Shown here in pieces: positions 1 to 64,000 of a stretch of 64,000 bases of DNA. A program made the translations under genes and the position numbers. Origin of the DNA: Curtobacterium sp. MCPF17_052 (GTDB taxonomy: Bacteria > Actinomycetota > Actinomycetes > Actinomycetales > Microbacteriaceae); contig NZ_QKSD01000006.1 of NCBI RefSeq assembly GCF_003234085.1, positions 1 to 64,000 on the forward strand. Reading direction: 5' to 3'. A model generated the notes under the pieces. It had not been told where the DNA came from and made no database searches. It saw only the letters and a list, made by a program, of their open reading frames with translations. Position 1 is the first letter of the stretch. Each line of letters opens with the position of its first letter.

Positions 1-171
1 TGGGTGACAGCGCGCCGAACACACCCCGCGAAGGGGTGGAGAACCAGCGGTGAGCTGCTGGTGAGCGCTGCGGGTGTTTCCCGGCTTGTGACAGTGGTTC
101 GGGGCCACCCGCGGATCGGATTGGAGAGATTTCTGGATTCCCCGGATCGGCGTCCTCGTAGCCTGGGCAGC

Positions 172-2646
172 ATGTCGACGCTGCACTCGTCCACCGACCG
201 CATCCGCGCGATCGACGCCTGGTGGCGCGCCGCGAACTACCTCACCGTCGGGCAGATCTACCTGCTCGACGACCCGCTGCTGGAACGGCCGCTCGAGCCG
301 TCCGACATCAAGCCGAGGCTGCTCGGCCACTGGGGCACCTCGCCCGCGCTCAACCTCGTGTACGCACACCTCAACGCCGTGATCAGCGAGACCGAACGCG
401 ACGTCCTGTACATCTGCGGCCCCGGGCACGGTGGTCCCGCGATGAACGCGAACGCCTGGCTCGAGGGCACCTGGAACGAGCTCTACCCGGAGATCACTCC
501 CGACCCCGAGGGTCTGCGGAAGTTCTTCAAGCAGTTCTCGTTCCCCGGCGGCATCCCCTCGCACGCGGCCCCGAACACCCCCGGGTCGATCAACGAGGGC
601 GGTGAGCTCGGCTACTCCCTCGCGCACGCGTACGGGGCAGCCCTCGACAACCCGGACCTCGTCGTCGCGTGCGTCGTGGGCGACGGCGAGGCCGAGACCG
701 GACCGCTCTCCGCGTCGTGGCAGGCACACACGTTCCTCGACCCCGTGTCCGACGGGGCGGTCCTGCCGATCCTCAACCTCAACGGGTACAAGATCGCGAA
801 CCCGACGGTCCTCGCGCGGATCCCGGACGAGGACCTCCAGGCCTACTTCCGCGGACTGGGGTACGAGCCGATCGTCGTCGACTCCGGCCGGGTGGACAAC
901 GACCCGTTCGCGGTGCACGCCCTGTTCGACGGCGCGCTCCGCCGTGCGTTCGCGACCATCGACGACATCCAGGCCGCCGCCCGCGCACAGGCCGCCCGTG
1001 CCGCCGCCGGCGAGATGGCCGGCGCCGCGGACCTCCGCCCGCGCTGGCCGATGATCGTCCTGCGCACCCCGAAGGGCTGGACCGGCCCGAAGGTGGTCGA
1101 CGGGCAGCAGGTCGAGGGCACCTTCCGCGCCCACCAGGTGCCGCTGCCGAACGTCCGCGAGAACGACGAGCACCGCGAGCAGCTCGAGGAGTGGATGCGC
1201 TCCTACCGGCCCGAGGAGCTCTTCGACGCGGACGCCCGGCCGATCGGTCTGCTCGAGACGATCCGGCCGACCGGTGACACCCGGATGAGCGCGACCCCGC
1301 ACGCCAACGGTGGCCGGATCCGCACCGCGCTCGACAGACCGGGGCTCGAGCGTTTCGCCGTTCCCGTCGGAGAGACCGCTTCCGCCACCGGGACGCTCGG
1401 GCCGTGGGTCGCCGAACTCATCCAGCGCAACCCGTCGGACTTCCGGCTGTTCGGCCCCGACGAGACGATCTCGAACAAGCTCGACGCCGTGTTCGACGTC
1501 ACCACCCGGGTCTGGCGCGCTCGCCGTGCCGAGGGCGACGAACACATGGCCGCGCGCGGTCGTGTCATAGAGGTGCTCTCGGAACACCTGCTCGAGGGCA
1601 TGCTCGAGGGATACGTCCTCAGCGGTCGCCACGGCGTCTTCAACACCTACGAGGCGTTCGCCCACATCATCGACTCGATGGTCGGCCAGTACGCGAAGTG
1701 GCTCGAGGCCGCGACCGACATCGACTGGCGCGCACCCGTCTCGAACCTGACGATCCTGTTGTCCTCCCACGTCTGGCGCCAGGACCACAACGGCTTCTCG
1801 CACCAGGACCCCGGGTTCCTCGACGTCGTCGCTTCGAAGCAGCAGGACCTCATCCGGATCAAGCTGCCCGCCGACGCCAACACGCTGCTCGCCGTCGCCG
1901 CGCACGCGATGGAGACCACGGACCGCATCGAGGTGATCGTCGCCGGCAAGCACCCCGAACCGGTGTTCCTGTCGCTCGAGGACGCGATCGCGCACGCCGA
2001 CGCCGGCTTCGGCGTCTGGGACTGGGCCGGGACGGAGCAGACCGTGGGCCGCACCGACGTCGTGCTCGTCAGCGCCGGGGACGTCCCCACCGTCGAGACC
2101 GTCGCCGCCGCGGACATCATCCGGAAGCACGCCCCGGACGTCGGTGTCCGCGTGGTCAACGTCGTGGACCTGCTCTCGATCGGCGACCCACGGAAGCACG
2201 AGCACCCGGCATCGGACGAGCGGTACGACGAGGTCTTCCTGCCGGGTACGCCGGCGGTCTTCGCCTTCCACGGTTACCCCTCGCTGGTCCACAACCTGAC
2301 GTACCGACGGCACGGGCACGACGACCTGCACGTGCACGGGTTCCTCGAGCAGGGCACCACCACGTCTCCGTTCGACATGCTCATCCGCAACGAGATGGAC
2401 CGCTACGCCCTGGCGCACGACGCCCTCACCCGCGTCGCGGACGGCAGCGACCGGTTCGCCGACCTGCTCACCGCACTCACCGACGCGCGGGCCGCCGCCC
2501 GTGAGTTCGCCTACACGAAGGGCGAGGACCACGAGGCGGTCTCCGGGTGGGAGTTCACCGGCTGGCCGCAGGACGAGCCGTCCGACGGCGGCACCGGCGG
2601 CGATCCGGGACGTGGTGAGACCGAAGGTGCGGCGCCCGGCAACTGA
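172..2646 (+). CDS. xfp: Phosphoketolase (xylulose-5-P/fructose-6-P)
   Basis: Thiamine-diphosphate enzyme that cleaves xylulose 5-phosphate (and often fructose 6-phosphate) with phosphate to acetyl phosphate plus glyceraldehyde 3-phosphate (or erythrose 4-phosphate). The 824 residues match the family's usual length. Visible motifs are GHWGTSP (residues 52-58), CGPGHGGPAMNAN (82-94), the ThDP/Mg motif GDGEAETGP (170-178) and, later, SSHVWRQDHNGFSHQDPGF. The frame is open upstream to position 4, but the family's N-terminus corresponds to the ATG at 172, so I place the start there; its ribosome site is weak. It would consume the xylulose 5-phosphate made by XylA/XylB at 57.5-60.2 kb, although it is a separate transcription unit. 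Identity is firm; substrate preference cannot be read from sequence. Confidence 0.95.
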   Translation: MSTLHSSTDRIRAIDAWWRAANYLTVGQIYLLDDPLLERPLEPSDIKPRLLGHWGTSPALNLVYAHLNAVISETERDVLYICGPGHGGPAMNANAWLEGTWNELYPEITPDPEGLRKFFKQFSFPGGIPSHAAPNTPGSINEGGELGYSLAHAYGAALDNPDLVVACVVGDGEAETGPLSASWQAHTFLDPVSDGAVLPILNLNGYKIANPTVLARIPDEDLQAYFRGLGYEPIVVDSGRVDNDPFAVHALFDGALRRAFATIDDIQAAARAQAARAAAGEMAGAADLRPRWPMIVLRTPKGWTGPKVVDGQQVEGTFRAHQVPLPNVRENDEHREQLEEWMRSYRPEELFDADARPIGLLETIRPTGDTRMSATPHANGGRIRTALDRPGLERFAVPVGETASATGTLGPWVAELIQRNPSDFRLFGPDETISNKLDAVFDVTTRVWRARRAEGDEHMAARGRVIEVLSEHLLEGMLEGYVLSGRHGVFNTYEAFAHIIDSMVGQYAKWLEAATDIDWRAPVSNLTILLSSHVWRQDHNGFSHQDPGFLDVVASKQQDLIRIKLPADANTLLAVAAHAMETTDRIEVIVAGKHPEPVFLSLEDAIAHADAGFGVWDWAGTEQTVGRTDVVLVSAGDVPTVETVAAADIIRKHAPDVGVRVVNVVDLLSIGDPRKHEHPASDERYDEVFLPGTPAVFAFHGYPSLVHNLTYRRHGHDDLHVHGFLEQGTTTSPFDMLIRNEMDRYALAHDALTRVADGSDRFADLLTALTDARAAAREFAYTKGEDHEAVSGWEFTGWPQDEPSDGGTGGDPGRGETEGAAPGN

Positions 2647-2725
2647 ACGAGCAGCTGAACGGACTGTCGGTCCGGAAGGCGAGCCGGTCAGCGGGCGCCC
2701 GGCGACGCCGGTCTAGGGTTGGCCG

Positions 2726-3193
2726 GTGCAGTCGTTCTCCGTCCGGTCGCTCGTCGAGCATCCGGCCCTCCGGTTCCTGGTCGTCGGCGGCCTCGGTTTC
2801 GTCATCACGATGGGCATCAACTACGGGTTGAAGTTCTTCGTCATGCCGCAGCACCCGGTGACCGCCCTGGCGATCGGCATCACCGTCGCGACCGTCGTCT
2901 CCTACTTCCTCAACAAGAAGTGGTCCTTCGGTGACCGCGGTGAACTGCGCACCGGACACGAGCTGCTGTTGTTCCTCGTCGTCAGCCTGATCGGGATCGG
3001 GTTGAACTCGGCGCCGCTCTGGATCTCCCGGTACGTCTTCGGACTCGAGGTGCCGAACGTGTCCCTCGCCGGGCAGGAGCTGGCCGACTTCATCAGCGGA
3101 CCCGTCATCGGCACGCTCATCGCCATGGGTTTCCGGTACTGGGCGATGAACCGCTTCGTCTTCCCCGCCCGGTCGGCCCCGCTGGACGCGTGA
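2726..3193 (+). CDS. GtrA-family membrane protein
   Basis: A 155-residue polytopic protein with about four hydrophobic segments (near residues 16-36, 45-65, 80-102 and 125-145) and the GtrA hallmark NKKWSF after the second segment, plus a closing [11 protein letters not shown] motif. GtrA-like proteins are thought to flip or move lipid-linked sugars across the membrane for cell-wall or teichoic-acid glycosylation. Here no polyprenol glycosyltransferase is adjacent, so the substrate is unknown. It starts with GTG, and its stop overlaps the next start by 4 nt (GTGA), so the two are probably co-translated. Confidence 0.85.
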
Positions 3194-3873
3194 CCGACCT
3201 CGTCGTCCCGGCCCCGGGCCTCCCGTCCGTCCCCACAGCGACCGGCGGCCGGTTCCCGGTGCGGCGCATCCACTGCGTCGGGCGCAACTACGCGGCGCAT
3301 GCGCGCGAGATGGGACACGACCCGGACCGCGAGCCGCCCTTCTTCTTCGACAAGCCGGCGGACGCCGTGGTCACCGACGGCGGTGACACCCCGTACCCGA
3401 CCCTCACCGCACAGCTGGAGTACGAGGTCGAGCTCGTCGTCGCACTCGGAGCCGGCGGCCGGGACGTCCCGGTCTCCGATGCCCTGGACCTGGTCTGGGG
3501 CTACGCGGTGGGCATCGACCTGACACGGCGTGACCTGCAGGCCGAGGCGAAGCGGCTCGGGCGGCCGTGGGACCTGGCGAAGGGGTTCGACGCCTCCGCA
3601 CCGATCGGCACGATCGTCCCCACCGCCGGCGTCGACCCGAGCTCGGGCAGCATCACCCTGCACGTCGACGGGGAGCTGCGGCAGTCCGGCGACCTGGCCG
3701 ACCAGATCTGGTCCGTCGCCGAGACCATCGCCGTGCTGTCGCGGGCGGTCCGCCTCGAACCGGGCGACCTGCTCTTCACCGGCACCCCGGACGGCGTCGG
3801 CCCGGTGTCCCGCGGGTCGGTGCTGCGCGGGGCGGTCGCCGGCGTCGGCACGGTCGAGACGCGGATCGTCTGA
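3190..3873 (+). CDS. Fumarylacetoacetate hydrolase family protein
   Basis: A 227-residue FAH-fold enzyme. The family signature is clear: [13 protein letters not shown] (residues 30-42), the metal-binding LEYEVELV with its E-x-E pair (77-84), then a DLTRRDLQ...[16 protein letters not shown] stretch and FTGTPDGVG near the C-terminus. Members hydrolyse or decarboxylate C-C bonds in beta-dicarbonyl acids (acylpyruvases, oxaloacetate decarboxylases, hydroxymuconate-type hydratases). The short length and the lack of the long eukaryotic-type N-domain point to a YcgM/FAHD1-like acylpyruvase or oxaloacetate decarboxylase rather than tyrosine breakdown. It is translationally coupled to the GtrA gene with no obvious pathway link. 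Confidence 0.85.
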
Positions 3874-3954
3874 GCGGGAGACGCGGTGCCGTTCCGGTAC
3901 ACGGAACTGCAATCCAGAACATCAGTGGTACGGTCGGTGCACCGCATTGAGGAG

Positions 3955-4044
3955 GTGAGCACATTGAGCATCGACACCATCACGGCAGAACTCGCGGACG
4001 ACCGCTTCGTCTCCACGGTCCTCCAGCCCTGGGCACACGCCTGA
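3955..4044 (+). CDS. Possible small peptide gene (26-29 residues)
   Basis: A short frame preceded by a strong GAGGAGG ribosome site (3949-3955). Starts are GTG at 3955 (29 residues) or, better spaced from the ribosome site, TTG at 3964 (26 residues, SIDTITAELADDRF.. after the start). The C-terminal part, VSTVLQPWAHA, contains no Cys, so a lanthipeptide is unlikely. It heads the transcription unit that goes on to an unknown helical protein and an ABC exporter, and is separated from them by a hairpin at 4047-4082. That order (peptide, partial terminator, exporter) is common for ribosomal peptide precursors. I do not recognise the peptide. It could also be only a translated leader. Confidence 0.4.
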   Translation: MSTLSIDTITAELADDRFVSTVLQPWAHA

Positions 4045-4046
4045 TC

Positions 4047-4082
4047 GACGTCCGGCATCGGGGCGAGCGAGAGCAGCCCCGG
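4047..4082 (+). terminator. Imperfect hairpin, possible attenuator
   Basis: GC-rich arms ending GGGGC (left) and starting GCCCC (right) flank a loop of about 11 nt and pair with a few G-U or mismatched positions. It sits directly after the small-peptide stop and before the ribosome site of the next gene. There is no clear U-tract, so partial attenuation or transcript protection is more likely than full termination. Confidence 0.35.
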
Positions 4083-4114
4083 TGTCGGGGACCAGCCCCG
4101 GATGAGGGAACACC

Positions 4115-5314
4115 GTGCAACAAGCGAGACAACGGCGCGTCCTCGAGCGCGCAAGGGAACTGACCGCGGCCAACAGCCGTGGGGCGTTGGAAGCCGTGAG
4201 TCCCGCCCTTCCTCGGCGGCTCGCGTTGGCTTCCGTGACCACCCCGATGAAGCACCGACCGGAACAGGTCCCGAACTACCTGACGGACCTCGGTGTCAGA
4301 ACGAGCCCTGAACCCGCACAGTTCTTCTCCCTCGCGCAGCTCCAACTCGGCGCAGATCCCATCGTCGAAGACCCGCTCGGAGACGCTGCTCCGTTCGCAG
4401 CCCGGTGGGACTCCGGCGAACTCAGCGAGCAAGGTGCCATCGCAGAACTCGACGCAGTCGTCTCGATCGCAGGCTTCTGGTCGACGGCGGCAGAGATGGC
4501 CGAGGAACTGCTCAGCAGTCGACGTCGTCCGGCCATGGCCCGGCTGCGCGGCTGGCTGGGGTCGGCACTGGCGAGCCGACGAACCGCCCTCGCTGAAGCG
4601 TCGTTCCGGTCCGTCGGGTCGGCGTTCGACACCACACCGGACGTGATCGCCGCAGCCCACATCCGGATCGCTGCGATGCGCATCAAACGCGACCGGGACA
4701 CCGGAGGTGGGGTGGCGGCACTCGCAGAACTCGACGTCTTGCTCGAGCGATGGGTTGGAGAGAACCTCATGTCCGACGGTGACGGGAACGCGATGCGAGC
4801 GACAGCACGCAACCTCCACGCGCTCGCCTGTTCCCTGAACGGTGAACTCGAGCGGGCCAGAGGACTCCTGGGGGTCGCCGCCAGGGAAGCCCGCACCGGG
4901 GATCTGGTCTCGGTCGAGCCGGACCAACGTGCCCGCTACGCTGCTCAGATCGACCTCAACGCAGTGCAGGTCGCCGCGATGTCGGACGGATGGTCGGCCG
5001 CTCTGGAGGGCGCACTGACCCACGTCCAGAACGTGTCGCAAGCGCATCGAGGATCACTGCCGGAGGCATTGTCGTACGCCGCCTACGTGGCCTACCGAGC
5101 GTCCGACTTCCCGCGGGCTGCGTCCTGCGCCGAACGGGCCGTCGTCATGCTCGGGGGCGAAGGGGCTCCACTGCGCCTGTCGAGTGCGAGGAAGATCCTC
5201 GCCGCGGCTCTCGACGCTGCTGGTCGAACGGCCGCGGCGCAGCGGGTGATCGAACGGCACGGCGAGGACCCGCTCGGTGCATCTGCACACAGATCGGGCG
5301 CTGAACTTGGCTGA
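4115..5314 (+). CDS. Unknown helical-repeat (TPR-like) protein
   Basis: A 399-residue, mostly alpha-helical, soluble protein that I cannot assign. The C-terminal two thirds (about residue 150 on) shows spaced Ala/Leu-rich helical pairs such as ALAELDVLLERWVGE, ARNLHALACSLNGELERA and ALSYAAYVAYRASDFPRAA, which resembles a degenerate TPR/alpha-solenoid. No helix-turn-helix, membrane segment or catalytic motif is visible. The GTG start at 4115 has AGGGA about 8 nt upstream. It lies between a possible peptide gene and an ABC exporter and overlaps the ATPase gene, so a role as peptide-binding, sensing or maturation partner of that exporter is possible. That is inference only. Confidence 0.6.
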   Translation: MQQARQRRVLERARELTAANSRGALEAVSPALPRRLALASVTTPMKHRPEQVPNYLTDLGVRTSPEPAQFFSLAQLQLGADPIVEDPLGDAAPFAARWDSGELSEQGAIAELDAVVSIAGFWSTAAEMAEELLSSRRRPAMARLRGWLGSALASRRTALAEASFRSVGSAFDTTPDVIAAAHIRIAAMRIKRDRDTGGGVAALAELDVLLERWVGENLMSDGDGNAMRATARNLHALACSLNGELERARGLLGVAAREARTGDLVSVEPDQRARYAAQIDLNAVQVAAMSDGWSAALEGALTHVQNVSQAHRGSLPEALSYAAYVAYRASDFPRAASCAERAVVMLGGEGAPLRLSSARKILAAALDAAGRTAAAQRVIERHGEDPLGASAHRSGAELG

Positions 5315-6263
5315 AGCTCTCGCACTCCAACTGGACTCCGTGACCCGGAGGTTCGGGCACGGCGCCGGCGCGCTCGTCGCCGTCCACGAAGTGGACCTCC
5401 CGATCGCGCGAGGTGCGGTCGTGGCGGTACTCGGCCCGAACGGTGCTGGGAAGACGACCACCATCAAGATGGCCTCCACCCTGCTGCAACCGTCTTCCGG
5501 CTCGGTCTCCGTCAACGGTGTCGATGCCGTCCGGACGCCGAAACAGGCGCGGAAGCACCTCGGGCTCGTCCTGGGCGGCGACCGCGGTTTCTACATGCGA
5601 GCAAGCGCTCTGGAGAACCTCCGCTTCTTCGCAACCCTCGCCGGGCTCCCCCGGCGGAGTGTCGAAGCGAAGGTCCGGGATGCGCTCGGCCTCGTCGGCC
5701 TCGTCGGACGCGAACGTGATCGGGTGGAGACGTACTCGCGCGGGATGAAGCAGCGGCTCCACATCGCACGCGCCGTTCTGAACGGCCCGGTCGCCCTGCT
5801 CCTCGACGAGCCCTCCATCGGTCTCGACCCGGAAGGCGCGAGAGATCTCCGTGACCTCGTCCGACGCCTTCGCGCGAAGGGGTGCGGGATCCTCCTGACG
5901 ACCCACCACCTCCAGGAGGCCGATGAGCTGGCCGACGAGCTCGTGGTGATCACCGCCGGGAAGACGGTCGCGCGAGGGTCGGCGCGGGACATCGCCTCCC
6001 TCGGCGGTGTCGACAGCGCCATCAGCCTGTGGACCGCCGATCTCGGGATCGGCGAGGAACGCATGCTCGCGCATCCGCAGATCGCCGCGGTCGTCCCGCG
6101 GGAAGACGGGCGTGGCTACCGCGTCGATCTCATCGGACACGGCCTCGCACCGACTGCCGACTTCTTCCGGTCGCTGGAGATCACACCTGACTGGTCCGTC
6201 CAACGGGACGTCACGCTCGAAGAGGCCTACCTGGCGTTCATCACGAAGGTCGGAGCGGCGTGA
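5277..6263 (+). CDS. ABC transporter ATP-binding protein
   Basis: ATPase subunit of an ABC-2 type exporter. Walker A is GPNGAGKT (residues 53-60), the signature is YSRGMKQRL, Walker B is LLLDEPSIGLDP, and the switch histidine lies in TTHHLQEADELADE. After the nucleotide-binding domain comes an extension of about 90 residues as in daunorubicin-resistance (DrrA) or NodI-like exporters. The chosen GTG at 5277 has GAGGA 8 nt upstream but overlaps the previous gene by 38 nt; a TTG at 5307 is an alternative with a smaller overlap. Its stop overlaps the first permease start by 4 nt. It would power export of whatever the operon handles. Confidence 0.9.
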   Translation: MHLHTDRALNLAEALALQLDSVTRRFGHGAGALVAVHEVDLPIARGAVVAVLGPNGAGKTTTIKMASTLLQPSSGSVSVNGVDAVRTPKQARKHLGLVLGGDRGFYMRASALENLRFFATLAGLPRRSVEAKVRDALGLVGLVGRERDRVETYSRGMKQRLHIARAVLNGPVALLLDEPSIGLDPEGARDLRDLVRRLRAKGCGILLTTHHLQEADELADELVVITAGKTVARGSARDIASLGGVDSAISLWTADLGIGEERMLAHPQIAAVVPREDGRGYRVDLIGHGLAPTADFFRSLEITPDWSVQRDVTLEEAYLAFITKVGAA

Positions 6264-7003
6264 GGACGCTGGCCCTGCTCACGTGGTTCCACGGGCGGCA
6301 GCTGCTCCGCATCCCGTTCTTCGCACACCAGTGCGTCTCGTCCGCCCTCGTGTTCGAAGTGCTGCGGACACTGGGGCTGTCCGGGGCCGGCCGCGCAGTC
6401 CCCCACGACCTGTGGTTGGTCGCTGGCATCGCTGGCGTGTGGTCGACGACGACCCTGGCCGTCGGGATCATCGGCTTCCAACGGTTCCAGGGCACGCTCG
6501 AGCACATGGCGATCAGCACGCTCCCGCCCGGGATCGTGTTCGGGAGCCTCGCTTCCGCAGCGGCGCTCATCGGTCTGGTGGGATTCCCGTTGACCCTCGC
6601 AGCGCAGTTCGTCACCGGCGGTCATCCGACCGTGACGGGCGGAAGCGTCGTCGTGATCGCCGCCTGCGTCATCGCGTGCAGCGCGTCGGCGTCCGTCCTC
6701 GCAGCGGTGTTCGTGGTCCTCCGCGGGGCAACGGTCTACGAGTCGTTGATCGTGACACCCGTCTGGTTGGTCTCCGGTGTGGTGATCCCGCTCGGTGCTC
6801 TCCCGGACTGGATCGTTCCGGTCGCCCACCTCTTCCCGATCACCTCCGCCGTGTCCGCCGCCGATCAGCCCGACCTGACGACCACCGTCGCGTTCTCCTT
6901 CCTCACGGCCGCGACTTCTGCCGTGTGGTTCGTCGCGGCCGGGATCGCCATGCGCGCGGCCGTCCGGAGGGCGACCATCTCCGGGACCCTGGGTCTGAGC
7001 TGA
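6260..7003 (+). CDS. ABC-2 type permease, first subunit
   Basis: A 247-residue integral membrane protein with about six hydrophobic segments, including IGLVGFPLTLAAQFV, VVVIAACVIACSASASVLAAVFV and TPVWLVSGVVIPLGALPDW. The last of these resembles the conserved re-entrant region near the C-terminus of ABC-2 permeases. It begins with a GTG overlapping the ATPase stop (GTGA) and ends in TGATG, shared with the second permease, so subunit stoichiometry is probably set by coupling. It forms the channel together with the following gene. Confidence 0.85.
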   Translation: MRTLALLTWFHGRQLLRIPFFAHQCVSSALVFEVLRTLGLSGAGRAVPHDLWLVAGIAGVWSTTTLAVGIIGFQRFQGTLEHMAISTLPPGIVFGSLASAAALIGLVGFPLTLAAQFVTGGHPTVTGGSVVVIAACVIACSASASVLAAVFVVLRGATVYESLIVTPVWLVSGVVIPLGALPDWIVPVAHLFPITSAVSAADQPDLTTTVAFSFLTAATSAVWFVAAGIAMRAAVRRATISGTLGLS

Positions 7004-7785
7004 TGCGAGGGTTCGTGAACGCCATGGTGATCGCATTGCGGGCCCGGCCGGAGTTCCTGAACGGTCCGACGGTCTTCGTCGTCCTCATCGGGTCCCCGAC
7101 GCTGCTCGCTGCGCTCTACCTCGCGGTAGCGTCCGCGAGCGGCACATCGAGCATCGAGCCGCCGGACGCGGTCGCTGCGGGCCTGGCGGTGGCTGGCGTC
7201 ATGTCGACGATGTCGTCGTCCTCGCTGCTGAGCGCGGATCAAGTGCACGCGACCCTCCCCTTCATCGTGATCGCGCCAGCGAGCCGCGCGCTGGTGTGGA
7301 CTGCCCGCGTGTTCGTCGTCACCAGCATCGGGGTGGTCCAGGGAATCGTGAGCGTGGTCGCGAGCTTCGCCGTCACGAGGAACGCCCCCTCGATCGCCCA
7401 GGCCCTCCCGGTCTTCGGGCTCATCGTCCTCGCCGCCGTCGTCTCGGTCGGCCTCGGCCTGTCGATCGCCGCGCTGGGGCTCGTGCTCCGCGACAGCATG
7501 CTGGTCCCGAACATCGCTGAGCAGGGGCTGACCGTGCTGTGCGGCGCGGTCGCGCCGGTGGCGACGCTCTGGTCACCCCTGCAGTCGATCGCCCAGGTCC
7601 TGCCCGTCACACACGTGGTGGCAGCAGGGAGGGCAACGGCGACGGGCGGTCCACCGCTCCTGTTGGAGTCCTCCTTCTCGGTCATCGCCGGGATCGCGTG
7701 GGGCGTGGTCGGGGTCGCGATCTGGCTGGTCCTCGAACGTCATGCACGCCGAACGGGTGCGATCGAGTCCATGTCGATCGGATGA
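7003..7785 (+). CDS. ABC-2 type permease, second subunit
   Basis: A 260-residue membrane protein with about six transmembrane segments, weakly similar in layout to the preceding permease (for example FGLIVLAAVVSVGLGLSIAALGLVLRD, then the cytosolic RDSMLVPNIAEQ stretch and ITHVV-like loop). The frame is open far upstream, but the start must be the ATG at 7003, which shares the A of the preceding TGA. It completes a heterodimeric exporter with the ATPase at 5277-6263. It is the last gene of the operon; the next gene starts 171 nt on with its own ribosome site. Confidence 0.85.
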   Translation: MRGFVNAMVIALRARPEFLNGPTVFVVLIGSPTLLAALYLAVASASGTSSIEPPDAVAAGLAVAGVMSTMSSSSLLSADQVHATLPFIVIAPASRALVWTARVFVVTSIGVVQGIVSVVASFAVTRNAPSIAQALPVFGLIVLAAVVSVGLGLSIAALGLVLRDSMLVPNIAEQGLTVLCGAVAPVATLWSPLQSIAQVLPVTHVVAAGRATATGGPPLLLESSFSVIAGIAWGVVGVAIWLVLERHARRTGAIESMSIG

Positions 7786-7956
7786 CGGGTGGCTCGTCGA
7801 CCCGGCGGGCTGGGAGCGTTCGGAGACACCGGGGGTAGAACCGTGGCTGACGCTGCGTCGGAGCCCGGGGGACGGGTCGAGGCAGCGATCCGCAGACAGG
7901 GTGTGCAGCAGCTGCAACGACGCAGTGGAGCACGTCCGGATCATGGAGGTGATCCG

Positions 7957-8922
7957 GTGGAGGAACACGACCTGCTCGCCACGTCCTGGACGTGGGCCGG
8001 CCGCGAATCCGTCGACGAGCGTGTCAGCGCCGTCGGCCGAGCCGGGTTCTCCGGGCTCGCACTCGCACTCGACGACCTGCACGAGGTCCGTGCCACCACC
8101 GGGTTCGCCGCACTCCGGCGGATGCTCGACGACGCCGGCGTGGTCTGGGTCCAGGTCGGCACGCTCGGGGACTGGTGGCGCCGCGGTTCCGAGCACGACG
8201 CCGACCGCGGGGTGCTCCTCGAGGCTGCTGCGACCCTCCGCGCCTGGCAGGTCGTGGTCCGCGCCGATCACGCCGTGCCGGCCGTGCCGCTCCCCCGCAT
8301 GGCCGAGGCATGGGACCGGCTCGCCGTCCAGAGTGAGGGCGTCGGGGCACGACTGGTCCTGGAACCGGAGCCGTGGTCGAACCTGGCCACTGCGGAGCGG
8401 GCCTCTCGCTTCGTCGCCGCCGGGCATCCGAACGGCGGACTGCTCCTCGACGCGATGCACGCGCTCCGCGGCGGCTCGACCCTGGCGTCGATCGGTCAGG
8501 GGGTCGTCCCGTCCACGCTCGCCGCCGTCGAACTCAGCGACGGACTCCTGCACATCCCGAACGGCATGACGCTGGCCGACGAGTCGCGGAACGGTCGCTA
8601 CCTGCCCGGCACCGGGGCATGGGACCTGCCCGGGTTCGTCCGCACCGCCCGCGGCCTGGGCTTCGACGAGCCGTGGGGCGTGGAGGTCCGCACGCCCGCG
8701 CTCCGGGCGATGCCGCTCGCGGAGGCGCTCCGGGTGGCTGCTGCCGCGACCCGCGCCGTGCTCGACGCTGCCGATGCGCACGGCGGCACGCCCGCACCGG
8801 CGATGCCGACCTCGCTCGCGCCGACCTCGGCGGTGGACTACGACGCACCGGGGAGTCGCGGTGTCCCGGGCTTCCCCGGCGTCGGGCTGCCCCGTCGAGC
8901 CGATCCAGCGACCTCCGCGTAG
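7957..8922 (+). CDS. Sugar phosphate isomerase/epimerase-like TIM barrel
   Basis: A 321-residue protein of the AP-endonuclease-2 / xylose-isomerase-like TIM barrel superfamily. Features are an early TWAGRESVDERVSAVGRAGFSGLALALDDL helix-strand unit, EPEPWSNLATAE in the middle (likely metal-ligand Glu), LLLDAMHALRGG (candidate Asp/His ligands), AAVELSDG and EVRTPALRAMPLAEALR at the end. Such enzymes isomerise or epimerise sugars and inositols, but the specific substrate cannot be told. The frame is open upstream to 7789; I choose the GTG at 7957 because a strong GGAGGTGAT ribosome site lies 7 nt before it. The last 60 residues are low-complexity (Ala/Pro/Gly). Confidence 0.65.
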   Translation: MEEHDLLATSWTWAGRESVDERVSAVGRAGFSGLALALDDLHEVRATTGFAALRRMLDDAGVVWVQVGTLGDWWRRGSEHDADRGVLLEAAATLRAWQVVVRADHAVPAVPLPRMAEAWDRLAVQSEGVGARLVLEPEPWSNLATAERASRFVAAGHPNGGLLLDAMHALRGGSTLASIGQGVVPSTLAAVELSDGLLHIPNGMTLADESRNGRYLPGTGAWDLPGFVRTARGLGFDEPWGVEVRTPALRAMPLAEALRVAAAATRAVLDAADAHGGTPAPAMPTSLAPTSAVDYDAPGSRGVPGFPGVGLPRRADPATSA

Positions 8923-8932
8923 CGTGGCTCCC

Positions 8933-9112
8933 ATGACTGATCAGGGACACCCCGGCAACGACGACGCGCTGCAGGCTTCGCAGGAGGCCATCGACGAGGC
9001 GAAGGCGGCTGCGGTCGACGCCGGCCATGCGGATGAGCGGGCTGCAGCCGAGGAGGACCTGCCGCTGGGGTCCGGTGGGGCACCCGCGGACGGCCCCGCC
9101 CCCGCAGCCTGA
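8933..9112 (+). CDS. Small acidic hypothetical protein
   Basis: A 59-residue, strongly acidic, Ala/Glu/Asp-rich, probably disordered peptide (ALQASQEAIDEAKAAAVDAG in the middle, PADGPAPAA at the end). It follows the TIM-barrel gene by 10 nt. Composition is like small actinobacterial stress-type proteins, but no family is recognised. Coding status rests on position and an ATG start. Confidence 0.5.
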   Translation: MTDQGHPGNDDALQASQEAIDEAKAAAVDAGHADERAAAEEDLPLGSGGAPADGPAPAA

Positions 9113-9145
9113 CCTCCGCTCAACTGGTCAGGCTCGGCCGGAGCG

Positions 9146-9343
9146 TCAGTCGTCGACCTGGTCGCCGAGGAAGTCGGCGTAGGTGGCTTCGTGTTCGGTG
9201 CCGCCCGCGTCCACCATCTGGCGTTCGCCCGTCCAGCCGTCGGGCCCTGATGCCGTCGTGCCGTCCTGGTCGTCCCGCTGGTCTGCGTTCGTGTCTCCAC
9301 GCTGCCCCTGGGTGAACGGCGGGAGGTACTTGCTCGCGTCCAT
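9146..9343 (-). CDS. Small hydrophilic hypothetical protein
   Basis: A 65-residue, Asp/Gly/Gln/Thr-rich protein starting MDASKYLPPFTQGQRGD and ending YADFLGDQVDD. The ATG at 9343 has GGAAGGA about 6 nt upstream on its strand, which argues that it is real. No signal peptide or membrane segment is seen, and no function is suggested. It stands alone between convergent and divergent neighbours. Confidence 0.55.
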   Translation of the reverse strand: MDASKYLPPFTQGQRGDTNADQRDDQDGTTASGPDGWTGERQMVDAGGTEHEATYADFLGDQVDD

Positions 9344-9514
9344 GTCGCGTCCTTCCGTCCCGAGGACCGTAACAGCCACCCTCGGCCTGGCGTCGGTCCT
9401 CGGCGTGATCGTCCCCCGCGTGCGACGACAACGGGGGACGGAAGTTCGCCTCCGGCGGACCTCATGCCAGTGCATGCGGATTCCGGAGTCCGCATGGCGC
9501 GTGATGCAGCCCCG

Positions 9515-12082
9515 TCACTCCCGCACGACGTCGCCCGGCTCCTTGTCGCTCCGCCAGCCACGCCACGACGGCTGCCGGAGTCGTCCGTCGCCCGTCCACT
9601 CCGCGAACTCGACTTCTCCCACGCGCTCCGGCCGGACCCAGTGCGCGTCCCTGGCGTCCGGTCGCGGGACGTCGACGAACGGTGGAGCGTCCTGCTCGAG
9701 GTCGGCGAGCACCGCCCCGATCTCGTCGAGGTCACGGTCGCGGAACCCGGTCCCGACCTTGCCCACGTAGACCAGGCCGTCGTCGCCCGGGATCCCGAGC
9801 AGCAGGGACCCGATGCCCCCTTCGCGGCGACCGGCCCCGGGCTTCCACCCACCGACGACGACCTCTTGCGTCGCGTGGTGCTTCAGCTTCACCCAGGACT
9901 CGGAGCGGCGACCCTCGACGTACCGCGATGACCGTTTCTTCGCCACGACACCCTCGAGCCCTCGCTTCCGCGACTCGGTCATCGCCGCGGCGAGGTCGCC
10001 GTCGAACTCGGACGGGACGTCGATCGCGCCGCCGGGTTCGACGACCGTGCGCAGGGCTTCGCGCCGCGCGGTGTACCCGAGCCGGGTGAGTTCGTGCCCG
10101 TCGGCTTCGAGCACGTCGAACAGCAGCAGGTGCACCGGGGTCGCCGCCCGGGCAGCGCTGACCTCTCGCGGTCTCGTCAGTCCCATGCGGTTCTGCAACA
10201 GCTGGAACGACGGGCGCCCGTGCTCGTCGAGCGCCACGATCTCCCCGTCGAAGACCCCGTCCACGCCGGCGTGTTGGGCGAGTTCCTGCAGCTCCGGGTA
10301 CTGGTCGGTCAGGTCGTTGCCGTTCCGGCTGCGGAGCCGCACCGTGCCGTCGTGCACCGTGGCCAGGGCGCGCACGCCGTCCCACTTCATCTCGAACGCC
10401 CACTGCTCGGGGTCCAGAGCGGGTTCGCCCTTCTGCAACGACGCCTGCATGGTGCGGCGTTGATCCGGTGCCGTGTCCGACTCGGCAGCCCGCTCGATCC
10501 GTGACCCGGCGGGCGGTCGTCCGGAACCGGAGCTGGTACTGGTACTGGTACTGGTGCTGACGGGCTGGTCGCCGTCGGCGGTCGGCTGGTCCTTCGTCCG
10601 GTGGATGAGCCAGCTCTTCTCGTCCCCGGACCGACCGCGCCCACGACCGCGGGTGTGCAGGAGCGCGAGTCGGCGGACGCCGTTGGTCCGGCCGTGCAGG
10701 GTGACGATCACCTCTTCGTCTTCGCGCCACTTCTCGAGCTCGTAGGTGCCGTCGTCCCAGATCGTCACCGTGCCACCGCCGTACTCACCCGCCGGGATGA
10801 TCCCCTCGAAGCCGCCGTACTCCAGCGGGTGGTCCTCGGTGTGGACGGCGAGGTGGTTGGCGCCGGGGTCGGTCGGTTCGCCCTTCGGCAGCGCCCAGCT
10901 CACCAGGACACCGTCGTGCTCCAGGCGGAAGTCGTAGTGGTTGCGGGTGGCGTGGTGCTCCTGGATGACGAAGGTGGGGGTGCCGTCGGTCCGGACGGTC
11001 GGGGACGCCTGCGGAACGGGCTCCGGGGTCTTCGCCGCGTCGCGCTTGGCGCGGTAGGTCGTCAGGCGGTCCTGCGGATCCACGCGGTCCTGGGGATCCT
11101 GACGTTCCTGCATCGCCTGGCGTTCGCGGCGCTCGCGCTCGTTCACCTCCTCGGTCCGGGCACCGTCCCAGTGCCCGGAGTCCGCACGCCCGACCCCGAG
11201 CGCGGCGGCGGCGACCGGGTGCAGCAGGTCACCGAGGTCCGGCATCCGCTCGAGGACCTGGTCGAGGGTCAGGTGCGCCAGCCCGGGTTCGGTCAGCTCC
11301 TTCCACGTCCGGGGGGCGGCGACCGTCGGGTGCGAGCGGCCGCGCAGCGAGTACGGCGCGATCGTGGTCTTGTTGCCGTTGTTCTGCGACCAGTCGACGA
11401 ACACCTTGCCGGCACGCTCAGCCCGGCTCATGGACGACAGCACCAGGTCGGGCATGTCCTGCTCCAGCGCCTTCGCCAGCTCGTGGGCGACGTCGGACAC
11501 CTGCTGGGCGCTCGCCGTGCCGTCGAGGGCCGCGTACAGGTGGATGCCCTTCGACCCGGAGGTCACCGGGTACGGCTCGAGACCCATGCCCTGCAGCACG
11601 GCGCGGGCCGCGACCGCCACCTCGACGCACTCGGCCAGGCCGACGCCGTCCCCCGGGTCCAGGTCGAGCACGAGCCGGTCGGGGGCCTGGTGCCCACCGC
11701 GCGGGCCGAACCGCCACTGCGGCACGTGCAGCTCCAGCGAGGCCTGCTGCGCCATCCACACCAGCGTCGGCAGGTCGTCGACGACGGGGTACTCGACGTC
11801 GTGGTGCTCGTGGTGGATGGTGTGGTGCCGGATCCAGTCGGGCGCCGAGTCGGGCAGGTTCTTCTCGAAGAACACCTTGCCGTCGACGCCGTTCGCCCAG
11901 CGCTTCCGGGTCATCGGGCGGCCGGTGACGTGCGGGATCATCCACGGGGCGATCCGCTCGTAGTAGGCGACCACCTGCCCCTTCGTCGTGCCGGTCTCCG
12001 GGTACAGCACCTTGTCGAGGTTCGTCAGCGCGAGCCGCCGGTCCCCCACCTGCACCGTCGTCTTCTTGGCGACCGGACTCAC
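9515..12082 (-). CDS. ligD: Multifunctional NHEJ DNA ligase LigD
   Basis: An 855-residue bacterial end-joining ligase with the mycobacterial domain order. The N-terminal primase-polymerase domain spans about residues 1-300 (TNLDKVLYPETG, MTRKRWANG, DRLVLDLDPGDGV with the catalytic Asp pair). The 3'-phosphoesterase domain covers roughly 365-500 (IQEHHATRNHYDFRLEHDG, LPKGEPT, GFEGIIPAGEYGGG). The ATP-dependent ligase has EMKWDGVR with the adenylated Lys at about 566, followed by an OB-fold. A (Ser-Thr)n linker near residues 507-517 joins the phosphoesterase and ligase domains. The GTG start overlaps the SDR stop by 4 nt. It acts with Ku at 13.7 kb in double-strand break repair. Confidence 0.96.
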   Translation of the reverse strand: MSPVAKKTTVQVGDRRLALTNLDKVLYPETGTTKGQVVAYYERIAPWMIPHVTGRPMTRKRWANGVDGKVFFEKNLPDSAPDWIRHHTIHHEHHDVEYPVVDDLPTLVWMAQQASLELHVPQWRFGPRGGHQAPDRLVLDLDPGDGVGLAECVEVAVAARAVLQGMGLEPYPVTSGSKGIHLYAALDGTASAQQVSDVAHELAKALEQDMPDLVLSSMSRAERAGKVFVDWSQNNGNKTTIAPYSLRGRSHPTVAAPRTWKELTEPGLAHLTLDQVLERMPDLGDLLHPVAAAALGVGRADSGHWDGARTEEVNERERRERQAMQERQDPQDRVDPQDRLTTYRAKRDAAKTPEPVPQASPTVRTDGTPTFVIQEHHATRNHYDFRLEHDGVLVSWALPKGEPTDPGANHLAVHTEDHPLEYGGFEGIIPAGEYGGGTVTIWDDGTYELEKWREDEEVIVTLHGRTNGVRRLALLHTRGRGRGRSGDEKSWLIHRTKDQPTADGDQPVSTSTSTSTSSGSGRPPAGSRIERAAESDTAPDQRRTMQASLQKGEPALDPEQWAFEMKWDGVRALATVHDGTVRLRSRNGNDLTDQYPELQELAQHAGVDGVFDGEIVALDEHGRPSFQLLQNRMGLTRPREVSAARAATPVHLLLFDVLEADGHELTRLGYTARREALRTVVEPGGAIDVPSEFDGDLAAAMTESRKRGLEGVVAKKRSSRYVEGRRSESWVKLKHHATQEVVVGGWKPGAGRREGGIGSLLLGIPGDDGLVYVGKVGTGFRDRDLDEIGAVLADLEQDAPPFVDVPRPDARDAHWVRPERVGEVEFAEWTGDGRLRQPSWRGWRSDKEPGDVVRE

Positions 12083-12969
12083 AGCGCGACCCCCGTGGCA
12101 CCGCCGACCGTCAGCGTGGTGCCCGACGTGTAGGACGACTCGGGACCAGCCAGGTAGACGTAGGCGCTGCCGAGCTCGACGGGCTGCGCCGGACGGCCGA
12201 ACGGGGTGTCCTGCCCGTAGGCCGCGATCTCGTCACCGGGGTAGCTGATCGGCTGCAGCGGGGTCCACACCGGGCCGGGGACCACGGTGTTGGCCCGGAT
12301 GCCCTTCGCCGCGAGCTGCCGCGCGAGCCCGTTCGTGTACGTGATGATGGCGGCCTTCGTGGCGGCGTAGTCGATCATCCGGTCCTGCGGCTCGTACGCC
12401 GAGACCGAACTCGTCGTGACGATCGCGCTGCCCGGGGCCAGGTGTGGCACCACGGCGCGGGTCAGCCAGAACAACGAGTAGAGGTTGACCTTCATGGTGC
12501 GGTCGAAGTCCTCGGTGCTCTGTTCGGTGATGTCCGCGTGCACCTTCTGGTGTCCGGCGACCAGGACCAGCGCGTCGAGTCCGCCGAGCAGGTCGACGGC
12601 GGTGCGGACGAGTTCGGTGCAGAACGCCTCGTCCGTCAGGTCGCCGGGCAGCATCACCGCCGTACGCCCGAGGTCGGCGACGAGGTCGCGGACCTCGGTG
12701 AGGTCGTCGATCTCCTCCGGCAGGGCGTTCAGGGCGACGTCGGCCCCTTCCTTCGCCATCGCGATCGCGGCGGCTCGGCCGATGCCCGAGTCGGCGCCGG
12801 TGACGAGGACGCGGTACCCACGCATGCGTCCGGTGCCCTGGTAGCTCGTCTCACCGTGGTCGGCGGGCGGGTCGAGCTCCGCCGCTCGCCCGGACCCCTG
12901 CTGCGTCTGCGCGGGGAACGGCGGCCGTGCGTACTGGTCTCGTGGGTCCTGCTTGTCGAGCTGGCTCAT
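12079..12969 (-). CDS. SDR family oxidoreductase
   Basis: A 296-residue short-chain dehydrogenase of the YghA/general-stress-protein-39 type, with an N-terminal extension of about 45 residues before the Rossmann fold. The nucleotide motif TGADSGIG lies at residues 58-65, the NNAG position reads LVAGH (a variant), and the catalytic Ser/Tyr/Lys lie in SSVSAYEP and YAATKAA (Y201, K205). It reduces or oxidises an alcohol/carbonyl with NAD(P)H; the substrate is unknown. The frame is open far upstream, but the ATG at 12969 matches the family's extension. Coupling to ligD (4-nt overlap) suggests co-expression under stress. Confidence 0.88.
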   Translation of the reverse strand: MSQLDKQDPRDQYARPPFPAQTQQGSGRAAELDPPADHGETSYQGTGRMRGYRVLVTGADSGIGRAAAIAMAKEGADVALNALPEEIDDLTEVRDLVADLGRTAVMLPGDLTDEAFCTELVRTAVDLLGGLDALVLVAGHQKVHADITEQSTEDFDRTMKVNLYSLFWLTRAVVPHLAPGSAIVTTSSVSAYEPQDRMIDYAATKAAIITYTNGLARQLAAKGIRANTVVPGPVWTPLQPISYPGDEIAAYGQDTPFGRPAQPVELGSAYVYLAGPESSYTSGTTLTVGGATGVAL

Positions 12970-13082
12970 GGGCCCATCGTGCTCGCGGAACCGGACCGGC
13001 GACACAGGAGTGGCGACGTCCGTGGAGAACGCGAGACGTGCCTCCCGGCCGTGGAGGGGGAGACGTGCGCCGGGGCCGAGCG

Positions 13083-13610
13083 TCAGTCGGTCGAGACGAC
13101 CCGGTCCCGAGCGCTGAGGAGCCGCCGCGCCGCGCCACGCCGGCGGTACGACCCCACCAGGCCGACCGTCGCGACGACCGCCCACACGACGACCAACGCC
13201 CAGTCGGCGCCGTCGCCGTCCAGCGCGGAGCCGGCCCAGAGGAGGGTGACCACCGCGGCACCCCACGCGCTGACCAGGCGCCCCGTGGTCTCGTCCTCGA
13301 GCTGACGGACCCGCGGTCGCCACACCGCGTCCGGGACCTCCTCCGGCACCCGGCCGGACCGCAACCAGGAGCCGGTCTCGACGACGGCGGAGCGCCCGCC
13401 CCGGGACCACCACCGGCGCAGCTGCGCCACCGGCAACACGACGGCGAGCGCCACTCCGATGGTCACGACGGTGAACCAGGGGAAGGGACCGTCGATGAGC
13501 ACCCCGACCACGACCGCGATCCCCGCTCCGAGGACCACCATCAGTCCGAGCTGCACCCATCCGCCGAGGTCCAGCCGATCGTCCACTTCCGCTGCCGCTT
13601 CCCCCGCCAT
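13083..13610 (-). CDS. Four-TM hypothetical membrane protein
   Basis: A 175-residue protein with two pairs of hydrophobic segments (about residues 17-38 and 45-62, then 115-130 and 140-155) separated by a charged loop containing RVPEEVPDAVWRPRVRQLEDE. No enzymatic motif is seen and no family is recognised. It is divergent from ku, with 94 nt between the two starts, so they may share a control region. Confidence 0.7.
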   Translation of the reverse strand: MAGEAAAEVDDRLDLGGWVQLGLMVVLGAGIAVVVGVLIDGPFPWFTVVTIGVALAVVLPVAQLRRWWSRGGRSAVVETGSWLRSGRVPEEVPDAVWRPRVRQLEDETTGRLVSAWGAAVVTLLWAGSALDGDGADWALVVVWAVVATVGLVGSYRRRGAARRLLSARDRVVSTD

Positions 13611-13704
13611 GGGCGGCGACGATACGCCGGTCCCGACCCCACCGCACCTGGCGATCCGCTCGGAACCGGGAGCGGTGACCCGTCCGCACGAGCATCATGA
13701 GCGC

Positions 13705-14745
13705 ATGAGGTCGATCTGGAAGGGCTCCATCGCGTTCGGGCTCGTCAACGTGCCCATCAAGGTCTACGCGGCGACCGAGACGCACGACGTCTCCCTGCAC
13801 CAGATCCATGACGAGGACAAGGCTCGCATCCGGTACAAGCGGGTGTGCGAGCTCGGGCACGAGGTCGAGTACGGCGACATCCAACGCGCCTACGACGACG
13901 GTGAGAAGACGGTGGTCCTCACCCCCGACGACTTCAAGCAGCTGCCGCAGGAGCAGTCGCACGAGGTCGAGGTCCTGGAGTTCGTGCCCGTCGACCAGGT
14001 CGACCCGATGATGTTCGAGAAGACGTACTACCTGGAGCCGGACTCCCGCTCCCCGAAGGCGTACGTCCTGCTCCGGAAGACGCTCGAGCAGACCGACCGC
14101 CTGGCGATCGTGCAGTTCACGCTCCGGCAGAAGACGCGGCTCGGGGTGCTCCGCGTGCACGACGACGTCCTGCTGCTGCAGGGGCTCCTGTGGGGCGACG
14201 AGGTCCGTGCTGCCGACTTCAAGGCCCTCGACACGTCGGTCAAGGTCAGCGCGAACGAGCTGAAGATGTCGTCGTCGCTCGTCGAGAGCATGTCGACCGA
14301 CTTCGACCCGGACCGCTACACGGACGAGTACCAGGAGGAGCTGCAGCAGCTCATCGACGCGAAGCTCGAGGCGGGCGACGACGTCGACACCGCGGAGACG
14401 TTCGGCAAGGACGAGTCGGACGACGACGACACCGGTGGGGACGTCATCGACCTGATGGCCGCACTGCGCGCGTCCGTCGACAAGAACCGCGGGGGCGGAG
14501 CCCGGTCGGGAGGCTCGGGGTCGCGTTCCACGTCCGGCTCGCGATCGCGCGCGGCCGGTTCCGACGACGACGCGGACGACTCGTCCGACCGGAAGCCGGC
14601 GCCGAAGCGGGCCTCGGCCGCGAAGGCCCCGGCGAAGGCCGCTCCGGCGAAGCGGTCGACCGCGAAGAAGGCTCCCGCGGAGGACGAGCCGGCTGCGGAG
14701 AAGTCGACCGCGAAGCGGGCGTCGGCGAAGAAGAAGGCGAGTTGA
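13705..14745 (+). CDS. ku: Ku homodimer protein, NHEJ
   Basis: The DNA-end-binding partner of LigD. It is 346 residues long and begins MRSIWKGSIAFGLVNVPIKV, the classic bacterial Ku N-terminus. The Ku core runs to about residue 255 (LQGLLWGDEVR, SANELKMSSSLVESM, YQEELQQLIDAK). A long basic tail follows from about 275, rich in Lys/Ala/Ser (KRASAAKAPAKAAPAKR), as in other actinobacterial Ku proteins, where it helps bind DNA. The ATG at 13705 is the start required by the conserved N-terminus. Transcribed convergently relative to ligD and its SDR partner. Confidence 0.95.
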   Translation: MRSIWKGSIAFGLVNVPIKVYAATETHDVSLHQIHDEDKARIRYKRVCELGHEVEYGDIQRAYDDGEKTVVLTPDDFKQLPQEQSHEVEVLEFVPVDQVDPMMFEKTYYLEPDSRSPKAYVLLRKTLEQTDRLAIVQFTLRQKTRLGVLRVHDDVLLLQGLLWGDEVRAADFKALDTSVKVSANELKMSSSLVESMSTDFDPDRYTDEYQEELQQLIDAKLEAGDDVDTAETFGKDESDDDDTGGDVIDLMAALRASVDKNRGGGARSGGSGSRSTSGSRSRAAGSDDDADDSSDRKPAPKRASAAKAPAKAAPAKRSTAKKAPAEDEPAAEKSTAKRASAKKKAS

Positions 14746-14776
14746 GGGCCTCCCGGCCGGAGACGCTGACGGCTGC

Positions 14777-15289
14777 TCAGCTGCCCTGACCCGACCCACC
14801 CGTCCGCCGTCGCAGGACGAACGGCAGCGTCGTCCACAGTGCAGCCGTCCCGATGAAGACCGCGGCACCACCGACCAGTCCGCCGCGGTCGCCGAGCACC
14901 ACGTCGAAGACGAACAGCACCGTCCCGGCGAACAGCAGCGCACTGGCGAACAGGGCGACGAGCAGGATCACGTTGCCGGCCCGGACCAGCTCGTGCTTCT
15001 GACGCTGCCGGAACACCAGGCGGTGGGTCGCGACCGCGGACAGCGCGACCACGGTGACGACGACGGCCAGGACCACCAGCACGAGGTAGGTCGTCTCCTG
15101 CAACTCGGTCAGGGAACGGAAGCGCTGCTGGAACGGCAGGGTCAGGAGGAACCCACCGAGGATCTGCGTGCCGGTCTGGACGATGCGGAGCTCCTGCTGG
15201 ATGTCGGCCCAGTTGCGGTCCCAGCGTTCCGCCGAGGTCTCGTTGCGCCCGCGCTCCGTGCCGCGGGGCTCGCTGTCGGTCGTGCTCAT
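14777..15289 (-). CDS. DUF6328-like membrane protein
   Basis: A 170-residue protein with a hydrophilic N-terminus of about 30 residues and four predicted membrane segments (near 42-55, 68-88, 102-124 and 135-155). The stretch ELRIVQTGTQILGGFLLTLPFQQRF is characteristic of the actinobacterial DUF6328 family. Function unknown. The ATG at 15289 is the first start after an in-frame upstream region with no coding character. Confidence 0.75.
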   Translation of the reverse strand: MSTTDSEPRGTERGRNETSAERWDRNWADIQQELRIVQTGTQILGGFLLTLPFQQRFRSLTELQETTYLVLVVLAVVVTVVALSAVATHRLVFRQRQKHELVRAGNVILLVALFASALLFAGTVLFVFDVVLGDRGGLVGGAAVFIGTAALWTTLPFVLRRRTGGSGQGS

Positions 15290-15373
15290 GCGACGAATGT
15301 ACGCAGAGCCGTCGTCGCCGCCCGCAGCCGGGCCGTCATGCGCGTGTAACACGAGCAGCGGGAGACTGGACGG

Positions 15374-16039
15374 ATGACTCCACAAGAGCCTGGCAGCCTG
15401 TCCCCATCGGCACGGCCTGCCCGCCGCTGGCGCGTCGGTCAGGAACCGGTGACGGGGGCCCAGTCTCCACCCGAGGTCACCGGCCCACCCGTCACCGTGT
15501 CCATCACCCGCCTCGTCGAACCGGAGCGCATCCCCGAGGTCACGCTGTGGGTGCAGTCGGGCGTGAACCTGGCCAACCGGTACCCGGGGTTCCTCGGCTC
15601 GGGGTGGGTCCGTTCCAGCGCACGGTCGCGGGAGTGGCACATGCTCTACCGGTTCGCGGACCACGACTCCCTGTCCACGTGGGAGGTCTCGGACGACCGC
15701 CTGCGCTGGCTGGACCTCGGTCGGGACCTGGTCGTCGAGTCCCGCGTCGAGAAGCGCACCGGCATCGAGGGGTGGTTCGACGTGCCGCAGGACGCCCCGG
15801 CGTCGAGCGCGCCGCCGCGGTGGAAGCAGGCCGTCAGCATCTGGCTCGGGTTCTTCCCGGTCAACCTGGTGTTCACGGTCCTGGTCGGGTGGCTGCTGCC
15901 GTCGTTCGCGGGCCTGGCGGCGCTGCCCAGGGTGCTCGTCACGACGCTGGTGCTCACACCGGTCATGACGTTCTGGGTGCTGCCCTTCGTGACGAAGCTC
16001 ATCCGCCCCTGGCTGCTGGCCCCGCCCCGCCGCTCCTGA
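15374..16039 (+). CDS. Antibiotic-biosynthesis-monooxygenase-like membrane protein
   Basis: A 221-residue protein with a dimeric alpha/beta-barrel (ABM) domain at about residues 38-120, containing VSITRLVEPERIPEVTLWV and a WHMLYRFADHDSLSTW strand-helix motif, followed by two transmembrane segments (about 150-172 and 185-205). This ABM-plus-two-TM layout recurs in actinobacteria and is annotated as a quinol-monooxygenase-like protein, though no catalytic activity is proven for it. It is divergent from the DUF6328 gene. Confidence 0.75.
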   Translation: MTPQEPGSLSPSARPARRWRVGQEPVTGAQSPPEVTGPPVTVSITRLVEPERIPEVTLWVQSGVNLANRYPGFLGSGWVRSSARSREWHMLYRFADHDSLSTWEVSDDRLRWLDLGRDLVVESRVEKRTGIEGWFDVPQDAPASSAPPRWKQAVSIWLGFFPVNLVFTVLVGWLLPSFAGLAALPRVLVTTLVLTPVMTFWVLPFVTKLIRPWLLAPPRRS

Positions 16040-16573
16040 TCGCGGAACACAACGTCGGCGGCTGCCCACAACTGAGTACCGCTGTGAGGAGGCGCCGACA
16101 TTGCGTTCCGCGGGGGTGGCGTCTCGCGGGGGCACCGGGCCAGCGGGCCGCGCCGGAAGCGGCAGCGCGGGTGGCGAGCGGGGCGGAGGTGGCGTCGTGG
16201 GTCTGCCGGAGTGCGGCCCAGCCCGCGGTCACGTCGATCGACTCCGGGTCTTCGATCGGTGCGGCGAGCACGTGCTGCGCCCAGGGCACGGCGTCTCCGG
16301 GCAGCCGCAGCTCCGGCGGGAACGCGCCGGTGTCCGCGGTCGAGGTCCGGGTGTGCGCGGCGGCATTGCTCGCCCGGTCCGGGGACCGCAGCGACATGAA
16401 GGCGACGTGGCGCGGCGGGGTGCCCGCGCTGATCGTGGTCGCCGCCGCCCAGCAACCGTGGTGCACCGTTCTGGGACGGTGGTCGATGTGGCACGAGGAC
16501 TTGCTCAGGCGCACAAGTACTGTCTGCTCTTGTCGGACAGCAGCGGCACGCGGCTCGCGCAACGACCACTTCC
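16040..16573. other. Gene-poor stretch with decayed-looking frame
   Basis: This 534-bp stretch has no convincing intact gene. It holds the REP-like inverted repeat at 16041-16112. On the minus strand there is a frame from an ATG at 16397 whose first 80 residues look protein-like (FPPELRLPGDAVPWAQHV, PESIDVTAGWAALRQTHDA) but which then degrades into Arg/Ala-rich translation overlapping the previous gene. This may be a gene remnant; I could not name a parent family. Confidence 0.4.
16041..16112. repeat. REP-like inverted repeat, copy 1
   Basis: Arms of 20 bp at 16041-16060 and 16093-16112 match at 18 of 20 positions when one is reverse-complemented (consensus CGCGGAACRCAAYGTCGGCG), around a 32-nt centre. 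A second element with near-identical arms lies at 60217-60288, so this is a dispersed element and not a simple gene-specific terminator. Confidence 0.7.
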
Positions 16574-16834
16574 TCAGGAGCCTGCCGTCGGGCGGTTCCG
16601 TCGCCGCCGCGAGCCACGGCCAGCCGAGGTGATGATCGCGGTGATGCAGATCACCACCCCTGCCGTCAACCAGTCGCGGACTGTGCCCAGACCACCGGTG
16701 GCCGCGACGATGATCACGGCCGTCAGGACCGCAACCGGGAAGCAGGCGGCAACGACCTTCGGCAGGAACCGGCCGGCCGACCAGGCTGCTCCGAAGAACG
16801 CGGCGACACACAGTGCGATGAGGAGGTCGGTCAT
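16574..16834 (-). CDS. Small membrane protein of bacteriocin locus
   Basis: An 86-residue protein with two or three hydrophobic segments (about residues 3-20, 27-46 and 53-70) and a basic tail (RGSRRRRNR). It is the last gene of the operon accompanying the lacticin Q-like peptide. Its ATG overlaps the stop of the PH-domain gene by 4 nt. Aureocin A53 and lacticin Q loci also carry small membrane proteins (AucD/LnqD type) needed for secretion or immunity; I infer a comparable role from position and size, not from recognisable sequence identity. Confidence 0.7.
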   Translation of the reverse strand: MTDLLIALCVAAFFGAAWSAGRFLPKVVAACFPVAVLTAVIIVAATGGLGTVRDWLTAGVVICITAIITSAGRGSRRRRNRPTAGS

Positions 16835-18318
16835 CGAGGATTCCTTTCCAGAGTGAGCGGCGTCGACGAGTCCAACTCCCGACGCAGCAGAGCTGCGAGA
16901 CGAGCGGATGCGGGCCACACGGTGAGTCGAACGGTGTGCCGCCCGCGGAGTGTCACGGTCTGCGTGCCGCGCTGCCTGGAGAACCCGACCCACCGGCACA
17001 CGTCGACCGAGTCCGCCCTGACCACCCACACGGATCGGAACAGCGTCCCCCGCTGTGCGATGACCCACCGGCCGCCGGACGCACTGGTTGCTACCCGGAT
17101 GTGACCGATGTGGCTGTCTGCCGCTCGGAGCAGGAGGAACGCCGCGGCCACAGCAACCAGCGCGAGCGGAGCCAGGGTCACAGACGCGACGGTGGCGAGG
17201 AGCAAACTCCCCGCGACGGCGACCAGCACGACGGGCAGGGCTCGAGTTCGACGAGACCCGTCGACCAGATCAGCGGAAGGCAGACCGGTGAGGAAGCCGA
17301 GCATCTCGACGGCTTGCGGCATGCGGGTCAATGGCAGCAAGAGGTTCCGGGTCACGAGCCCGCTGCCTCCTCGAACGACGGCACGGAGGACGACGCGGTT
17401 CCCGAGAAGCATCAACACGGGTCTTCGGAACTCGTACGCTGCAACGTCCTCCGACACGACGACACGCTGCTCCCTCTGCGCCAGCCCCGCGGCGAAGACC
17501 AACTCACCGCTCGGACTGCACGTCACTGAGAAGCCTCGGTACCGGACCCACGCGACGGTGGACCCGTAGACCAGGCTCCCGACGGCAACGATCCCGACGG
17601 CAAGGCCCGACACCACAGGATCGAGCCGAGCGATCTCACGCACGGATGGCAACACCGTTCTGGAGAGACCGAACCAGGGCAGGATCTCGGATGCCGCGGA
17701 GTAGACGCTCGGCAGGAAGAAGACGAATGCGCCCGTGCAGACCCCGATGAGCACGAAATCGGACGGTCGGAGAGGTGGAGTCACGACCCGTCCTGGCTCG
17801 GACTCCATGATCGGCGCGACGTCGAGTACCTGTCCGGGGTCGAGCAGACCTGGGGTGGCCCGCTCCGCCCGGCTCTGACCGTGGAGCCGCACGAGGCGAG
17901 CAGCCTCGCCGGTCAGGAGGTCCTGGATCGTGACGGACGCCATCTCCGATGCCCGCAGTGTGATCCGGAGATCCGCGACACCGAAGGTGCGCTGCACCAG
18001 TGTCTGACCGACGGTCACGCTGACGACGGACCGCCACGAGAGGCGCTTCTCCTCGCGGCAGCCGAGTCCTCGGAGGACCGTGATGCCGCGCCTGTTCGCC
18101 GCGTACCGCACGGTGCACCAGCCGGAGAAGACCTGCACCAGCCGCGTGTAGCCGTAGTAGACCAAGACGACCATGAGCACCGTGTCCCAGGCAGATGGGA
18201 GCGCCGCCGTCAGCGTCACGCCGAACCCGACCACCAGCCAAGCGGATCGCATCACGATCGCGGCCCGGACGAGCAGGGAACGCGGGTGGGGACGACGAAG
18301 TGGAACACGATCAGACAT
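16831..18318 (-). CDS. Multi-bPH2-domain membrane protein, likely bacteriocin immunity
   Basis: A 495-residue YdbT-like protein. Membrane segments (about 20-50, 185-205, 235-255 and 345-375) alternate with bacterial PH (bPH2) domains. The first has VQVFSGWCTVRYAANRRGI and QTLVQRTFGVADLRITL, the second the YRGFSVTCSPSGELVFAAG stretch, the third RGTLFRSVWVVRADSV. YdbS/YdbT-type bPH2 proteins next to leaderless bacteriocins (AucB/AucC, LnqB/LnqC) provide self-immunity or aid secretion. The ATG start overlaps the preceding single-domain PH gene by 8 nt, as for a heteromeric pair. Domain call is good; immunity is inferred from context. Confidence 0.85.
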   Translation of the reverse strand: MSDRVPLRRPHPRSLLVRAAIVMRSAWLVVGFGVTLTAALPSAWDTVLMVVLVYYGYTRLVQVFSGWCTVRYAANRRGITVLRGLGCREEKRLSWRSVVSVTVGQTLVQRTFGVADLRITLRASEMASVTIQDLLTGEAARLVRLHGQSRAERATPGLLDPGQVLDVAPIMESEPGRVVTPPLRPSDFVLIGVCTGAFVFFLPSVYSAASEILPWFGLSRTVLPSVREIARLDPVVSGLAVGIVAVGSLVYGSTVAWVRYRGFSVTCSPSGELVFAAGLAQREQRVVVSEDVAAYEFRRPVLMLLGNRVVLRAVVRGGSGLVTRNLLLPLTRMPQAVEMLGFLTGLPSADLVDGSRRTRALPVVLVAVAGSLLLATVASVTLAPLALVAVAAAFLLLRAADSHIGHIRVATSASGGRWVIAQRGTLFRSVWVVRADSVDVCRWVGFSRQRGTQTVTLRGRHTVRLTVWPASARLAALLRRELDSSTPLTLERNPR

Positions 18319-18808
18319 CGTCAGCCCCGAGTTGCATCAGGCGCTCGACGTCCATGTCCGACATGGGCAGGAGCGAGACTTCCCGCGCTGGGGTGAACAG
18401 CACGCACTTCGCGACGCAGAGGCGCTGCAGGAGCGGACCCGCTTGACGGCGGACCAGCGTGATCTTGGATCCGGGGATGTGATCCACTGAGCGGAACACT
18501 GCTCCCCGGTACACGAGCACGCCCCCCGGAACGATCTCGACACGGAAGTTACGGACTGCGACCGGGATGACGAGCACAGACTCGATGACCGCGCTGAGCA
18601 GAGCAAGTGCAGCCACCACCCAGCAACACGTTCGCCACGCCCCGGATGCCCAGACCGTGCAGAGGATCGCTCCTCCGGCGACGATGATGCCTCCCGCCCA
18701 GGCTTCGATCCGACCGACCATCCTGGCTGCGATCTCCGCCGCTCGCAGCGACTCACGGGCCTCGAAACCTCCGCGCCGTTCACCGCCGGCGGTTCGATGT
18801 CGCGTCAC
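18311..18808 (-). CDS. Single bPH2-domain membrane protein, likely immunity
   Basis: A 165-residue YdbS-like protein. Two transmembrane segments (about residues 35-55 and 62-82) are followed by one bPH2 domain beginning RNFRVEIVPGGVLVYRGAVF and containing ITLVRRQAGPLLQRLCVAK. It starts with GTG inside the 3' end of the ABC ATPase gene (29-nt overlap) and overlaps the larger PH gene by 8 nt. In characterised aureocin A53-type loci, a YdbS-like and a YdbT-like protein are encoded side by side, exactly this arrangement. I infer that the two together protect the producer membrane from the 53-residue peptide. Confidence 0.85.
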   Translation of the reverse strand: MTRHRTAGGERRGGFEARESLRAAEIAARMVGRIEAWAGGIIVAGGAILCTVWASGAWRTCCWVVAALALLSAVIESVLVIPVAVRNFRVEIVPGGVLVYRGAVFRSVDHIPGSKITLVRRQAGPLLQRLCVAKCVLFTPAREVSLLPMSDMDVERLMQLGADDV

Positions 18809-19658
18809 GGTACTGCTCTTCGAGGGTCTGGGCTTCGGAGACGAGGTGCGACAGCACCGCCCCGGAGGACAACGCCGTCCGGAACACCCGCGCTGGCTCC
18901 ATCCCTCGCACCAGGATCGAACTGTCGGCGGTGACGACCACGTCGGCTCCGGCTGCCGTCAAGGCGCGGACGAGTTCCCCAGCCCGCGACTCCGCGCGGA
19001 GCCGGACCGAGTTCCGCGCCGGACTCCGGCCGTCGAGTGGGGACAGAGAACCGTTCGTCAGGAGCACCACGCGGGTGGCGATCCGCTCCATCTCAGCCAT
19101 GAGGTGCGAGGAGAGCAGCACGGCTCGTCCGGAACTGGCGAAGCCCCGGAGGAGTTCGCGTATCCAGAGCACCCCGTCGGGATCGAGACCGTTGAGCGGC
19201 TCGTCCAGCACCAGGACGTCCGGCTCATCGACCAGCGCCAGGGCGAGCGCGAGCCGCTGACGCATCCCGAGCGAGAGGTGCTTCACGCATCGGCGCTCCG
19301 CATCGCTGAGCCCGACGGTTGCCAGCGCCGCCTGCACAGAACCGCGACGTACTCGACCGCGGGAGTACAGGTGTGCGATCACCAGGTGTTGACGACACGT
19401 GAGCCTGTCGTCAAGCCACGCCGGGTCGAGGAGCGCGCCGATCCGCAGAGGACCGTCCGTGGCATCTCCGAATTCGACGACGCCAGCTTGCGCCGTGTCG
19501 ATACCAGCGACGATCCGGAGGAGGGTGCTCTTCCCGGAGCCATTCGCGCCGAGCAGTCCAAGTACCTCGCCAGGGCGGACTTCGAGGTCGAGGTCCGTGA
19601 GCACCTGGTGCCCCCCGAACCCTTGACGGACGCCGATGAGTCGGACGATGGGGTTCAT
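18780..19658 (-). CDS. ABC transporter ATP-binding protein, bacteriocin locus
   Basis: A 292-residue ATPase with Walker A GANGSGKS (37-44), signature LSLGMRQRL, Walker B VLVLDEPLNGLDP and a switch His in LLSSHLMAEME. It resembles BcrA/CcmA-type subunits that work with small permeases in peptide-antibiotic export and resistance (LnqF/LnqE, AucE-G). The frame runs far upstream, but the ATG at 19658 begins the family's MNPIVRLIGVRQGFGG N-terminus and overlaps the permease stop by 4 nt. It probably drives secretion of the peptide and/or clears it from the membrane. Confidence 0.92.
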   Translation of the reverse strand: MNPIVRLIGVRQGFGGHQVLTDLDLEVRPGEVLGLLGANGSGKSTLLRIVAGIDTAQAGVVEFGDATDGPLRIGALLDPAWLDDRLTCRQHLVIAHLYSRGRVRRGSVQAALATVGLSDAERRCVKHLSLGMRQRLALALALVDEPDVLVLDEPLNGLDPDGVLWIRELLRGFASSGRAVLLSSHLMAEMERIATRVVLLTNGSLSPLDGRSPARNSVRLRAESRAGELVRALTAAGADVVVTADSSILVRGMEPARVFRTALSSGAVLSHLVSEAQTLEEQYRDATSNRRR

Positions 19659-20410
19659 CGGATGCCCCACCGTCGGATACTGACCAGACCGGCGATGAGG
19701 AGAGCGGTGTCCAGTCCCACGAATCGGAGGACGGCGGTCCCTTGCGTCGAGGGCTCCAACAGCGCAGCAGTGAGCGTCACCGGCGCGAACTGCAGGACCG
19801 AGACGCTGATACTCGGTGCCCATATCCCAGCGATCGCCACGAGGAGCGGCAGCGCCCAGACGACGGCCAAGTAGACGAACACTGCGGGGACGGGCGATCG
19901 CATGAGCATGCCGATCCCGGCGCCGAGCAAGACGAACAGGAGATGCAGGGCCGGGAGCGCCAGCCACGCAAGCGGCGATGCACGCAGGACGTCGTCTGTG
20001 CGAGAGGCCGCGAGCGGCACGAGCAACATCACCACGGCGAGCCCTGTGAGCACTCCTGCGGTGGCCAGCACCGCGGTCTTCGCGACGAAGACGAGCGTGC
20101 GATCGTTCATCTGCAGGAGTGTCAGCGCGAACTGACGGGATGACAGATCAGCCGCGGTGAAGAGCGCTGCCGCGAGTCCCAGGAAGAACGGGCTGACCTC
20201 TGCGCCCGACACAGCTGCTCGCACGACCGTCGCCGATGCCGCGGCCGGTGCGAGGACGAGGACCTGCCCCGCGCCGAGTGCGAGCGCTCCCAGGACGGCG
20301 ATCGCCAGCAGAGCCATCTGGGAACGCAGGCTCACGAGCCGGTACCCCTCGCCTCGCCACGATCGCGACCATTTGGATCTGGTCGCCGCGTCGGTCGCCC
20401 GCCGTGTCAT
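19655..20410 (-). CDS. ABC permease, bacteriocin locus
   Basis: A 251-residue integral membrane protein with about six transmembrane segments (for example MALLAIAVLGALALGAGQVLVL, VLATAGVLTGLAVVMLLVPL, LLIAGLVSIRRWGIR at the end). The coding frame continues upstream of 20410 but there becomes charged and implausible. The ATG at 20410 has GAGGGTGG about 7 nt upstream, so it is chosen. It is the first gene of the minus-strand operon and diverges from the peptide gene across a 229-bp gap. Pairs with the ATPase at 18780-19658. Confidence 0.88.
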   Translation of the reverse strand: MTRRATDAATRSKWSRSWRGEGYRLVSLRSQMALLAIAVLGALALGAGQVLVLAPAAASATVVRAAVSGAEVSPFFLGLAAALFTAADLSSRQFALTLLQMNDRTLVFVAKTAVLATAGVLTGLAVVMLLVPLAASRTDDVLRASPLAWLALPALHLLFVLLGAGIGMLMRSPVPAVFVYLAVVWALPLLVAIAGIWAPSISVSVLQFAPVTLTAALLEPSTQGTAVLRFVGLDTALLIAGLVSIRRWGIR

Positions 20411-20639
20411 CGTACCCACCCTCGAATTCCGGTCTCCGCCGCCCGGGAGATCCGGGATGGACTCAACGTAGCCGATTTCCCGCGACGTGTATTGCTCACG
20501 CCACCTATCAGAATCCTGTATTTGACTTCGAGCGCGCCGACCTGCCACGGTCATGCTCACCGCACCGACTGCGGTCGGGGAGACGCGTGCACGCGGGGAC
20601 CCGGATGAAGCGAAAAACGAATCGAAGGGGGGCACAGCC
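20411..20639. promoter_or_regulatory. Divergent control region of bacteriocin locus
   Basis: A 229-bp gap between the minus-strand export/immunity operon and the plus-strand peptide gene. It is visibly more AT-rich than its surroundings (for example 20480-20525 and 20608-20625). It must contain both promoters, but no pair of -35/-10 boxes is close enough to consensus for me to name one. No regulator gene is present in the locus. Confidence 0.5.
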
Positions 20640-20801
20640 ATGGCTGTGTTCGCACGGATCCTCCAGCTGCTGGCGAGGTACGGAGCGCGGGCCGTCGCAT
20701 GGGCGAAGGCCCACGTCCAGCAGGTCCTGAACTGGATCAACATCGGACAGGCGATCGACTGGATCGTGTCGAAGATCAAGCAGATCCTCGGCATCCGCTA
20801 G
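20640..20801 (+). CDS. Leaderless class IId bacteriocin, lacticin Q/aureocin A53-like
   Basis: A 53-residue cationic peptide: seven Lys/Arg against one Asp, Trp at 21, 32 and 41, no Cys, no signal or double-Gly leader. It starts MAVFARILQLLARYG; its C-terminal residues 36-52 (GQAIDWIVSKIKQILGI) differ at only one position from lacticin Q as I remember that sequence. Over all 53 residues I count 33 identities with no gaps. These peptides are made without leader or modification and permeabilise target membranes, folding as a four-helix saposin-like bundle. The ATG has AAGGGGGG 6 nt upstream. A longer in-frame start at 20553 would add 29 hydrophilic residues without family support. Strong terminator 31 nt after the stop. 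Confidence 0.93.
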   Translation: MAVFARILQLLARYGARAVAWAKAHVQQVLNWINIGQAIDWIVSKIKQILGIR

Positions 20802-20832
20802 CAGGACGGCGAGGCCCGCCTGTTGCGGAGCC

Positions 20833-20874
20833 GGCCAGCGCCTGCGTTCGGGGAACCGAGCGCAGGCGCTGGCC
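20833..20874. terminator. Strong hairpin terminator after bacteriocin gene
   Basis: Perfect 14-bp arms, GGCCAGCGCCTGCG at 20833-20846 and its reverse complement at 20861-20874, around a 14-nt loop. It lies between the bacteriocin gene and the convergent Ppx/GppA gene, so it can end transcription from both sides. Confidence 0.8.
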
Positions 20875-20917
20875 TCGTTCGTGAGGGGAGACAGACGTCA
20901 GCTGCCACCCGGAGGGG

Positions 20918-21853
20918 TCAGCCGAGGACCGACAGCTGGTCCAGCCGCTCGAGGATCACGCCCTCGCGCAACGCCCACGGGCAGATCTCCAGCGCGGGCA
21001 GGTCGAAGATGTCCAGGCAGGCCTCGGCGACGAGCGCCCCCGGCACGACCTGGTGCGCCCGGCTCGGAGAGACCCCGGGCAGCGTCCCGAGCTCGTCGAC
21101 CGACATGGTCAGGAGCGACGGCAGCCGGTCGCGGAGCACTGCACCGTCGAGCAGCCGGGGCACGAGCGGCCCTGCGGCCGACGGCGCTGCGCCGCAGATC
21201 CGGGCGATGGACCGGAACGTCTTCGAGGTCGCGACCGCCCGGTCCGGAGCTCCGGACCGCAGGAGCCGCCCGGCTTCGCGGGCGATCTCGACGCGGACCT
21301 CGTGCCGGATGCGACGCAGCTCGTCCTGGCTGGGGGTGCCGGCCGCGAAGTACGTGCGGGCCAGCCGCGCGGCACCGATCGGCATCGACCAGGCGACGTC
21401 GGGCGCCTCGTCCGCGCCGCCGGCGATCTCGAGTGAGCCGCCGCCGATGTCGAAGACCGCGAGACGGCCGGCGGACCAGCCGAACCAGCGGCGCACGGCC
21501 AGGAACGTCAGGCGGGCCTCGTCCGACCCGGAGAGCACGGCGAGTTCGACGCCGGTCTGCTCCTGCACGTGTGCCAGGACCGCTTCGGAGTTCACGGCGT
21601 CACGTACCGCGGAGGTCGCGAACCCGAGCATGTCCTCGCAGCCGCGGTCCTCTGCGACACGGACGGACTCGGCCACGAAGTCCGTCAACGCGTCGATGCC
21701 CACCGGCGTCACCGCACCCCGGTCGTCCAGGTGCTCCGCGAGTCGCAGTGGTCGCTTGAACGACGACGCGGGCAGCGGGGCTGCGCCGCCGTGGGCGTCG
21801 ACGACGAGCAGGTGACCGGTGTTGGAACCGATGTCGAGGACTCCGACGCGCAT
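20918..21853 (-). CDS. Ppx/GppA family phosphatase
   Basis: A 311-residue exopolyphosphatase/guanosine-pentaphosphatase-type protein of the actin-like ATPase fold. Visible are the phosphate loops [19 protein letters not shown] at the N-terminus and [13 protein letters not shown] (about residues 138-150), plus the [11 protein letters not shown] motif typical of the family. It matches the short, single-catalytic-module actinobacterial Ppx forms (about 310 residues). It hydrolyses polyphosphate or pppGpp; which one cannot be told. It has its own promoter region facing the nucleoside operon's end. Confidence 0.9.
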
Positions 21854-21887
21854 GCGCCCACGCTAGTGGTCGGGCGGGAGGCCCGGA

Positions 21888-22748
21888 TCACGTCCCGAGG
21901 AACGCCTCCAGCTGCGCGGTGGTCGGGTAGGACGCCTGTGCGCCGGCACCGGTCGCCGCGTACGCACCGACACCGGCTGCGAAGCGCGCGGCCTCGACGA
22001 GCGCGTCCCCCGCGGCGAGCCGGAGTGCGACCGCCCCCATGAAGGCGTCCCCGCACCCCGTGGTGTCGACCGCGTCGACGGGGACGGCGGGGACCTCGAC
22101 CGGCGCGGCGTCCCCGTCGTGCACGACCGAGCCGTCGCCACCCCGGGTGACGATCGACCGGGCGACGCCGTGGTCCCCGAGGGCGGCGGCTTCGTGCTCG
22201 TTGACGAGCAGGACGTCGGTCAGGTCGAGGAGCTCCGGTGGGACGTCACCGAACGGGGACAGGTTCGTCAGCACGGTCACCCCGGCGGCGTGTGCGGCAC
22301 GGGCGGCGGCGAGCACGGCCTCCATCGGGACTTCGAGGCAGAGTCCGAGGACGGCGGCGTCCCGGAAGAGGTCGGCGGGCAGGTCCTCGGCCGAGAACGT
22401 GGCGTTGGCGCCGCCGGAGATGACGATGGTGTTCTCGCCGCGGCCGTCGACCGTGATGACGGCGGTGCCGGTGGCCGTCCCCGGCCGGACGACGACGTCC
22501 GTGGTGTCCGCACCCGAGGCCGCGACGGAGTCGCGGAGCAGTGCGCCGTTGCCGTCGTCGCCGACTGCGCCGACCATGCGGACGGTTCCCCCGAGCCTCC
22601 CGGCCGCGACGGCCTGGTTGGCGGACTTGCCCCCGGGCAGGATCGCCAGGTCGGACCCGTGCAGGGTCTCCCCCGGCTGCGGGAAGCGCTCGGTGCGGAC
22701 GACGAGGTCCGCGTTCAGCGACCCGACGATCACGATCGTGTCGGTCAT
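21888..22748 (-). CDS. rbsK: Ribokinase (PfkB family)
   Basis: A 286-residue sugar kinase that phosphorylates ribose at C5. It shows the PfkB N-terminal signature GGKSANQAVAAGRLGG (about residues 38-53), the ribokinase start IVIVGSLNADLVVR with the substrate-binding Asn-Asp pair, and the C-terminal VDTTGCGDAFMGAV with the catalytic Asp. It is the last gene of an operon with a nucleoside hydrolase and a transporter, overlapping the transporter stop by 4 nt. The natural reading is that it captures ribose released from nucleosides. Confidence 0.93.
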   Translation of the reverse strand: MTDTIVIVGSLNADLVVRTERFPQPGETLHGSDLAILPGGKSANQAVAAGRLGGTVRMVGAVGDDGNGALLRDSVAASGADTTDVVVRPGTATGTAVITVDGRGENTIVISGGANATFSAEDLPADLFRDAAVLGLCLEVPMEAVLAAARAAHAAGVTVLTNLSPFGDVPPELLDLTDVLLVNEHEAAALGDHGVARSIVTRGGDGSVVHDGDAAPVEVPAVPVDAVDTTGCGDAFMGAVALRLAAGDALVEAARFAAGVGAYAATGAGAQASYPTTAQLEAFLGT

Positions 22749-24190
22749 CGGACGGTCTCCTTCTGCCGGGTGGCGGCCGTGGTCTCGGCACGCTCGGGAC
22801 GGGGGATCAGGAACGAGGTCGCGAGTGCCACGGTCGTGATCACGGCCCCGAGCAGCATGCCACCGGAGTAGCCGGCGGTGCCCGTGGACCCGCCGACCCC
22901 GAGTGCGATCTGCAGCGCCGGCAGGACGGCGAAGCTGACGCCGGCACCGAGGTTGAACGCGCCCGCGTTGAGGCCGGGCAGGAACCCGGGGTTGGAGTCC
23001 GGGGAGAGCACGATGCCCAGGCCGTTCAGGATGATGTTCGCGATGCCGGCGTACGTGATGCCGATGAGCACGGTGGCGACGACGAGCACGGGCAGCGAGT
23101 GCACGCCGACGAGGGCCATCAGGACGGTCGCGACGATGCTGCCGACGAGTCCGACGCGCAGGACGGCTCGGTAGCCCAGCGTCGGGGCGAGCCGACCGGC
23201 GAACGGCCCGACGATCCAGCCGACCAGCGCGTACGGCGTGAGGAACACGAGGGAGGCGAGGTCGGCCTCCATCCCGAAGCCCGCGTCCCCGTTCTGTGCG
23301 AGCGAGGTGACCAGTCCGTTCACCACGGCGAACACGCCGGTCATCGTGAGGAACGTCGTCGCGAGCAGTGCCCACGTGGCGCGGCGCTTGAGGAACCGCG
23401 TCTCGACGAGCGGTTCCCGCACCCGGGACTCGACCGCCCAGAACACGGCGAAGGCGGCGAGGGCCACGACGATGCCGCCGATGACGACCACCGGGTCCGC
23501 GTCACCGAGCTTGCCGGCCTCGTTGAAGGCGGTCAGCAGCGCGCCGACCGAGACCACGAGTGGGACGACGCCGACCCAGTCCATCCTGGTGCCCTCGGAC
23601 GGCTTCGACTCGACACCCCACACGGCCACGAGCGCCAGGGCGATCACGGTGACGATCGCGATCACCCAGAAGATGCCGCGGAAGCCGAAGGCCGTGGCGA
23701 TCCAGCCACCGGCGAGCGCGTCGATGCCCGCGATGCCGCCGTTCACCGCGGTGAGCAGGCCGAGGGCGGCGCCGTAGCGCTTCGGGTCGGTGATCTCGCG
23801 GCGCAGGACGAGCAGGCAGATCGGCACGACCGGGCCCGTCACGCCCTGGATGATGCGGCCCGCGAAGAGCATCGGGACGTTCACCGCCAGGGCCGCGACG
23901 ATGCTGCCGATGAGCATCACGGCGAGCATGCCGACCAGGACGCGCTTGCGGCCGACGATGTCGGACAGGCGGGGCAGGAACAGGGAGAACAGGGCGGCGA
24001 GCGTGAAGTAGAGGGTCTGCGAGAGCCCGATCGTCGCGTCGTCGGTGTGGAGTTCGCGGGCCATCGTGACCAGCGCGGGGCTGAGCATGCTGGCGTTGAG
24101 CTGGAACGCGATGCACGCGGCCAGGAGTGCGGCGGTGAGGGCGCCGATCGACTTCGTCGACGTCGACGTCTTCGTCGAGGGGGTGCTCAT
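22745..24190 (-). CDS. MFS transporter, likely nucleoside uptake
   Basis: A 481-residue, 12-14 TM major facilitator of the DHA2-like branch, with LSDIVGRKRVLVGM between TM2 and TM3 and a LFAGRIIQGVTGPVVPICLLVLRRE stretch around TM4-5. Sequence type alone would suggest drug export. However, it is sandwiched and translationally coupled between nucleoside hydrolase and ribokinase genes under a LacI regulator, so I infer import of nucleosides or ribose. The ATG at 24190 lies 5 nt after the nucleoside hydrolase stop. Confidence 0.85.
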   Translation of the reverse strand: MSTPSTKTSTSTKSIGALTAALLAACIAFQLNASMLSPALVTMARELHTDDATIGLSQTLYFTLAALFSLFLPRLSDIVGRKRVLVGMLAVMLIGSIVAALAVNVPMLFAGRIIQGVTGPVVPICLLVLRREITDPKRYGAALGLLTAVNGGIAGIDALAGGWIATAFGFRGIFWVIAIVTVIALALVAVWGVESKPSEGTRMDWVGVVPLVVSVGALLTAFNEAGKLGDADPVVVIGGIVVALAAFAVFWAVESRVREPLVETRFLKRRATWALLATTFLTMTGVFAVVNGLVTSLAQNGDAGFGMEADLASLVFLTPYALVGWIVGPFAGRLAPTLGYRAVLRVGLVGSIVATVLMALVGVHSLPVLVVATVLIGITYAGIANIILNGLGIVLSPDSNPGFLPGLNAGAFNLGAGVSFAVLPALQIALGVGGSTGTAGYSGGMLLGAVITTVALATSFLIPRPERAETTAATRQKETVR

Positions 24191-24195
24191 CGCGC

Positions 24196-25239
24196 TCAGA
24201 CCTCCGACGTGGCGCTCGGCTGCGTGGTCAGGCCCGCGTCGAGCCCGTCCGCCGCCGCACGGGGCGTCCAACCGGTGTCGGGCGTCTCGCCGATGCGCTC
24301 GAGGGCGTCGATCACCAGGTCCCAGAACCGGCCGTGGTCGAGCTCCATCGCGGCGCTGGTGCGGCAGTCCTCCGGCGCCGGGGAACGGAAGTCGGCGACG
24401 GTCATGCCGAGGGTCAGCGTGCCCTGGGTCTCGACGCGGATCGGGACCTTCACGGCGCGCACGATCGTCGGGTCGATGACGTACGCGACGGCGCACGGGT
24501 CGTGCACCGGCGGGGCATCGAAGCCCTGGACGTCCTGGTACGCCTTGCCGAAGAAGTCGAGGAGCTCCCCCACGAACGCGGCGGGTCCGGTGCCGACGGC
24601 GGCGATGCGGGCGGCGACCTCGGGGGTGGCGAGCGCCTGGTGGGTGAGGTCGAGTCCGACCATGACGACGTCCCAGCCGGCGTCGAAGACGATCGACGCG
24701 GCCTCGGGGTCGATGACGATGTTGAACTCGGCGACCGGGCTCCAGTTGCCGACGTGGACACCGCCGCCCATCAGCACGACCTGCTTGACGCGCTCGACGA
24801 TGCGGGGCTCCTTGCGGACGGCGAGCGCGATGTTCGTCAGGCCGGCGGTCGGCACGATCGTGACGGTCCCCGGCTCGTGTGCCATCACGGTGTCGATGAT
24901 CAGGTCGACCGCGTGCCGCTCGTCGAGCTCGAAGGACGGCTCTGGCAGGACGGGTCCGTCGAGGCCGCTCTCGCCGTGGATCTCGGGGGCGACCTCGACC
25001 TGGCGGAGCAGTGGCCGAGCGGCGCCGGCGGCGAAGGGCACGCCGGTGATCCCCGCGATCCGGGCCACGGCGAGCGCGTTCCGGGTGACCTTCGGCAGGG
25101 TCTGGTTCCCGACGACGGTGGTCACGGCGAGCAGCTCGACGTCCGGGTTGCCGTGGGCGAGCAGCATCGCGACGGCGTCGTCGTGGCCGGGGTCGCAGTC
25201 GAGGATGATCTTCGCGGGGGTGCGGGGGGCGTCGGTCAC
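24196..25239 (-). CDS. Inosine-uridine preferring nucleoside hydrolase
   Basis: A 347-residue calcium-dependent N-ribohydrolase that splits nucleosides into base and ribose. The N-terminal metal motif IILDCDPGHDDAVAMLLA (residues 11-28) is diagnostic, with LLAVTTVVGNQTL after it, MGGGVHVGNWSPVAEFNIVIDPEAA in the middle and the late HDPCAVAYVI motif with catalytic His/Asp. The frame is open to 25332, but I choose the GTG at 25239: it has a GGAG about 8 nt before it and leaves the twin LacI operators outside the gene. First gene of the salvage operon. Confidence 0.93.
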   Translation of the reverse strand: MTDAPRTPAKIILDCDPGHDDAVAMLLAHGNPDVELLAVTTVVGNQTLPKVTRNALAVARIAGITGVPFAAGAARPLLRQVEVAPEIHGESGLDGPVLPEPSFELDERHAVDLIIDTVMAHEPGTVTIVPTAGLTNIALAVRKEPRIVERVKQVVLMGGGVHVGNWSPVAEFNIVIDPEAASIVFDAGWDVVMVGLDLTHQALATPEVAARIAAVGTGPAAFVGELLDFFGKAYQDVQGFDAPPVHDPCAVAYVIDPTIVRAVKVPIRVETQGTLTLGMTVADFRSPAPEDCRTSAAMELDHGRFWDLVIDALERIGETPDTGWTPRAAADGLDAGLTTQPSATSEV

Positions 25240-25328
25240 GAGGCTGCTCCACTTCGTCGGGGAGCCGGCGGCCCAGGGGTCGGGCCGGCCGGCAGGAGGT
25301 CGGGGCCTGACGCGCCATGCACGCCGCG

Positions 25329-25340
25329 TCAAGCGTTTGA
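25329..25340. promoter_or_regulatory. LacI-type operator, copy 1
   Basis: TCAAGCGTTTGA, one mismatch from the perfect palindrome of copy 2. It lies between the nucleoside salvage operon and the divergent LacI gene and is very probably bound by that regulator. Confidence 0.8.
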
Positions 25341-25352
25341 CATCTCAGCGCA

Positions 25353-25364
25353 TCAAGCGCTTGA
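25353..25364. promoter_or_regulatory. LacI-type operator, copy 2
   Basis: TCAAGCGCTTGA, a perfect 12-bp palindrome with the central CG of LacI/PurR-family sites. Centre-to-centre distance to copy 1 is 24 bp, a little over two helical turns. It is placed to control both the salvage operon and the regulator gene. Confidence 0.85.
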
Positions 25365-25413
25365 CGTCAAGTCGTACGGATGGTGCGTCCGCCAGCGTCG
25401 CTAGCATCGACGT

Positions 25414-26424
25414 GTGCCCTCGTCCCCGCGCAGTCGCCCCGCTCCGTCCGGCCGGGTGACCGCCGCGATGGTGGCCGAACGCGCCGGCACGAGCATCGCC
25501 ACGGTCTCCCTCGTCGTCAACGGCAAGGACCGTGGGCGGGTCTCGACACCGATCGCCGACCGGGTGCGGGACGCCGTCGAGCAGCTCGGCTACGTCGTGG
25601 ACCACGCGGCGAGCTCCCTGGCGCGCGGCAGCGGCGACCTCGTGGTGCTCATCGCGCCCGACCTGTCGAACCCGTTCTTCGCCGAGGTCATCCGCGGCGT
25701 CCGGGACACCGTCGGTGACCGCTTCCAGCTCGTGCTGTCCGTCACCGAGCGCGGCGCGCAGCCGGTGGACGCCGACGTGCGCCGCTTCGAGCGGCTCCGC
25801 CCCGCCGGGATCCTGGTCGACGCCCCGGCCGAGAGCGCATCGATGTCCGCGAGCGTCCCCGTCGTCCTGCTCGACGCACCGGGCGGCCCCGGTGCGGTCA
25901 ACTACGACCTCACCGCCGGGGTGGAGGCGCTGGTCGCCCACCTCGCCGCAGCCGGACACCGCCGGGTCGCCTACCTCGACGGGACCTCACGCGCGACGAC
26001 GTTCGCGGTCCGCCGCACGCTGTTCGAGCGGGCGACCGCCACCGCCGGCATCACGACGTCGCCCATGGCAGCACATGCGGACCTGACGATCGACGCCGCC
26101 GCGACCGTCGTCGGGCAGGTCGTCGACGCGTGGCTCGCTGACGGGGTCACGGCCGTCGTCGCAGCCGCCGACACACTGGCGTACGGGGTCCTCCGGGTCG
26201 CCGCCGAGCGCGGCATCGCCGTCCCGGCGACGCTGGCGGTCGCCGGGTTCGACGACCTGCCCTCGTCCTCGGTCACCGCGCCCAGCCTGACGAGCGTCGC
26301 CCTCCCCGGTGCGGAACTCGGGCGAGCGGCGGCGCTCCGGCTCCTCGCTGCACTCGACGGCGTCGACACCCCGGACCCGGCGCTGCCCACCCGCCTGGTC
26401 CCCCGCGCGAGCACCGGGGCCTGA
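25414..26424 (+). CDS. LacI-family regulator of nucleoside salvage
   Basis: A 336-residue regulator. The helix-turn-helix spans about residues 14-40 (RVTAAMVAERAGTSIATVSLVVNGK), followed by the hinge helix region LGYVVDHAASSLARG and a periplasmic-binding-like ligand domain (IAPDLSNPFFAEVIRGV, VAGFDDLPSSSVTAPSLTSV). It is divergent from the nucleoside hydrolase/MFS/ribokinase operon, with two operators between them, so it is most likely that operon's repressor, induced by a nucleoside or ribose derivative. GTG start at 25414; a second GTG two bases earlier is out of frame. Confidence 0.9.
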   Translation: MPSSPRSRPAPSGRVTAAMVAERAGTSIATVSLVVNGKDRGRVSTPIADRVRDAVEQLGYVVDHAASSLARGSGDLVVLIAPDLSNPFFAEVIRGVRDTVGDRFQLVLSVTERGAQPVDADVRRFERLRPAGILVDAPAESASMSASVPVVLLDAPGGPGAVNYDLTAGVEALVAHLAAAGHRRVAYLDGTSRATTFAVRRTLFERATATAGITTSPMAAHADLTIDAAATVVGQVVDAWLADGVTAVVAAADTLAYGVLRVAAERGIAVPATLAVAGFDDLPSSSVTAPSLTSVALPGAELGRAAALRLLAALDGVDTPDPALPTRLVPRASTGA

Positions 26425-26438
26425 GACCGAGCAGACGT

Positions 26439-26482
26439 CGGACGGGAGGCTCCCCACCAGCTGGTGGGGAGCCTCCCGTCCG
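26439..26482. terminator. Perfect 44-bp palindromic bidirectional terminator
   Basis: The 22-nt left arm starts CGGACGGGAGGCTCCCC and is followed immediately by its exact reverse complement. It sits between the convergent lacI and MFS exporter genes. It shares the GGACGGGAGGC outer stem with the terminator at 30185-30232. Confidence 0.9.
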
Positions 26483-26496
26483 ATCACCTGTCGCGT

Positions 26497-28841
<2,345 letters not shown>

Positions 28842-28851
28842 CGGGAGATAC

Positions 28852-28876
28852 TTGCACTCCTTCGCGGAGAGTGCAA
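28852..28876. promoter_or_regulatory. Candidate TetR operator
   Basis: TTGCACTC (28852-28859) and its exact complement GAGTGCAA (28869-28876) flank a 9-nt spacer, 11 nt upstream of the TetR start. Size and place fit an autoregulatory TetR site. Confidence 0.7.
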
Positions 28877-28906
28877 TTCATCGCGGGGGAACTCCCAGCG
28901 AGCGGG

Positions 28907-29389
28907 TCAGATCGCCTTCGCGAAGCAGTACGACCAGGGCATCGTCTCGGCGTAGGGCTCGTACACGTCGATGCGGTCCCACCCGGTCTTCTCGTACAGC
29001 GCCACGGCCTCGGGCTGCTTGTCGCCGGTCTGCAGGACCAGACGCGTGGCCCCCTGCTCCCGGCCCACACGGGCGCACTCGTCGAGGAGCGCGGTCGCGG
29101 CACCCTTGCCGCGGGCGGCCGCCAGGACGATGAGGCGCTTCAGCTCGATCTCGTCCCCGAGTCGGCGGACGGCGATGTGCCCGAGGACCGTCCCGTCCTC
29201 GTCGACGGCGAGCAGGGACGTCACGACGGTGGACGGGTCGACCGACAGTACGCGGTTGCGCTCCGCGGTGACCTCGGGAGCCTCACCGGGGTTGGAGTCG
29301 CCGTAGCGCTCGTGCATCTCCTCGTCCATGGTCGCGCGGAGTGCGACTCCGCGCGGGTCTTCCCAGGGCACGCGTTCGATGGTGATCAC
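28907..29389 (-). CDS. GNAT family N-acetyltransferase
   Basis: A 160-residue acetyl-CoA-dependent acetyltransferase. The acetyl-CoA loop is seen in LIVLAAARGKGAATALLDE (the R/Q-x-x-G-x-G/A motif), preceded by the LGHIAVRRLGDEIELKRL strand and followed by TRLVLQTGDKQPEAVALYEKTGWDRI. The chosen GTG at 29389 follows GGATGGA; the frame is open further upstream without family similarity. Acceptor substrate unknown. Single gene, stop facing the TetR promoter region. Confidence 0.85.
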   Translation of the reverse strand: MITIERVPWEDPRGVALRATMDEEMHERYGDSNPGEAPEVTAERNRVLSVDPSTVVTSLLAVDEDGTVLGHIAVRRLGDEIELKRLIVLAAARGKGAATALLDECARVGREQGATRLVLQTGDKQPEAVALYEKTGWDRIDVYEPYAETMPWSYCFAKAI

Positions 29390-29438
29390 GATCGTCCATC
29401 CTGACACGCGACGGGCGGGCCCGTACACACGGGTCGCG

Positions 29439-30113
29439 TCAGGAGAGCGAGCCGATCGGGCTGCCGTCGAGGTCCTCGAGCAGAGCCGCCGCGTCGTCGT
29501 ACACGGCGGCAGCGCCGGCACCACGCAGCTCGTCGCCGCCGATCCCGCCGGTCATCACGCCGATGCACCTGACCCCGACGCGCTTCGCGGACTCGACGTC
29601 CCACATCGCGTCGCCGATCATGACGGCACGCTCGGGGTCCACGCCCACCTTCTGCAGGGCGACCTCGATGATCCCGGGGTCCGGCTTCGCCTGCTCGACG
29701 TCCTCACCGCTCGTCACCGCGGTGATCCAGCGGTCGGCGTCCAGGAGTTCCAGCAACCGGTCGAGCTCGTTCTGCGGGGCGCTCGTCGCGAGCACCACGG
29801 CGTGCCCGCGGCCGGCGACCGCCTCGAGCAGGTCGCGCGCGCCGGGCAGCAACCGCAGCTGCGGCATGTGCTCCGAGTAGTAGGCGGTGTGGAACTGCTT
29901 CGCGGTGTCACGGACCTCGTCCGAGGCGTCCGGCAGCAGTGACTCCAGGAGCTTCGACGAGTCCATCCCGATCGCCCGGTGGATCCGCCAGGCGTCCACG
30001 GACTCCCCCGCCGCGCGGAAGGCCCGCCACCAGGCGTCGATGTGGGCGTAGTTCGAGTCGGCCAGGGTGCCGTCGATGTCGAAGAGGACGGCGGTGGTGG
30101 GGGTGTCGGACAT
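29439..30113 (-). CDS. HAD-superfamily hydrolase (phosphoglycolate phosphatase-like)
   Basis: A 224-residue HAD subfamily IA phosphatase. Motif I is VLFDIDGTLADSN (nucleophile and general-acid Asp), motif II is VLATSAP, the Lys is in EQAKPDPGII, and motif III/IV is VMIGDAMWDVESAKR. An alpha-helical cap (WWRAFRAAGESVDAW...) is inserted after motif I. Related proteins hydrolyse phosphoglycolate, sugar phosphates or beta-phosphoglucomutase-type substrates. The ATG at 30113 begins MSDTPTTAVLFDIDG. Confidence 0.88.
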   Translation of the reverse strand: MSDTPTTAVLFDIDGTLADSNYAHIDAWWRAFRAAGESVDAWRIHRAIGMDSSKLLESLLPDASDEVRDTAKQFHTAYYSEHMPQLRLLPGARDLLEAVAGRGHAVVLATSAPQNELDRLLELLDADRWITAVTSGEDVEQAKPDPGIIEVALQKVGVDPERAVMIGDAMWDVESAKRVGVRCIGVMTGGIGGDELRGAGAAAVYDDAAALLEDLDGSPIGSLS

Positions 30114-30184
30114 GCCTCCACCCTGCTCCGTCGGCGGCGACCGTCGCCTCAGGTGGGCCACCGGGTGCGGTGGACGCGCCACAC

Positions 30185-30232
30185 GACGGACGGGAGGCCC
30201 GGGACCGTCTGGTCCCGGGCCTCCCGTCCGTC
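30185..30232. terminator. Perfect 22-bp-stem terminator
   Basis: Left arm 30185-30206 (starting GACGGACGGGAGGCCC), 4-nt loop GTCT, right arm 30211-30232, perfectly complementary. It lies downstream of the three-gene membrane operon that ends at 30246 and belongs to the same GGACGGGAGGC stem family as 26439-26482. Confidence 0.9.
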
Positions 30233-30245
30233 AGGTGGTGACGTG

Positions 30246-30851
30246 TCAGGCGTTGCGGACGTCGTCCGCTGACGACTGCGCGTTGTCCTTCACGTCGGAC
30301 GCGGCGCCCTGCGCCTCGTCCTTGACCGTCTGGGCGGCGTCCTGCGCGGTGCCCTTGAGGTCCTGCGCGTGCTCCTTTGCGGCGTCGACGAGCGGGCCGC
30401 TGGCGTCCTTGGCCTGCTCCTTCGCCTTGTCCAGGAGCGGTGCGGCCTTGTCCTTGAGGTCGCCCGCGAGTTCCTCTTCCTTGGTGGAGGAGGGCAGGAG
30501 CGACGACGCGAGCCAGCCGACACCGAAGGCGATGAGGCCCACGGCGAGCGGGTTGCCCTTCGCCTTCTCGACACCGCGCGAGGCGGCGTCCTTTGCGGAA
30601 CCGGTCGCGTTCGACGTGGAGCCGGAGACGCTGGAGCGAGCCGAGCCGGCCGCGCCCATGACGGAGTCGCGTGCGCTGCCTGCGGCGCCCATCACGGAGT
30701 CGCGGGCGTCCTGGAACCGGCCCTTGACCTTCTCGGTCTGGCGGTGGGCGATCGACGACGGGTTGACCTTGTCGGCCAGGGCGTCGACGTCCGAACCGAG
30801 TTCGCCGCGGGTGCGCTCGATGTCGGCGCGGATCTCGTCTGGGGTACTCAT
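30246..30851 (-). CDS. DUF3618 membrane-associated protein
   Basis: A 201-residue protein beginning MSTPDEIRADIERTRGELGSD, the DUF3618 signature. A transmembrane segment follows (about residues 100-118, AVGLIAFGVGWLASSLL), then an Ala/Lys/Asp-rich coiled-coil tail (DKAKEQAKDASG, DAAKEHAQDL) like LEA or YtxH-type stress proteins. A near-exact internal duplication ARDSVMGAAGS occurs twice (about residues 49-70). Last gene of a three-gene operon with a holin-like protein and another Ala-rich coiled-coil protein. Probably envelope or desiccation stress; function not proven. Confidence 0.82.
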   Translation of the reverse strand: MSTPDEIRADIERTRGELGSDVDALADKVNPSSIAHRQTEKVKGRFQDARDSVMGAAGSARDSVMGAAGSARSSVSGSTSNATGSAKDAASRGVEKAKGNPLAVGLIAFGVGWLASSLLPSSTKEEELAGDLKDKAAPLLDKAKEQAKDASGPLVDAAKEHAQDLKGTAQDAAQTVKDEAQGAASDVKDNAQSSADDVRNA

Positions 30852-31300
30852 CAGTTCCTCCCGTTGTTGGGCTTGAGTGTCTCGGGGACTTCCTTGACGG
30901 TCGCGACCGTCTGCGGCGCACCGTTGATCTGCTTGATCTCCTTGCGCCCGCGGGAGGCGAGGATCGCTGCGGCGATCGCGTAGATGACGGCGATGATCAC
31001 GGCGGACCAGGCGTTGCCGATGAGGTAGCCGAGGCCCCACCATGCGGCGATCGACAGGAACAGCAGGGCGAACAGCCCGGTGACCCCGGCGCCGCCGAAC
31101 ATGCCGGCACCCTTGCCCGCCTTCTTCGCGGAGTCGGTCAGCTCTGCCTTGGCGAGCGCGACCTCCTGCCGGAAGAGGGTCGAGAGGTCACGGGACACCT
31201 CGGAGAGGAGTTCGCCGAGGGGCGTCGATGCAGCACGCTCCTCGGCGCTCGGCTGCCCGGGCACCGTCCGACCGGTCGCGCCGGGGAACGGATCGGTCAT
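30851..31300 (-). CDS. Phage-holin-family III (DUF1469-like) membrane protein
   Basis: A 149-residue protein. An amphipathic N-terminal helix, LGELLSEVSRDLSTLFRQEVALAKAELTD, is followed by two transmembrane segments (about residues 70-90 and 95-115). The motif LFRQEVALAKAEL is the hallmark of the 'phage holin family' / Actinobacteriophage holin superfamily III, which in bacterial chromosomes is not a lysis gene but an envelope protein often next to DUF3618, exactly as here. Stop and next start share a base (TGATG). Confidence 0.85.
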   Translation of the reverse strand: MTDPFPGATGRTVPGQPSAEERAASTPLGELLSEVSRDLSTLFRQEVALAKAELTDSAKKAGKGAGMFGGAGVTGLFALLFLSIAAWWGLGYLIGNAWSAVIIAVIYAIAAAILASRGRKEIKQINGAPQTVATVKEVPETLKPNNGRN

Positions 31301-32157
31301 ACGAGCGGCCCCGTCCCGGCGGTGCCGGTCCCCGTGGTGCTCGTGCCGGTGACACCCGTCGAGCCGAGGTCGGAGGTCCCGGTCGTCCCGGTGGTGCCAG
31401 AGGCCTCGGCTTCCTTCTCGTGCTTGATCTCGGTCGTCAGCGCCTTGGCGAGACGGCCGGCGAGGATGCCCGCACCGGCGGCGATCGCGATGAAGGTCCC
31501 CGGACGGCGAGCCGCGAACGACTTCACGTCGTCGACGAGCGAACCCGGGTCGCGGCCTTCGAGGTACCCGGCGAACGAGCCGGCGCGGTTCGACAGGTCG
31601 CGGACGACCTTCGAGGCCAGGCCCTGCTCGTCGTCGTTCTCGGCCATCTTGCCGAGCTGGTCACCGATCGTGCGGAGTCCGCCGGCGGCGCGCTGCTGCT
31701 GGTCGGCAGCCTGGTCCTTGAGGGTGCTGGACGCCTGCCCGTAGAGCTGGCGTGCGTGGTCCGACACCTCGGAGGCGACGTTCGCGGCCTGCTCCTTGGC
31801 GGTGCCCGCGACGTTCGCGGCCTTCTCCTTGGCGTCGCCGGCGACGTCGGAGGCGGCACCCTTGGCGGCGTCGGCCTTGCCACCGCTCGAGCTGTCGTCG
31901 GAGCCGGTGCTGCTGACGCCGCTGCCGGTACCGGTCGCGGTCAGGCTGCCGGCGGGGACGGTGCCCGCGGGCAGCTGCTCGTCGGCGGGGATGGCGTCCA
32001 GCGGTTCGAGGTCGTCGAATCCGGTGGGGCGTGCGGCGGGGGTACCGCTCGCGTAGGACGGGACCGTGACGCCGGGGTGGATCTCGTGACCCTCGGCGGC
32101 AGCCGTGGCGTCGTGGATGGGCGTCCCGGAGTCGTTCCCGGGTGGGTTCGTGGTCAT
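31297..32157 (-). CDS. Ala-rich coiled-coil membrane protein
   Basis: A 286-residue protein with a disordered N-terminal third (Thr/Gly/Ser/Asp), a middle AKEKAANVAGTAKEQAANVASEV helical repeat, a QQRAAGGLRTIGDQL region and one membrane segment near residue 225 (AARRPGTFIAIAAGAGILAGRL). The C-terminus is low-complexity Thr/Gly/Ser repeats (TSTTGTGTAGTG). First gene of the DUF3618/holin-like operon. The layout resembles CsbD/YtxH-type stress proteins, but no specific activity is known. Confidence 0.78.
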   Translation of the reverse strand: MTTNPPGNDSGTPIHDATAAAEGHEIHPGVTVPSYASGTPAARPTGFDDLEPLDAIPADEQLPAGTVPAGSLTATGTGSGVSSTGSDDSSSGGKADAAKGAASDVAGDAKEKAANVAGTAKEQAANVASEVSDHARQLYGQASSTLKDQAADQQQRAAGGLRTIGDQLGKMAENDDEQGLASKVVRDLSNRAGSFAGYLEGRDPGSLVDDVKSFAARRPGTFIAIAAGAGILAGRLAKALTTEIKHEKEAEASGTTGTTGTSDLGSTGVTGTSTTGTGTAGTGPLV

Positions 32158-32347
32158 GGTCGGCCTTCCGGTCTTCTCGTCGCGGCGGGCGGTGCACCCG
32201 CTGCGTTGGACCCGAACCTGCGCGGAAGAGTCTGGGACGGGTTCCAGGAACTCCGATCTGCGCGGATTCCCGCTCGACCCTCCCCAGAACGCCAGTCGAG
32301 GAGCGACGTGCCCCTCCCTCACAGCGACCGTCCGGTTGGCTCGGGCC

Positions 32348-33115
32348 ATGCCTTCCGTCTCGGTCGTCGTCCCGGTGCGCGACGACGCTGAGCACCTCCG
32401 ACGCTGCCTGACGGCTCTGGCGGCGCAGACCCGGCTCCCGGACGAGGTCGTCGTCGTCGACAACGGCAGCTCCGACGACAGCGCGGCCGTGGCCCGTGCC
32501 GCCGGCGCCGTCCTCTGCGTCGAACCGGTCCGCGGCATCGCCCGTGCGTCGTCGCTCGGCTACGACAGGGCCCGAGGGGACGTGATCGTCCGGCTCGATG
32601 CGGACTCCGTGCCGCCGCCGCACTGGATCGCGAGCGCGCTCGACCTGCTCGAGGACCCCGCCGTGGTCGCGGTCACCGGTCCGGGCCGCCCCGTGGACGC
32701 CGGGCCCCTCGTCCGGCTCGCCTGGCCGGTCCTCTACATGCAGCCGTACTTCGTCCTCATGCACGGCGCCCTCGCTCGACCGCCGCTGTTCGGGTCCGCG
32801 ACGGCGATCCGCAGGTCCGCCTGGCTCGCCGTCCGCGACCGGGTGCACCGGGACGACCCGGAGGTCCACGACGACGTCGACCTCAGCATGCAGCTGGACC
32901 CGTCGTGGCGGGTGCTGGCCGACCCCGTGCTCGCGGTGGGGGTGTCCGCGCGACCGTTCTCGAGCCTCCCGTCCGCACTGTTGCGGGCACGACGCGCCTT
33001 CCACACCTTCCGCGTGAACGGTCGGCGCGCCGCACCCTCACGCCGGTGGGCGCGACGGCTCCGGGTGGCCTGGCGGGCTCGTGACCACGCACGGGCGTGG
33101 TGGCGGGCCCGCTGA
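32348..33115 (+). CDS. Family 2 glycosyltransferase
   Basis: A 255-residue GT2 enzyme, beginning PSVSVVVPVRDDAEHLRRCL with the GT-A nucleotide-sugar motif EVVVVDNGSSDDSAAVARAAG, then IVRLDADSVPPPHW (the D-x-D metal site). The acceptor end includes FGSATAIRRSAW and DVDLSMQL. It ends in a short basic tail without the transmembrane segments many GT2 proteins have. Likely adds a sugar to a cell-surface glycan or glycolipid. A single gene; the ATG at 32348 is the natural start although the frame is open upstream. Confidence 0.88.
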   Translation: MPSVSVVVPVRDDAEHLRRCLTALAAQTRLPDEVVVVDNGSSDDSAAVARAAGAVLCVEPVRGIARASSLGYDRARGDVIVRLDADSVPPPHWIASALDLLEDPAVVAVTGPGRPVDAGPLVRLAWPVLYMQPYFVLMHGALARPPLFGSATAIRRSAWLAVRDRVHRDDPEVHDDVDLSMQLDPSWRVLADPVLAVGVSARPFSSLPSALLRARRAFHTFRVNGRRAAPSRRWARRLRVAWRARDHARAWWRAR

Positions 33116-33166
33116 CCGTCGACGCCACGGCCGACGGCTGACGCGGCGCGTCACGTCCGTCCCGCC

Positions 33167-34096
33167 TCAGGGCAGGACGACCACCTTGCCGGCGATGGCC
33201 CCGTCGGCGGCCTCGGCGTGCAGGGCCGGCAGCTCGGTGAGTGGGATGCGCCGCGTGACCTCCACGTGCAGCGAGCCCTCGTCGACCAGGGACACCAGGC
33301 GTGTCAGGCGGTCGCGGTTCGGCAGCACGAAGACGACCGCGGAGCGCACGCCGCGTGATGCGTCGTCCGGGGCGGGCATCCAGGCGGTGGTGCTGACGAC
33401 CACGCCGCCGTCACCGACCAGGGCGACCAGCCGGGTGAACTCCGCCGGGTCGAGCGGGGCCAGGTTGAGGAGCACGTCGACCGGTTCGGTGACGGCGTCC
33501 AGCAGGTCCGTCGTGGTGTGGTCGACGACCTCGTCCGCTCCCGCAGCCCGGACGGCGTCGGCGCTGCGGGGACTGGCGGTCGCGACGACGTGTGCGCCGA
33601 GTTGCTTCGCCAGCCGGACCGCGTACTTGCCGACCACACCGCCCGCGCCGACGACCAGCAGGCGCTGCCCGGCCTGCAGCCGTCCGTCGTCGACGAGCGC
33701 CTGCCAGGCCGTCAGGGCGACGGAGGGCAGTGCGGCGGCGTCGGCGAGCGGGATGCTCGTCGGGGCGGGGACGAGGACGTCGGCAGGAGCGACGACGTAC
33801 TCGGCCGCGCCGCCGTCCCGCTCCATGGGCAGGAACCCGACGACCGTGTCACCGACGCTGAGCCCCTCGACTCCGGCCCCCACGGCGTCCACCGTGCCGG
33901 AGACGTCGTAGCCGGGGACGTGCGGCAGCACGATCGGGATGGGGAGGGCCCCGGCGCGCATCCCGGCGTCGGCGGCGCTGAACGCCGAGGCGGCGACCCG
34001 GACCCGGACCTCGCCCTCGGCCGGGACGGGCTGTGCGACGTCGACGTACTGGAGCACCTCGGGGCCGCCGATCTCCTGGAACTGGACTGCCTTCAT
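33167..34096 (-). CDS. NADP-dependent quinone oxidoreductase-like (MDR) enzyme
   Basis: A 309-residue zinc-independent medium-chain dehydrogenase. The GroES-like N-domain begins MKAVQFQEIGGPEVLQYVDV; the Rossmann motif is VVGAGGVVGKYAVRLAKQLG (about residues 150-170), with VVATASPRSADAVRAAGADEVVDH after it. It lacks catalytic zinc Cys residues, so it is a quinone oxidoreductase/enoyl-reductase type (QOR/zeta-crystallin). It is divergent from a MarR-type regulator with two identical operators between them, so expression probably responds to electrophile or quinone stress. Confidence 0.9.
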   Translation of the reverse strand: MKAVQFQEIGGPEVLQYVDVAQPVPAEGEVRVRVAASAFSAADAGMRAGALPIPIVLPHVPGYDVSGTVDAVGAGVEGLSVGDTVVGFLPMERDGGAAEYVVAPADVLVPAPTSIPLADAAALPSVALTAWQALVDDGRLQAGQRLLVVGAGGVVGKYAVRLAKQLGAHVVATASPRSADAVRAAGADEVVDHTTTDLLDAVTEPVDVLLNLAPLDPAEFTRLVALVGDGGVVVSTTAWMPAPDDASRGVRSAVVFVLPNRDRLTRLVSLVDEGSLHVEVTRRIPLTELPALHAEAADGAIAGKVVVLP

Positions 34097-34115
34097 GGTC
34101 GTTTCCTCTCGTTGT

Positions 34116-34133
34116 TGCTTCGACTTCGAAGCA
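34116..34133. promoter_or_regulatory. MarR-type operator, copy 1
   Basis: TGCTTCGACTTCGAAGCA, an 18-bp near-perfect palindrome 20 nt upstream of the oxidoreductase start. It is nearly identical to the site at 34153-34170. Confidence 0.85.
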
Positions 34134-34152
34134 CTTGTCAGGAACGTACCAC

Positions 34153-34170
34153 TGCTTCGAACTCGAAGCA
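34153..34170. promoter_or_regulatory. MarR-type operator, copy 2
   Basis: TGCTTCGAACTCGAAGCA, 18 nt upstream of the MarR start. Its two half-sites equal those of copy 1 and the centres are 37 bp apart, so one regulator dimer per site could cover both divergent promoters. Confidence 0.85.
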
Positions 34171-34187
34171 ATGGGTAGGATCGATGC

Positions 34188-34688
34188 ATGACCGAGACAC
34201 CGCTCCCGCTCACCGGCGCGCAACTGACCGCCTACCTCTCGTTCACCGAGGTCAGCGCCCTGCTCCGCCCGGCGGTCGAGAAGCAGCTCAAGGACGTCGG
34301 AGCGCTCAGCTACGTGCAGTTCCAGTTGCTCGCCCGACTCGGCGACGATCCGAGCGGCAGCCGGAGCATGACCGACCTGGCGGACGGCGTCGTCTACAGC
34401 CGGAGTGGGCTGACCTACCAGGCGCAGCTGCTCGACCAGCGCGGACTCGTCTCCCGGGCGCCGTCGCCCGAAGACGAGCGCCGCGTCGTCGTCACGATCA
34501 CCGACGCCGGCCGCGAGGTCCTGGCCGCCGTGTTCCCGGGACACATCGCGCTCGTGCGGGAACTCCTCTTCGCCTCACTGTCGGAAGCGGACGTCGAGTC
34601 GCTCGCACGGATCCTGGGACGGGTCGGGACGCGTCTCCGCGAGGCCCCGCCCCGCTCCGCCGCTCCGCGCCGTCGACGGGCCGACTGA
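34188..34688 (+). CDS. MarR-family regulator
   Basis: A 166-residue winged-helix protein. The recognition helix lies in MTDLADGVVYSRSGLTYQAQLLDQRGLV (about residues 61-88) and the wing in SRAPSPEDERRVVVTITDAGREVL. The C-terminal dimerisation helices follow. It is divergent from the oxidoreductase and should repress it, and itself, from the paired 18-bp operators; the inducer is unknown. The 20-residue tail is Arg/Pro-rich. Confidence 0.9.
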   Translation: MTETPLPLTGAQLTAYLSFTEVSALLRPAVEKQLKDVGALSYVQFQLLARLGDDPSGSRSMTDLADGVVYSRSGLTYQAQLLDQRGLVSRAPSPEDERRVVVTITDAGREVLAAVFPGHIALVRELLFASLSEADVESLARILGRVGTRLREAPPRSAAPRRRRAD

Positions 34689-35049
34689 CGCGACGGTCGA
34701 CGACGTGGCGCGAGGAACCTCGCGGCCCGCATCGAACACCGTCCAGCCGGACGGCGTAGCGTCGCTCCAGTCGCCCAGCCGGAAGGCACGCGAGGGACCC
34801 TGACCTCGCGGAGCGACGACTCGCGCCTGCCACTCCCGGAGGCACGCGCAGGCCGTGGACGCCCGCCCCTGACCCGAACGGCGGCGGGCGTCCGCGAGTC
34901 CACTCGGCCAGGTGCCGGCCGGGAGGCGCGTCAGCGGCCGCCACCGTGCCTCTGCCGGTATTCCACATTGCTGTTCTTCATTGAAATGCGTCGGGAAGTC
35001 TTCTATGGTCGAGTTGTTGCGGCGCGCAACCACTCGCTCAGGAGGAACG
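34689..35049. other. Intergenic stretch with hairpin and AT-rich promoter zone
   Basis: This 361-bp stretch has no coding region. It contains a terminator-like hairpin at 34857-34893, a GCCGGGAGGCGCG element near 34922, and an AT-rich zone at 34959-35015 just upstream of the secreted-protein gene, which probably holds its promoter. A good ribosome site (GGAGGAA, 35041-35047) precedes that gene. Confidence 0.5.
34857..34893. terminator. Hairpin downstream of marR
   Basis: Arms GGACGCCCGCC (34857-34867) and GGCGGGCGTCC (34883-34893) pair perfectly around a 15-nt loop. No U-tract, as is usual in this DNA. It is 168 nt after the marR stop, so the link to marR is uncertain. Confidence 0.55.
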
Positions 35050-35589
35050 ATGAATTCCGGCCCGACCACGATCACCTGCATCGCGACCACCGTTGCACTG
35101 ACGCTGAGCAGCCTTCTCTGGACGCCGGCAGTGGCTTCTGCCACCACTCGGCCGGCCGAGCTGGACACGGCCGCCGCAGCGCGAGCGTCCGACCCTGGTG
35201 TCGTCGCTGAAGCCATCCGGGAAGCAGACGCTGCCGGTGCGCTGACGAGTGATGTGACCAGCGCCGACGGCACTCGCCTCGTGACGATCTCCGCGGGGCA
35301 CCTGGACCTCGATCTGACCGTGCCCGGTCGGGACCACCGACTCGGAGCAGGAAAGGACAAGAACGGCGTCTTCGTCGACTTCAACTCGTTCGACCAGCAG
35401 GTGATCATCGGCGGAGGCGGAGTCGTCGCCGCCGAAGGGCTGTGTGCGCTCGGTCCGGCGGTGTGTGTCATCGCCAACGTCGTCGTCCTGCTTGCCTTCA
35501 CCGCCATCAGCAACAACGGTGGCGTCAAGTGCGGGAAGAAAGTCCTGCGAGTCCACGCTTCAGGCAAGCCAGCCCCGTTCTGCGCGTGA
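35050..35589 (+). CDS. Secreted protein of unknown function, Cys/Gly-rich C-terminus
   Basis: A 179-residue protein with an N-terminal signal (hydrophobic TCIATTVALTLSSLLWTPAVA, possible cleavage after ASA near residue 31), an acidic Ala-rich propeptide-like middle (AAAARASDPGVVAEAIREAD), then a Gly-rich hydrophobic C-terminus (QQVIIGGGGVVAAEG, NVVVLLAFTAISNNGG). Four Cys lie at about 132, 139, 161 and 178, enough for two disulfides. The overall plan (signal, pro-region, compact Cys-containing hydrophobic domain) resembles secreted antimicrobial proteins, but I recognise no family. The following 81-residue membrane protein overlaps it by 4 nt. Confidence 0.65.
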   Translation: MNSGPTTITCIATTVALTLSSLLWTPAVASATTRPAELDTAAAARASDPGVVAEAIREADAAGALTSDVTSADGTRLVTISAGHLDLDLTVPGRDHRLGAGKDKNGVFVDFNSFDQQVIIGGGGVVAAEGLCALGPAVCVIANVVVLLAFTAISNNGGVKCGKKVLRVHASGKPAPFCA

Positions 35590-35831
35590 CCGGGCTGAAC
35601 CGCGCAGTCACCGCGACGGTGAGGGTCGTCTCGAGCATCGGGTTCGCAGCGTTCCTGGCGATGTGCACGCTCCTCGCGGGCGCTGCACTGTCAGTGGACC
35701 TCCGGGAGGACGGACATCCCGTGCTGAGCGCGGTCGCGAGTGGCACCGGGATGGCTTTCGGCGGCGGCAACCTCGGTTGGGCGGTCCGGCGTCGGCAGCG
35801 GCGAGCACAGCGGACGCACTCCGGCGAATGA
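35586..35831 (+). CDS. Small two-TM membrane protein, partner of secreted protein
   Basis: An 81-residue protein with two hydrophobic segments (about residues 14-36 and 46-64) and a basic tail (RRRQRRAQR). Its GTG start overlaps the stop of the secreted-protein gene (GTGA), so the two are made together. Small membrane proteins coupled to secreted antimicrobial proteins are often immunity proteins. That is a guess from arrangement; no family is recognised. Confidence 0.6.
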   Translation: MTGLNRAVTATVRVVSSIGFAAFLAMCTLLAGAALSVDLREDGHPVLSAVASGTGMAFGGGNLGWAVRRRQRRAQRTHSGE

Positions 35832-35864
35832 GGAGGCCTCGCGGCCTGTCGGGACGGCCGCCGC

Positions 35865-37052
35865 TCAGCCCGCCGCCGGGTCGGCCAGCAGTGACGTGAA
35901 CGCGAGCTCGGCCGCACCGCGGAAGAGCACACTGCCGACGAGCTCCGCCGGGACGATCCGCAGGTCCTCGCCCATCGCGGTCATCGTCTGGGCCCGCACG
36001 GCGTCCTCGAGTCGGCTGCCGACATGGCGGAGCAGTGTGCCGAGGAACCCGCCGAGCACGACGACGTCCGGGTTCACCGTGTGCACCACGTTGCGGATGG
36101 CGACGGCGAGCGCGGTGACCTGCCGGTCGACGACGGCCGCCAACTCCGGACGGGGACCGTCGGCGAGGACGTCGCCGAGCCGGTCGGCCTGGTCGATCCC
36201 GAGTCTGGCGGCATCGAGCAGCGCTGCCTGCGAGGCCTCCGTCTCCAGGCACCCGACGGCCCCGCAGTGGCAGCGGATCCCGTTCGCCGCGACGAAGGTG
36301 TGGCCGAGCTCCCCCGCGTACCCGGCGGCACCGGCGAGGGGGCGGCCGCCGGTGATGATCCCGCCACCGATGCCACTCGCACCGCCGTTGACGTACACGA
36401 CGTCGGTCGCCCCGCGCCCGGCGCCGTAGAGGAACTCCGCGGTGACACCGAGGTTCGCGTCGTTCGCGGCCCGGACCGGCAGCCCGGTGCGCTCGGCGAG
36501 CGGAGCGGCGAACGCCTCGTCACGCCAGGCGAGGTGCGGGGCGTACCGGACGACACCGTCACCGACCCGGACGATCCCGGGGACCGACACCGCGACGCCG
36601 ACGACCCGTCGGCCCGCGGTCCGTTGCCGCTCGGCCGCAGCCGCGACCAGGTCGGTGGCGATGGCGAGCGCTTCGTCCGGTGTCGGGACCGAGGGGGTCC
36701 GGACCGTCCGCCGCTCGTGTTCGGTGCCGTCGAGGCCGATGACGGCCAGGGTCACGGCGTCGATCTCGGGGACGATCCCGAGGGCGACGACCTCGGCCGA
36801 AGCGGAGACGGTCGCACTCGGACGTCCGACGCCGGTGGCGGGCGGCGCGTCCCCCTCGACGACCAGGCCGAGGTCGACGAGTTCGCCGACGAGGGCGGCG
36901 ACCGTGGAGCGGTTCAGTCCGGTCTCACGGGTGAGGGCGGAGCGGGGCATCGGTCCACGCTCGTGCACGAGTCGCAGGACCCGGGCGAGGTTGCGGCGCC
37001 GGACGACGTCCGTGGTGCGCGCAGGACGGGAGGCTGTGCTCGCCTCCGACAT
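35865..37052 (-). CDS. ROK-family transcriptional regulator (XylR/NagC-like)
   Basis: A 395-residue regulator. The N-terminal winged helix (about residues 20-65: RRRNLARVLRLVHERG, SALTRETGLNRSTVAALVGEL) is joined to a ROK sugar-kinase-like domain. The zinc-binding ROK signature appears as GHTFVAANGIRCHCGAVGCLE, with the glucose/xylose-binding ANDANLGVTAEFLYG before it. It lies downstream of, and in the same direction as, the alpha-xylosidase operon but is separated by a strong inverted repeat. XylR-type ROK proteins repress xylose genes, so it is a candidate regulator of xylAB or yicI; LacI control of the yicI operon is better supported by sites. Confidence 0.88.
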   Translation of the reverse strand: MSEASTASRPARTTDVVRRRNLARVLRLVHERGPMPRSALTRETGLNRSTVAALVGELVDLGLVVEGDAPPATGVGRPSATVSASAEVVALGIVPEIDAVTLAVIGLDGTEHERRTVRTPSVPTPDEALAIATDLVAAAAERQRTAGRRVVGVAVSVPGIVRVGDGVVRYAPHLAWRDEAFAAPLAERTGLPVRAANDANLGVTAEFLYGAGRGATDVVYVNGGASGIGGGIITGGRPLAGAAGYAGELGHTFVAANGIRCHCGAVGCLETEASQAALLDAARLGIDQADRLGDVLADGPRPELAAVVDRQVTALAVAIRNVVHTVNPDVVVLGGFLGTLLRHVGSRLEDAVRAQTMTAMGEDLRIVPAELVGSVLFRGAAELAFTSLLADPAAG

Positions 37053-37151
37053 GTCCGCTCCGATCGTCCGTCCCGCCAGCGTAGTGCGGCCGGCGAGGTC
37101 GGCCGCGTGCCGCGCTGTCCGCTCGGTTCGCTCGGTCCGCCTGTTCGCTCG

Positions 37152-37211
37152 GTTCGCGCTGAGCGACAGTCCTCGTGGTGGCGGCCGCGAGGACTGTCGC
37201 CCAGCGCGAAC
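37152..37211. terminator. Long inverted repeat, terminator of alpha-xylosidase operon
   Basis: Arms of 24 bp (37152-37175, starting GTTCGCGCTGAGCGACAG; 37188-37211) pair with a single mismatch around a 12-nt loop. It lies 14 nt after the end of the alpha-xylosidase gene and ahead of the ROK gene. It could also be a dispersed palindromic element. Confidence 0.75.
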
Positions 37212-37224
37212 GGATGATCGCGTG

Positions 37225-39495
37225 TCAGCCGGCGGCCGTGACCGTGCCGTCGTCGGCGAACGCGACCGCGTAGGTCACGGCCCGGCCGTCGGGGGACGTC
37301 ACCACCACGTCACGGGTGCCGGCACCACCGGCGCCCGGGAACGCGCGGAGTTCGAGCGCCTCGTGGTAGTCGTGATCCGGCCGGTCGGTGCGGGTGGACA
37401 GCGGCAGGACCGCGCCCTCGCGGACCCAGAGCGGGAGGGTGTCGAAGCCGTGCCGCTCGCGCCGCCAGACCCCGCCGGGAACGACCTCGCCCGTGAACCA
37501 GTTCGTCCACGAGCCCGCCGGCAGCCAGTACTCGACGTCGCCGGACTCGCTGAACACCGGCGCGACGAGCAGGTCCGGTCCGAGCAGGTACTGCCGGTCG
37601 CAGTACGCGGCGGTCGGGTCGTCCGGGAACGCCAGCGGCATCGGACGCATCACCGGGATGCCCCGTGCCGACGCCTCGAGCCCGGCCGCGTACAGGTACG
37701 GCATCAGCCGGAGCTTCAACTCGGTGAAGGCCCGCGTGACGTCGACCGCTTCCTCGTCGAACGCCCACGGCACCCGGTAGGAACTGCTGCCGTGGAACCG
37801 GCTGTGCGACGAGAGCAGCCCGAACTGCACCCAGCGCTTGAAGACGGCCGGGTCCGGGGTGCCCTCGAAGCCGCCGATGTCGTGCGACCAGAAACCGAAG
37901 CCGGACAGCGCCAGGGACAGGCCGCCGCGCAGGGTCTCCGCCATCGACGGGAACGACGAGGTGTTGTCCCCGCCCCAGTGCACCGGCATCTGCTGGCCGC
38001 CGGCGGTGGCGGAGCGGGCGAACACGACCGCGTCGCCCTGGCCCTTGGTCTCCTGCAGCACCTCGAACACGGCCTGGTTGTACAGCTGGGTGTACCAGTT
38101 GTGCATCCGCTCGGGGTCGCTGCCGTCGGCGTAGACCACGTCGAGGGGGATGCGCTCGCCGAAGTCCGTCTTGAAGCAGTCGACGCCCTGCTCGACGAGG
38201 GCCCGGAGTTTCGACTGGTACCAGGCGGTGGCGTCCGGGTTCGTGAAGTCGACGAGCCCCATGCCGGCCTGCCAGAGGTCCCACTGCCAGACGGTGCCGT
38301 CCGGGTTCTGCACCAGGTACCCGGCGTCGGCGGCCTCGTCGAACAGCTTCGAGGCCTGCCCGATGTACGGGTTGATCCAGACGCAGACCCGCAGGTCCTT
38401 GTCGTGCAACCGTCCGAGCATGCCGGTGGGGTCCGGGAACACCCGGGGGTCCCACTCGAAGTCGCACCAGGTGAACTCGCGCATCCAGAAGCAGTCGAAG
38501 TGGAACACCGAGACCGGCAGCTGGCGGGCGGTCATCTCGTCGACGAACGAGGTGACGGTCGCCTCGTCGTAGTCCGTGGTGAACGACGTGGACAACCACA
38601 GGCCGTAGGACCACGCCGGCACGTGCGCCGGACGACCGGTGAGCTGGGTGTACCGCTCCAGGACGGCTGACGGGCTGCCGCCGCCGATGACGTGGAACAC
38701 CAGGGACTCCCCCGGCACCGAGAACTGCACGCGCTCGACGGTCTCGGAACCGACCTCGAAGGAGACGTGCCCGGGGTGGTCGACGAGGACGCCGTACCCG
38801 CGGTTGGTCAGGTAGAACGGCACGTTCTTGTACGACTGCTCGCTCGACGTGCCGCCGTCGGCGTTCCAGATGTCGACGGTCTGCCCGTTCTTGACGAGCG
38901 GACCGAAGCGCTCGCCGAGCCCGTAGACGAGCTCACCCACGCCCAGGTCGAGCTGCGCGTGCACGAACCGGTCCGACGCCGGTGCGTCCGCGCCCTGGAC
39001 CCGGGCGTTGCCGACCACCCCGCGGGAGACCTCGGCGCCGGGGTCGAGGGTGACGTACCCGAGCGACTTGTGCCCCGAGCCGGTGAGCACCCGGCCCGCA
39101 CCGTCCGCATCGGTGGCGACGAACCGCAGGTCCCACGGCGCCCCGGGCGTGACGACGGCCGACAGGTCGCCGGAGGTGAGGGTCCCGACACCGTCGGTGA
39201 CCGTGGCGGAGCCGTGCCCCGCCTCCTGGCCGACCAGGTCGAAGGAGAGCTCCGGACGCGGTGCCCGGAAGTGCTCGACGCGGACGGTGACGACGCCCGC
39301 CATCGGGCTCGACAGCGAGACGGTCAGGGTCGGACGGTTGAGGGTGTCGCCCCGCGACGCGATGACCTTCGTCGGCGCGGTGACGACCAGGCGGTCACCC
39401 TCCGGCGTCTGTCGTGCGTCGATGTCGTACGCCTCGGCGGCGTACACGGGGTGGACTCCGGGCCTGAGCTGCCAGAACCCGTCGGTGAACTTCAT
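37225..39495 (-). CDS. yicI: Alpha-xylosidase, GH31 (YicI-type)
   Basis: A 756-residue glycoside hydrolase family 31 enzyme that releases xylose from the non-reducing end of alpha-xylosides such as isoprimeverose (xyloglucan fragments). E. coli YicI is about the same length. The catalytic nucleophile Asp is in DCFKTDFGERIP and the acid/base Asp in MPVHWGGDNTSS, both exactly as in YicI, with HFDCFWMREFTWCDFEWD in the active-site barrel before them. No signal peptide, so it acts in the cytoplasm on imported oligosaccharide. The ATG shares a base with the stop of the preceding permease (TAATG); it is the last gene of the importer operon. Confidence 0.95.
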   Translation of the reverse strand: MKFTDGFWQLRPGVHPVYAAEAYDIDARQTPEGDRLVVTAPTKVIASRGDTLNRPTLTVSLSSPMAGVVTVRVEHFRAPRPELSFDLVGQEAGHGSATVTDGVGTLTSGDLSAVVTPGAPWDLRFVATDADGAGRVLTGSGHKSLGYVTLDPGAEVSRGVVGNARVQGADAPASDRFVHAQLDLGVGELVYGLGERFGPLVKNGQTVDIWNADGGTSSEQSYKNVPFYLTNRGYGVLVDHPGHVSFEVGSETVERVQFSVPGESLVFHVIGGGSPSAVLERYTQLTGRPAHVPAWSYGLWLSTSFTTDYDEATVTSFVDEMTARQLPVSVFHFDCFWMREFTWCDFEWDPRVFPDPTGMLGRLHDKDLRVCVWINPYIGQASKLFDEAADAGYLVQNPDGTVWQWDLWQAGMGLVDFTNPDATAWYQSKLRALVEQGVDCFKTDFGERIPLDVVYADGSDPERMHNWYTQLYNQAVFEVLQETKGQGDAVVFARSATAGGQQMPVHWGGDNTSSFPSMAETLRGGLSLALSGFGFWSHDIGGFEGTPDPAVFKRWVQFGLLSSHSRFHGSSSYRVPWAFDEEAVDVTRAFTELKLRLMPYLYAAGLEASARGIPVMRPMPLAFPDDPTAAYCDRQYLLGPDLLVAPVFSESGDVEYWLPAGSWTNWFTGEVVPGGVWRRERHGFDTLPLWVREGAVLPLSTRTDRPDHDYHEALELRAFPGAGGAGTRDVVVTSPDGRAVTYAVAFADDGTVTAAG

Positions 39496-40418
39496 TACTT
39501 GACCGCTCCTGCCGTGATGCCGCGCGCGAGGGTGCGCTGGAAGATGAGGAAGAACACGAGCGTCGGGATGAGGCCGAGCAGGGCCGACGCGCTCGTGGTG
39601 GTGACGTCCATCAGCCGGTCGCCCTGCAGCAGGGAGATCGCGACGGGGACCGTCTGGTTGTCGTTGCTGACCAGGAAGGTCAGCGGGATGAGGAACTCGT
39701 TCCACGTCCAGATGAAGAAGAAGATGAGCAGGACCGACAGGGTCGGGCGGCTGATCGGGACGATGACCCGCCAGAGCACACGCCAGCGGCCGGCGCCGTC
39801 GAGCGCGGCGGCCTCGAGGATCTCCTTCGGGAAAGTCCCGTAGACGCTCGACAGCAGGTACGTGCCGAACGCGGACTGGATCACCGTGAAGACGATGATG
39901 ACGCTCCACACGTTGTCGTACAGTCCGATGCCCTTGAACATCATGTAGAGCGGGTAGAGCAGGACCTCCTGCGGCAGCATGTTCGCGAGCATGAACAGCA
40001 CCACGATCCAGGTGCGGTACCGGACCCGACCGATACCGATCGCGAAGGCGTTGAGGATCGAGATGAGCACCGCGAGCAGCGCCACCATGCCGCTGATGAA
40101 CACGCTGTTCCAGAGCTTCAGCGGGAAGTCGACCCGGTTCCAGAACGTCGTGATGCCGTCGAAGGACAGCTGCGTCGGCCAGGCGAGCGGCCCGCCGGCC
40201 GCGTAGTCCGCGGGCGTCTTGAACGAGTTGAGCAGGATGAGCAGGAACGGCGCGGCGATGAGCACCGCGATGACGATCCCACCGGTGAGCACGACCCAGT
40301 CGGCGGGCCGCTTGACCCCGCCTTCGCCCGGTCGCTTGCGCGGCTTCGTCGTCGGCCGGGAGGCCCGTCCCGCGTCCGCCGTGACGGTCGCCCTGGTGCT
40401 GGGTGCGGACACGGTCAT
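39495..40418 (-). CDS. Carbohydrate ABC permease (MalG-type)
   Basis: A 307-residue inner-membrane permease with six TM segments after a hydrophilic N-terminus of about 35 residues. The EAA loop that contacts the ATPase is EILEAAALDGAGRWRVLWRVIVP. Paired with the MalF-type permease at 40415 and the binding protein at 41537. No ATPase gene is nearby, so, as is common in actinobacteria, a shared MsiK-type ATPase elsewhere would energise it. Likely substrate: an alpha-xyloside, from the coupled YicI gene. Confidence 0.93.
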   Translation of the reverse strand: MTVSAPSTRATVTADAGRASRPTTKPRKRPGEGGVKRPADWVVLTGGIVIAVLIAAPFLLILLNSFKTPADYAAGGPLAWPTQLSFDGITTFWNRVDFPLKLWNSVFISGMVALLAVLISILNAFAIGIGRVRYRTWIVVLFMLANMLPQEVLLYPLYMMFKGIGLYDNVWSVIIVFTVIQSAFGTYLLSSVYGTFPKEILEAAALDGAGRWRVLWRVIVPISRPTLSVLLIFFFIWTWNEFLIPLTFLVSNDNQTVPVAISLLQGDRLMDVTTTSASALLGLIPTLVFFLIFQRTLARGITAGAVK

Positions 40419-41392
40419 CGTGCCTCCTCCTTGCGTTCGGCCCGGTTCTGGGCGGCGATGAACCCGATGGCCACGATCACGATGACGACCGTCAGCGCGG
40501 TGGCGATGGTCGCGCCGTACCCGACCTGCTGCGCCTGGAAGAACTGGCTGTACGAGTAGTAGCTCGGCACGATCGTGGCGTTGCCGGGGCCGCCGCCGGT
40601 GAGGGCGTAGACGGGCCCGAACACCTTGAGGGCCGCGATCGTGCAGGTGAGCACGACGACGAAGATCTCGGGCCGGATGATGTGCACCGTGATGGAGCGG
40701 AACCGCTGGAACCAGTTCGCGCCGTCGAGTTCGGCGGCTTCGTAGAGCTCCGGGTCGACGCGCTGCAGGGCCGCCATGAAGACGACGACCGGGTAGCCGA
40801 TCTGCACCCAGACGAGCACGACCGCGACCGACAGCAGCGCCGTGTCCGGGCTGCCGAGCCAGTTGTGCTGCAGGCCGTCGAGGCCGACCGCGCCGAGGAC
40901 CGCGTTGAGGGCGCCGTTCTCCGGGCGGAGGATCCACCCGATGACGATCGCCGCGATGACGGCCGGCAGGATCTGCGGCAGGTAGTAGGTGGCGCGGAGG
41001 AAGCTGGCGAGCTTGCCGCCGAACTTCTTGCCGATCACGTCGAACAGCGCGGCGGCGAGGACGAGCCCCAGGCTGGTGGGGACGATCACCATCGCCAGGA
41101 TCATCACGATGCTGTTCCGGAACGAGATCCAGAACTGCCCGTCGGCCATCAGCCGGCGCCAGTTGTCGAGCCCGGTGAACTGCGGCGGCAGGATCCCGCG
41201 GTAGTTCGTGAACGACAGGTACACGTTCCACCCGAGCGGCACGAGGATGATCGCCGCCAGCAGCACGAAGCCGGGGAGCAGGTAGAACCAGTAGCTGCCG
41301 CGGCCGGAGGCGGGCATGATCGCGCCGTCGTCGCGGCGGCGGGGGCGGGGCACGCGGCCGCGGAGCGGCGCGATGGGAGGACTGGACGCCAT
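40415..41392 (-). CDS. Carbohydrate ABC permease (MalF-type)
   Basis: A 325-residue permease with six TM segments and the EAA motif ELYEAAELDGANWFQRFRSI. The N-terminal 30 residues are basic and cytoplasmic. Its stop overlaps the MalG-type start by 4 nt. It follows the substrate-binding protein gene after a strong hairpin (41438-41480), so its expression is probably lower than that of the binding protein. Confidence 0.93.
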   Translation of the reverse strand: MASSPPIAPLRGRVPRPRRRDDGAIMPASGRGSYWFYLLPGFVLLAAIILVPLGWNVYLSFTNYRGILPPQFTGLDNWRRLMADGQFWISFRNSIVMILAMVIVPTSLGLVLAAALFDVIGKKFGGKLASFLRATYYLPQILPAVIAAIVIGWILRPENGALNAVLGAVGLDGLQHNWLGSPDTALLSVAVVLVWVQIGYPVVVFMAALQRVDPELYEAAELDGANWFQRFRSITVHIIRPEIFVVVLTCTIAALKVFGPVYALTGGGPGNATIVPSYYSYSQFFQAQQVGYGATIATALTVVIVIVAIGFIAAQNRAERKEEAR

Positions 41393-41437
41393 CGTCGGGC
41401 TTCCCTTCCGGGGAGTGGGGTGGTGCGGGTGAGGGGG

Positions 41438-41480
41438 CCGGGAGGCGCGTGACGAGTCGGACTCGTCACGCGCCTCCCGG
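41438..41480. terminator. Partial terminator between binding-protein and permease genes
   Basis: A perfect 20-bp stem (left arm starting CCGGGAGGCGCGTGACG at 41438, right arm ending 41480) with a 3-nt loop. It lies in the 144-nt gap after the solute-binding-protein gene and before the permease gene. Such intra-operon hairpins typically raise binding-protein mRNA over permease mRNA. Confidence 0.85.
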
Positions 41481-41536
41481 GTGGCCGCGTCGGCGACCGG
41501 GGTGGTGCAGGTGACCGGAGGGTCGAGACCGTCAGG

Positions 41537-42841
41537 TCAACCCGTGACGGCCTTCACGCCGTCGGCGTACTGCTGGCCGAGCTCCTCGTTGACCTGCTTC
41601 GGCGAGCTGCTGCCGTTGAGGACGCTCTGCAGACCGGCGTTCAGCTGGTCGTAGAACGTCGACGTGGGCCAGTCGGGGTAGTACGCCAGACCGTCACGCT
41701 CGGTGAGCGTGTTGAAGTTGGCGATGAGTTCCTTGCTCTTCTCGTCGGTGATGTCGGACTCGGTCGCCGCGACCGGGACACCACCGTTGTTGCCGATGAT
41801 CGCCTGCATCTCGGGACGGAGCGTGATGTCGATGAACTTCTCGGCGAGCGTCTTGTTCTTCGCCTTGGTCGGGACGACCCAGAGGTTGCCGGACGAACCG
41901 GGCGACATCTCGGCGCCCGGGTACAGGAAGGTGCCCCAGTCCTGCTGCATCTCGGTGCCGAAGCGGCCGTACCACCAGGAGCCGGAGAAGAACATCGGGT
42001 ACTTGCCGCTGATGAAGGCGGTGCCCGCGTCCTCGGCCTTCATGCCGGTGGAGTCGCCGGAGATGTAGCCCTTGTCGGTCCAGTCCTTGATCGTCTTGGT
42101 GGCGTACGAGATCTCCTTGTCGGAGAAGTCGACCGGGTTCTTGTACAGCTGGTAGTCGTTCACCCAGCTGCGGTCCGCCTTGGACAGCGCGAGCTGGTAC
42201 CAGAGCTGGCCCAGCGGGTACTCGGCGGCCGACTCGGCGAGCGGCGTGACGCCCTTCGACTCGAACGTCGCCATGGCCTTCTCGAGGTCGGCCTGGGTCT
42301 TCGGGACCTCGACGCCGTACTTCTCGAAGAGCTCCTTGTTGTAGTAGAACTCCACGTACTCGCCGTAGTCGGGCACGCCGTACCAGGAGCCGGAGCCCAT
42401 CACGCCCTTGTCGTCGTAGCGCGCGGTGGTCTGCAGGGACTTCGCCAGCTTGTCGTCCCAGCCGTACTTCTCCACCGCGTCGTCGAGCGGGCTGAGCAGA
42501 CCCTGGCTGGCGAGCAGGCCGGCGGTGGCGTTGCCCTTGTTGTACTCGATGAGGTCCGGCGCCTGGTCGGAGTTCAGCGACTGGCTGGCCGTCTTCCGGA
42601 TCTGCTCGAAGCTCTTCTCCTGGAACTCGACCTTCGCGCCGGTCTCCTTCTCGAAGACCTTGATGGACTCCTTCCAGGCCTTGCCCATGGCGGAGTCCTC
42701 GGACTCGAAGTGCCAGAGCTTCAGGGTCTTGCCGTCCTCGTTGCTGCGGTCGTCGGCGCTCCCACCGGCGGAACAGCCGGTCAGGACGACGGCGGTCGCG
42801 GCGAGCCCGGCGAGTGCGCCGAGCAGGCGTGACTTCTTCAT
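41537..42841 (-). CDS. Sugar-binding lipoprotein of ABC importer
   Basis: A 434-residue extracellular solute-binding protein, family 1. The lipoprotein signal is MKKSRLLGALAGLAATAVVLTGC with lipobox LTGC (Cys 23). The mature part begins with a Ser/Asp/Asn linker and then TLKLWHFESEDSAMGKAW, typical of cluster D/MalE-like oligosaccharide binders, and contains FISGKYPMFFSGSWWYGRFG. First gene of the alpha-xyloside operon: binding protein, MalF, MalG, YicI. A LacI operator lies 39 nt upstream of its start. Confidence 0.93.
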   Translation of the reverse strand: MKKSRLLGALAGLAATAVVLTGCSAGGSADDRSNEDGKTLKLWHFESEDSAMGKAWKESIKVFEKETGAKVEFQEKSFEQIRKTASQSLNSDQAPDLIEYNKGNATAGLLASQGLLSPLDDAVEKYGWDDKLAKSLQTTARYDDKGVMGSGSWYGVPDYGEYVEFYYNKELFEKYGVEVPKTQADLEKAMATFESKGVTPLAESAAEYPLGQLWYQLALSKADRSWVNDYQLYKNPVDFSDKEISYATKTIKDWTDKGYISGDSTGMKAEDAGTAFISGKYPMFFSGSWWYGRFGTEMQQDWGTFLYPGAEMSPGSSGNLWVVPTKAKNKTLAEKFIDITLRPEMQAIIGNNGGVPVAATESDITDEKSKELIANFNTLTERDGLAYYPDWPTSTFYDQLNAGLQSVLNGSSSPKQVNEELGQQYADGVKAVTG

Positions 42842-42880
42842 GTCGCTACTTCCTCGTAGTTGGTGATGGGTGTCGCAGTA

Positions 42881-42894
42881 TCGAAGCGCTTCGA
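42881..42894. promoter_or_regulatory. LacI-type operator upstream of binding protein
   Basis: TCGAAGCGCTTCGA, a perfect 14-bp palindrome with the central CG of LacI/PurR-family sites. The same core GAAGCGCTTC occurs twice upstream of the adjacent lacI gene (43997-44010 and 44039-44052), which ties this operon to that regulator. Confidence 0.9.
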
Positions 42895-42932
42895 CAGTGC
42901 ACGGCCGAAGACGCCGGTGGAGCCGTGTCCGG

Positions 42933-43940
42933 TCAGTGCACCGGTCGGATGGACCCGCGGTCGATGAACCGCGGTCGGAGGAGTGTGACGCCCGGTTCAC
43001 GGGCACCGTCGACCTGACGGACGGCGCCCTCCACGGCGCCGCGACACATCTCCTCGAGCGGGAGGGGGATGGTGGACAGGGGGACCTCGAGCGCGTCGGT
43101 GTCGTAGCTCGCGCAGGCGGCGACGACCGAGACGTCCTGGGGGACACGGATGCCCCGGGACACGAGGTGGGCCAGGACGGCCTCGACGACGGGCTCGTTG
43201 CAGTGGAACACGAGCGCCGTCATGTCGGGCAGGCCGGCGAGCAGCTCGTCGGCGGCCGCACGCTGGTCGACGCGGTCGAGGGACGGGTACCGGGCGAGGG
43301 TCGCGATGCCGGCGGACCGGCACTCGTCCTCGAACGCGTCGGCGAACCGACGGATGAAGCCGGTGTGCCGCTCGACGTAGGTGGCGGGGTGCCCGATGAC
43401 CCCGATGCTGCGGTGCCCCGCGGCGGCGAGCGCCCGGACGGATTCGCGTCCGGCCTCGGCGAAGTCCAGGTCGATGCAGGTCAGGCCCGTGGTGTCACCC
43501 GGGACGCCGACGAACGCGGCCGCGGCACCGGAACGGCGCACGACCTCGGCCCGCTCGTCGTCCGTGGAGACGCCGAGCACGACGACCCCGTCGACCAGCG
43601 AGCTGTCGACCACGCGACGGATGCCGGTGACCTCGTCGTCGCGGGCGAGCAGGAGGACGTCGTCGTCGTGCGCCCGAGCAGCCTCGACGACCGCTGTGAC
43701 GAAGCGCATGTGCGTCGGCAGGTGCGCGTCCTCCCGGATCGGGGCGGACAGCGCGAGGATGTTCGTCCGGGCGCCGGCGAGCATCCGGGCGCCGGCGTTC
43801 GGGCGGTAGTCCAGGTCCGCGACCGCCCGGTCGATGCGCTCGCGGGTGGTGGCGGAGATGCTGCGCTTGCCGGAGAGGGCGTACGAGACGGTCGAGATCG
43901 ACACGCCCGCGGCCTTCGCCACCTCGTGGATCGTCACCAT
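42933..43940 (-). CDS. LacI-family regulator of alpha-xyloside operon
   Basis: A 335-residue regulator with the N-terminal HTH VTIHEVAKAAGVSISTVSYALSGKRSIS (residues 2-29), hinge LDYRPNAGARMLAG, and a PBP-like ligand domain (VDGVVVLGVSTDD, GVIGHPATYVERHTGF, FHCNEPVVEAVLAHL). Encoded directly upstream of, and in the same direction as, the binding-protein gene. Palindromic sites with a common GAAGCGCTTC core lie both in front of the operon and in front of the regulator, so it most likely represses both. Confidence 0.92.
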   Translation of the reverse strand: MVTIHEVAKAAGVSISTVSYALSGKRSISATTRERIDRAVADLDYRPNAGARMLAGARTNILALSAPIREDAHLPTHMRFVTAVVEAARAHDDDVLLLARDDEVTGIRRVVDSSLVDGVVVLGVSTDDERAEVVRRSGAAAAFVGVPGDTTGLTCIDLDFAEAGRESVRALAAAGHRSIGVIGHPATYVERHTGFIRRFADAFEDECRSAGIATLARYPSLDRVDQRAAADELLAGLPDMTALVFHCNEPVVEAVLAHLVSRGIRVPQDVSVVAACASYDTDALEVPLSTIPLPLEEMCRGAVEGAVRQVDGAREPGVTLLRPRFIDRGSIRPVH

Positions 43941-43996
43941 GCGCGCACCTCCTCGTGCTCGTTCGTCGCTGCTGTCGGGCGGCTCGTGGAGGGCTT

Positions 43997-44010
43997 GTGA
44001 AGCGCTTCGA
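43997..44010. promoter_or_regulatory. LacI-type operator, lacI promoter, site 1
   Basis: GTGAAGCGCTTCGA, with the palindromic core GAAGCGCTTC at 43999-44008. It lies 57 nt upstream of the lacI start; centres of this and the next site are 42 bp (four helical turns) apart. Confidence 0.85.
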
Positions 44011-44038
44011 CGAGCTTGCGACGGCGACGTTAACAGCG

Positions 44039-44052
44039 TCGAAGCGCTTCGC
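44039..44052. promoter_or_regulatory. LacI-type operator, lacI promoter, site 2
   Basis: TCGAAGCGCTTCGC, same core at 44041-44050. The four-turn spacing from site 1 fits cooperative or looped repression. Confidence 0.85.
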
Positions 44053-44058
44053 GCAACC

Positions 44059-44083
44059 CATTTGTCGGCGATGCCGACAAATG
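44059..44083. promoter_or_regulatory. 25-bp palindrome of unknown owner
   Basis: CATTTGTCGGC, spacer GAT, GCCGACAAATG: perfect 11-bp arms, right next to LacI operator site 2. Its sequence is unrelated to the LacI sites, and its AT-containing outer half-sites look like a regulator site and not a terminator. Confidence 0.65.
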
Positions 44084-44219
44084 GAGCGCGCCATGTGCCC
44101 ACCTCCCGTCGGCATCGGACGCGCCCGCCGCTGGAAGAGCGGGGCCGGACATCACGGATCGGCATCATCCGGACGACGACGAGGGTGTGGAGGCGGGTTC
44201 CCCTGCCAGGATCGACCGC

Positions 44220-44705
44220 ATGGGGGCACGCAGCGCGCACGTCATCACCGCACTCGTCATCGGCACCGTCGGGGTGGTGACGCTCAGCGGGTGCACGGCC
44301 GACGAACCAGCACCGACGAAGACCGTGACCGTCAGCGCGACGCCCCGGGCGCTGCCCCCGGGCGACACCGACGTCAGCGCCGCAGCGGTGTGCGGGCAGG
44401 TGAGCGCCGTCGAGACCATCACGTTCAACGCCGCCGACGCACACCAGCGCGGTGAGCTCGGGGACGAGGCGTACCGGTCCCGACTCGACGCCGCGCGCTT
44501 CGTCTACGAACGGCTCCCGTCCGTCGGCGACGTCGGCACGTCGGTCGGCGCACTGCAGACGTGGCTGACAGACCACCCGGCCACCGATTCGGCGCTCGCG
44601 CTCGACCCGGACGACGTCGGGCTGCAGGACGCCGTCGCGTCGGTCGGGGCGGCCTGCGGCGCGGCCGGGTCGCCGGTCGCCATCTCGGCGGCGTCCGGCG
44701 GCTGA
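44220..44705 (+). CDS. Lipoprotein of unknown function
   Basis: A 161-residue secreted lipoprotein: signal MGARSAHVITALVIGTVGVV followed by lipobox TLSGC (Cys 25). A Thr/Pro linker (APTKTVTVSATPRALPPGD) is followed by a helical domain with two Cys (near 58 and 151) that could form a disulfide. No family recognised. Single gene, divergent from the lacI control region. Confidence 0.78.
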   Translation: MGARSAHVITALVIGTVGVVTLSGCTADEPAPTKTVTVSATPRALPPGDTDVSAAAVCGQVSAVETITFNAADAHQRGELGDEAYRSRLDAARFVYERLPSVGDVGTSVGALQTWLTDHPATDSALALDPDDVGLQDAVASVGAACGAAGSPVAISAASGG

Positions 44706-44778
44706 CGGGAGCGCGGTCCCTCGCGCCGACCGACCGATCACCGCACCGGACCTGCCGCTGCGATGCCCGTCCGCCGGG

Positions 44779-45861
44779 CTACGCGAGCGGGACCGCCGCC
44801 GGCCGGGAGGCCCGGCTCACCACCTCGACGACGCCGTGCGTCCGCCCCGCGGTCACGATGGACTCCATGACGTCGAGCACGTGGAACGCGAGGTCACCGG
44901 AGGCCCGGTGCGGCTCCCCCGACGCGATCGCCCGCGCCATGTCGGCGAGACCGACGCCCCGTCCGGCGTCGGGGAACCCGGCGAGGACGGGCAGTTCCCG
45001 GAACGTCCGGTCCGCAGGCGCCGCGATCCGGGTCGGGTCGGAAAACCGGTTCGGATCGGCGACCGACAGCGACCCGGCGGTGCCGTGCACCTCGAACAGC
45101 GGCGCCTCGGTCGCCCACACCTCGAACGACACCGTGAGCGTGGAGACGACCCCGCCCTCGTGCTCCAGGATCGCGACGACGTGGGTGTCGACGTCGACGG
45201 CCAGGACCTGCCCGGCGTTCGGCCCGGTCGCGACCGTGCGTTCCCGGGTCGACCGGGTGGTGCTCCCGCTGACGCGCACGACGGACCCGAAGAACGTGAC
45301 GAGGCTGGTCAGGTAGTACGGGCCCATGTCCAGCAGTGGACCGCCGCCGGGCTGGTAGTAGAAGCCGGGCGCCGGGTGCCAGAGCTCGTGGCCGGGCGCG
45401 CTCCACGACACCGCGGCCGCGACGGGCGTGCCGATCCGACCCTCGTCGAGTGCGGCGCGGGCGGTCTGCACACCGGTGCCGAGCACGGTGTCCGGCGCGC
45501 TGCCGACCCGCCGGCCCGCGGTCCGGGCGGCGGCGAGCACCGGAGATGCCTCGGCGGTGCTCAGCGCGAGCGGCTTCTCGCCGTAGACGTGCTTGCCCGC
45601 AGCGAGTGCCCGGAGTGCCACCTCGGCGTGCGCCGCCGGGACCGTCAGGTTCAACACGACGTCGACCTCGTCCGACTGCAGGAGCTCGTCGACCCCGAGG
45701 GCGTGCACGCCCTGCTCGTCGGCGACCGTCGCAGCCCGGGCGGTGTCGAGGTCGGCGACCGCGGTGAGCCGGAGGTCGGGCAGCGACGGGAACTGCTCGA
45801 GGTACTGCCGGCTGATGTTGCCGACGCCGACCATGCCGACGCGGAGGGGTGCGGCGCTCAT
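44779..45861 (-). CDS. Gfo/Idh/MocA-family oxidoreductase
   Basis: A 360-residue NAD(P)-dependent sugar or inositol dehydrogenase-like protein. The Rossmann N-terminus is LRVGMVGVGNISRQYLEQF, the conserved GKHVYGEKPLALS (with the catalytic Lys of the EKP motif) lies at about residues 89-101, and the C-terminal alpha/beta domain carries DMGPYYLTSLVTFFG. Third gene of an overlapping three-gene operon (46586, 45858, 44779), which suggests a pathway of successive sugar oxidation/isomerisation steps. Substrate unknown. Confidence 0.9.
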   Translation of the reverse strand: MSAAPLRVGMVGVGNISRQYLEQFPSLPDLRLTAVADLDTARAATVADEQGVHALGVDELLQSDEVDVVLNLTVPAAHAEVALRALAAGKHVYGEKPLALSTAEASPVLAAARTAGRRVGSAPDTVLGTGVQTARAALDEGRIGTPVAAAVSWSAPGHELWHPAPGFYYQPGGGPLLDMGPYYLTSLVTFFGSVVRVSGSTTRSTRERTVATGPNAGQVLAVDVDTHVVAILEHEGGVVSTLTVSFEVWATEAPLFEVHGTAGSLSVADPNRFSDPTRIAAPADRTFRELPVLAGFPDAGRGVGLADMARAIASGEPHRASGDLAFHVLDVMESIVTAGRTHGVVEVVSRASRPAAVPLA

Positions 45862-46550
45862 CGGGCGGCCCACAGCAGGCCGCGCTCGATGATCGTGCGG
45901 ACGGGTTGCGACTCGACGATCTCGATGCGGTGCCCGGGCGCCGAGACGAAGATCCGCCCCTTGCCCCACTGCCGGGTCCAGATCGCCGGCGAGGTCACCG
46001 GCCGGTTCCAGGCGTCCCAGCTCCGGGCCTCCTGGGTGGTGGTGGCGAGCACGTCGTCGTACTCGTCGCTGAGCACCCAGTACTGCTCGCTGACCAGGTC
46101 GAAGTCGTCGATGCCCTGCGTGATCGGGTGCTCGCGGCCGAGGTCCGTCACGTGCACCGTGTAGGGGATGTAGTTGTCGGACTGCTCGCCGACGCGCTCG
46201 GACGGGTGCTTGCCCGCGTGGTGGGCGAACTGGCCACCGATCATGTGCAGGTAGTCGGCGTTGTCCCGGTACGAGTCCGCGATGCCGCCGTGCCACCCGG
46301 CCATGCCGGTGCCGGCGAGGACGGCGCGCTGCAGGCCGGCGAACTCCTCCTTCGCGATGGTCGACATCGTGTTGACCTGCACCACGAGGTCGACCGTGTC
46401 CATCACGGCCTGGTCGGCGTAGACGGCGGTGCCCTCCTCGACACGGACGTCGAAGCCGTTGTCGCGCAGGAAGGGGATGAACAGCTCGGTGGTCTCGACG
46501 GGCATGTGCCCGTCCCAACCGCCGCGGACGACGAGTGCCTGGCGTTGCAT
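45858..46550 (-). CDS. ThuA-domain (trehalose utilisation-like) protein
   Basis: A 230-residue protein of the ThuA family (class I glutamine amidotransferase-like fold): QALVVRGGWDGHMPVETTELF at the start, AGTGMAGWHGGIADSYR and GQFAHHAGKHPSE in the middle. Its role is unresolved; family members accompany Gfo/Idh/MocA oxidoreductases in sugar catabolic operons, as here. An ATG at 46589 would overlap the upstream stop by 4 nt, but the ATG at 46550 has a good AGGAG 8 nt before it and fits the family N-terminus, so I use the latter. Confidence 0.88.
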   Translation of the reverse strand: MQRQALVVRGGWDGHMPVETTELFIPFLRDNGFDVRVEEGTAVYADQAVMDTVDLVVQVNTMSTIAKEEFAGLQRAVLAGTGMAGWHGGIADSYRDNADYLHMIGGQFAHHAGKHPSERVGEQSDNYIPYTVHVTDLGREHPITQGIDDFDLVSEQYWVLSDEYDDVLATTTQEARSWDAWNRPVTSPAIWTRQWGKGRIFVSAPGHRIEIVESQPVRTIIERGLLWAAR

Positions 46551-46585
46551 GGGTGCTGCTCCTGAGGATTCGGGGGAGGGAGGGG

Positions 46586-47779
46586 TCATCGCGTGGGGAT
46601 GGTCGTCCAGGCGCTGCCGTCGGCGGCGCTCCGCTGCACGGCGTCCAGGACGTCCTGCACGTGCAACCCCACGGCGAAGGACGGCTCGGGCTGCTGTCCG
46701 GTGGTGATCGCGGTGACGAAGTCGGCGACCTCGTGGACGAACGTGTGCTCGTAGCCGATCGTGTGCCCGGTCGGCCACCAGTGCGCCATGTACGGGTGCT
46801 CCGGTTCGGTGACGAGCACCCGGCGGAACCCCTGCTCGCCCGCCGGAGCGGCCTGGTCGTACACGCGGAGTTCGTTCATGGCCTCCAGGTCGAAGGCGAT
46901 CGCTCCGGTGGACCCGCTGATCTCGATGGTCAGACCGTTCCTCCGCCCGGTCGCGTACCGGGTGGCCTCGAACGAGGCGACGGACCCACCGGGCCGGGCC
47001 GCGCCTCCCGTCAGTCGCCCCAGGAACCAGGCCGCGTCGTCGACCGTGACCCGGCCGCGCTCCTCCGAGGCTGTACCGGACAGGCCGACACCCCCGGCGA
47101 GCAACGGGCGCTCGTGCACGAACGTCTCGAGCGTGCCGCTCACGGTGCCGAGCGTCGCGCCCGTGATGTGCTCGACGAGGTCCACGGCGTGCGCGCCGAT
47201 GTCGCCGAGCGAGCCGGACCCGGCGAGGGACGCGTCCAGCCGCCACGTCATCGGACCGTCCGCGTCGGTGAGCCAGTCCTGCAGGTACAGCGCACGAGCG
47301 TGGCGGACCTCGCCGATCCGGCCGGCCTGCACGAGCTGCCGGGCGAACGCGAGGGCGGGGACGCGCCGGTAGCTGAAGCCCACCATCGAGCGCACCCCGC
47401 GCGTCGCGGCCGACGAAGCGGCGGCGACCATGGCCTCCGCCTCGGCGACGGTGTTGGCGAGCGGCTTCTCGCAGAGGACGTGCTTGCCGGCCTCCAGGGC
47501 AGCGATCGCGACCTCGACGTGCGACGACCCCGGCGAGCAGACGTCGACGACGTCGACGTCGGGGTCCTCGACGACGCGACGCCAGTCGGTCTCGGCGCGT
47601 TGCCAGCCGAAGCGGTCGCGGGCCGCCTCGGTGCGCTCGAGGTCGCGGCCGACCACGACGGTCATCTCGGGCTCCCGCTCGAGCGGGAAGAAGCGTGGCG
47701 CCACCCGCCAGGCCTGCGAGTGGGCGGCTCCCATGAAGCCGTGCCCGATCATCGCGACCCGCAACCGGTCCTCCGTCAT
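46586..47779 (-). CDS. Gfo/Idh/MocA-family oxidoreductase
   Basis: A 397-residue NAD(P)-dependent dehydrogenase: Rossmann motif VAMIGHGFMGAAHSQAW, GKHVLCEKPLANTVAEAEAM (catalytic Lys), and LGDIGAHAVDLVEHITG in the C-terminal domain. First gene of the Gfo-ThuA-Gfo operon. It differs clearly from the one at 44779, so the two probably act on different intermediates. Substrate unknown; inositol or sugar-type. Confidence 0.9.
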   Translation of the reverse strand: MTEDRLRVAMIGHGFMGAAHSQAWRVAPRFFPLEREPEMTVVVGRDLERTEAARDRFGWQRAETDWRRVVEDPDVDVVDVCSPGSSHVEVAIAALEAGKHVLCEKPLANTVAEAEAMVAAASSAATRGVRSMVGFSYRRVPALAFARQLVQAGRIGEVRHARALYLQDWLTDADGPMTWRLDASLAGSGSLGDIGAHAVDLVEHITGATLGTVSGTLETFVHERPLLAGGVGLSGTASEERGRVTVDDAAWFLGRLTGGAARPGGSVASFEATRYATGRRNGLTIEISGSTGAIAFDLEAMNELRVYDQAAPAGEQGFRRVLVTEPEHPYMAHWWPTGHTIGYEHTFVHEVADFVTAITTGQQPEPSFAVGLHVQDVLDAVQRSAADGSAWTTIPTR

Positions 47780-47916
47780 CGCATGCTCCCTCGCATCGTG
47801 CGTCTGCGGTCGACGCTACGGACGGGCGGGCGGCCGGGACAAGCCGGACGGGAGGACCGGAAAACTTTCGTGCGCCGTCTCGCGCCGTCGACCGCGTTCC
47901 GCCCGATGCGGACGCG

Positions 47917-48564
47917 TCAGCGTGCGCCGTACGCCCGCATGAACGCGTGCACGCCGCTCGTCATGATGTCGCGGACCTCGGCACGCGCGGGTTCACCCGG
48001 GATCCAGTTGTTCCAGGCGAGCAGGGTGGTGAGCGCGTTGAAGTGGTCCGACGCCAGGCGCGGGTCATCGGCGTCGAGCAGGCCGGTGCCCGCGAAGTGT
48101 GCGATCCGCTCGGCGAGAGCTTCTTCCGGGGCGGAGTTCAGTGGGTGCTGCTCCAACTCCGGCAGCAGCGTGCGGTTCTCCGAGATGAGCTTGACGGTGG
48201 TGGCGTAGTCCGAGGAGCCGAGCATCGACGACCCGATCTCGACGGCGAACTCCGTGAGTGCGCCTTCCAGAGCGGCGGTGTCGGGGATGTCCGCCTCGTC
48301 GGAGAGGTGCGTGTCCAGGGCCGTCCGGAGCGACGCGACCAGGGACTCGCCGGCGTCGACCACGACCCCGAGGAGCAGCCCGCGCTTGTCGCCGTAGTAG
48401 TCGTACACGGTGCGCTTGGAGACTCCGGCCCGCGCGGCGACCGCGTCCATGCTCGTGCGGTCGACGCCGTCCCGCACGAAGAGTTCCCGTGCAGCGGCCA
48501 TGATCGCTGATCGTTTCTCCGCCTGGCCCTGGCGGAGCGGTCTCGACGGTACGGCAGCTCCCAC
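47917..48564 (-). CDS. TetR-family repressor
   Basis: A 215-residue TetR protein. HTH: REKRSAIMAAAR-like helix followed by TSMDAVAARAGVSKRTVYDYYGDKRGLL (about residues 38-65). The C-terminal domain is of the AefR-like type (Pfam TetR_C), with FAVEIGSSMLGSSDYATTVKLI. It is divergent from an MFS exporter 57 nt away, with a palindromic site between. The frame continues upstream but no start is available before the GTG at 48564. Confidence 0.88.
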   Translation of the reverse strand: MGAAVPSRPLRQGQAEKRSAIMAAARELFVRDGVDRTSMDAVAARAGVSKRTVYDYYGDKRGLLLGVVVDAGESLVASLRTALDTHLSDEADIPDTAALEGALTEFAVEIGSSMLGSSDYATTVKLISENRTLLPELEQHPLNSAPEEALAERIAHFAGTGLLDADDPRLASDHFNALTTLLAWNNWIPGEPARAEVRDIMTSGVHAFMRAYGAR

Positions 48565-48593
48565 ACAGCTGACCTTACCGGTCTTGCTGAGAA

Positions 48594-48611
48594 CTACACT
48601 GCACGGTGTAG
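48594..48611. promoter_or_regulatory. Candidate TetR operator between tetR and MFS gene
   Basis: CTACACTGCACGGTGTAG: perfect 6-bp arms (CTACAC/GTGTAG) around 6 nt, 10 nt upstream of the MFS ATG and 29 nt upstream of the tetR start. Placed to repress both promoters. Confidence 0.75.
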
Positions 48612-48621
48612 TGTGCGCAGC

Positions 48622-50040
48622 ATGACGACAACCAACCCACTCCCTCCCTCCACCGACACCGCGCCGGTGAGCGCCCGGCGGCTCAACGCCATCAGCCTCG
48701 TGCTGGTGCTCGGAGCCCTCACCACACTCCTCGACACGACCATCGTGAACATCGCGCTCGACCACCTCCACCGCGTGTTCCATGCACCCGTGGCCGACAC
48801 GCAGTGGATCGCGACCGGCTACCTGCTCGCCTACGTCTCGGTGATCCCGGTGTCCGGTTGGCTCTCGGAACGGATCGGTGCCCGCTCCACGTGGATGGTC
48901 GCGGTCGGCCTGTTCACGGTCGGCTCGCTCCTGTGCGGTCTCGCCTGGTCACTGCCCTCACTCGTCGTGTTCCGGGTGCTCCAGGGCCTCGGCGCCGGAC
49001 TGGTGCTCCCGGTGACGATCACGATCCTGACCCGCGCCGCCGGTCGCGAGCGGATCGGCCGGGCGATCGCGACGATCGGCCTGATCGGGCAGCTCGCGCC
49101 GATCCTCGGCCCGATCATCGGCGGCTCGATCGTCCAGTCGATCAGCTGGCACTGGCTGTTCTTCGTGAACGTCCCGATCTGCGTCGCCGCACTCGTGCTC
49201 GCACCGCGGTACCTGCCGGCGACGACCGGCCAGCGCGGCCACCGGTTCGACCTGCTCGGCTTCGTGTTGCTGACGCCCGGCGTCGCTCTGGTCGCCTTCG
49301 GCGTGAGCCAACTCACCGGTACCGAGGGCTTCCGTGCGGTGCAGGCGTGGCTCCCCCTCACGGTCGGCGTGGCGCTCCTCGTGGCGTTCGTCCTCACCGC
49401 GCTCCGTCGCGGGACGCAGGCCCTGGTCGACGTCCGTGTGTTCGCCCGGCGCAGTTTCGGCCTGTCGAGCGTCATCACGTTCGTCGGCGGGTTCTCGATG
49501 TACGCGCTGATGTTCCTCCTGCCGCTCTGGTACCAGCAGGTCCGCGGCGTCAGCGTGCTCCAGACGGGGCTGCTGCTCATCCCGCAGGGACTCGGCACGA
49601 TGGCCTTCATCGTGCTCAGCCGCAAGATGTCCGCCCGGATCGACCAGCGGGTCGTCGTGGCGGGCGGCGTCGTGCTGCTCATGCTCGGCATCGTCCCGTT
49701 CGCCACGGCCGGTGCCAGCGGGGAGTCGGTCCTGCTGCTGGCCGCGCAGTTCGTCCAGGGCTTCGGGATGGGTGCGGCGTCGCTCCCGGTGATGACCCTG
49801 GCGTTCGCGAGCCTCAGTCAGGCCGAGACCCCGAGAGGGAGCGCGGCGTTCAGCATCGTCCAGCGCGTCGGCGCCCCGTTCGGTGTGACGGTGGTCGCGG
49901 TGATCCTGGAGCACTTCCTCGCCGGGGCCGCCACCCCGACGGCGGTGGCCGGCGCGTTCACCGGCACGTTCTGGTGGGTCTTCGGGCTGAGCGCGATCCC
50001 GCTCGTGCTCGCCTGGTTCATGCCCCGCACCCGCTCCTGA
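48622..50040 (+). CDS. DHA2-family MFS multidrug exporter
   Basis: A 472-residue, 14-TM antiporter: TM1 motif LTTLLDTTIVNIALDHLH (DHA2 signature with Asp), SGWLSERIGARSTWMVAVG (motif A), RVLQGLGAGLVLPVTITIL and LIGQLAPILGPIIGGSIV (motif C). Similar in class to the exporter at 26.5 kb but clearly a different subgroup (EmrB/LfrA/MdtD-like). Controlled by the divergent TetR repressor. An in-frame ATG at 48613 would add three residues. Confidence 0.93.
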   Translation: MTTTNPLPPSTDTAPVSARRLNAISLVLVLGALTTLLDTTIVNIALDHLHRVFHAPVADTQWIATGYLLAYVSVIPVSGWLSERIGARSTWMVAVGLFTVGSLLCGLAWSLPSLVVFRVLQGLGAGLVLPVTITILTRAAGRERIGRAIATIGLIGQLAPILGPIIGGSIVQSISWHWLFFVNVPICVAALVLAPRYLPATTGQRGHRFDLLGFVLLTPGVALVAFGVSQLTGTEGFRAVQAWLPLTVGVALLVAFVLTALRRGTQALVDVRVFARRSFGLSSVITFVGGFSMYALMFLLPLWYQQVRGVSVLQTGLLLIPQGLGTMAFIVLSRKMSARIDQRVVVAGGVVLLMLGIVPFATAGASGESVLLLAAQFVQGFGMGAASLPVMTLAFASLSQAETPRGSAAFSIVQRVGAPFGVTVVAVILEHFLAGAATPTAVAGAFTGTFWWVFGLSAIPLVLAWFMPRTRS

Positions 50041-50050
50041 CGGCGTCGCG

Positions 50051-50080
50051 GCGTGCCGTCCGCGGCGGCGGGCGGCACGC
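50051..50080. terminator. Hairpin terminator after MFS exporter
   Basis: Arms GCGTGCCGTCCG (50051-50062) and CGGGCGGCACGC (50069-50080) pair with one G-U, 6-nt loop, 11 nt after the stop codon. Confidence 0.7.
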
Positions 50081-50235
50081 GGCGACACATCCGGGTCCGT
50101 CACATCGTGCGAACGCCGTCGACGCCGGCCGGATCGGTGCCCGACCGGCAGGTGCGGGGCTGACGGCCCGGCAGTGCAGGGCCTGCCGGCTCAGTCGCGG
50201 GTGGCGATGGCGGACGTCGTCGGGATGCGGTCGGG

Positions 50236-50607
50236 TCAGACCGTACCGGCCGCGACGTCGTCCGCGGTGAGCCCGACGGTGTCGTCGACCAGCCGGACCA
50301 CCACCGTGATGGTGTCGGGGCGAGGGCCGGGCTCGGCGTCCACGACGGAGCGGATGCGTTCACCGACCTCGCGCACGGTCTCCGTCGCGGGTCGAGCACC
50401 GTCGACCGCGACCTCCGCGGCGATCCGGACGGCCCCACCGCCGCGGTGGACGTCCACCATGGTCCCCGGCTGACGGAGTTCGAGTTGCGCCGCCACCGCG
50501 TCCGCCGCGACCCGCACGATCGACTGCGCCGGGAACACGTGGCTCACGCCGTCGGTCCCGCGCGCGACGTCGGTCAAGCGGCGGGACAGCTCCTGGTCGT
50601 CGGCCAC
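50236..50607 (-). CDS. Hypothetical protein of sigma/Asp23 operon
   Basis: A 123-residue soluble alpha/beta protein, rich in Val and Asp, with VHRGGGAVRIAAEVAVDGA and TVREVGERIRSVVDAE. It starts with GTG 9 nt after the Asp23-like gene (reading on the minus strand). This pattern (ECF sigma factor, Asp23/Gls24-like protein, small alpha/beta protein) is recurrent in actinobacteria. The strand-helix order resembles a degenerate Asp23 domain, but I would not assert it. Confidence 0.65.
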   Translation of the reverse strand: MADDQELSRRLTDVARGTDGVSHVFPAQSIVRVAADAVAAQLELRQPGTMVDVHRGGGAVRIAAEVAVDGARPATETVREVGERIRSVVDAEPGPRPDTITVVVRLVDDTVGLTADDVAAGTV

Positions 50608-50615
50608 GGGTGCTC

Positions 50616-51209
50616 CTAGGGGACGTAGACGTCGTCGAAACGGACGTCGATCTGCTCGATGACGAGTTCGGTGTGACGGGTGAGCACGTCCACCACACGA
50701 CGTCGGAGGCGGTCGGCGGTCTGCTCGGCGACCTGGCCGTAGGCGATGGCCGCGGTCAGGTCGACGGTGATCGGCGTGCCCGGGGTCGAGACGTCACCGG
50801 TCAGGGTGCACCGTCCCATCACGATCCCGCCGGTGCTGTCACCGGCGCGGCGGATGAGGTTGCGGACCGCGGCCTCGGTCAGCACGAGTCGCAGCCGCGG
50901 GTCCGGATGACTGACGGGGACGTCACGTCCGGACGTGATCTCCGCCCGGATCGTGGTGAGCAGGCCGTCGATCCAGGCGTTCTCGCGGTCGGGGTCGGCG
51001 TCGGCACGACGCTGCATGGCGTCGACCGAGAGCTCGCGGAGGCGCTGCATGTTCGACAGGGCGAGGCGGCAGGCGGCGGACGACTCGATGTCCGGGTCCC
51101 GGGGGGTCCGCCCGCGGTCCAGGTACTCCGCGAGCTCGTCGAAGGTGTGGCCGTCGAGGTCGGCGTCGGGCAGGACGTCGGCAGGCAGGGTCTGGTCGTC
51201 GTCGCTCAT
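50616..51209 (-). CDS. Asp23/Gls24-like alkaline-shock-type protein
   Basis: A 197-residue protein. The N-terminal half (DGHTFDELAEYLDRGRTPRDPDIESSAAC) is a helical module common to the sigma-linked Asp23 proteins of actinobacteria; the C-terminal half has the Asp23 strand-helix pattern (GRCTLTGDVSTPGTPITVDLTAAIAYGQVAEQTADRL). Asp23 proteins associate with the membrane and respond to cell-wall stress. Its ATG overlaps the sigma factor stop by 4 nt, so it is part of a sigma-factor operon. Confidence 0.75.
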   Translation of the reverse strand: MSDDDQTLPADVLPDADLDGHTFDELAEYLDRGRTPRDPDIESSAACRLALSNMQRLRELSVDAMQRRADADPDRENAWIDGLLTTIRAEITSGRDVPVSHPDPRLRLVLTEAAVRNLIRRAGDSTGGIVMGRCTLTGDVSTPGTPITVDLTAAIAYGQVAEQTADRLRRRVVDVLTRHTELVIEQIDVRFDDVYVP

Positions 51210-51763
51210 CGCCACGCCTCCATCTCCCGGAGCAGGAACTGCCGTGCCCGAGCGAGGAGCCCTCGGACCGTCGAGACCGGCAGCTCGAGCGCCTCGCTGA
51301 TCTCCTGGTAGCTGTACCCGGCCGTCTCCCGCAACAGCCAGCAGCGACGCTGGTCGGCAGGGAGCCGGTCCAACGCAGCCCACATCGCGTCGAGCTGCAG
51401 CCGCGCCTCGACGATACGCTCCGGGCTCTGAGACGGGTCCGCGGGAGGTTCGATCTCGTCGACGTCGTCGTGGTGCCGGCGTCGGCGGAGCCGGTCGATC
51501 GCCTTCCGGGTGACGATCTGCATCATCCACGGCCGGAAGCGGGCGGGGGTGTCGAGGTCCGACAGACGGCGCCACCCGGTGAGGAACGACTCCTGCACGA
51601 CGTCGTCGGACTCGACGTTCGATCCGAGCATCTGTTCGGCGTAGACGCGCATCAGCGGACCGTGACGACGGGCGAGGACGGCGAAGGCCGGTACGTCGCC
51701 GTCCACGGCGCGGACGACGAGCGTCGAGTCCTCGGCGCGGCCGAGCGGGTCATCGTCGCGCAT
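51206..51763 (-). CDS. ECF-type RNA polymerase sigma factor
   Basis: A 185-residue group IV sigma factor. Region 2 includes LARRHGPLMRVYAEQMLGSNVESDDVVQESFLTGWRRL with the -10-binding helix; region 4 is DRLPADQRRCWLLRETAGYSYQEISEALELPVSTVRGLLARAR (HTH for the -35). No anti-sigma factor with a zinc motif is adjacent; instead Asp23-like proteins follow, so they may take part in its control. Promoters it reads are unknown. Confidence 0.92.
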   Translation of the reverse strand: MRDDDPLGRAEDSTLVVRAVDGDVPAFAVLARRHGPLMRVYAEQMLGSNVESDDVVQESFLTGWRRLSDLDTPARFRPWMMQIVTRKAIDRLRRRRHHDDVDEIEPPADPSQSPERIVEARLQLDAMWAALDRLPADQRRCWLLRETAGYSYQEISEALELPVSTVRGLLARARQFLLREMEAWR

Positions 51764-51918
51764 CCTCACCTTCCGACGGTCCAGGGGTTCGTCCGTCCGG
51801 TCGACGGCCGCATCCGAGCATGCACCGTCGCCCCCGGACTCGCCCGCACGGAACGGATTCGTGACGGAATGCCCGGTCGGTCCGTCCAAGGAGGGGGCGT
51901 CCCGACAGGAAGCAGACG

Positions 51919-52125
51919 ATGCACGACCGACCGACCACCGATCCCCGCGCCGTGACACCTGTCGGACGTGCGGGACCGGACCGCGACGAGGGCTGCCCGG
52001 GTCGTTTCGACAGCTGGCACTGCGGGCTCCCGCAGGGGCACGGCGGACTGCACGTCGCCGAAGAGCCCCAGGGTCGGACCACCTGGAACGACGCCCTGGA
52101 CGGCCGCGACCTCGGCTTCCTCTGA
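51919..52125 (+). CDS. Small Cys/His-motif protein
   Basis: A 68-residue protein with RFDSWHCGLPQGHGGLHVAEE and TTWNDALDGRDLGF. The CGLPxGHxGxH pattern is found in short actinobacterial proteins of unknown function and could bind a metal with the additional Cys at residue 26 (EGCPGRF). AGGAAG lies about 8 nt before the ATG. No functional context: it is divergent from the sigma-factor gene and convergent with a lacI gene. Confidence 0.6.
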   Translation: MHDRPTTDPRAVTPVGRAGPDRDEGCPGRFDSWHCGLPQGHGGLHVAEEPQGRTTWNDALDGRDLGFL

Positions 52126-52146
52126 CGCCCGCTTCTCGGCCCGGCC

Positions 52147-53202
52147 TCAGACCGTGTCGTCCGGACATCCGCACGAGCGTCGGAGGACGAGTTCGCCGGG
52201 GAACAGTTCGTGCGCGTGGTCGCGGTCGGCCGCCAGCAGTCGCGTGACCGCGCTCCGCGCCATCTCGTCGACCGGCTGCCGGAAGGTCGTCAGACCCGGC
52301 CAGGCGTACTCGGCTTCCGAGGAGCCGTCGAAGGACGCGATCGCGACGTCCTGCGGCACCCGGACACCGCGCTCGTGGAAGGCCCGCAGCACCCCGACCG
52401 CGGTCCGGTCGGACGCGACGAAGAGGGCACGTGGTCGGTGGCCCCCGTGGTGCGCACCGGAGCCGACGCGGGCCCGGTCGTCGGCGATCCGGTGTCCGGC
52501 GGCCCGACCGCCCGGACGGGTGACCTCGGCCGCCACGAACGGCCCGGCCGGCACTCCGGCCGCCGCACAGGCCTGCAGCCACCCGATGTACCGGGGTTCG
52601 GTCGGGTCGTCCTGTCCCACGAACCCGACCGATGCGTAGCCGTGCTCGAGCAGGTGCGTCGTCGCCGCGACCGCTCCCGCGCGGAGGTCGGTGCCGAGAC
52701 TCGCGACCCCGCGCTCACGGCTGGCCACGTTGAGGGCGATCCACGGCAGCCCCACGCCGTCGAGCGCCGCGCTGTCGAGCGGGGTGTCCCCCGCGAGCAC
52801 CAGCACCCCGTCGATCTGGCGCGCGGCGAACTCGCGGAACCGGGCGAGCACCTCGTCCGGTCGGAACGACGTGGCCGTCGTGTACAGGGCGTACCCGCGG
52901 TCGCGGGCCGCGGCCTCCAGGGTGCTCGCGTACTCGCCGAAGAACGGGTTCGTGAAGACGGGGTCGCTGCTGCTGGGCACGAGGAAGGCGAGGGTGTCCG
53001 CGGAGCCGGAGCGGAGGGCGCGTGCCGCCTGGTTCGGTCGGTACCCGAGCTGTTCGACGGCGGCCCGCACCCGTTCCGCCGTCGCGGCGGCCACCGGTGC
53101 CGTGCCGTTCAACGTGTAGCTGACGACGGCGTCGCTCACCCCGGCGAGCCGGGCGACGTCACGTCGTGTCGCCTTCCGCGGGGCCGGCGTCCCGTTCGTC
53201 AT
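52147..53202 (-). CDS. LacI-family transcriptional regulator
   Basis: A 351-residue regulator: HTH ATRRDVARLAGVSDAVVSYTLNGTAPV (about residues 10-36), hinge LGYRPNQAARALRSG, ligand domain with FLVPSSSDPVFTNPFFGEYA and IASFDGSSEAEYAWPGLTTF. The C-terminus ends in a Cys motif (RRSCGCPDD) typical of some actinobacterial LacI proteins. It lies downstream of the Gfo gene at 53267 in the same direction, 64 nt apart, so it may be co-transcribed with or control that gene. I see no clear operator in the gap. Confidence 0.9.
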   Translation of the reverse strand: MTNGTPAPRKATRRDVARLAGVSDAVVSYTLNGTAPVAAATAERVRAAVEQLGYRPNQAARALRSGSADTLAFLVPSSSDPVFTNPFFGEYASTLEAAARDRGYALYTTATSFRPDEVLARFREFAARQIDGVLVLAGDTPLDSAALDGVGLPWIALNVASRERGVASLGTDLRAGAVAATTHLLEHGYASVGFVGQDDPTEPRYIGWLQACAAAGVPAGPFVAAEVTRPGGRAAGHRIADDRARVGSGAHHGGHRPRALFVASDRTAVGVLRAFHERGVRVPQDVAIASFDGSSEAEYAWPGLTTFRQPVDEMARSAVTRLLAADRDHAHELFPGELVLRRSCGCPDDTV

Positions 53203-53266
53203 GCCCTGCGGCTCCGCACCGAGGCCGGCCCAGGGCGGCGCACACGCGGCCACGCCGCCCGACCGG

Positions 53267-54517
53267 TCATGCTCCGGACAGCTCGCTCCGGACCGGCAGC
53301 GGCGACCCGACGGGCACCGGGGCGTCGCCGAAGTCCGGGATCGGCAGCCGCTCGCCGTCCTGCAGCGCGGACTGGAACGCGACGAGGCCGGGGAGCGTGT
53401 ACCGGGCCGCGACCCAGGCGTTGACGGTGGGCAGCGTGCCGCCGTCGACGGCGCGGACGAAGTCGTCGACCAGGAAGCGGTGGCTGCCCTCGTGTCCGTC
53501 CGGGGCGACGTCGAACTCGGACGGGAGGCGCTCGGCCTCCGCCGCGTGCACCTTCGCGTGCCCGGCGCTGAAGGCTTCACGGAGGGACGGCGCGATGTCC
53601 GCCAGCAGTGGGTCGTCCAGGCCGATCGCGGGCTCCGAGGCGAGCAGGTCCGAGACGTCCTGCACGCCGTCCTTGTCCTGCCAGACCGAGGTCGCCGCGA
53701 GCTGCTCGAAGCTGCCCTCGGTGCCGAACCAGCGGAACCGGCTCTCGCGGATCGGGGACGGGTAGCCGACACGACGGAACTCGTTGATGCGCATGGACCC
53801 GCCGCCGTCGAGCTCGAACAGGGCGGTCATGTTCGAGAAGTCGTTGTTGAACATGCTGACCTGCTTGTCGAACACCCCGTCGTCCCGGTCGTCACGCACG
53901 CCGATGCAGCTGACGCTCGTCGCGTGCCGCGGCATGGCGCCGAGGACCCCGCCGATCGCGTGCGTCGGGTACCACATCGGCGGGTAGCTGGCGGTGGCCT
54001 TCCAGTCGTCGCCGCCGCTGTACCTGTACGCGTCGTAGAACCCGAGGTCCATGTCGTGCAGGTAGTCGCCCTCGGCGTAGAACACCCGGCCGAACGCACC
54101 CTGTTCGGCCTTCTGCCGCGCGAAGACCGTCGCCGGGTTGTACTGGCTGGTCTCGCCCATCATGTAGGTCAGCCCGGTCGCGGTGACCAGGTCGATGACC
54201 TCGGCGATCTCCTCCTGCGTCACGGCCATCGGCACCGCGGAGTACACGTGCTTGCCGGCCTGCAGTGCGCGGGCGACGATCGGCCCGTGCGTCCAGCGCT
54301 GCGTGAACACGGCGACGGCGTCGACGGCGGGATCGGCGAGCATCGAGTCCAGGTCGGCGTACGTGCCGGCGAGGCCGAGGTCGTCGACCAGCCGCTGCGC
54401 GCGGCCCTCGATGACGTCGGTGGCGTACACGGCCGAGATGCCGGGGTGCAGCTGGAACAGGGCGGCGAAGTGGGACGAGAACTGGCCGGCACCGACCATG
54501 CCGAGGGTGAACGTCAT
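53267..54517 (-). CDS. Gfo/Idh/MocA-family oxidoreductase
   Basis: A 416-residue dehydrogenase-like protein: Rossmann start FTLGMVGAGQFSSHFAALFQ; the usual EKP motif reads HVYSAVPMAVTQEEIAEVI, so the catalytic Lys position is changed (GKHVYSAVP). It has a GETSQYNPATVFARQ stretch and MWYPTHAIGGVLGAM in the second domain. Loss of the EKP Lys is seen in some catabolic relatives, so activity may differ from classical dehydrogenases. The ATG overlaps the stop of the LacI-GrpB gene by 4 nt; a separate promoter may lie inside that gene's end. Confidence 0.88.
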   Translation of the reverse strand: MTFTLGMVGAGQFSSHFAALFQLHPGISAVYATDVIEGRAQRLVDDLGLAGTYADLDSMLADPAVDAVAVFTQRWTHGPIVARALQAGKHVYSAVPMAVTQEEIAEVIDLVTATGLTYMMGETSQYNPATVFARQKAEQGAFGRVFYAEGDYLHDMDLGFYDAYRYSGGDDWKATASYPPMWYPTHAIGGVLGAMPRHATSVSCIGVRDDRDDGVFDKQVSMFNNDFSNMTALFELDGGGSMRINEFRRVGYPSPIRESRFRWFGTEGSFEQLAATSVWQDKDGVQDVSDLLASEPAIGLDDPLLADIAPSLREAFSAGHAKVHAAEAERLPSEFDVAPDGHEGSHRFLVDDFVRAVDGGTLPTVNAWVAARYTLPGLVAFQSALQDGERLPIPDFGDAPVPVGSPLPVRSELSGA

Positions 54518-56352
54518 GTGCTGTCCTCCTGTGCGTCGTTGCACACCGTCGGGTCCGACGGAGCGTCCAGCAAGTGTGGCGGCACGGGTTTACTCGTGTC
54601 AACTGTCATCACGGTCCCCTGCCCAGCCGGTCGGCGACGAGCGTTACCCGGGTAACCCCCTGCGACCCGCGCCCGTTCCATCACCGCGCGGATCACGTCG
54701 GTCTTCGCGTCCGCGTAGTCGTTCATGTCGTCCCACGTCCCGCTGAGCAGGGCCCGCTTCGTCTGCTCGTACAGCGCCCGGTCGTCCGGGTCGCTCCGCA
54801 GCCGCTCACGCAGCAGCAGGTAGTCGTCGACCGCCGTCGCGCCTCGCTCGTAGACGTGCACGTGCACGTCCCGCGCCGGCGTCCGCACCAGGCGGTGGCC
54901 CGGCTCACGCACCCGCAGCTCGTACCCGGCGCCCAGGAGCGGCTCGAGGTACGCGGACTCGTCGGTGACGTCCGGTACGACGACGACGAGGTCGACGATC
55001 GGTTTGGCGGCGAGGCCCGGCACCGAGGTCGACCCGATGTGCTCGACCCGCACGTCGAGCGGTCCGACCGCGCGGAGGATCCGCTCCCGGTGCTCCGCGA
55101 ACGTCACCGCCCAGGCCGGGTCGTGGTCGTGCAGGCCGACGCGCAGCGCCTCGGGTCCGCCCACGATCTCGACGGTGGTCACGTCACGGCGCTCGACGGT
55201 GGCCACGTCACGCCGCTCGACGTCGGTCGCGTCGCGACGGGCGGGAGGCTCGTCCCCCGACCCGGCCCCGGGTGCGGCCGTCGAGTCGCGCACCACGAGC
55301 GTCGTGGCGAGCTCGACCCGGACCGGCTCGTCCGGCGCACCACCCGCGTGCCCGTCCGTGCCCAGGCCGGCGTGCTGGCGCAGCGCCATCCGCGTGGCCC
55401 GCTCGGCCATCTCCCGCAGGGGCTGCCGGATCGTCGTCAGCGCGGGTCGGGCCCACCGTGCGGGAGCGACGTCGTCGAACCCGACGACGGACAGGTCCTC
55501 CGGCACCCGGAGCCCGAGCGACCGGGCGGCGTCGAGTACGCCGAGGGCCTGCAGGTCGTTGCCGGTGACGATCGCCGTCGGCCGGGGCACAGCGGCCAGC
55601 AGTTCACGGGCGGCACGTTCGCCGTCCTCGCGGCTGAACCGGGCGACGACGACGGATGGATCGTGTGTGCCGGACGGGTCGGGCGGGACGGAGGTGTGAC
55701 GGGCCTCCAGTCCGGCTGCGGCGAGCGCCGCACGGTGCCCTGCCGACCGGTCGACCGCGCAGGCCATGTCGAGCGGCCCGGCGACCGCCGCGATGCGGGT
55801 GTGCCCGAGGTCCAGCAGGTGCTGCGTCGCAGCCGCTCCCCCGGCGGTGTTGGTCGCACCGACGACGGGGACGTCGGCGGGCGGGTCCCCGACCGGGTCG
55901 ACGACCGTGAACGGGATGCCGCGAGCGCGGAGCTGGTCGCGACGGCCGGCGGTGAGGGCGGAGAACTGCAGCACGATGGCCGCGGGTCGTCGGTGCAGGA
56001 CGCCGGTGATCCAGTCCTGGCCGACGGCGTGGTCCGGGCCGAGCGCGGAGAGGGACAGGGCGTACCCGTGCTCCCGCGCGACGGACTCGACCCCGCGGAC
56101 GATCTCGATCGACCACTCGCTGGCCAGGTCCTCGACGACGAGCTCGACGAGCGAGCCGGGACCGGGCGGGGTGTCGCGCTGGGCGTAGCCGGAGCCGGCG
56201 AGCAGGCGTTCGACGCGCTCCCGGGTGGGTTCGGAGACGCCGGGGCGGCCGTTGAGGACCTTCGACACGGTGGCCAGGGACACCGACGCCTGGCGCGCGA
56301 TGGCCTCGAGCGTGGGGCGGGAGCCGGACCGTTCCGCGGGGTCGATGGACAT
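54514..56352 (-). CDS. LacI regulator fused to GrpB (UPF0157) domain
   Basis: A 612-residue unusual fusion. Residues 1-350 form an ordinary LacI protein (HTH PTLEAIARQASVSLATVSKVLNGRPGVS, hinge LLAGSGYAQRD, ligand domain with VVGFDDVAPARWARPAL). A linker with the near-repeat ERRDVATVERRDVTTVE (about residues 383-399) joins a GrpB/UPF0157 nucleotidyltransferase-fold domain (about 405-565: HDPAWAVTFAEHRERILRAVG, VEHIGSTSVPGLAAKPIVDL, MNDYADAKTDVIRAVMERA). GrpB proteins resemble minimal nucleotidyltransferases acting on CoA/dephospho-CoA or RNA/antibiotics. The last 40 residues look non-conserved. Upstream of, and coupled to, a Gfo gene. Frame is continuous, no shift seen. Confidence 0.85.
   Translation of the reverse strand: MSIDPAERSGSRPTLEAIARQASVSLATVSKVLNGRPGVSEPTRERVERLLAGSGYAQRDTPPGPGSLVELVVEDLASEWSIEIVRGVESVAREHGYALSLSALGPDHAVGQDWITGVLHRRPAAIVLQFSALTAGRRDQLRARGIPFTVVDPVGDPPADVPVVGATNTAGGAAATQHLLDLGHTRIAAVAGPLDMACAVDRSAGHRAALAAAGLEARHTSVPPDPSGTHDPSVVVARFSREDGERAARELLAAVPRPTAIVTGNDLQALGVLDAARSLGLRVPEDLSVVGFDDVAPARWARPALTTIRQPLREMAERATRMALRQHAGLGTDGHAGGAPDEPVRVELATTLVVRDSTAAPGAGSGDEPPARRDATDVERRDVATVERRDVTTVEIVGGPEALRVGLHDHDPAWAVTFAEHRERILRAVGPLDVRVEHIGSTSVPGLAAKPIVDLVVVVPDVTDESAYLEPLLGAGYELRVREPGHRLVRTPARDVHVHVYERGATAVDDYLLLRERLRSDPDDRALYEQTKRALLSGTWDDMNDYADAKTDVIRAVMERARVAGGYPGNARRRPAGQGTVMTVDTSKPVPPHLLDAPSDPTVCNDAQEDST
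54573..54602 (-). promoter_or_regulatory. Possible promoter within the 3' end of LacI-GrpB
   Basis: On the minus strand, TTGACA (54602-54597) is a consensus -35; 18 nt later a weak -10-like CACACT (54578-54573) follows, upstream of the Gfo gene that starts at 54517. It is inside the last 30 codons of the LacI-GrpB frame. Confidence 0.45.
54643..54656. promoter_or_regulatory. LacI-type palindrome within LacI-GrpB 3' end
   Basis: GTTACCCGGGTAAC, a perfect 14-bp palindrome with central CG, about 40 bp upstream of the TTGACA box that could drive the Gfo gene. It is a plausible site for one of the adjacent LacI regulators (52147 or 54514). Confidence 0.6.
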
Positions 56353-56630
56353 GTGCCGAGTATCCCAGCGCCGATCGGGCGCTCGGAGCCGCGCGGCGAC
56401 CCTGTGGAGGAGCGCCGGTGCCGTGACGCTGGCACGGGCGGCCTGCGCGACCGCGTCGGGCTCGCCGGGCAGCTCGACGGTGCGCCCCGCATCCGCCGGA
56501 GAGCCCAGCCGGAGCGCGTGTCGGGGCCCGTGGCCCGAGGACTGGGGCGCGCGGACCGTCCGTCACCGCCGGGATACTGCCGGTGCACAGCCCCGTCCAC
56601 CCGGGGGGCTCACGACGAACCGAGGCTGCG

Positions 56631-57374
<744 letters not shown>

Positions 57375-57430
57375 CCGGCGGACGGGAGGCGCAGCTCGGG
57401 CCCGGCCCCGGCCTCCAGCCCGACCGGGGG

Positions 57431-57474
57431 TTGCGCTCGGCCCCCTCGTCGCATATGTTCTCGCTGACAACAAA
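57431..57474 (+). promoter_or_regulatory. Promoter and candidate operator of xylAB
   Basis: TTGCGC (57431-57436), 17-nt spacer, TATGTT (57454-57459). The -10 is overlapped by an inverted repeat ATATGTT / AACAAAT (6 of 7 positions, 9-nt spacer), the right size for a ROK (XylR) or LacI-class operator. The xylA start is at 57503. Confidence 0.6.
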
Positions 57475-57502
57475 TCCGCTCGACGACGATCGGCAGACCC
57501 CC

Positions 57503-58696
57503 ATGGCAGTGCAGCCCACCCGCGACGACAAGTTCTCCTTCGGTCTCTGGACCGTCGGGTACAACGGCTCGGACCCCTTCGGCGGCCCGACGCGCCCCCA
57601 GCTCGACGTGGTCGAGGCGGTCGAGAAGCTCGACGAGCTCGGCGCCTACGGCCTCACCTTCCACGACGACGACCTCTTCGCGTTCGGCTCGACCGACGCC
57701 GAGCGGCAGACCCAGATCGACCGCCTCAAGGGCGCGCTCGAGTCGACCGGCCTCGTCGTCCCGATGGTGACCACGAACCTCTTCTCCGCCCCGGTCTTCA
57801 AGGACGGCGGATTCACCTCGAACGACCGCGAGGTCCGCCGCTTCGCCCTCCGCAAGGTGCTGCGCAACGTCGACCTCGCCGCCGAGCTCGGCGCCGAGAC
57901 CTTCGTCATGTGGGGTGGCCGCGAGGGCGCCGAGTACGACGCCGCCAAGGACGTCCAGGCTGCGCTCGAGCGCTACCGCGAGGCCGTCAACCTCCTCGCC
58001 CAGTACGTCACCGACAAGGGCTACGGCATCAAGTTCGCCATCGAGCCGAAGCCGAACGAGCCCCGCGGCGACATCCTGCTGCCGACGCTCGGCCACGCGA
58101 TCGCGTTCATCGACACCCTGGAGCGCCCGGAGCTGTTCGGCGTGAACCCCGAGGTCGGCCACGAGCAGATGGCCGGTCTGAACTTCACCGCCGGCATCGC
58201 CCAGGCGCTGTACTCGGGCAAGCTCTTCCACATCGACCTCAACGGTCAGCGCGGCATCAAGTACGACCAGGACCTCGTCTTCGGTCACGGCGACCTGCAG
58301 AACGCGTTCTCGCTCGTCGACCTGCTCGAGCACGGTGCACCGCAGGGTGGCCGCGCCTACGACGGCCCCCGTCACTTCGACTACAAGCCGTCCCGCACCG
58401 AGGACATCACGGGCGTCTGGGACTCGGCCGCCGCGAACATGCGCATGTACCTGCTCCTCAAGGAGCGTGCCCAGGCCTTCCGCACCGACCCCGAGGTGCA
58501 GGCAGCCCTCGAAGCGTCGAAGGTCACCGAGCTCGCGCAGCCGACGCTGAACGCGGGCGAGTCGTACGACGACTTCCTCGCCGACACCTCCGCCTACGAG
58601 GAGTTCGACGCCGACGCGTACTTCGGCGGCAAGGGCTTCGGCTTCGTCAAGCTGCAGCAGCTCGCCCTCGAGCACTTGATGGGCGCTCGTGGCTGA
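57503..58696 (+). CDS. xylA: Xylose isomerase
   Basis: A 397-residue class I (actinobacterial-type) xylose isomerase converting D-xylose to D-xylulose. Active-site features include [11 protein letters not shown] with the catalytic His, [31 protein letters not shown] with the metal-binding Glu/Lys, [14 protein letters not shown] and [15 protein letters not shown] with metal-binding Asp residues. The ATG at 57503 begins [20 protein letters not shown], as in Streptomyces XylA. Its stop overlaps xylB by 8 nt. Xylose would come from alpha-xylosidase (37.2 kb) or a separate importer. Confidence 0.97.
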
Positions 58697-60197
58697 GATC
58701 GCCTCCAGCGCGACCGACCCCGGCGACGAGGACCTCCTCGTCGCCGGGGTCGACTCGTCCACGCAGTCCTGCAAGGTCGTCGTCCGCCGGGCCGGCACCG
58801 GCGAGGTCGTCCGCACCGGCCGCGCCGCGCACCCGGACGGCACCGAGGTCGACCCCGCCGCCTGGTGGGACGCCCTCGGCACCGCCGTCGCCGACGCCGG
58901 CGGTCTGGACGACGTCGCCGCGATCGGCATCGGCGGCCAGCAGCACGGCATGGTCGTGCTCGACGCCGGCGGTCGCGTGATCCGCCCGGCACTGCTGTGG
59001 AACGACGTCCGCAGCGCGGCCGCCGCCGCCGAGATGGTCGAGGAACTCGGACGGGAGGCATGGGTCGCCCGCACGGGTCTCGTCCCGGTGGCCTCGTTCA
59101 CCGCCACGAAGCTCCGCTGGCTCCGCGACGCCGAGCCGGAGCACGTGGCCCGCGTGGCCGCCGTCGCGCTGCCGCACGACTGGCTGTCCTGGCGCCTCCG
59201 CGGCTACGGCCCGGCGGACGAGAGCCCGCTCGGCCCGGACCTGGACGCCCTGGCGACCGACGGTTCGGACGCCAGCGGCACCGCCTACTGGGACCCGGCA
59301 CGCCGTGAGTACGACCCGGAGCTGTTCGAGCTCGCCCTGGGCCGTCCGCTGCGCGGAGCCGAGACCGGTGACGACGGCGACGCGGTGATCGTGCCGCGGG
59401 TGGTCGCGCCGTCCGAGGCGATGGGCACGCTCGAGCAGGACGTCGACCTGCCGGGCGGTGCGCGGGCCTCCCGCGGGCTCGTCGTCACGGCGGGCGCGGG
59501 CGACAACGCGGGCGCCGCACTCGGCCTCGGCCTGGCGGCGGGCGACGTCGCGGTGTCCCTCGGGACGAGCGGCACGGTGTTCGGCGTGACCGACACCGCC
59601 ATCGAGGACCCGACGGGCACGGTGGCGGGCTTCGCGGACGCCACGGGCTCCCGCCTGCCGATCGTCACCACGCTGAACGCGGCGCGCGTGCTCGAGGTGA
59701 TCGGCGGCTTGTTGGGCATCGACCACGCCGAACTCGGTCGCCTGGCGCTGCAGGCGCCGGCCGGTGCCGACGGGCTCGTCCTGGTGCCGTACTTCGTCGG
59801 CGAGCGCACCCCGAACCGGCCGGACGCCACCGCCTCGCTGCTCGGGATGACGCCCGGCACGACGGACCGGGCGCACCTGGCCCGCGCCGCGGTGGAGGGC
59901 ATGCTCTGCGCCCTCGCCGACGGCCTGGCCGCGGTCGAGCGGACCGGTGTCACCGTGGAACGGCTGCTGCTCATCGGTGGGGCCGCGCAGAACGAGGCCG
60001 TCCGCGTGGTCGCGGCGCAGGTCTTCGGCCGCGAGGTCCTGGTGCCCGAGCCCGGCGAGTACGTCGCCGCGGGCGCTGCACGACAGGCGGCGTGGGTCGT
60101 CACCGGGGAGCTCCCCGGCTGGTCGATCCCGACGACGTCGATCCCGGCGGACCCGCACCCCGAGGTGCTCGAGCGGTACCGCGCCGCCGTCGCCTGA
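58689..60197 (+). CDS. xylB: Xylulokinase
   Basis: A 502-residue FGGY-family kinase phosphorylating D-xylulose to D-xylulose 5-phosphate. The N-terminal phosphate motif is [15 protein letters not shown], followed by [14 protein letters not shown] and [11 protein letters not shown]; the C-terminal domain has [29 protein letters not shown] and [16 protein letters not shown] start within the last codons of xylA ensures coupling. Product feeds the pentose phosphate pathway or phosphoketolase at 0.2-2.6 kb. Confidence 0.96.
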
Positions 60198-60216
60198 CCG
60201 CGCCGCTTCGGCTGAC

Positions 60217-60288
60217 CGCAGAACGCCACGTCGGCGTCGAGACGCAACGCGATCGCGTTGCGGTTCGCCGCCGACGTTGCGTTTTGCG
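60217..60288. repeat. REP-like inverted repeat, copy 2
   Basis: Outer arms 60217-60236 and 60269-60288 pair imperfectly and match the arms of copy 1 (16041-16112); between them lies a perfect 20-bp palindrome (60243-60262, CGCAACGCGATCGCGTTGCG). It sits between convergent xylB and the cupin regulator and may also serve as their terminator. Confidence 0.7.
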
Positions 60289-60296
60289 ACCGCCGT

Positions 60297-60914
60297 TCAG
60301 TCCCGCCGCGGCGCGGGCTTCCACCGCACGTGCGCCCGCTCCCCCTGCGGTCCGTACAGGCAGAGCACCTCGGTCACCTGGTCGGTGACATTGCCGACCC
60401 AGTGCGGGGTGTGGGTGTCGAACTCCGCGACCTCGCCCGGGCCGAGGTCGAACACCTCGTCGCCGAGCACCAGCCGGAGTCGGCCGGACAGGACGTAGAG
60501 CCACTCGTAGCCCTCGTGGGTCTTCAGCGTGGTGTCCGAGCCGTGGTCGTTCGGCTCGATGAGCTGCTTGAACGACCGCACTCCACCGGTCCGCTTCGTC
60601 AGCGGGATCACGACACGGCGACCGTGTCGCTCGGGCTTGAGGTGCACCCGCGGGTCCCCGGTCGGCGGCGCCCCGACCAGGTCGTCGAGCGGCACCTGGT
60701 ACGCCCGCGCCAGCGGCAGCAGCAGTTCCAGGGTGGGCTTCCGCTGCCCGGACTCCAGCCGCGACAGGGTGCTCACCGAGATGCCGGTCCGCTCTGCGAG
60801 TGCTGCGAGGGTGACGTCCTGCCGGGTGCGGAGCGCCCGGAGTCGCGGGCCGACCGCGTCGACGACGTCAGCCGTCGTCGGTTCGGTGCGGCGCGCCTCC
60901 CGATCGAGTGTCAT
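60297..60914 (-). CDS. XRE-cupin transcriptional regulator
   Basis: A 205-residue protein: an XRE-type HTH at about residues 25-80 (LRALRTRQDVTLAALAERTGISVSTLSRLESGQRKPTLELLLPLA) plus a C-terminal cupin-2 domain (HEGYEWLYVLSGRLRLVLGDEVFDLGPGEVAEFDTHTPHW) that binds a small ligand or metal. Related to PuuR and SutR-type regulators. It is divergent from a flavin-dependent oxidoreductase gene across 67 nt and is probably its regulator. Confidence 0.92.
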   Translation of the reverse strand: MTLDREARRTEPTTADVVDAVGPRLRALRTRQDVTLAALAERTGISVSTLSRLESGQRKPTLELLLPLARAYQVPLDDLVGAPPTGDPRVHLKPERHGRRVVIPLTKRTGGVRSFKQLIEPNDHGSDTTLKTHEGYEWLYVLSGRLRLVLGDEVFDLGPGEVAEFDTHTPHWVGNVTDQVTEVLCLYGPQGERAHVRWKPAPRRD

Positions 60915-60924
60915 GCCGCCGATC

Positions 60925-60939
60925 TTGCCACACCGGCAA
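60925..60939. promoter_or_regulatory. Candidate XRE operator
   Basis: TTGCC-ACACC-GGCAA (60925-60939), a 5-bp inverted repeat with 5-nt spacer, followed by another TTGCCA at 60947. It lies in the short gap between the divergent XRE-cupin and oxidoreductase genes. Confidence 0.5.
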
Positions 60940-60981
60940 CAGCACTTGCCACCCTGATCGCCGGCGACCGAAGATCGCCGC

Positions 60982-61977
60982 ATGTCTGAACACTTCGACG
61001 TCATCGTCGTCGGCGGCGGCCCCGCCGGCCTGTCTGCCGCACTCATCCTCGGGCGCTCGCGCCGCTCCGTCCTGGTCGTCGATGCGGGCGAACCCCGCAA
61101 CGCCCCTGCCGAAGGCGTCCACAACCTCCTGGGCCAGGAGGGCACCGCACCTCGCGACCTCGTCCGCATCGGCCGACAGGAGGTGGCCCGCTACGGGGTC
61201 GCCGTCACGGACGGGAGGATCGTGGCCGCGTCCGCCGCGCCGGTCACCGACGACGACCCGCTCGGGTTCCGGCTCACCCTGGACTCCGGCGAGGTCGTCG
61301 CTGCCCGCCGCGTGGTCGTGGCCGGCGGCGCGGTCGACGTGCTGCCCGACGTCCCCGGCCTCGCTGAGCAGTGGGGCCGCGGGGTCGTGCACTGCCCGTT
61401 CTGCCACGGGTGGGAGGTCCGCGACCGACGCATCGGGGTCCTCGTCACGATGGCGGCCGCCGCGCACCAGGTGCAGATGTTCCGCGCGCTGAGCGACGAC
61501 GTCACGGCGTTCGTGGCGGATCCGGACCTGCTCGACGACACCGTCCTGGCCGGTTTCGCCGCTCGTGGCATCCGCGTGATCGGGTCCCCGGTCGCCCGCG
61601 TGCTCTCGGACGGCGATGCGCTGTCCGGGGTCGAGCTGGCGGACGGGACCGTCATCGGACTCGATGCCCTGGCCGCAGCGAGCCGGGTCGAGGCCCGGGT
61701 CGAGTGGGCCGCCGGACTCGGGCTGACGCCGGTCGACCAGGAGGCCAACGGCGTGCTGTTCGGCCGGGTACTCGCGGTCGAGGGGACCGGGCAGACCGAG
61801 GTCCCCGGTGTCTTCGCCGCCGGCAACGCGGCGAACGCGATGCTCACGGTGGTCGCCTCGGCCGCGGCGGAGTCACAGACCGGGGCGATGGTGCACGGCG
61901 ACCTGCTGCGGGCGGACGTCGCAGCAGCGATCAGTGCCGGTGCCGGTGCCGGTGCCGGTGCCGGTGCGACACGCTGA
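60982..61977 (+). CDS. Thioredoxin-reductase-like FAD/NAD(P) oxidoreductase
   Basis: A 331-residue flavoprotein. FAD motif FDVIVVGGGPAGLSAALILGRSRRSVLVVDAG (residues 5-36), a redox motif HCPFCHGWEV (about residue 137, C-x-x-C) and the second FAD motif GVFAAGNAANAM. Typical TrxR family members oxidise NADPH to reduce a disulfide in thioredoxin; this short form has the C-x-x-C but an altered NADPH motif (RRIGVLVTMAAAA), like proteins associated with XRE-cupin regulators whose partner is unknown. The C-terminus ends in a GA(5) repeat (SAGAGAGAGAGATR) encoded by a 6-bp tandem repeat. Confidence 0.9.
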   Translation: MSEHFDVIVVGGGPAGLSAALILGRSRRSVLVVDAGEPRNAPAEGVHNLLGQEGTAPRDLVRIGRQEVARYGVAVTDGRIVAASAAPVTDDDPLGFRLTLDSGEVVAARRVVVAGGAVDVLPDVPGLAEQWGRGVVHCPFCHGWEVRDRRIGVLVTMAAAAHQVQMFRALSDDVTAFVADPDLLDDTVLAGFAARGIRVIGSPVARVLSDGDALSGVELADGTVIGLDALAAASRVEARVEWAAGLGLTPVDQEANGVLFGRVLAVEGTGQTEVPGVFAAGNAANAMLTVVASAAAESQTGAMVHGDLLRADVAAAISAGAGAGAGAGATR

Positions 61978-61980
61978 TGC

Positions 61981-62412
61981 TCAGCGCAGCGGGGTGAGCG
62001 TGCTCTCGAGGAGCAGGTCCTTCGCCGGCCCGCGCGCGTGCCAGCGGACGCTCCACCGGTCGGTCGTCCCGGCGAGCAGGCCCGTGTAGTCGTCGGGGGC
62101 GCAGGCGTGCTCGACCGGCGCTCCCCACACCCAGTGGTGGAACGGACGGCCGTCGGCGAAGGACACCCGCCACGGGCCGTCCGGACCACAGCCGTCCGGG
62201 CCGCGTCGGACCGTCAGCGTCCGCCACACCGGGGTCGTGCGGTCGCCGAGGACCATCGTGCCGGTCTCGTGCCAGCGCACCGTGTCATCGTCGACCGCTG
62301 TGAGCTCGGTCGTGCCGGTGACGGTGCCGTGCAGGTCGGCGAGCCGGTCGTGCACCCTCCGCTCGAGCGACCACCGGCCGATCAGGTCGGTGGGCGTGAG
62401 TGCGTCCGTCAC
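61981..62412 (-). CDS. DUF6314 family protein
   Basis: A 143-residue small beta-barrel-like protein. The start (IGRWSLERRVHDRLADLHGTVTGT), the WHETGTMVLGD strand and the end (VRWHARGPAKDLLLESTLTPLR) correspond to DUF6314, a family of about 140-160 residues resembling lipocalin/THAP4-like barrels. Function unknown. GTG start overlaps the pentapeptide-repeat gene's stop by 4 nt. Confidence 0.8.
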   Translation of the reverse strand: MTDALTPTDLIGRWSLERRVHDRLADLHGTVTGTTELTAVDDDTVRWHETGTMVLGDRTTPVWRTLTVRRGPDGCGPDGPWRVSFADGRPFHHWVWGAPVEHACAPDDYTGLLAGTTDRWSVRWHARGPAKDLLLESTLTPLR

Positions 62413-63074
62413 TCGAGCCGGTAGCCGGCCTGGGCGGCCAGCAGCGGAGCGAGCGTGAACAACTGCTCGCCGCCGATCGTCGCGCCACGCATGCCGTCCA
62501 GTCGCTCGAGTCGGTCGAGGTCGGCGCCGCGCAGGTCGACGTCCTCGATGCGGGTGTTCGTGCCCGCGAACTCGCGGACGGTGCTGCCCGGGAACGAGAC
62601 CCGCAGCAGTCGGGCATCGGCGATGTCGATCTCGTCGATGACGCAGTCGCGGAAGACGACGTCGGTCAGCGTCGAGGCGCGGAGGTTCACGAACCCGAGC
62701 TTCATGCCGACGAACTCGACGCTGGCCAGCGAGCTGTCGTGCAGTTCGGCCGAGCCGACACGGCCGGCGGCGATCCGGACCTCTCGCCAGGCACTGCTGA
62801 CGGCACGGAGCACGGGGGCGTCGAGGACCTCGACGACGCTGTCCCGGATCCGGAAGCCGCGCAGCTCCGCGTCACCGGCACGGAGCGTCTCGATGAGGCA
62901 CTCCTCGACCTCCAGGTCGGGCAGCCGTTCGCCGGACAGGTCGAGGACGCCGATGCGCTTGCCCTCGATGCGGTCGCCGGTCAGGACGTCGCCGGGCCCG
63001 GGCATCCAGTCCTCGAGGTCTGTCGGTTCGGTGAGGGTGATGCGGGGCGCCGTGACGCCGGTCTTCCGTGCCAT
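62409..63074 (-). CDS. Pentapeptide-repeat-like protein
   Basis: A 221-residue protein with a right-handed beta-helix of pentapeptide repeats through most of its length: the five-residue spacing of hydrophobic centres is visible in segments such as LDLSGERLPDLEVEECLIETL, ASTLTDVVFRDCVIDEIDIAD and EDVDLRGADLDRLERLDG. Such proteins mimic DNA or bind gyrase (Qnr/MfpA) in some cases, but here the repeat is degenerate and function cannot be inferred. Coupled to DUF6314. Confidence 0.78.
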   Translation of the reverse strand: MARKTGVTAPRITLTEPTDLEDWMPGPGDVLTGDRIEGKRIGVLDLSGERLPDLEVEECLIETLRAGDAELRGFRIRDSVVEVLDAPVLRAVSSAWREVRIAAGRVGSAELHDSSLASVEFVGMKLGFVNLRASTLTDVVFRDCVIDEIDIADARLLRVSFPGSTVREFAGTNTRIEDVDLRGADLDRLERLDGMRGATIGGEQLFTLAPLLAAQAGYRLE

Positions 63075-63082
63075 GCGCCCAG

Positions 63083-63133
63083 TCTGCCGCGGACGGCGGT
63101 CTGCCGCGGACGGCGGTCTGCCGCGGACGGCCA
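63083..63133. repeat. 17-bp tandem repeat, about 2.8 copies
   Basis: Unit TCTGCCGCGGACGGCGG, copies at 63083-63099 and 63100-63116, and a partial third to about 63133. Directly upstream of the pentapeptide-repeat gene start (63074, minus strand), so it occupies that promoter region. Confidence 0.75.
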
Positions 63134-63151
63134 GCCGCCGCCGACGGTCGC

Positions 63152-63215
63152 GTCAGGGTCCGGGCTCGTCAGGGTCCGGGCTCGTCAGGGTCCGGGCTCG
63201 TCAGGCCTCGGGCTC
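63152..63215. repeat. 16-bp tandem repeat, about 4 copies
   Basis: Unit GTCAGGGTCCGGGCTC, exact copies at 63152-63167, 63168-63183 and 63184-63199; a fourth, degenerate copy (63200-63215) overlaps the stop codon of the MarR gene. Different in sequence from the neighbouring 17-bp repeat. Confidence 0.8.
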
Positions 63216-63683
63216 CTCCGAGCGTGCGGCTGCGCGCAGGGCGTCCGACATCCGACCGGTGAAGTCGATGAACAGTTCGAGGGACTCGGGCGCCACCGCG
63301 CCCTCGAGCACCCCGCGGTAGGCGGCTCGTACGGACCCGAGGACCGCGATCCCCGCGAGCGTGAGCTCGATCCGGACGCTGCGCCGGTCGTCGGGATTCC
63401 GGACGCGGTCGAGCAGCCCCTGTCGGGTGAGCCGGTCGAGGAGCGCGGTCACGGCACCCGTCCCCATCTCGAGGTACCCGCCGAGTTCCTTCGGCGTGCG
63501 GTCGTCGTCGATCGCACCGAGGAACTGCAACGCCCGGAGGTCGACCGGGTTCAGGCCGTGCCGGACAGCGAGGTGCTGCATGAGATGTGCGTGTTCGACC
63601 TGCGCGCCGTAGAAGGTCGCCACGGCCTCGTCGAGGAGCCTGTCGAGGTCGGCGGGCGAGGAGCGCCGAGGAGGTGCGGTCAC
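63201..63683 (-). CDS. MarR-family regulator
   Basis: A 160-residue winged-helix protein: NPVDLRALQFLGAIDDDRTPKELGGYLEMGTGAVTALLDRLTRQGLLDRV is the helix-turn-helix region (about residues 45-95), with the wing DDRRSVRIELTLAGIAVLG. It is divergent from the TasA-like gene at 63.8 kb, 93 nt away, so it may control that gene. GTG start. Confidence 0.9.
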   Translation of the reverse strand: MTAPPRRSSPADLDRLLDEAVATFYGAQVEHAHLMQHLAVRHGLNPVDLRALQFLGAIDDDRTPKELGGYLEMGTGAVTALLDRLTRQGLLDRVRNPDDRRSVRIELTLAGIAVLGSVRAAYRGVLEGAVAPESLELFIDFTGRMSDALRAAARSEEPEA

Positions 63684-63719
63684 GGGGCGAGCATAGTCGA
63701 CATCCGTTCATCACGAAGA

Positions 63720-63767
63720 TTGACAAACTCTAATTTCGATGCGTACTGTCGTAGATGCCTCGAAATT
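63720..63767 (+). promoter_or_regulatory. Promoter and inverted repeat ahead of TasA-like gene
   Basis: TTGACA (63720-63725), an 18-nt spacer and TACTGT (63744-63749), a good housekeeping-type promoter. AATTTCGA (63732-63739) and TCGAAATT (63760-63767) form a perfect 8-bp inverted repeat whose right arm covers the probable 5' UTR. The MarR-type regulator divergent to it is the natural candidate binder. Confidence 0.65.
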
Positions 63768-63776
63768 CGAGGTGAC

Positions 63777-64000
63777 ATGATCAGGATGGACCCTTCGGAA
63801 ATGCGTCGCCCCACTCGCACCCTCGCTCGCCTCGGCACCTTCGCCGTGATCCCCGCCGCACTGCTCGCCGCCGGCATCGCCGTCTCCACGGCGAGCTACT
63901 CGGCCTTCTCGGCGACCTCCTCCGACGGTGCCGACAACTGGTCGATGGGCACGGTCGCGCTGACGAACGACGCCGCGAACGGTGCGCTGTTCTCCGCGTC
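63777..64000 (+). CDS. TasA/camelysin-like exported protein (truncated by window end)
   Basis: Only the first 70 or so codons are present. Possible starts are in-frame ATGs at 63777, 63786 and 63801; a GAGGTG ribosome site at 63769-63774 favours the first two. The signal peptide RLGTFAVIPAALLAAGIAVS is followed by TASYSAFSATSSDGADNW, the pattern of SipW-dependent-type (TasA, CalY/camelysin) proteins whose mature part begins near Ala-Ser-Tyr-Ser-Ala-Phe. Likely a cell-surface or matrix-type protein, perhaps followed by a SipW-like signal peptidase beyond the window. Confidence 0.7.
   Translation, partial: MIRMDPSEMRRPTRTLARLGTFAVIPAALLAAGIAVSTASYSAFSATSSDGADNWSMGTVALTNDAANGALFSA

Follow-up and report, generated by a model that had tools for sequence, protein, structure and literature searches.

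The locus lies in the window, the whole 64,000-nucleotide stretch of Curtobacterium sp. MCPF17_052 DNA that was analysed. It comprises a short peptide gene on the plus strand and five genes on the minus strand, all six open reading frames being intact. Coordinates are collected in Table 1.

Table 1. Predicted features of the bacteriocin locus in window coordinates
Feature	Coordinates	Strand	Remarks
Small hydrophobic membrane protein with basic C-terminus, candidate immunity protein	16574..16834	-	86 aa; conserved in four producers
YdbT-like large bPH2 membrane protein	16831..18318	-	495 aa; one PF03703 match, 4.5e-9
YdbS-like small bPH2 membrane protein	18311..18808	-	165 aa, GTG start; PF03703 22.1 bits, cut-off 22
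ABC transporter ATPase	18780..19658	-	PF00005 2.2e-26
Membrane protein, putative permease partner of the ATPase, presumably ABC-2-like	19655..20410	-	adjoins the ATPase in four producers
Divergent intergenic region	20411..20639	.	ATTTGAC block, GTGCACGCGG and ribosome-binding site common to four sequences (four-genome alignment)
Leaderless bacteriocin structural gene	20640..20801	+	53 aa; PF11758 and NF033881 matches
Inverted repeat 3′ of the peptide gene, likely terminator	20833..20874	+	self-match 42 bases, 86%

By its match to two curated models the peptide is a member of the aureocin A53/lacticin Q family. It reaches 67.2 bits against PF11758 (cut-off 25) and 77.1 bits against NF033881 (cut-off 27), so that the search proposed in the preliminary description exceeds both thresholds by far. 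Recomputation also confirms the length, the 33 ungapped identities to lacticin Q (62% of 53 residues), the Trp residues at 21, 32 and 41 and the divergence of residues 20-35, where 6 of 16 positions are identical. Trp32 and Trp41 are invariant across 12 aligned peptides, 7 of which are Curtobacterium-like. The lacticin Q structure 2n8p is matched over 53 of 53 residues (E 1.5e-18), and the identity to this solved protein suggests a fold as a saposin-like bundle of helices. The peptide contains 7 K/R and 1 D/E (pI 11.6), with a calculated mass of about 6041 Da in the N-formylated form. The match is not a chance one: a family HMM built without the window peptide and seven Curtobacterium-like peptides was run on 969 six-frame segments from the window and selects exactly one (E 3.8e-24), and from 20 triplet-shuffled windows it returns nothing at E<=10. 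Identity to the peptides of three other producers is 98, 87 and 89%, a smaller divergence than in the five operon proteins, and dN/dS is 0.07-0.24 in all six pairs from the four genomes.

As far as the aligned Curtobacterium loci indicate, the peptide is without a conserved leader. In the window the reading frame extends 38 codons upstream without a stop and contains an ATG at 20553, 29 codons ahead of the peptide start, from which a longer product of 82 aa, and hence a leader, would result; a GTG in locus L005 and a TTG in L006 also lie 29 codons upstream. This longer product is nevertheless extremely unlikely. The protein encoded by the upstream stretch is not conserved in L006 and L007, save for a few final codons that overlie the ribosome-binding site, and L007 has a stop 18 codons ahead of the peptide start. 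The upstream alignment requires indels whose lengths are not divisible by three, in contrast to the gap-free alignment of the 53 peptide codons. L005 is uninformative here because it is too similar to the window, and a leader peptide was dismissed on the evidence of L006 and L007.

A sigma-70 promoter scan of the divergent intergenic region gave no match and a folding test of it nothing significant. A structured 5′ leader RNA was rejected (fold z -0.67; no Rfam match at gathering scores). The inverted repeat downstream of the peptide gene carries no T run, and its end is the end coordinate of the reported locus. It is likely the terminator of the peptide gene. A terminator scan was empty, this repeat included. 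Visual inspection of the four-genome alignment shows comparable inverted repeats in L005 and L007.

The minus-strand genes overlap by 4, 29, 8 and 4 nt from the permease to the small membrane gene, in agreement with the earlier claim of accessory genes packed with 4-29 nt overlaps and divergent from the peptide. Of the lacticin Q-type accessory set proposed at the same time, the bPH2 pair, the ABC ATPase and the small membrane protein stand, and the permease is so named by its position. Its protein has no Pfam match above cut-off and none in NCBIfam. Foldseek with a low-confidence model of it (pLDDT 58.5, alignment of only 4 sequences) gives NosY as the best match (E 0.61) and PmtD as the second (E 0.76), neither significant. 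The nearest NCBIfam model of the ATPase is the lantibiotic-protection model TIGR03740 (3e-44; its 151 bits fall short of the cut-off, 310), and the PmtC model is matched below its own cut-off. In a pair of the YdbS/YdbT type the small protein has a single bPH2 domain and its large neighbour has three, together with six TM segments. Pfam counts one such domain in each of the two proteins, that of the YdbS-like protein scoring at the cut-off. The model of the YdbT-like protein, of low confidence (pLDDT 55.6, 3-sequence alignment), has three strand-rich blocks between helical blocks. Its profile matches the large PH proteins of plasmid pKW4 and of the Parageobacillus thermoglucosidasius plasmid; a PDB sequence search with this protein returned a single irrelevant match (E 0.3). 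A Pfam scan of the locus proteins found no regulator and no TetR protein of the LnqR type.

The peptide occurs in 4 of 60 Curtobacterium genomes, with one match per genome, and in all four it is accompanied by the same set of five divergently oriented genes. The preliminary description had regarded accessory genes elsewhere without such a peptide as contrary evidence. A near-full-length YdbT-like protein and a close permease are confined to the four producers among the 60 genomes, and the close ATPase likewise among six genomes checked, G007 and G020 having only a 39% paralogue. The small membrane gene departs from this, with one orphan. The window's own genome is 76.6% complete. In C. salicis WW7 (L005), whose peptide differs from that of the window at one residue, the YdbT-like gene is read in two frames, so this copy may be defective or contain a sequencing error. 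The island is flanked by a membrane-protein gene and ppx, and in 17 of the 30 loci examined this interval is empty. An island bounded by repeats was dismissed (best direct-repeat match in the window 16 bp, E 0.01), as was a phage-borne copy: 43 viral-contig stretches fit the patterns and none codes for a relative. The close relative G007 lacks the peptide, permease, close ATPase and YdbT-like genes and keeps the small membrane gene; another close relative, G020, lacks all five. One chromosomal site is found in three states, with the whole module (window genome, C. salicis), the small membrane gene only (G007) or nothing of it (G020), which allows a natural comparison for asking how a producer survives a peptide active on translation. 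The neighbouring cupin-domain gene is complete in G020 and truncated in the window. A DUF2089 regulator, present in four plasmid clusters, is absent from six Curtobacterium genomes.

Lacticin Q/Z of Lactococcus lactis (lnqQ with lnqBCDEF) shares with the Curtobacterium peptide its length and Trp positions and a near-identical C-terminus, and the accessory types resemble those in descriptions of the lnq genes (PMC8657885, PMC10311245). The Curtobacterium locus differs in Lys instead of Trp at 23, in residues 20-35, in its high-GC host, in its divergent accessory genes and in having no LnqR-type TetR among the scanned locus proteins. The cluster on plasmid pKW4 of Corynebacterium jeikeium K411 (L023) is likewise actinobacterial; PMC6795431 mentions its peptide too. 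Its peptide and ATPase are both 41% identical, its YdbT-like and small membrane proteins match by profile, and the order permease-ATPase-YdbS-YdbT is the same. In contrast, this cluster is plasmid-borne, its accessory genes run in the same direction as the peptide gene, the permease is preceded by the small membrane gene and a DUF2089 HTH gene, and the peptide is placed elsewhere in the peptide tree. The geobacillin 6 cluster of P. thermoglucosidasius (geo6ABCDEF) is tied to record L024 by length, the six-gene stretch there measuring 5,709 bases as published (PMC10311245). It shares divergent YdbS, YdbT and ABC-type genes, but its peptide has 48 aa (45% identity over 51 residues), the PH genes are closest to the peptide, two permease-type genes are at the far end and a DUF2089 gene is nearby. 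Arcanocin and arachnicin are actinobacterial aureocin A53-like peptides of other genera, known from MAGs and reported as active in synthetic form. They have 50-54% and 38% identity, respectively, to lacticin Q/Z (PMC11580447), as against 62% to lacticin Q for the Curtobacterium peptide.

The proposal of a leaderless aureocin A53/lacticin Q-type locus in an actinobacterium is thus borne out by the family models and the operon. The suggestion that host or layout marks a new lineage is not. A survey published in 2024 lists 97 aureocin A53-like peptides in Actinomycetota, with Curtobacterium singletons (PMC11580447), and this and pKW4 contradict a first actinobacterial example. A novel divergent layout is contradicted by an Arachnia cluster, described with transport and regulatory genes opposed to the core peptide (PMC11580447), and by Firmicute plasmid records of P. 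thermoglucosidasius and of L. plantarum, in the latter as regards the PH gene. The Curtobacterium locus is a well-conserved new example and not a new type of system. What remains new is a Curtobacterium peptide group nearer to lacticin Q/Z than to the Corynebacterium peptides. It is also nearer to lacticin Q than the surveyed actinobacterial peptides with a stated identity to lacticin Q or Z (38-54%; PMC11580447). The peptide tree has 53 columns; of its 37 inner branches 11 are starred and 15 open, and so only its broad grouping is used.

The best explanation, with a probability of about 0.9, is that the Curtobacterium chromosome carries a complete locus for a single leaderless bacteriocin of aureocin A53/lacticin Q type. 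The gene set very probably serves to produce and export an antibacterial peptide of 53 residues and to protect the cell from it; activity, export and immunity are what we infer. The peptide would be active on leaving the ribosome, the PH-domain pair together with the ABC pair would export it and expel it from the membrane, and the small membrane protein would help to shield the producer. Outside the cell, a cationic, Trp-containing helical bundle may disrupt the membranes of rival Gram-positive bacteria. The PH proteins DdE and DdF are reported to be required for EntDD14 export, LnqC and LnqD being described as PH-like (PMC8657885), and LnqBCDEF to confer lacticin Q secretion and immunity, with LnqEF as the minimal immunity unit (PMC10311245). 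Several aureocin A53-like clusters are described as having accessory genes that lack homology to one another (PMC6249370), so analogy of gene type is not proof of function.

The family models, the lacticin Q match, the co-occurrence in 4 of 60 genomes, dN/dS well below 1 and the related pKW4 module favour this bacteriocin locus. Against it stand the weak pKW4 homology of the permease (E 0.0018, probability 15%) and of the YdbS-like protein (E 0.0006, probability 29%), a permease with neither a family nor a significant fold match, the lack of a regulator among the scanned locus proteins, and the view of the survey's authors that the Arachnia cluster, with its opposed layout, is likely non-functional (PMC11580447). 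The empty promoter scan and the split YdbT-like frame in L005 also count against it. These two would fit a silent or decaying locus, in which family membership is right and the window strain has ceased to make or export the peptide, as would the gene losses in G007 and G020 and the truncated cupin-domain neighbour. Such decay is unlikely, given six intact frames under dN/dS well below 1 and a peptide less diverged than the operon proteins. It is less probable still that the peptide acts chiefly as a cytolysin or signal of the phenol-soluble-modulin kind, with the ABC genes as a Pmt-like exporter, rather than as an antibacterial agent. The matches to PmtC and PmtD that would favour this are below cut-off and not significant, respectively; both above-cut-off peptide models are bacteriocin families, and leaderless bacteriocin clusters are reported commonly to carry PH-domain proteins (PMC11580447, PMC8657885).

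The small membrane protein matches a pKW4 protein by profile (L023 7744-8028, probability 94.5%), and this homologue together with the intact orphan gene in peptide-less G007 makes it a candidate immunity protein. The small membrane proteins adjoining DUF2089 in P. thermoglucosidasius and L. plantarum do not match it (probability 4%). It might, as a tentative suggestion, be a dedicated immunity factor of actinobacterial PH-type modules, common to Curtobacterium and Corynebacterium and retained as an orphan by non-producers (G007) beside producers. If so, it would be the aureocin A53-type counterpart of DdD, which reportedly has recently been shown to protect enterocin DD14 producers.

The 53-residue peptide belongs to the aureocin A53 family, as the preliminary description had proposed. 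Its open reading frame is intact, is preceded by AAGGGGGG, and encodes a product scoring 67.2 bits against Pfam Bacteriocin_IIi (cut-off 25) and 77.1 bits against NCBIfam aureocin_A53 (cut-off 27). Lacticin Q (2n8p) is the top solved-structure match, aligned end to end (E 1.5e-18), followed by epidermicin and aureocin A53. Direct counting confirms the 33 identities to lacticin Q over 53 residues, and the divergence noticed in residues 20-35 is borne out by 6/16 identities there. To control for chance, the window peptide and seven Curtobacterium-like rows were excluded from an HMM, which then picks the peptide segment alone among 969 window segments and finds zero matches in 20 triplet-shuffled windows.

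The peptide reading frame extends open upstream of 20640, and open upstream frames are common at such GC. The codon 29 positions upstream of the start is ATG in the window, GTG in Curtobacterium salicis WW7 (L005) and TTG in Curtobacterium sp. VKM Ac-1393 (L006), where the residues encoded upstream are unrelated to those of the window; in Microbacteriaceae bacterium PS02333 (L007) the frame ends at a stop 18 codons before the peptide start. Upstream agreement is confined to a few codons next to the start, where the ribosome-binding site lies, and the peptide is predicted from these comparisons to have no leader. The divergent intergenic region of all four sequences shares an ATTTGAC block, GTGCACGCGG and, by eye, a CCGC-type short inverted repeat. 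A regulatory role for these conserved blocks is a guess; a sigma-70 scan and a folding test of the region supported no particular element.

Features of the window, with protein identity (%) to L005, L007 and L006
Feature	Position	Strand	L005, L007, L006	Remark
Membrane-protein gene, left flank of operon	15374-16039			best Pfam match ABM, below cut-off
Imperfect palindromic repeat, ~80 bp	16034-16125			22 own-genome matches, some on both strands
Cupin-domain remnant	16132-16509			3' part and ~50-base piece near 5' end
Small membrane protein	16574-16834	-	92, 67, 54	
YdbT-like	16831-18318	-	83 (two pieces), 50, 42	
YdbS-like	18311-18808	-	90, 60, 54	54 for part of protein
ATPase	18780-19658	-	89, 67, 60	
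Permease	19655-20410	-	88, 63, 56	
Peptide ORF (intact)	20640-20801	+	98, 87, 89	53 codons
Inverted repeat 3' of peptide gene	20833-20874			
tRNA-Thr (GGT)	44640-44735			sole tRNA gene reported by ARAGORN in window

The aureocin A53 family is rare and patchy in the sampled genomes. PF11758 matches 4/60 Curtobacterium genomes, including the window's own (3.54 Mb, 31 contigs, 76.6% complete), and 0/39 genomes of the same order. Wider, mutually overlapping draws from the family (1/398), order (1/396) and phylum (1/396) each return the own genome as sole match. Of six proteins found, P0005 (89%) is named as Curtobacterium sp. PhB142.

The locus had been put forward as a candidate new lineage by virtue of its host, its layout and the divergence in residues 20-35, but it belongs to an already known kind of system. 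PMC11580447 reports 97 actinomycetotal peptides of the aureocin A53 type, with Curtobacterium named among the hosts; the actinobacterial peptides for which it states an identity to lacticin Q or Z reach 38-54%, against 62% with lacticin Q for the window peptide. Genes of these types also stand divergently in a Parageobacillus thermoglucosidasius plasmid record, where the set spans 5,709 bases, the length stated in the geobacillin 6 paper (PMC10311245). An opposed layout in Arachnia was judged likely non-functional by the authors of PMC11580447. That four Curtobacterium genomes conserve a divergent layout, and that the species producing geobacillin 6 has one too, argues against that verdict as a general rule.

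In Corynebacterium jeikeium K411, plasmid pKW4 carries a related module on one strand, with genes for the peptide, a DUF2089-HTH protein and the small membrane protein and then, in this order, for the permease, the ATPase, a YdbS-like protein (its ORF is absent from the gene table) and a YdbT-like protein. Its ATPase is 41% identical to that of the window. When profiles are compared with the Curtobacterium proteins, the small membrane protein and YdbT-like match with probabilities of 94.5% and 96.2%, the permease and YdbS-like with just 15% and 29%. According to PMC6249370, a number of aureocin A53-like clusters have accessory genes that lack homology to one another. For the small membrane protein, a protein search finds 22 relatives, of which one is named as Corynebacterium jeikeium. 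A 43-row peptide tree, whose inner branches have weak support, places the Curtobacterium peptides on the side of lacticin Q/Z, apart from those of Corynebacterium. Records from Parageobacillus, S. epidermidis and L. plantarum have DUF2089 genes annotated close to the peptide, and that of pKW4 is recognized by Pfam; 0/6 Curtobacterium genomes (four producers and the peptide-free G007 and G020) and 3/14 control genomes matched.

The five-gene set stands divergently beside the peptide in identical order in 4/4 producers. Across 60 Curtobacterium genomes, near-full-length YdbT-like and close permease matches occur only together with the peptide. YdbT-like is matched in 25 genomes, near full length in the four producers (in two pieces in C. 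salicis) and by its N-terminal part alone in the other 21 (E 4e-8 to 1e-5). The permease is matched in 10, at 54-100% in the producers and 27-31% in six others. Among six genomes examined for it, a close ATPase (60-100%) is present in the four producers, while G007 and G020 hold a 39% paralogue alone, of a kind that the producers also have. The small membrane gene is matched in five genomes, the producers and G007.

The peptide has dN/dS values of 0.07-0.24 and the operon genes of 0.16-0.41; the latter range excludes the C. salicis YdbT-like gene, whose reading is split over two frames. These frames (L005 4194-5679) meet near residue 370, reflecting either a broken gene or a sequencing error. 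Between the window and PS02333, synonymous divergence (dS) reaches 0.40 in the peptide gene and 0.57 in ppx, against 1.02-1.43 in the operon genes; GC3 stands at 91% in the peptide gene, 75-83% in the operon genes and 91-92% in the two flanking genes. This contrast fits either strong expression of the peptide, with use of preferred codons, or an operon of foreign origin.

Enterocin DD14 export is reported to require both PH-domain proteins, DdE and DdF (PMC8657885), and lacticin Q secretion and immunity come from LnqBCDEF, with LnqEF the minimal immunity unit (PMC10311245). By analogy, export and clearance of the peptide would fall to the PH pair and the ABC pair. Self-immunity to enterocin DD14 is described as requiring DdD, a membrane protein predicted to have three transmembrane segments (PMC13262744), and by the same analogy the small membrane protein is a candidate immunity factor. 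That LnqEF and not LnqB forms the minimal unit argues against the small protein acting alone, if LnqB is its counterpart. In G007 the small gene is intact in the absence of the peptide, permease, close ATPase and YdbT-like gene. A non-producer that retained an immunity gene would look like this, but so might a genome in which a deletion left the gene behind as a passenger. The G007 copy has a dS of 0.289 against the window (dN/dS 0.28), near the 0.284 of ppx, a value that agrees with vertical descent. Downstream of ppx and ahead of the orphan gene, the final 41 bases of ppx recur (L057 4870-4910, 95%), possibly as the scar of a module-removing event.

The right flank of the peptide gene is ppx, and its loci were compared in the best 30 of 55 matching genomes (60 Curtobacterium searched). 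In 17/30 the site is empty, flanking-gene matches ending 13-102 bases apart, and in 7/30 they lie 312-1397 bases apart. The remaining 6/30 lack the left flank inside the stretch: the own genome and C. salicis (island), G007 (remnant), PS02333 (contig ends), G047 and G005. The PS02333 island adjoins the same left-flank gene as in the window; in VKM Ac-1393 the island lies at another site, the peptide being at 0.74 Mb and ppx at 0.43 Mb of one contig. Since 7/30 best loci (G015 and G001, L061 and L062, among them) carry 0.3-1.4 kb of other DNA between the flanking genes, this junction may be a hotspot of gain and loss. Direct copies of the ~80-bp repeat bracket the C. salicis island (L005 3794-3878 and 8265-8343), and at this site G020 (L058) carries two copies, one full and one weaker. 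The repeat may be of a bidirectional terminator type and undergo recombination. Between the flanking membrane-protein gene and ppx, G007 (L057 5293-6252) and G020 (L058 4609-5556; Pfam Cupin_2, 2.4e-10) carry a cupin-domain gene.
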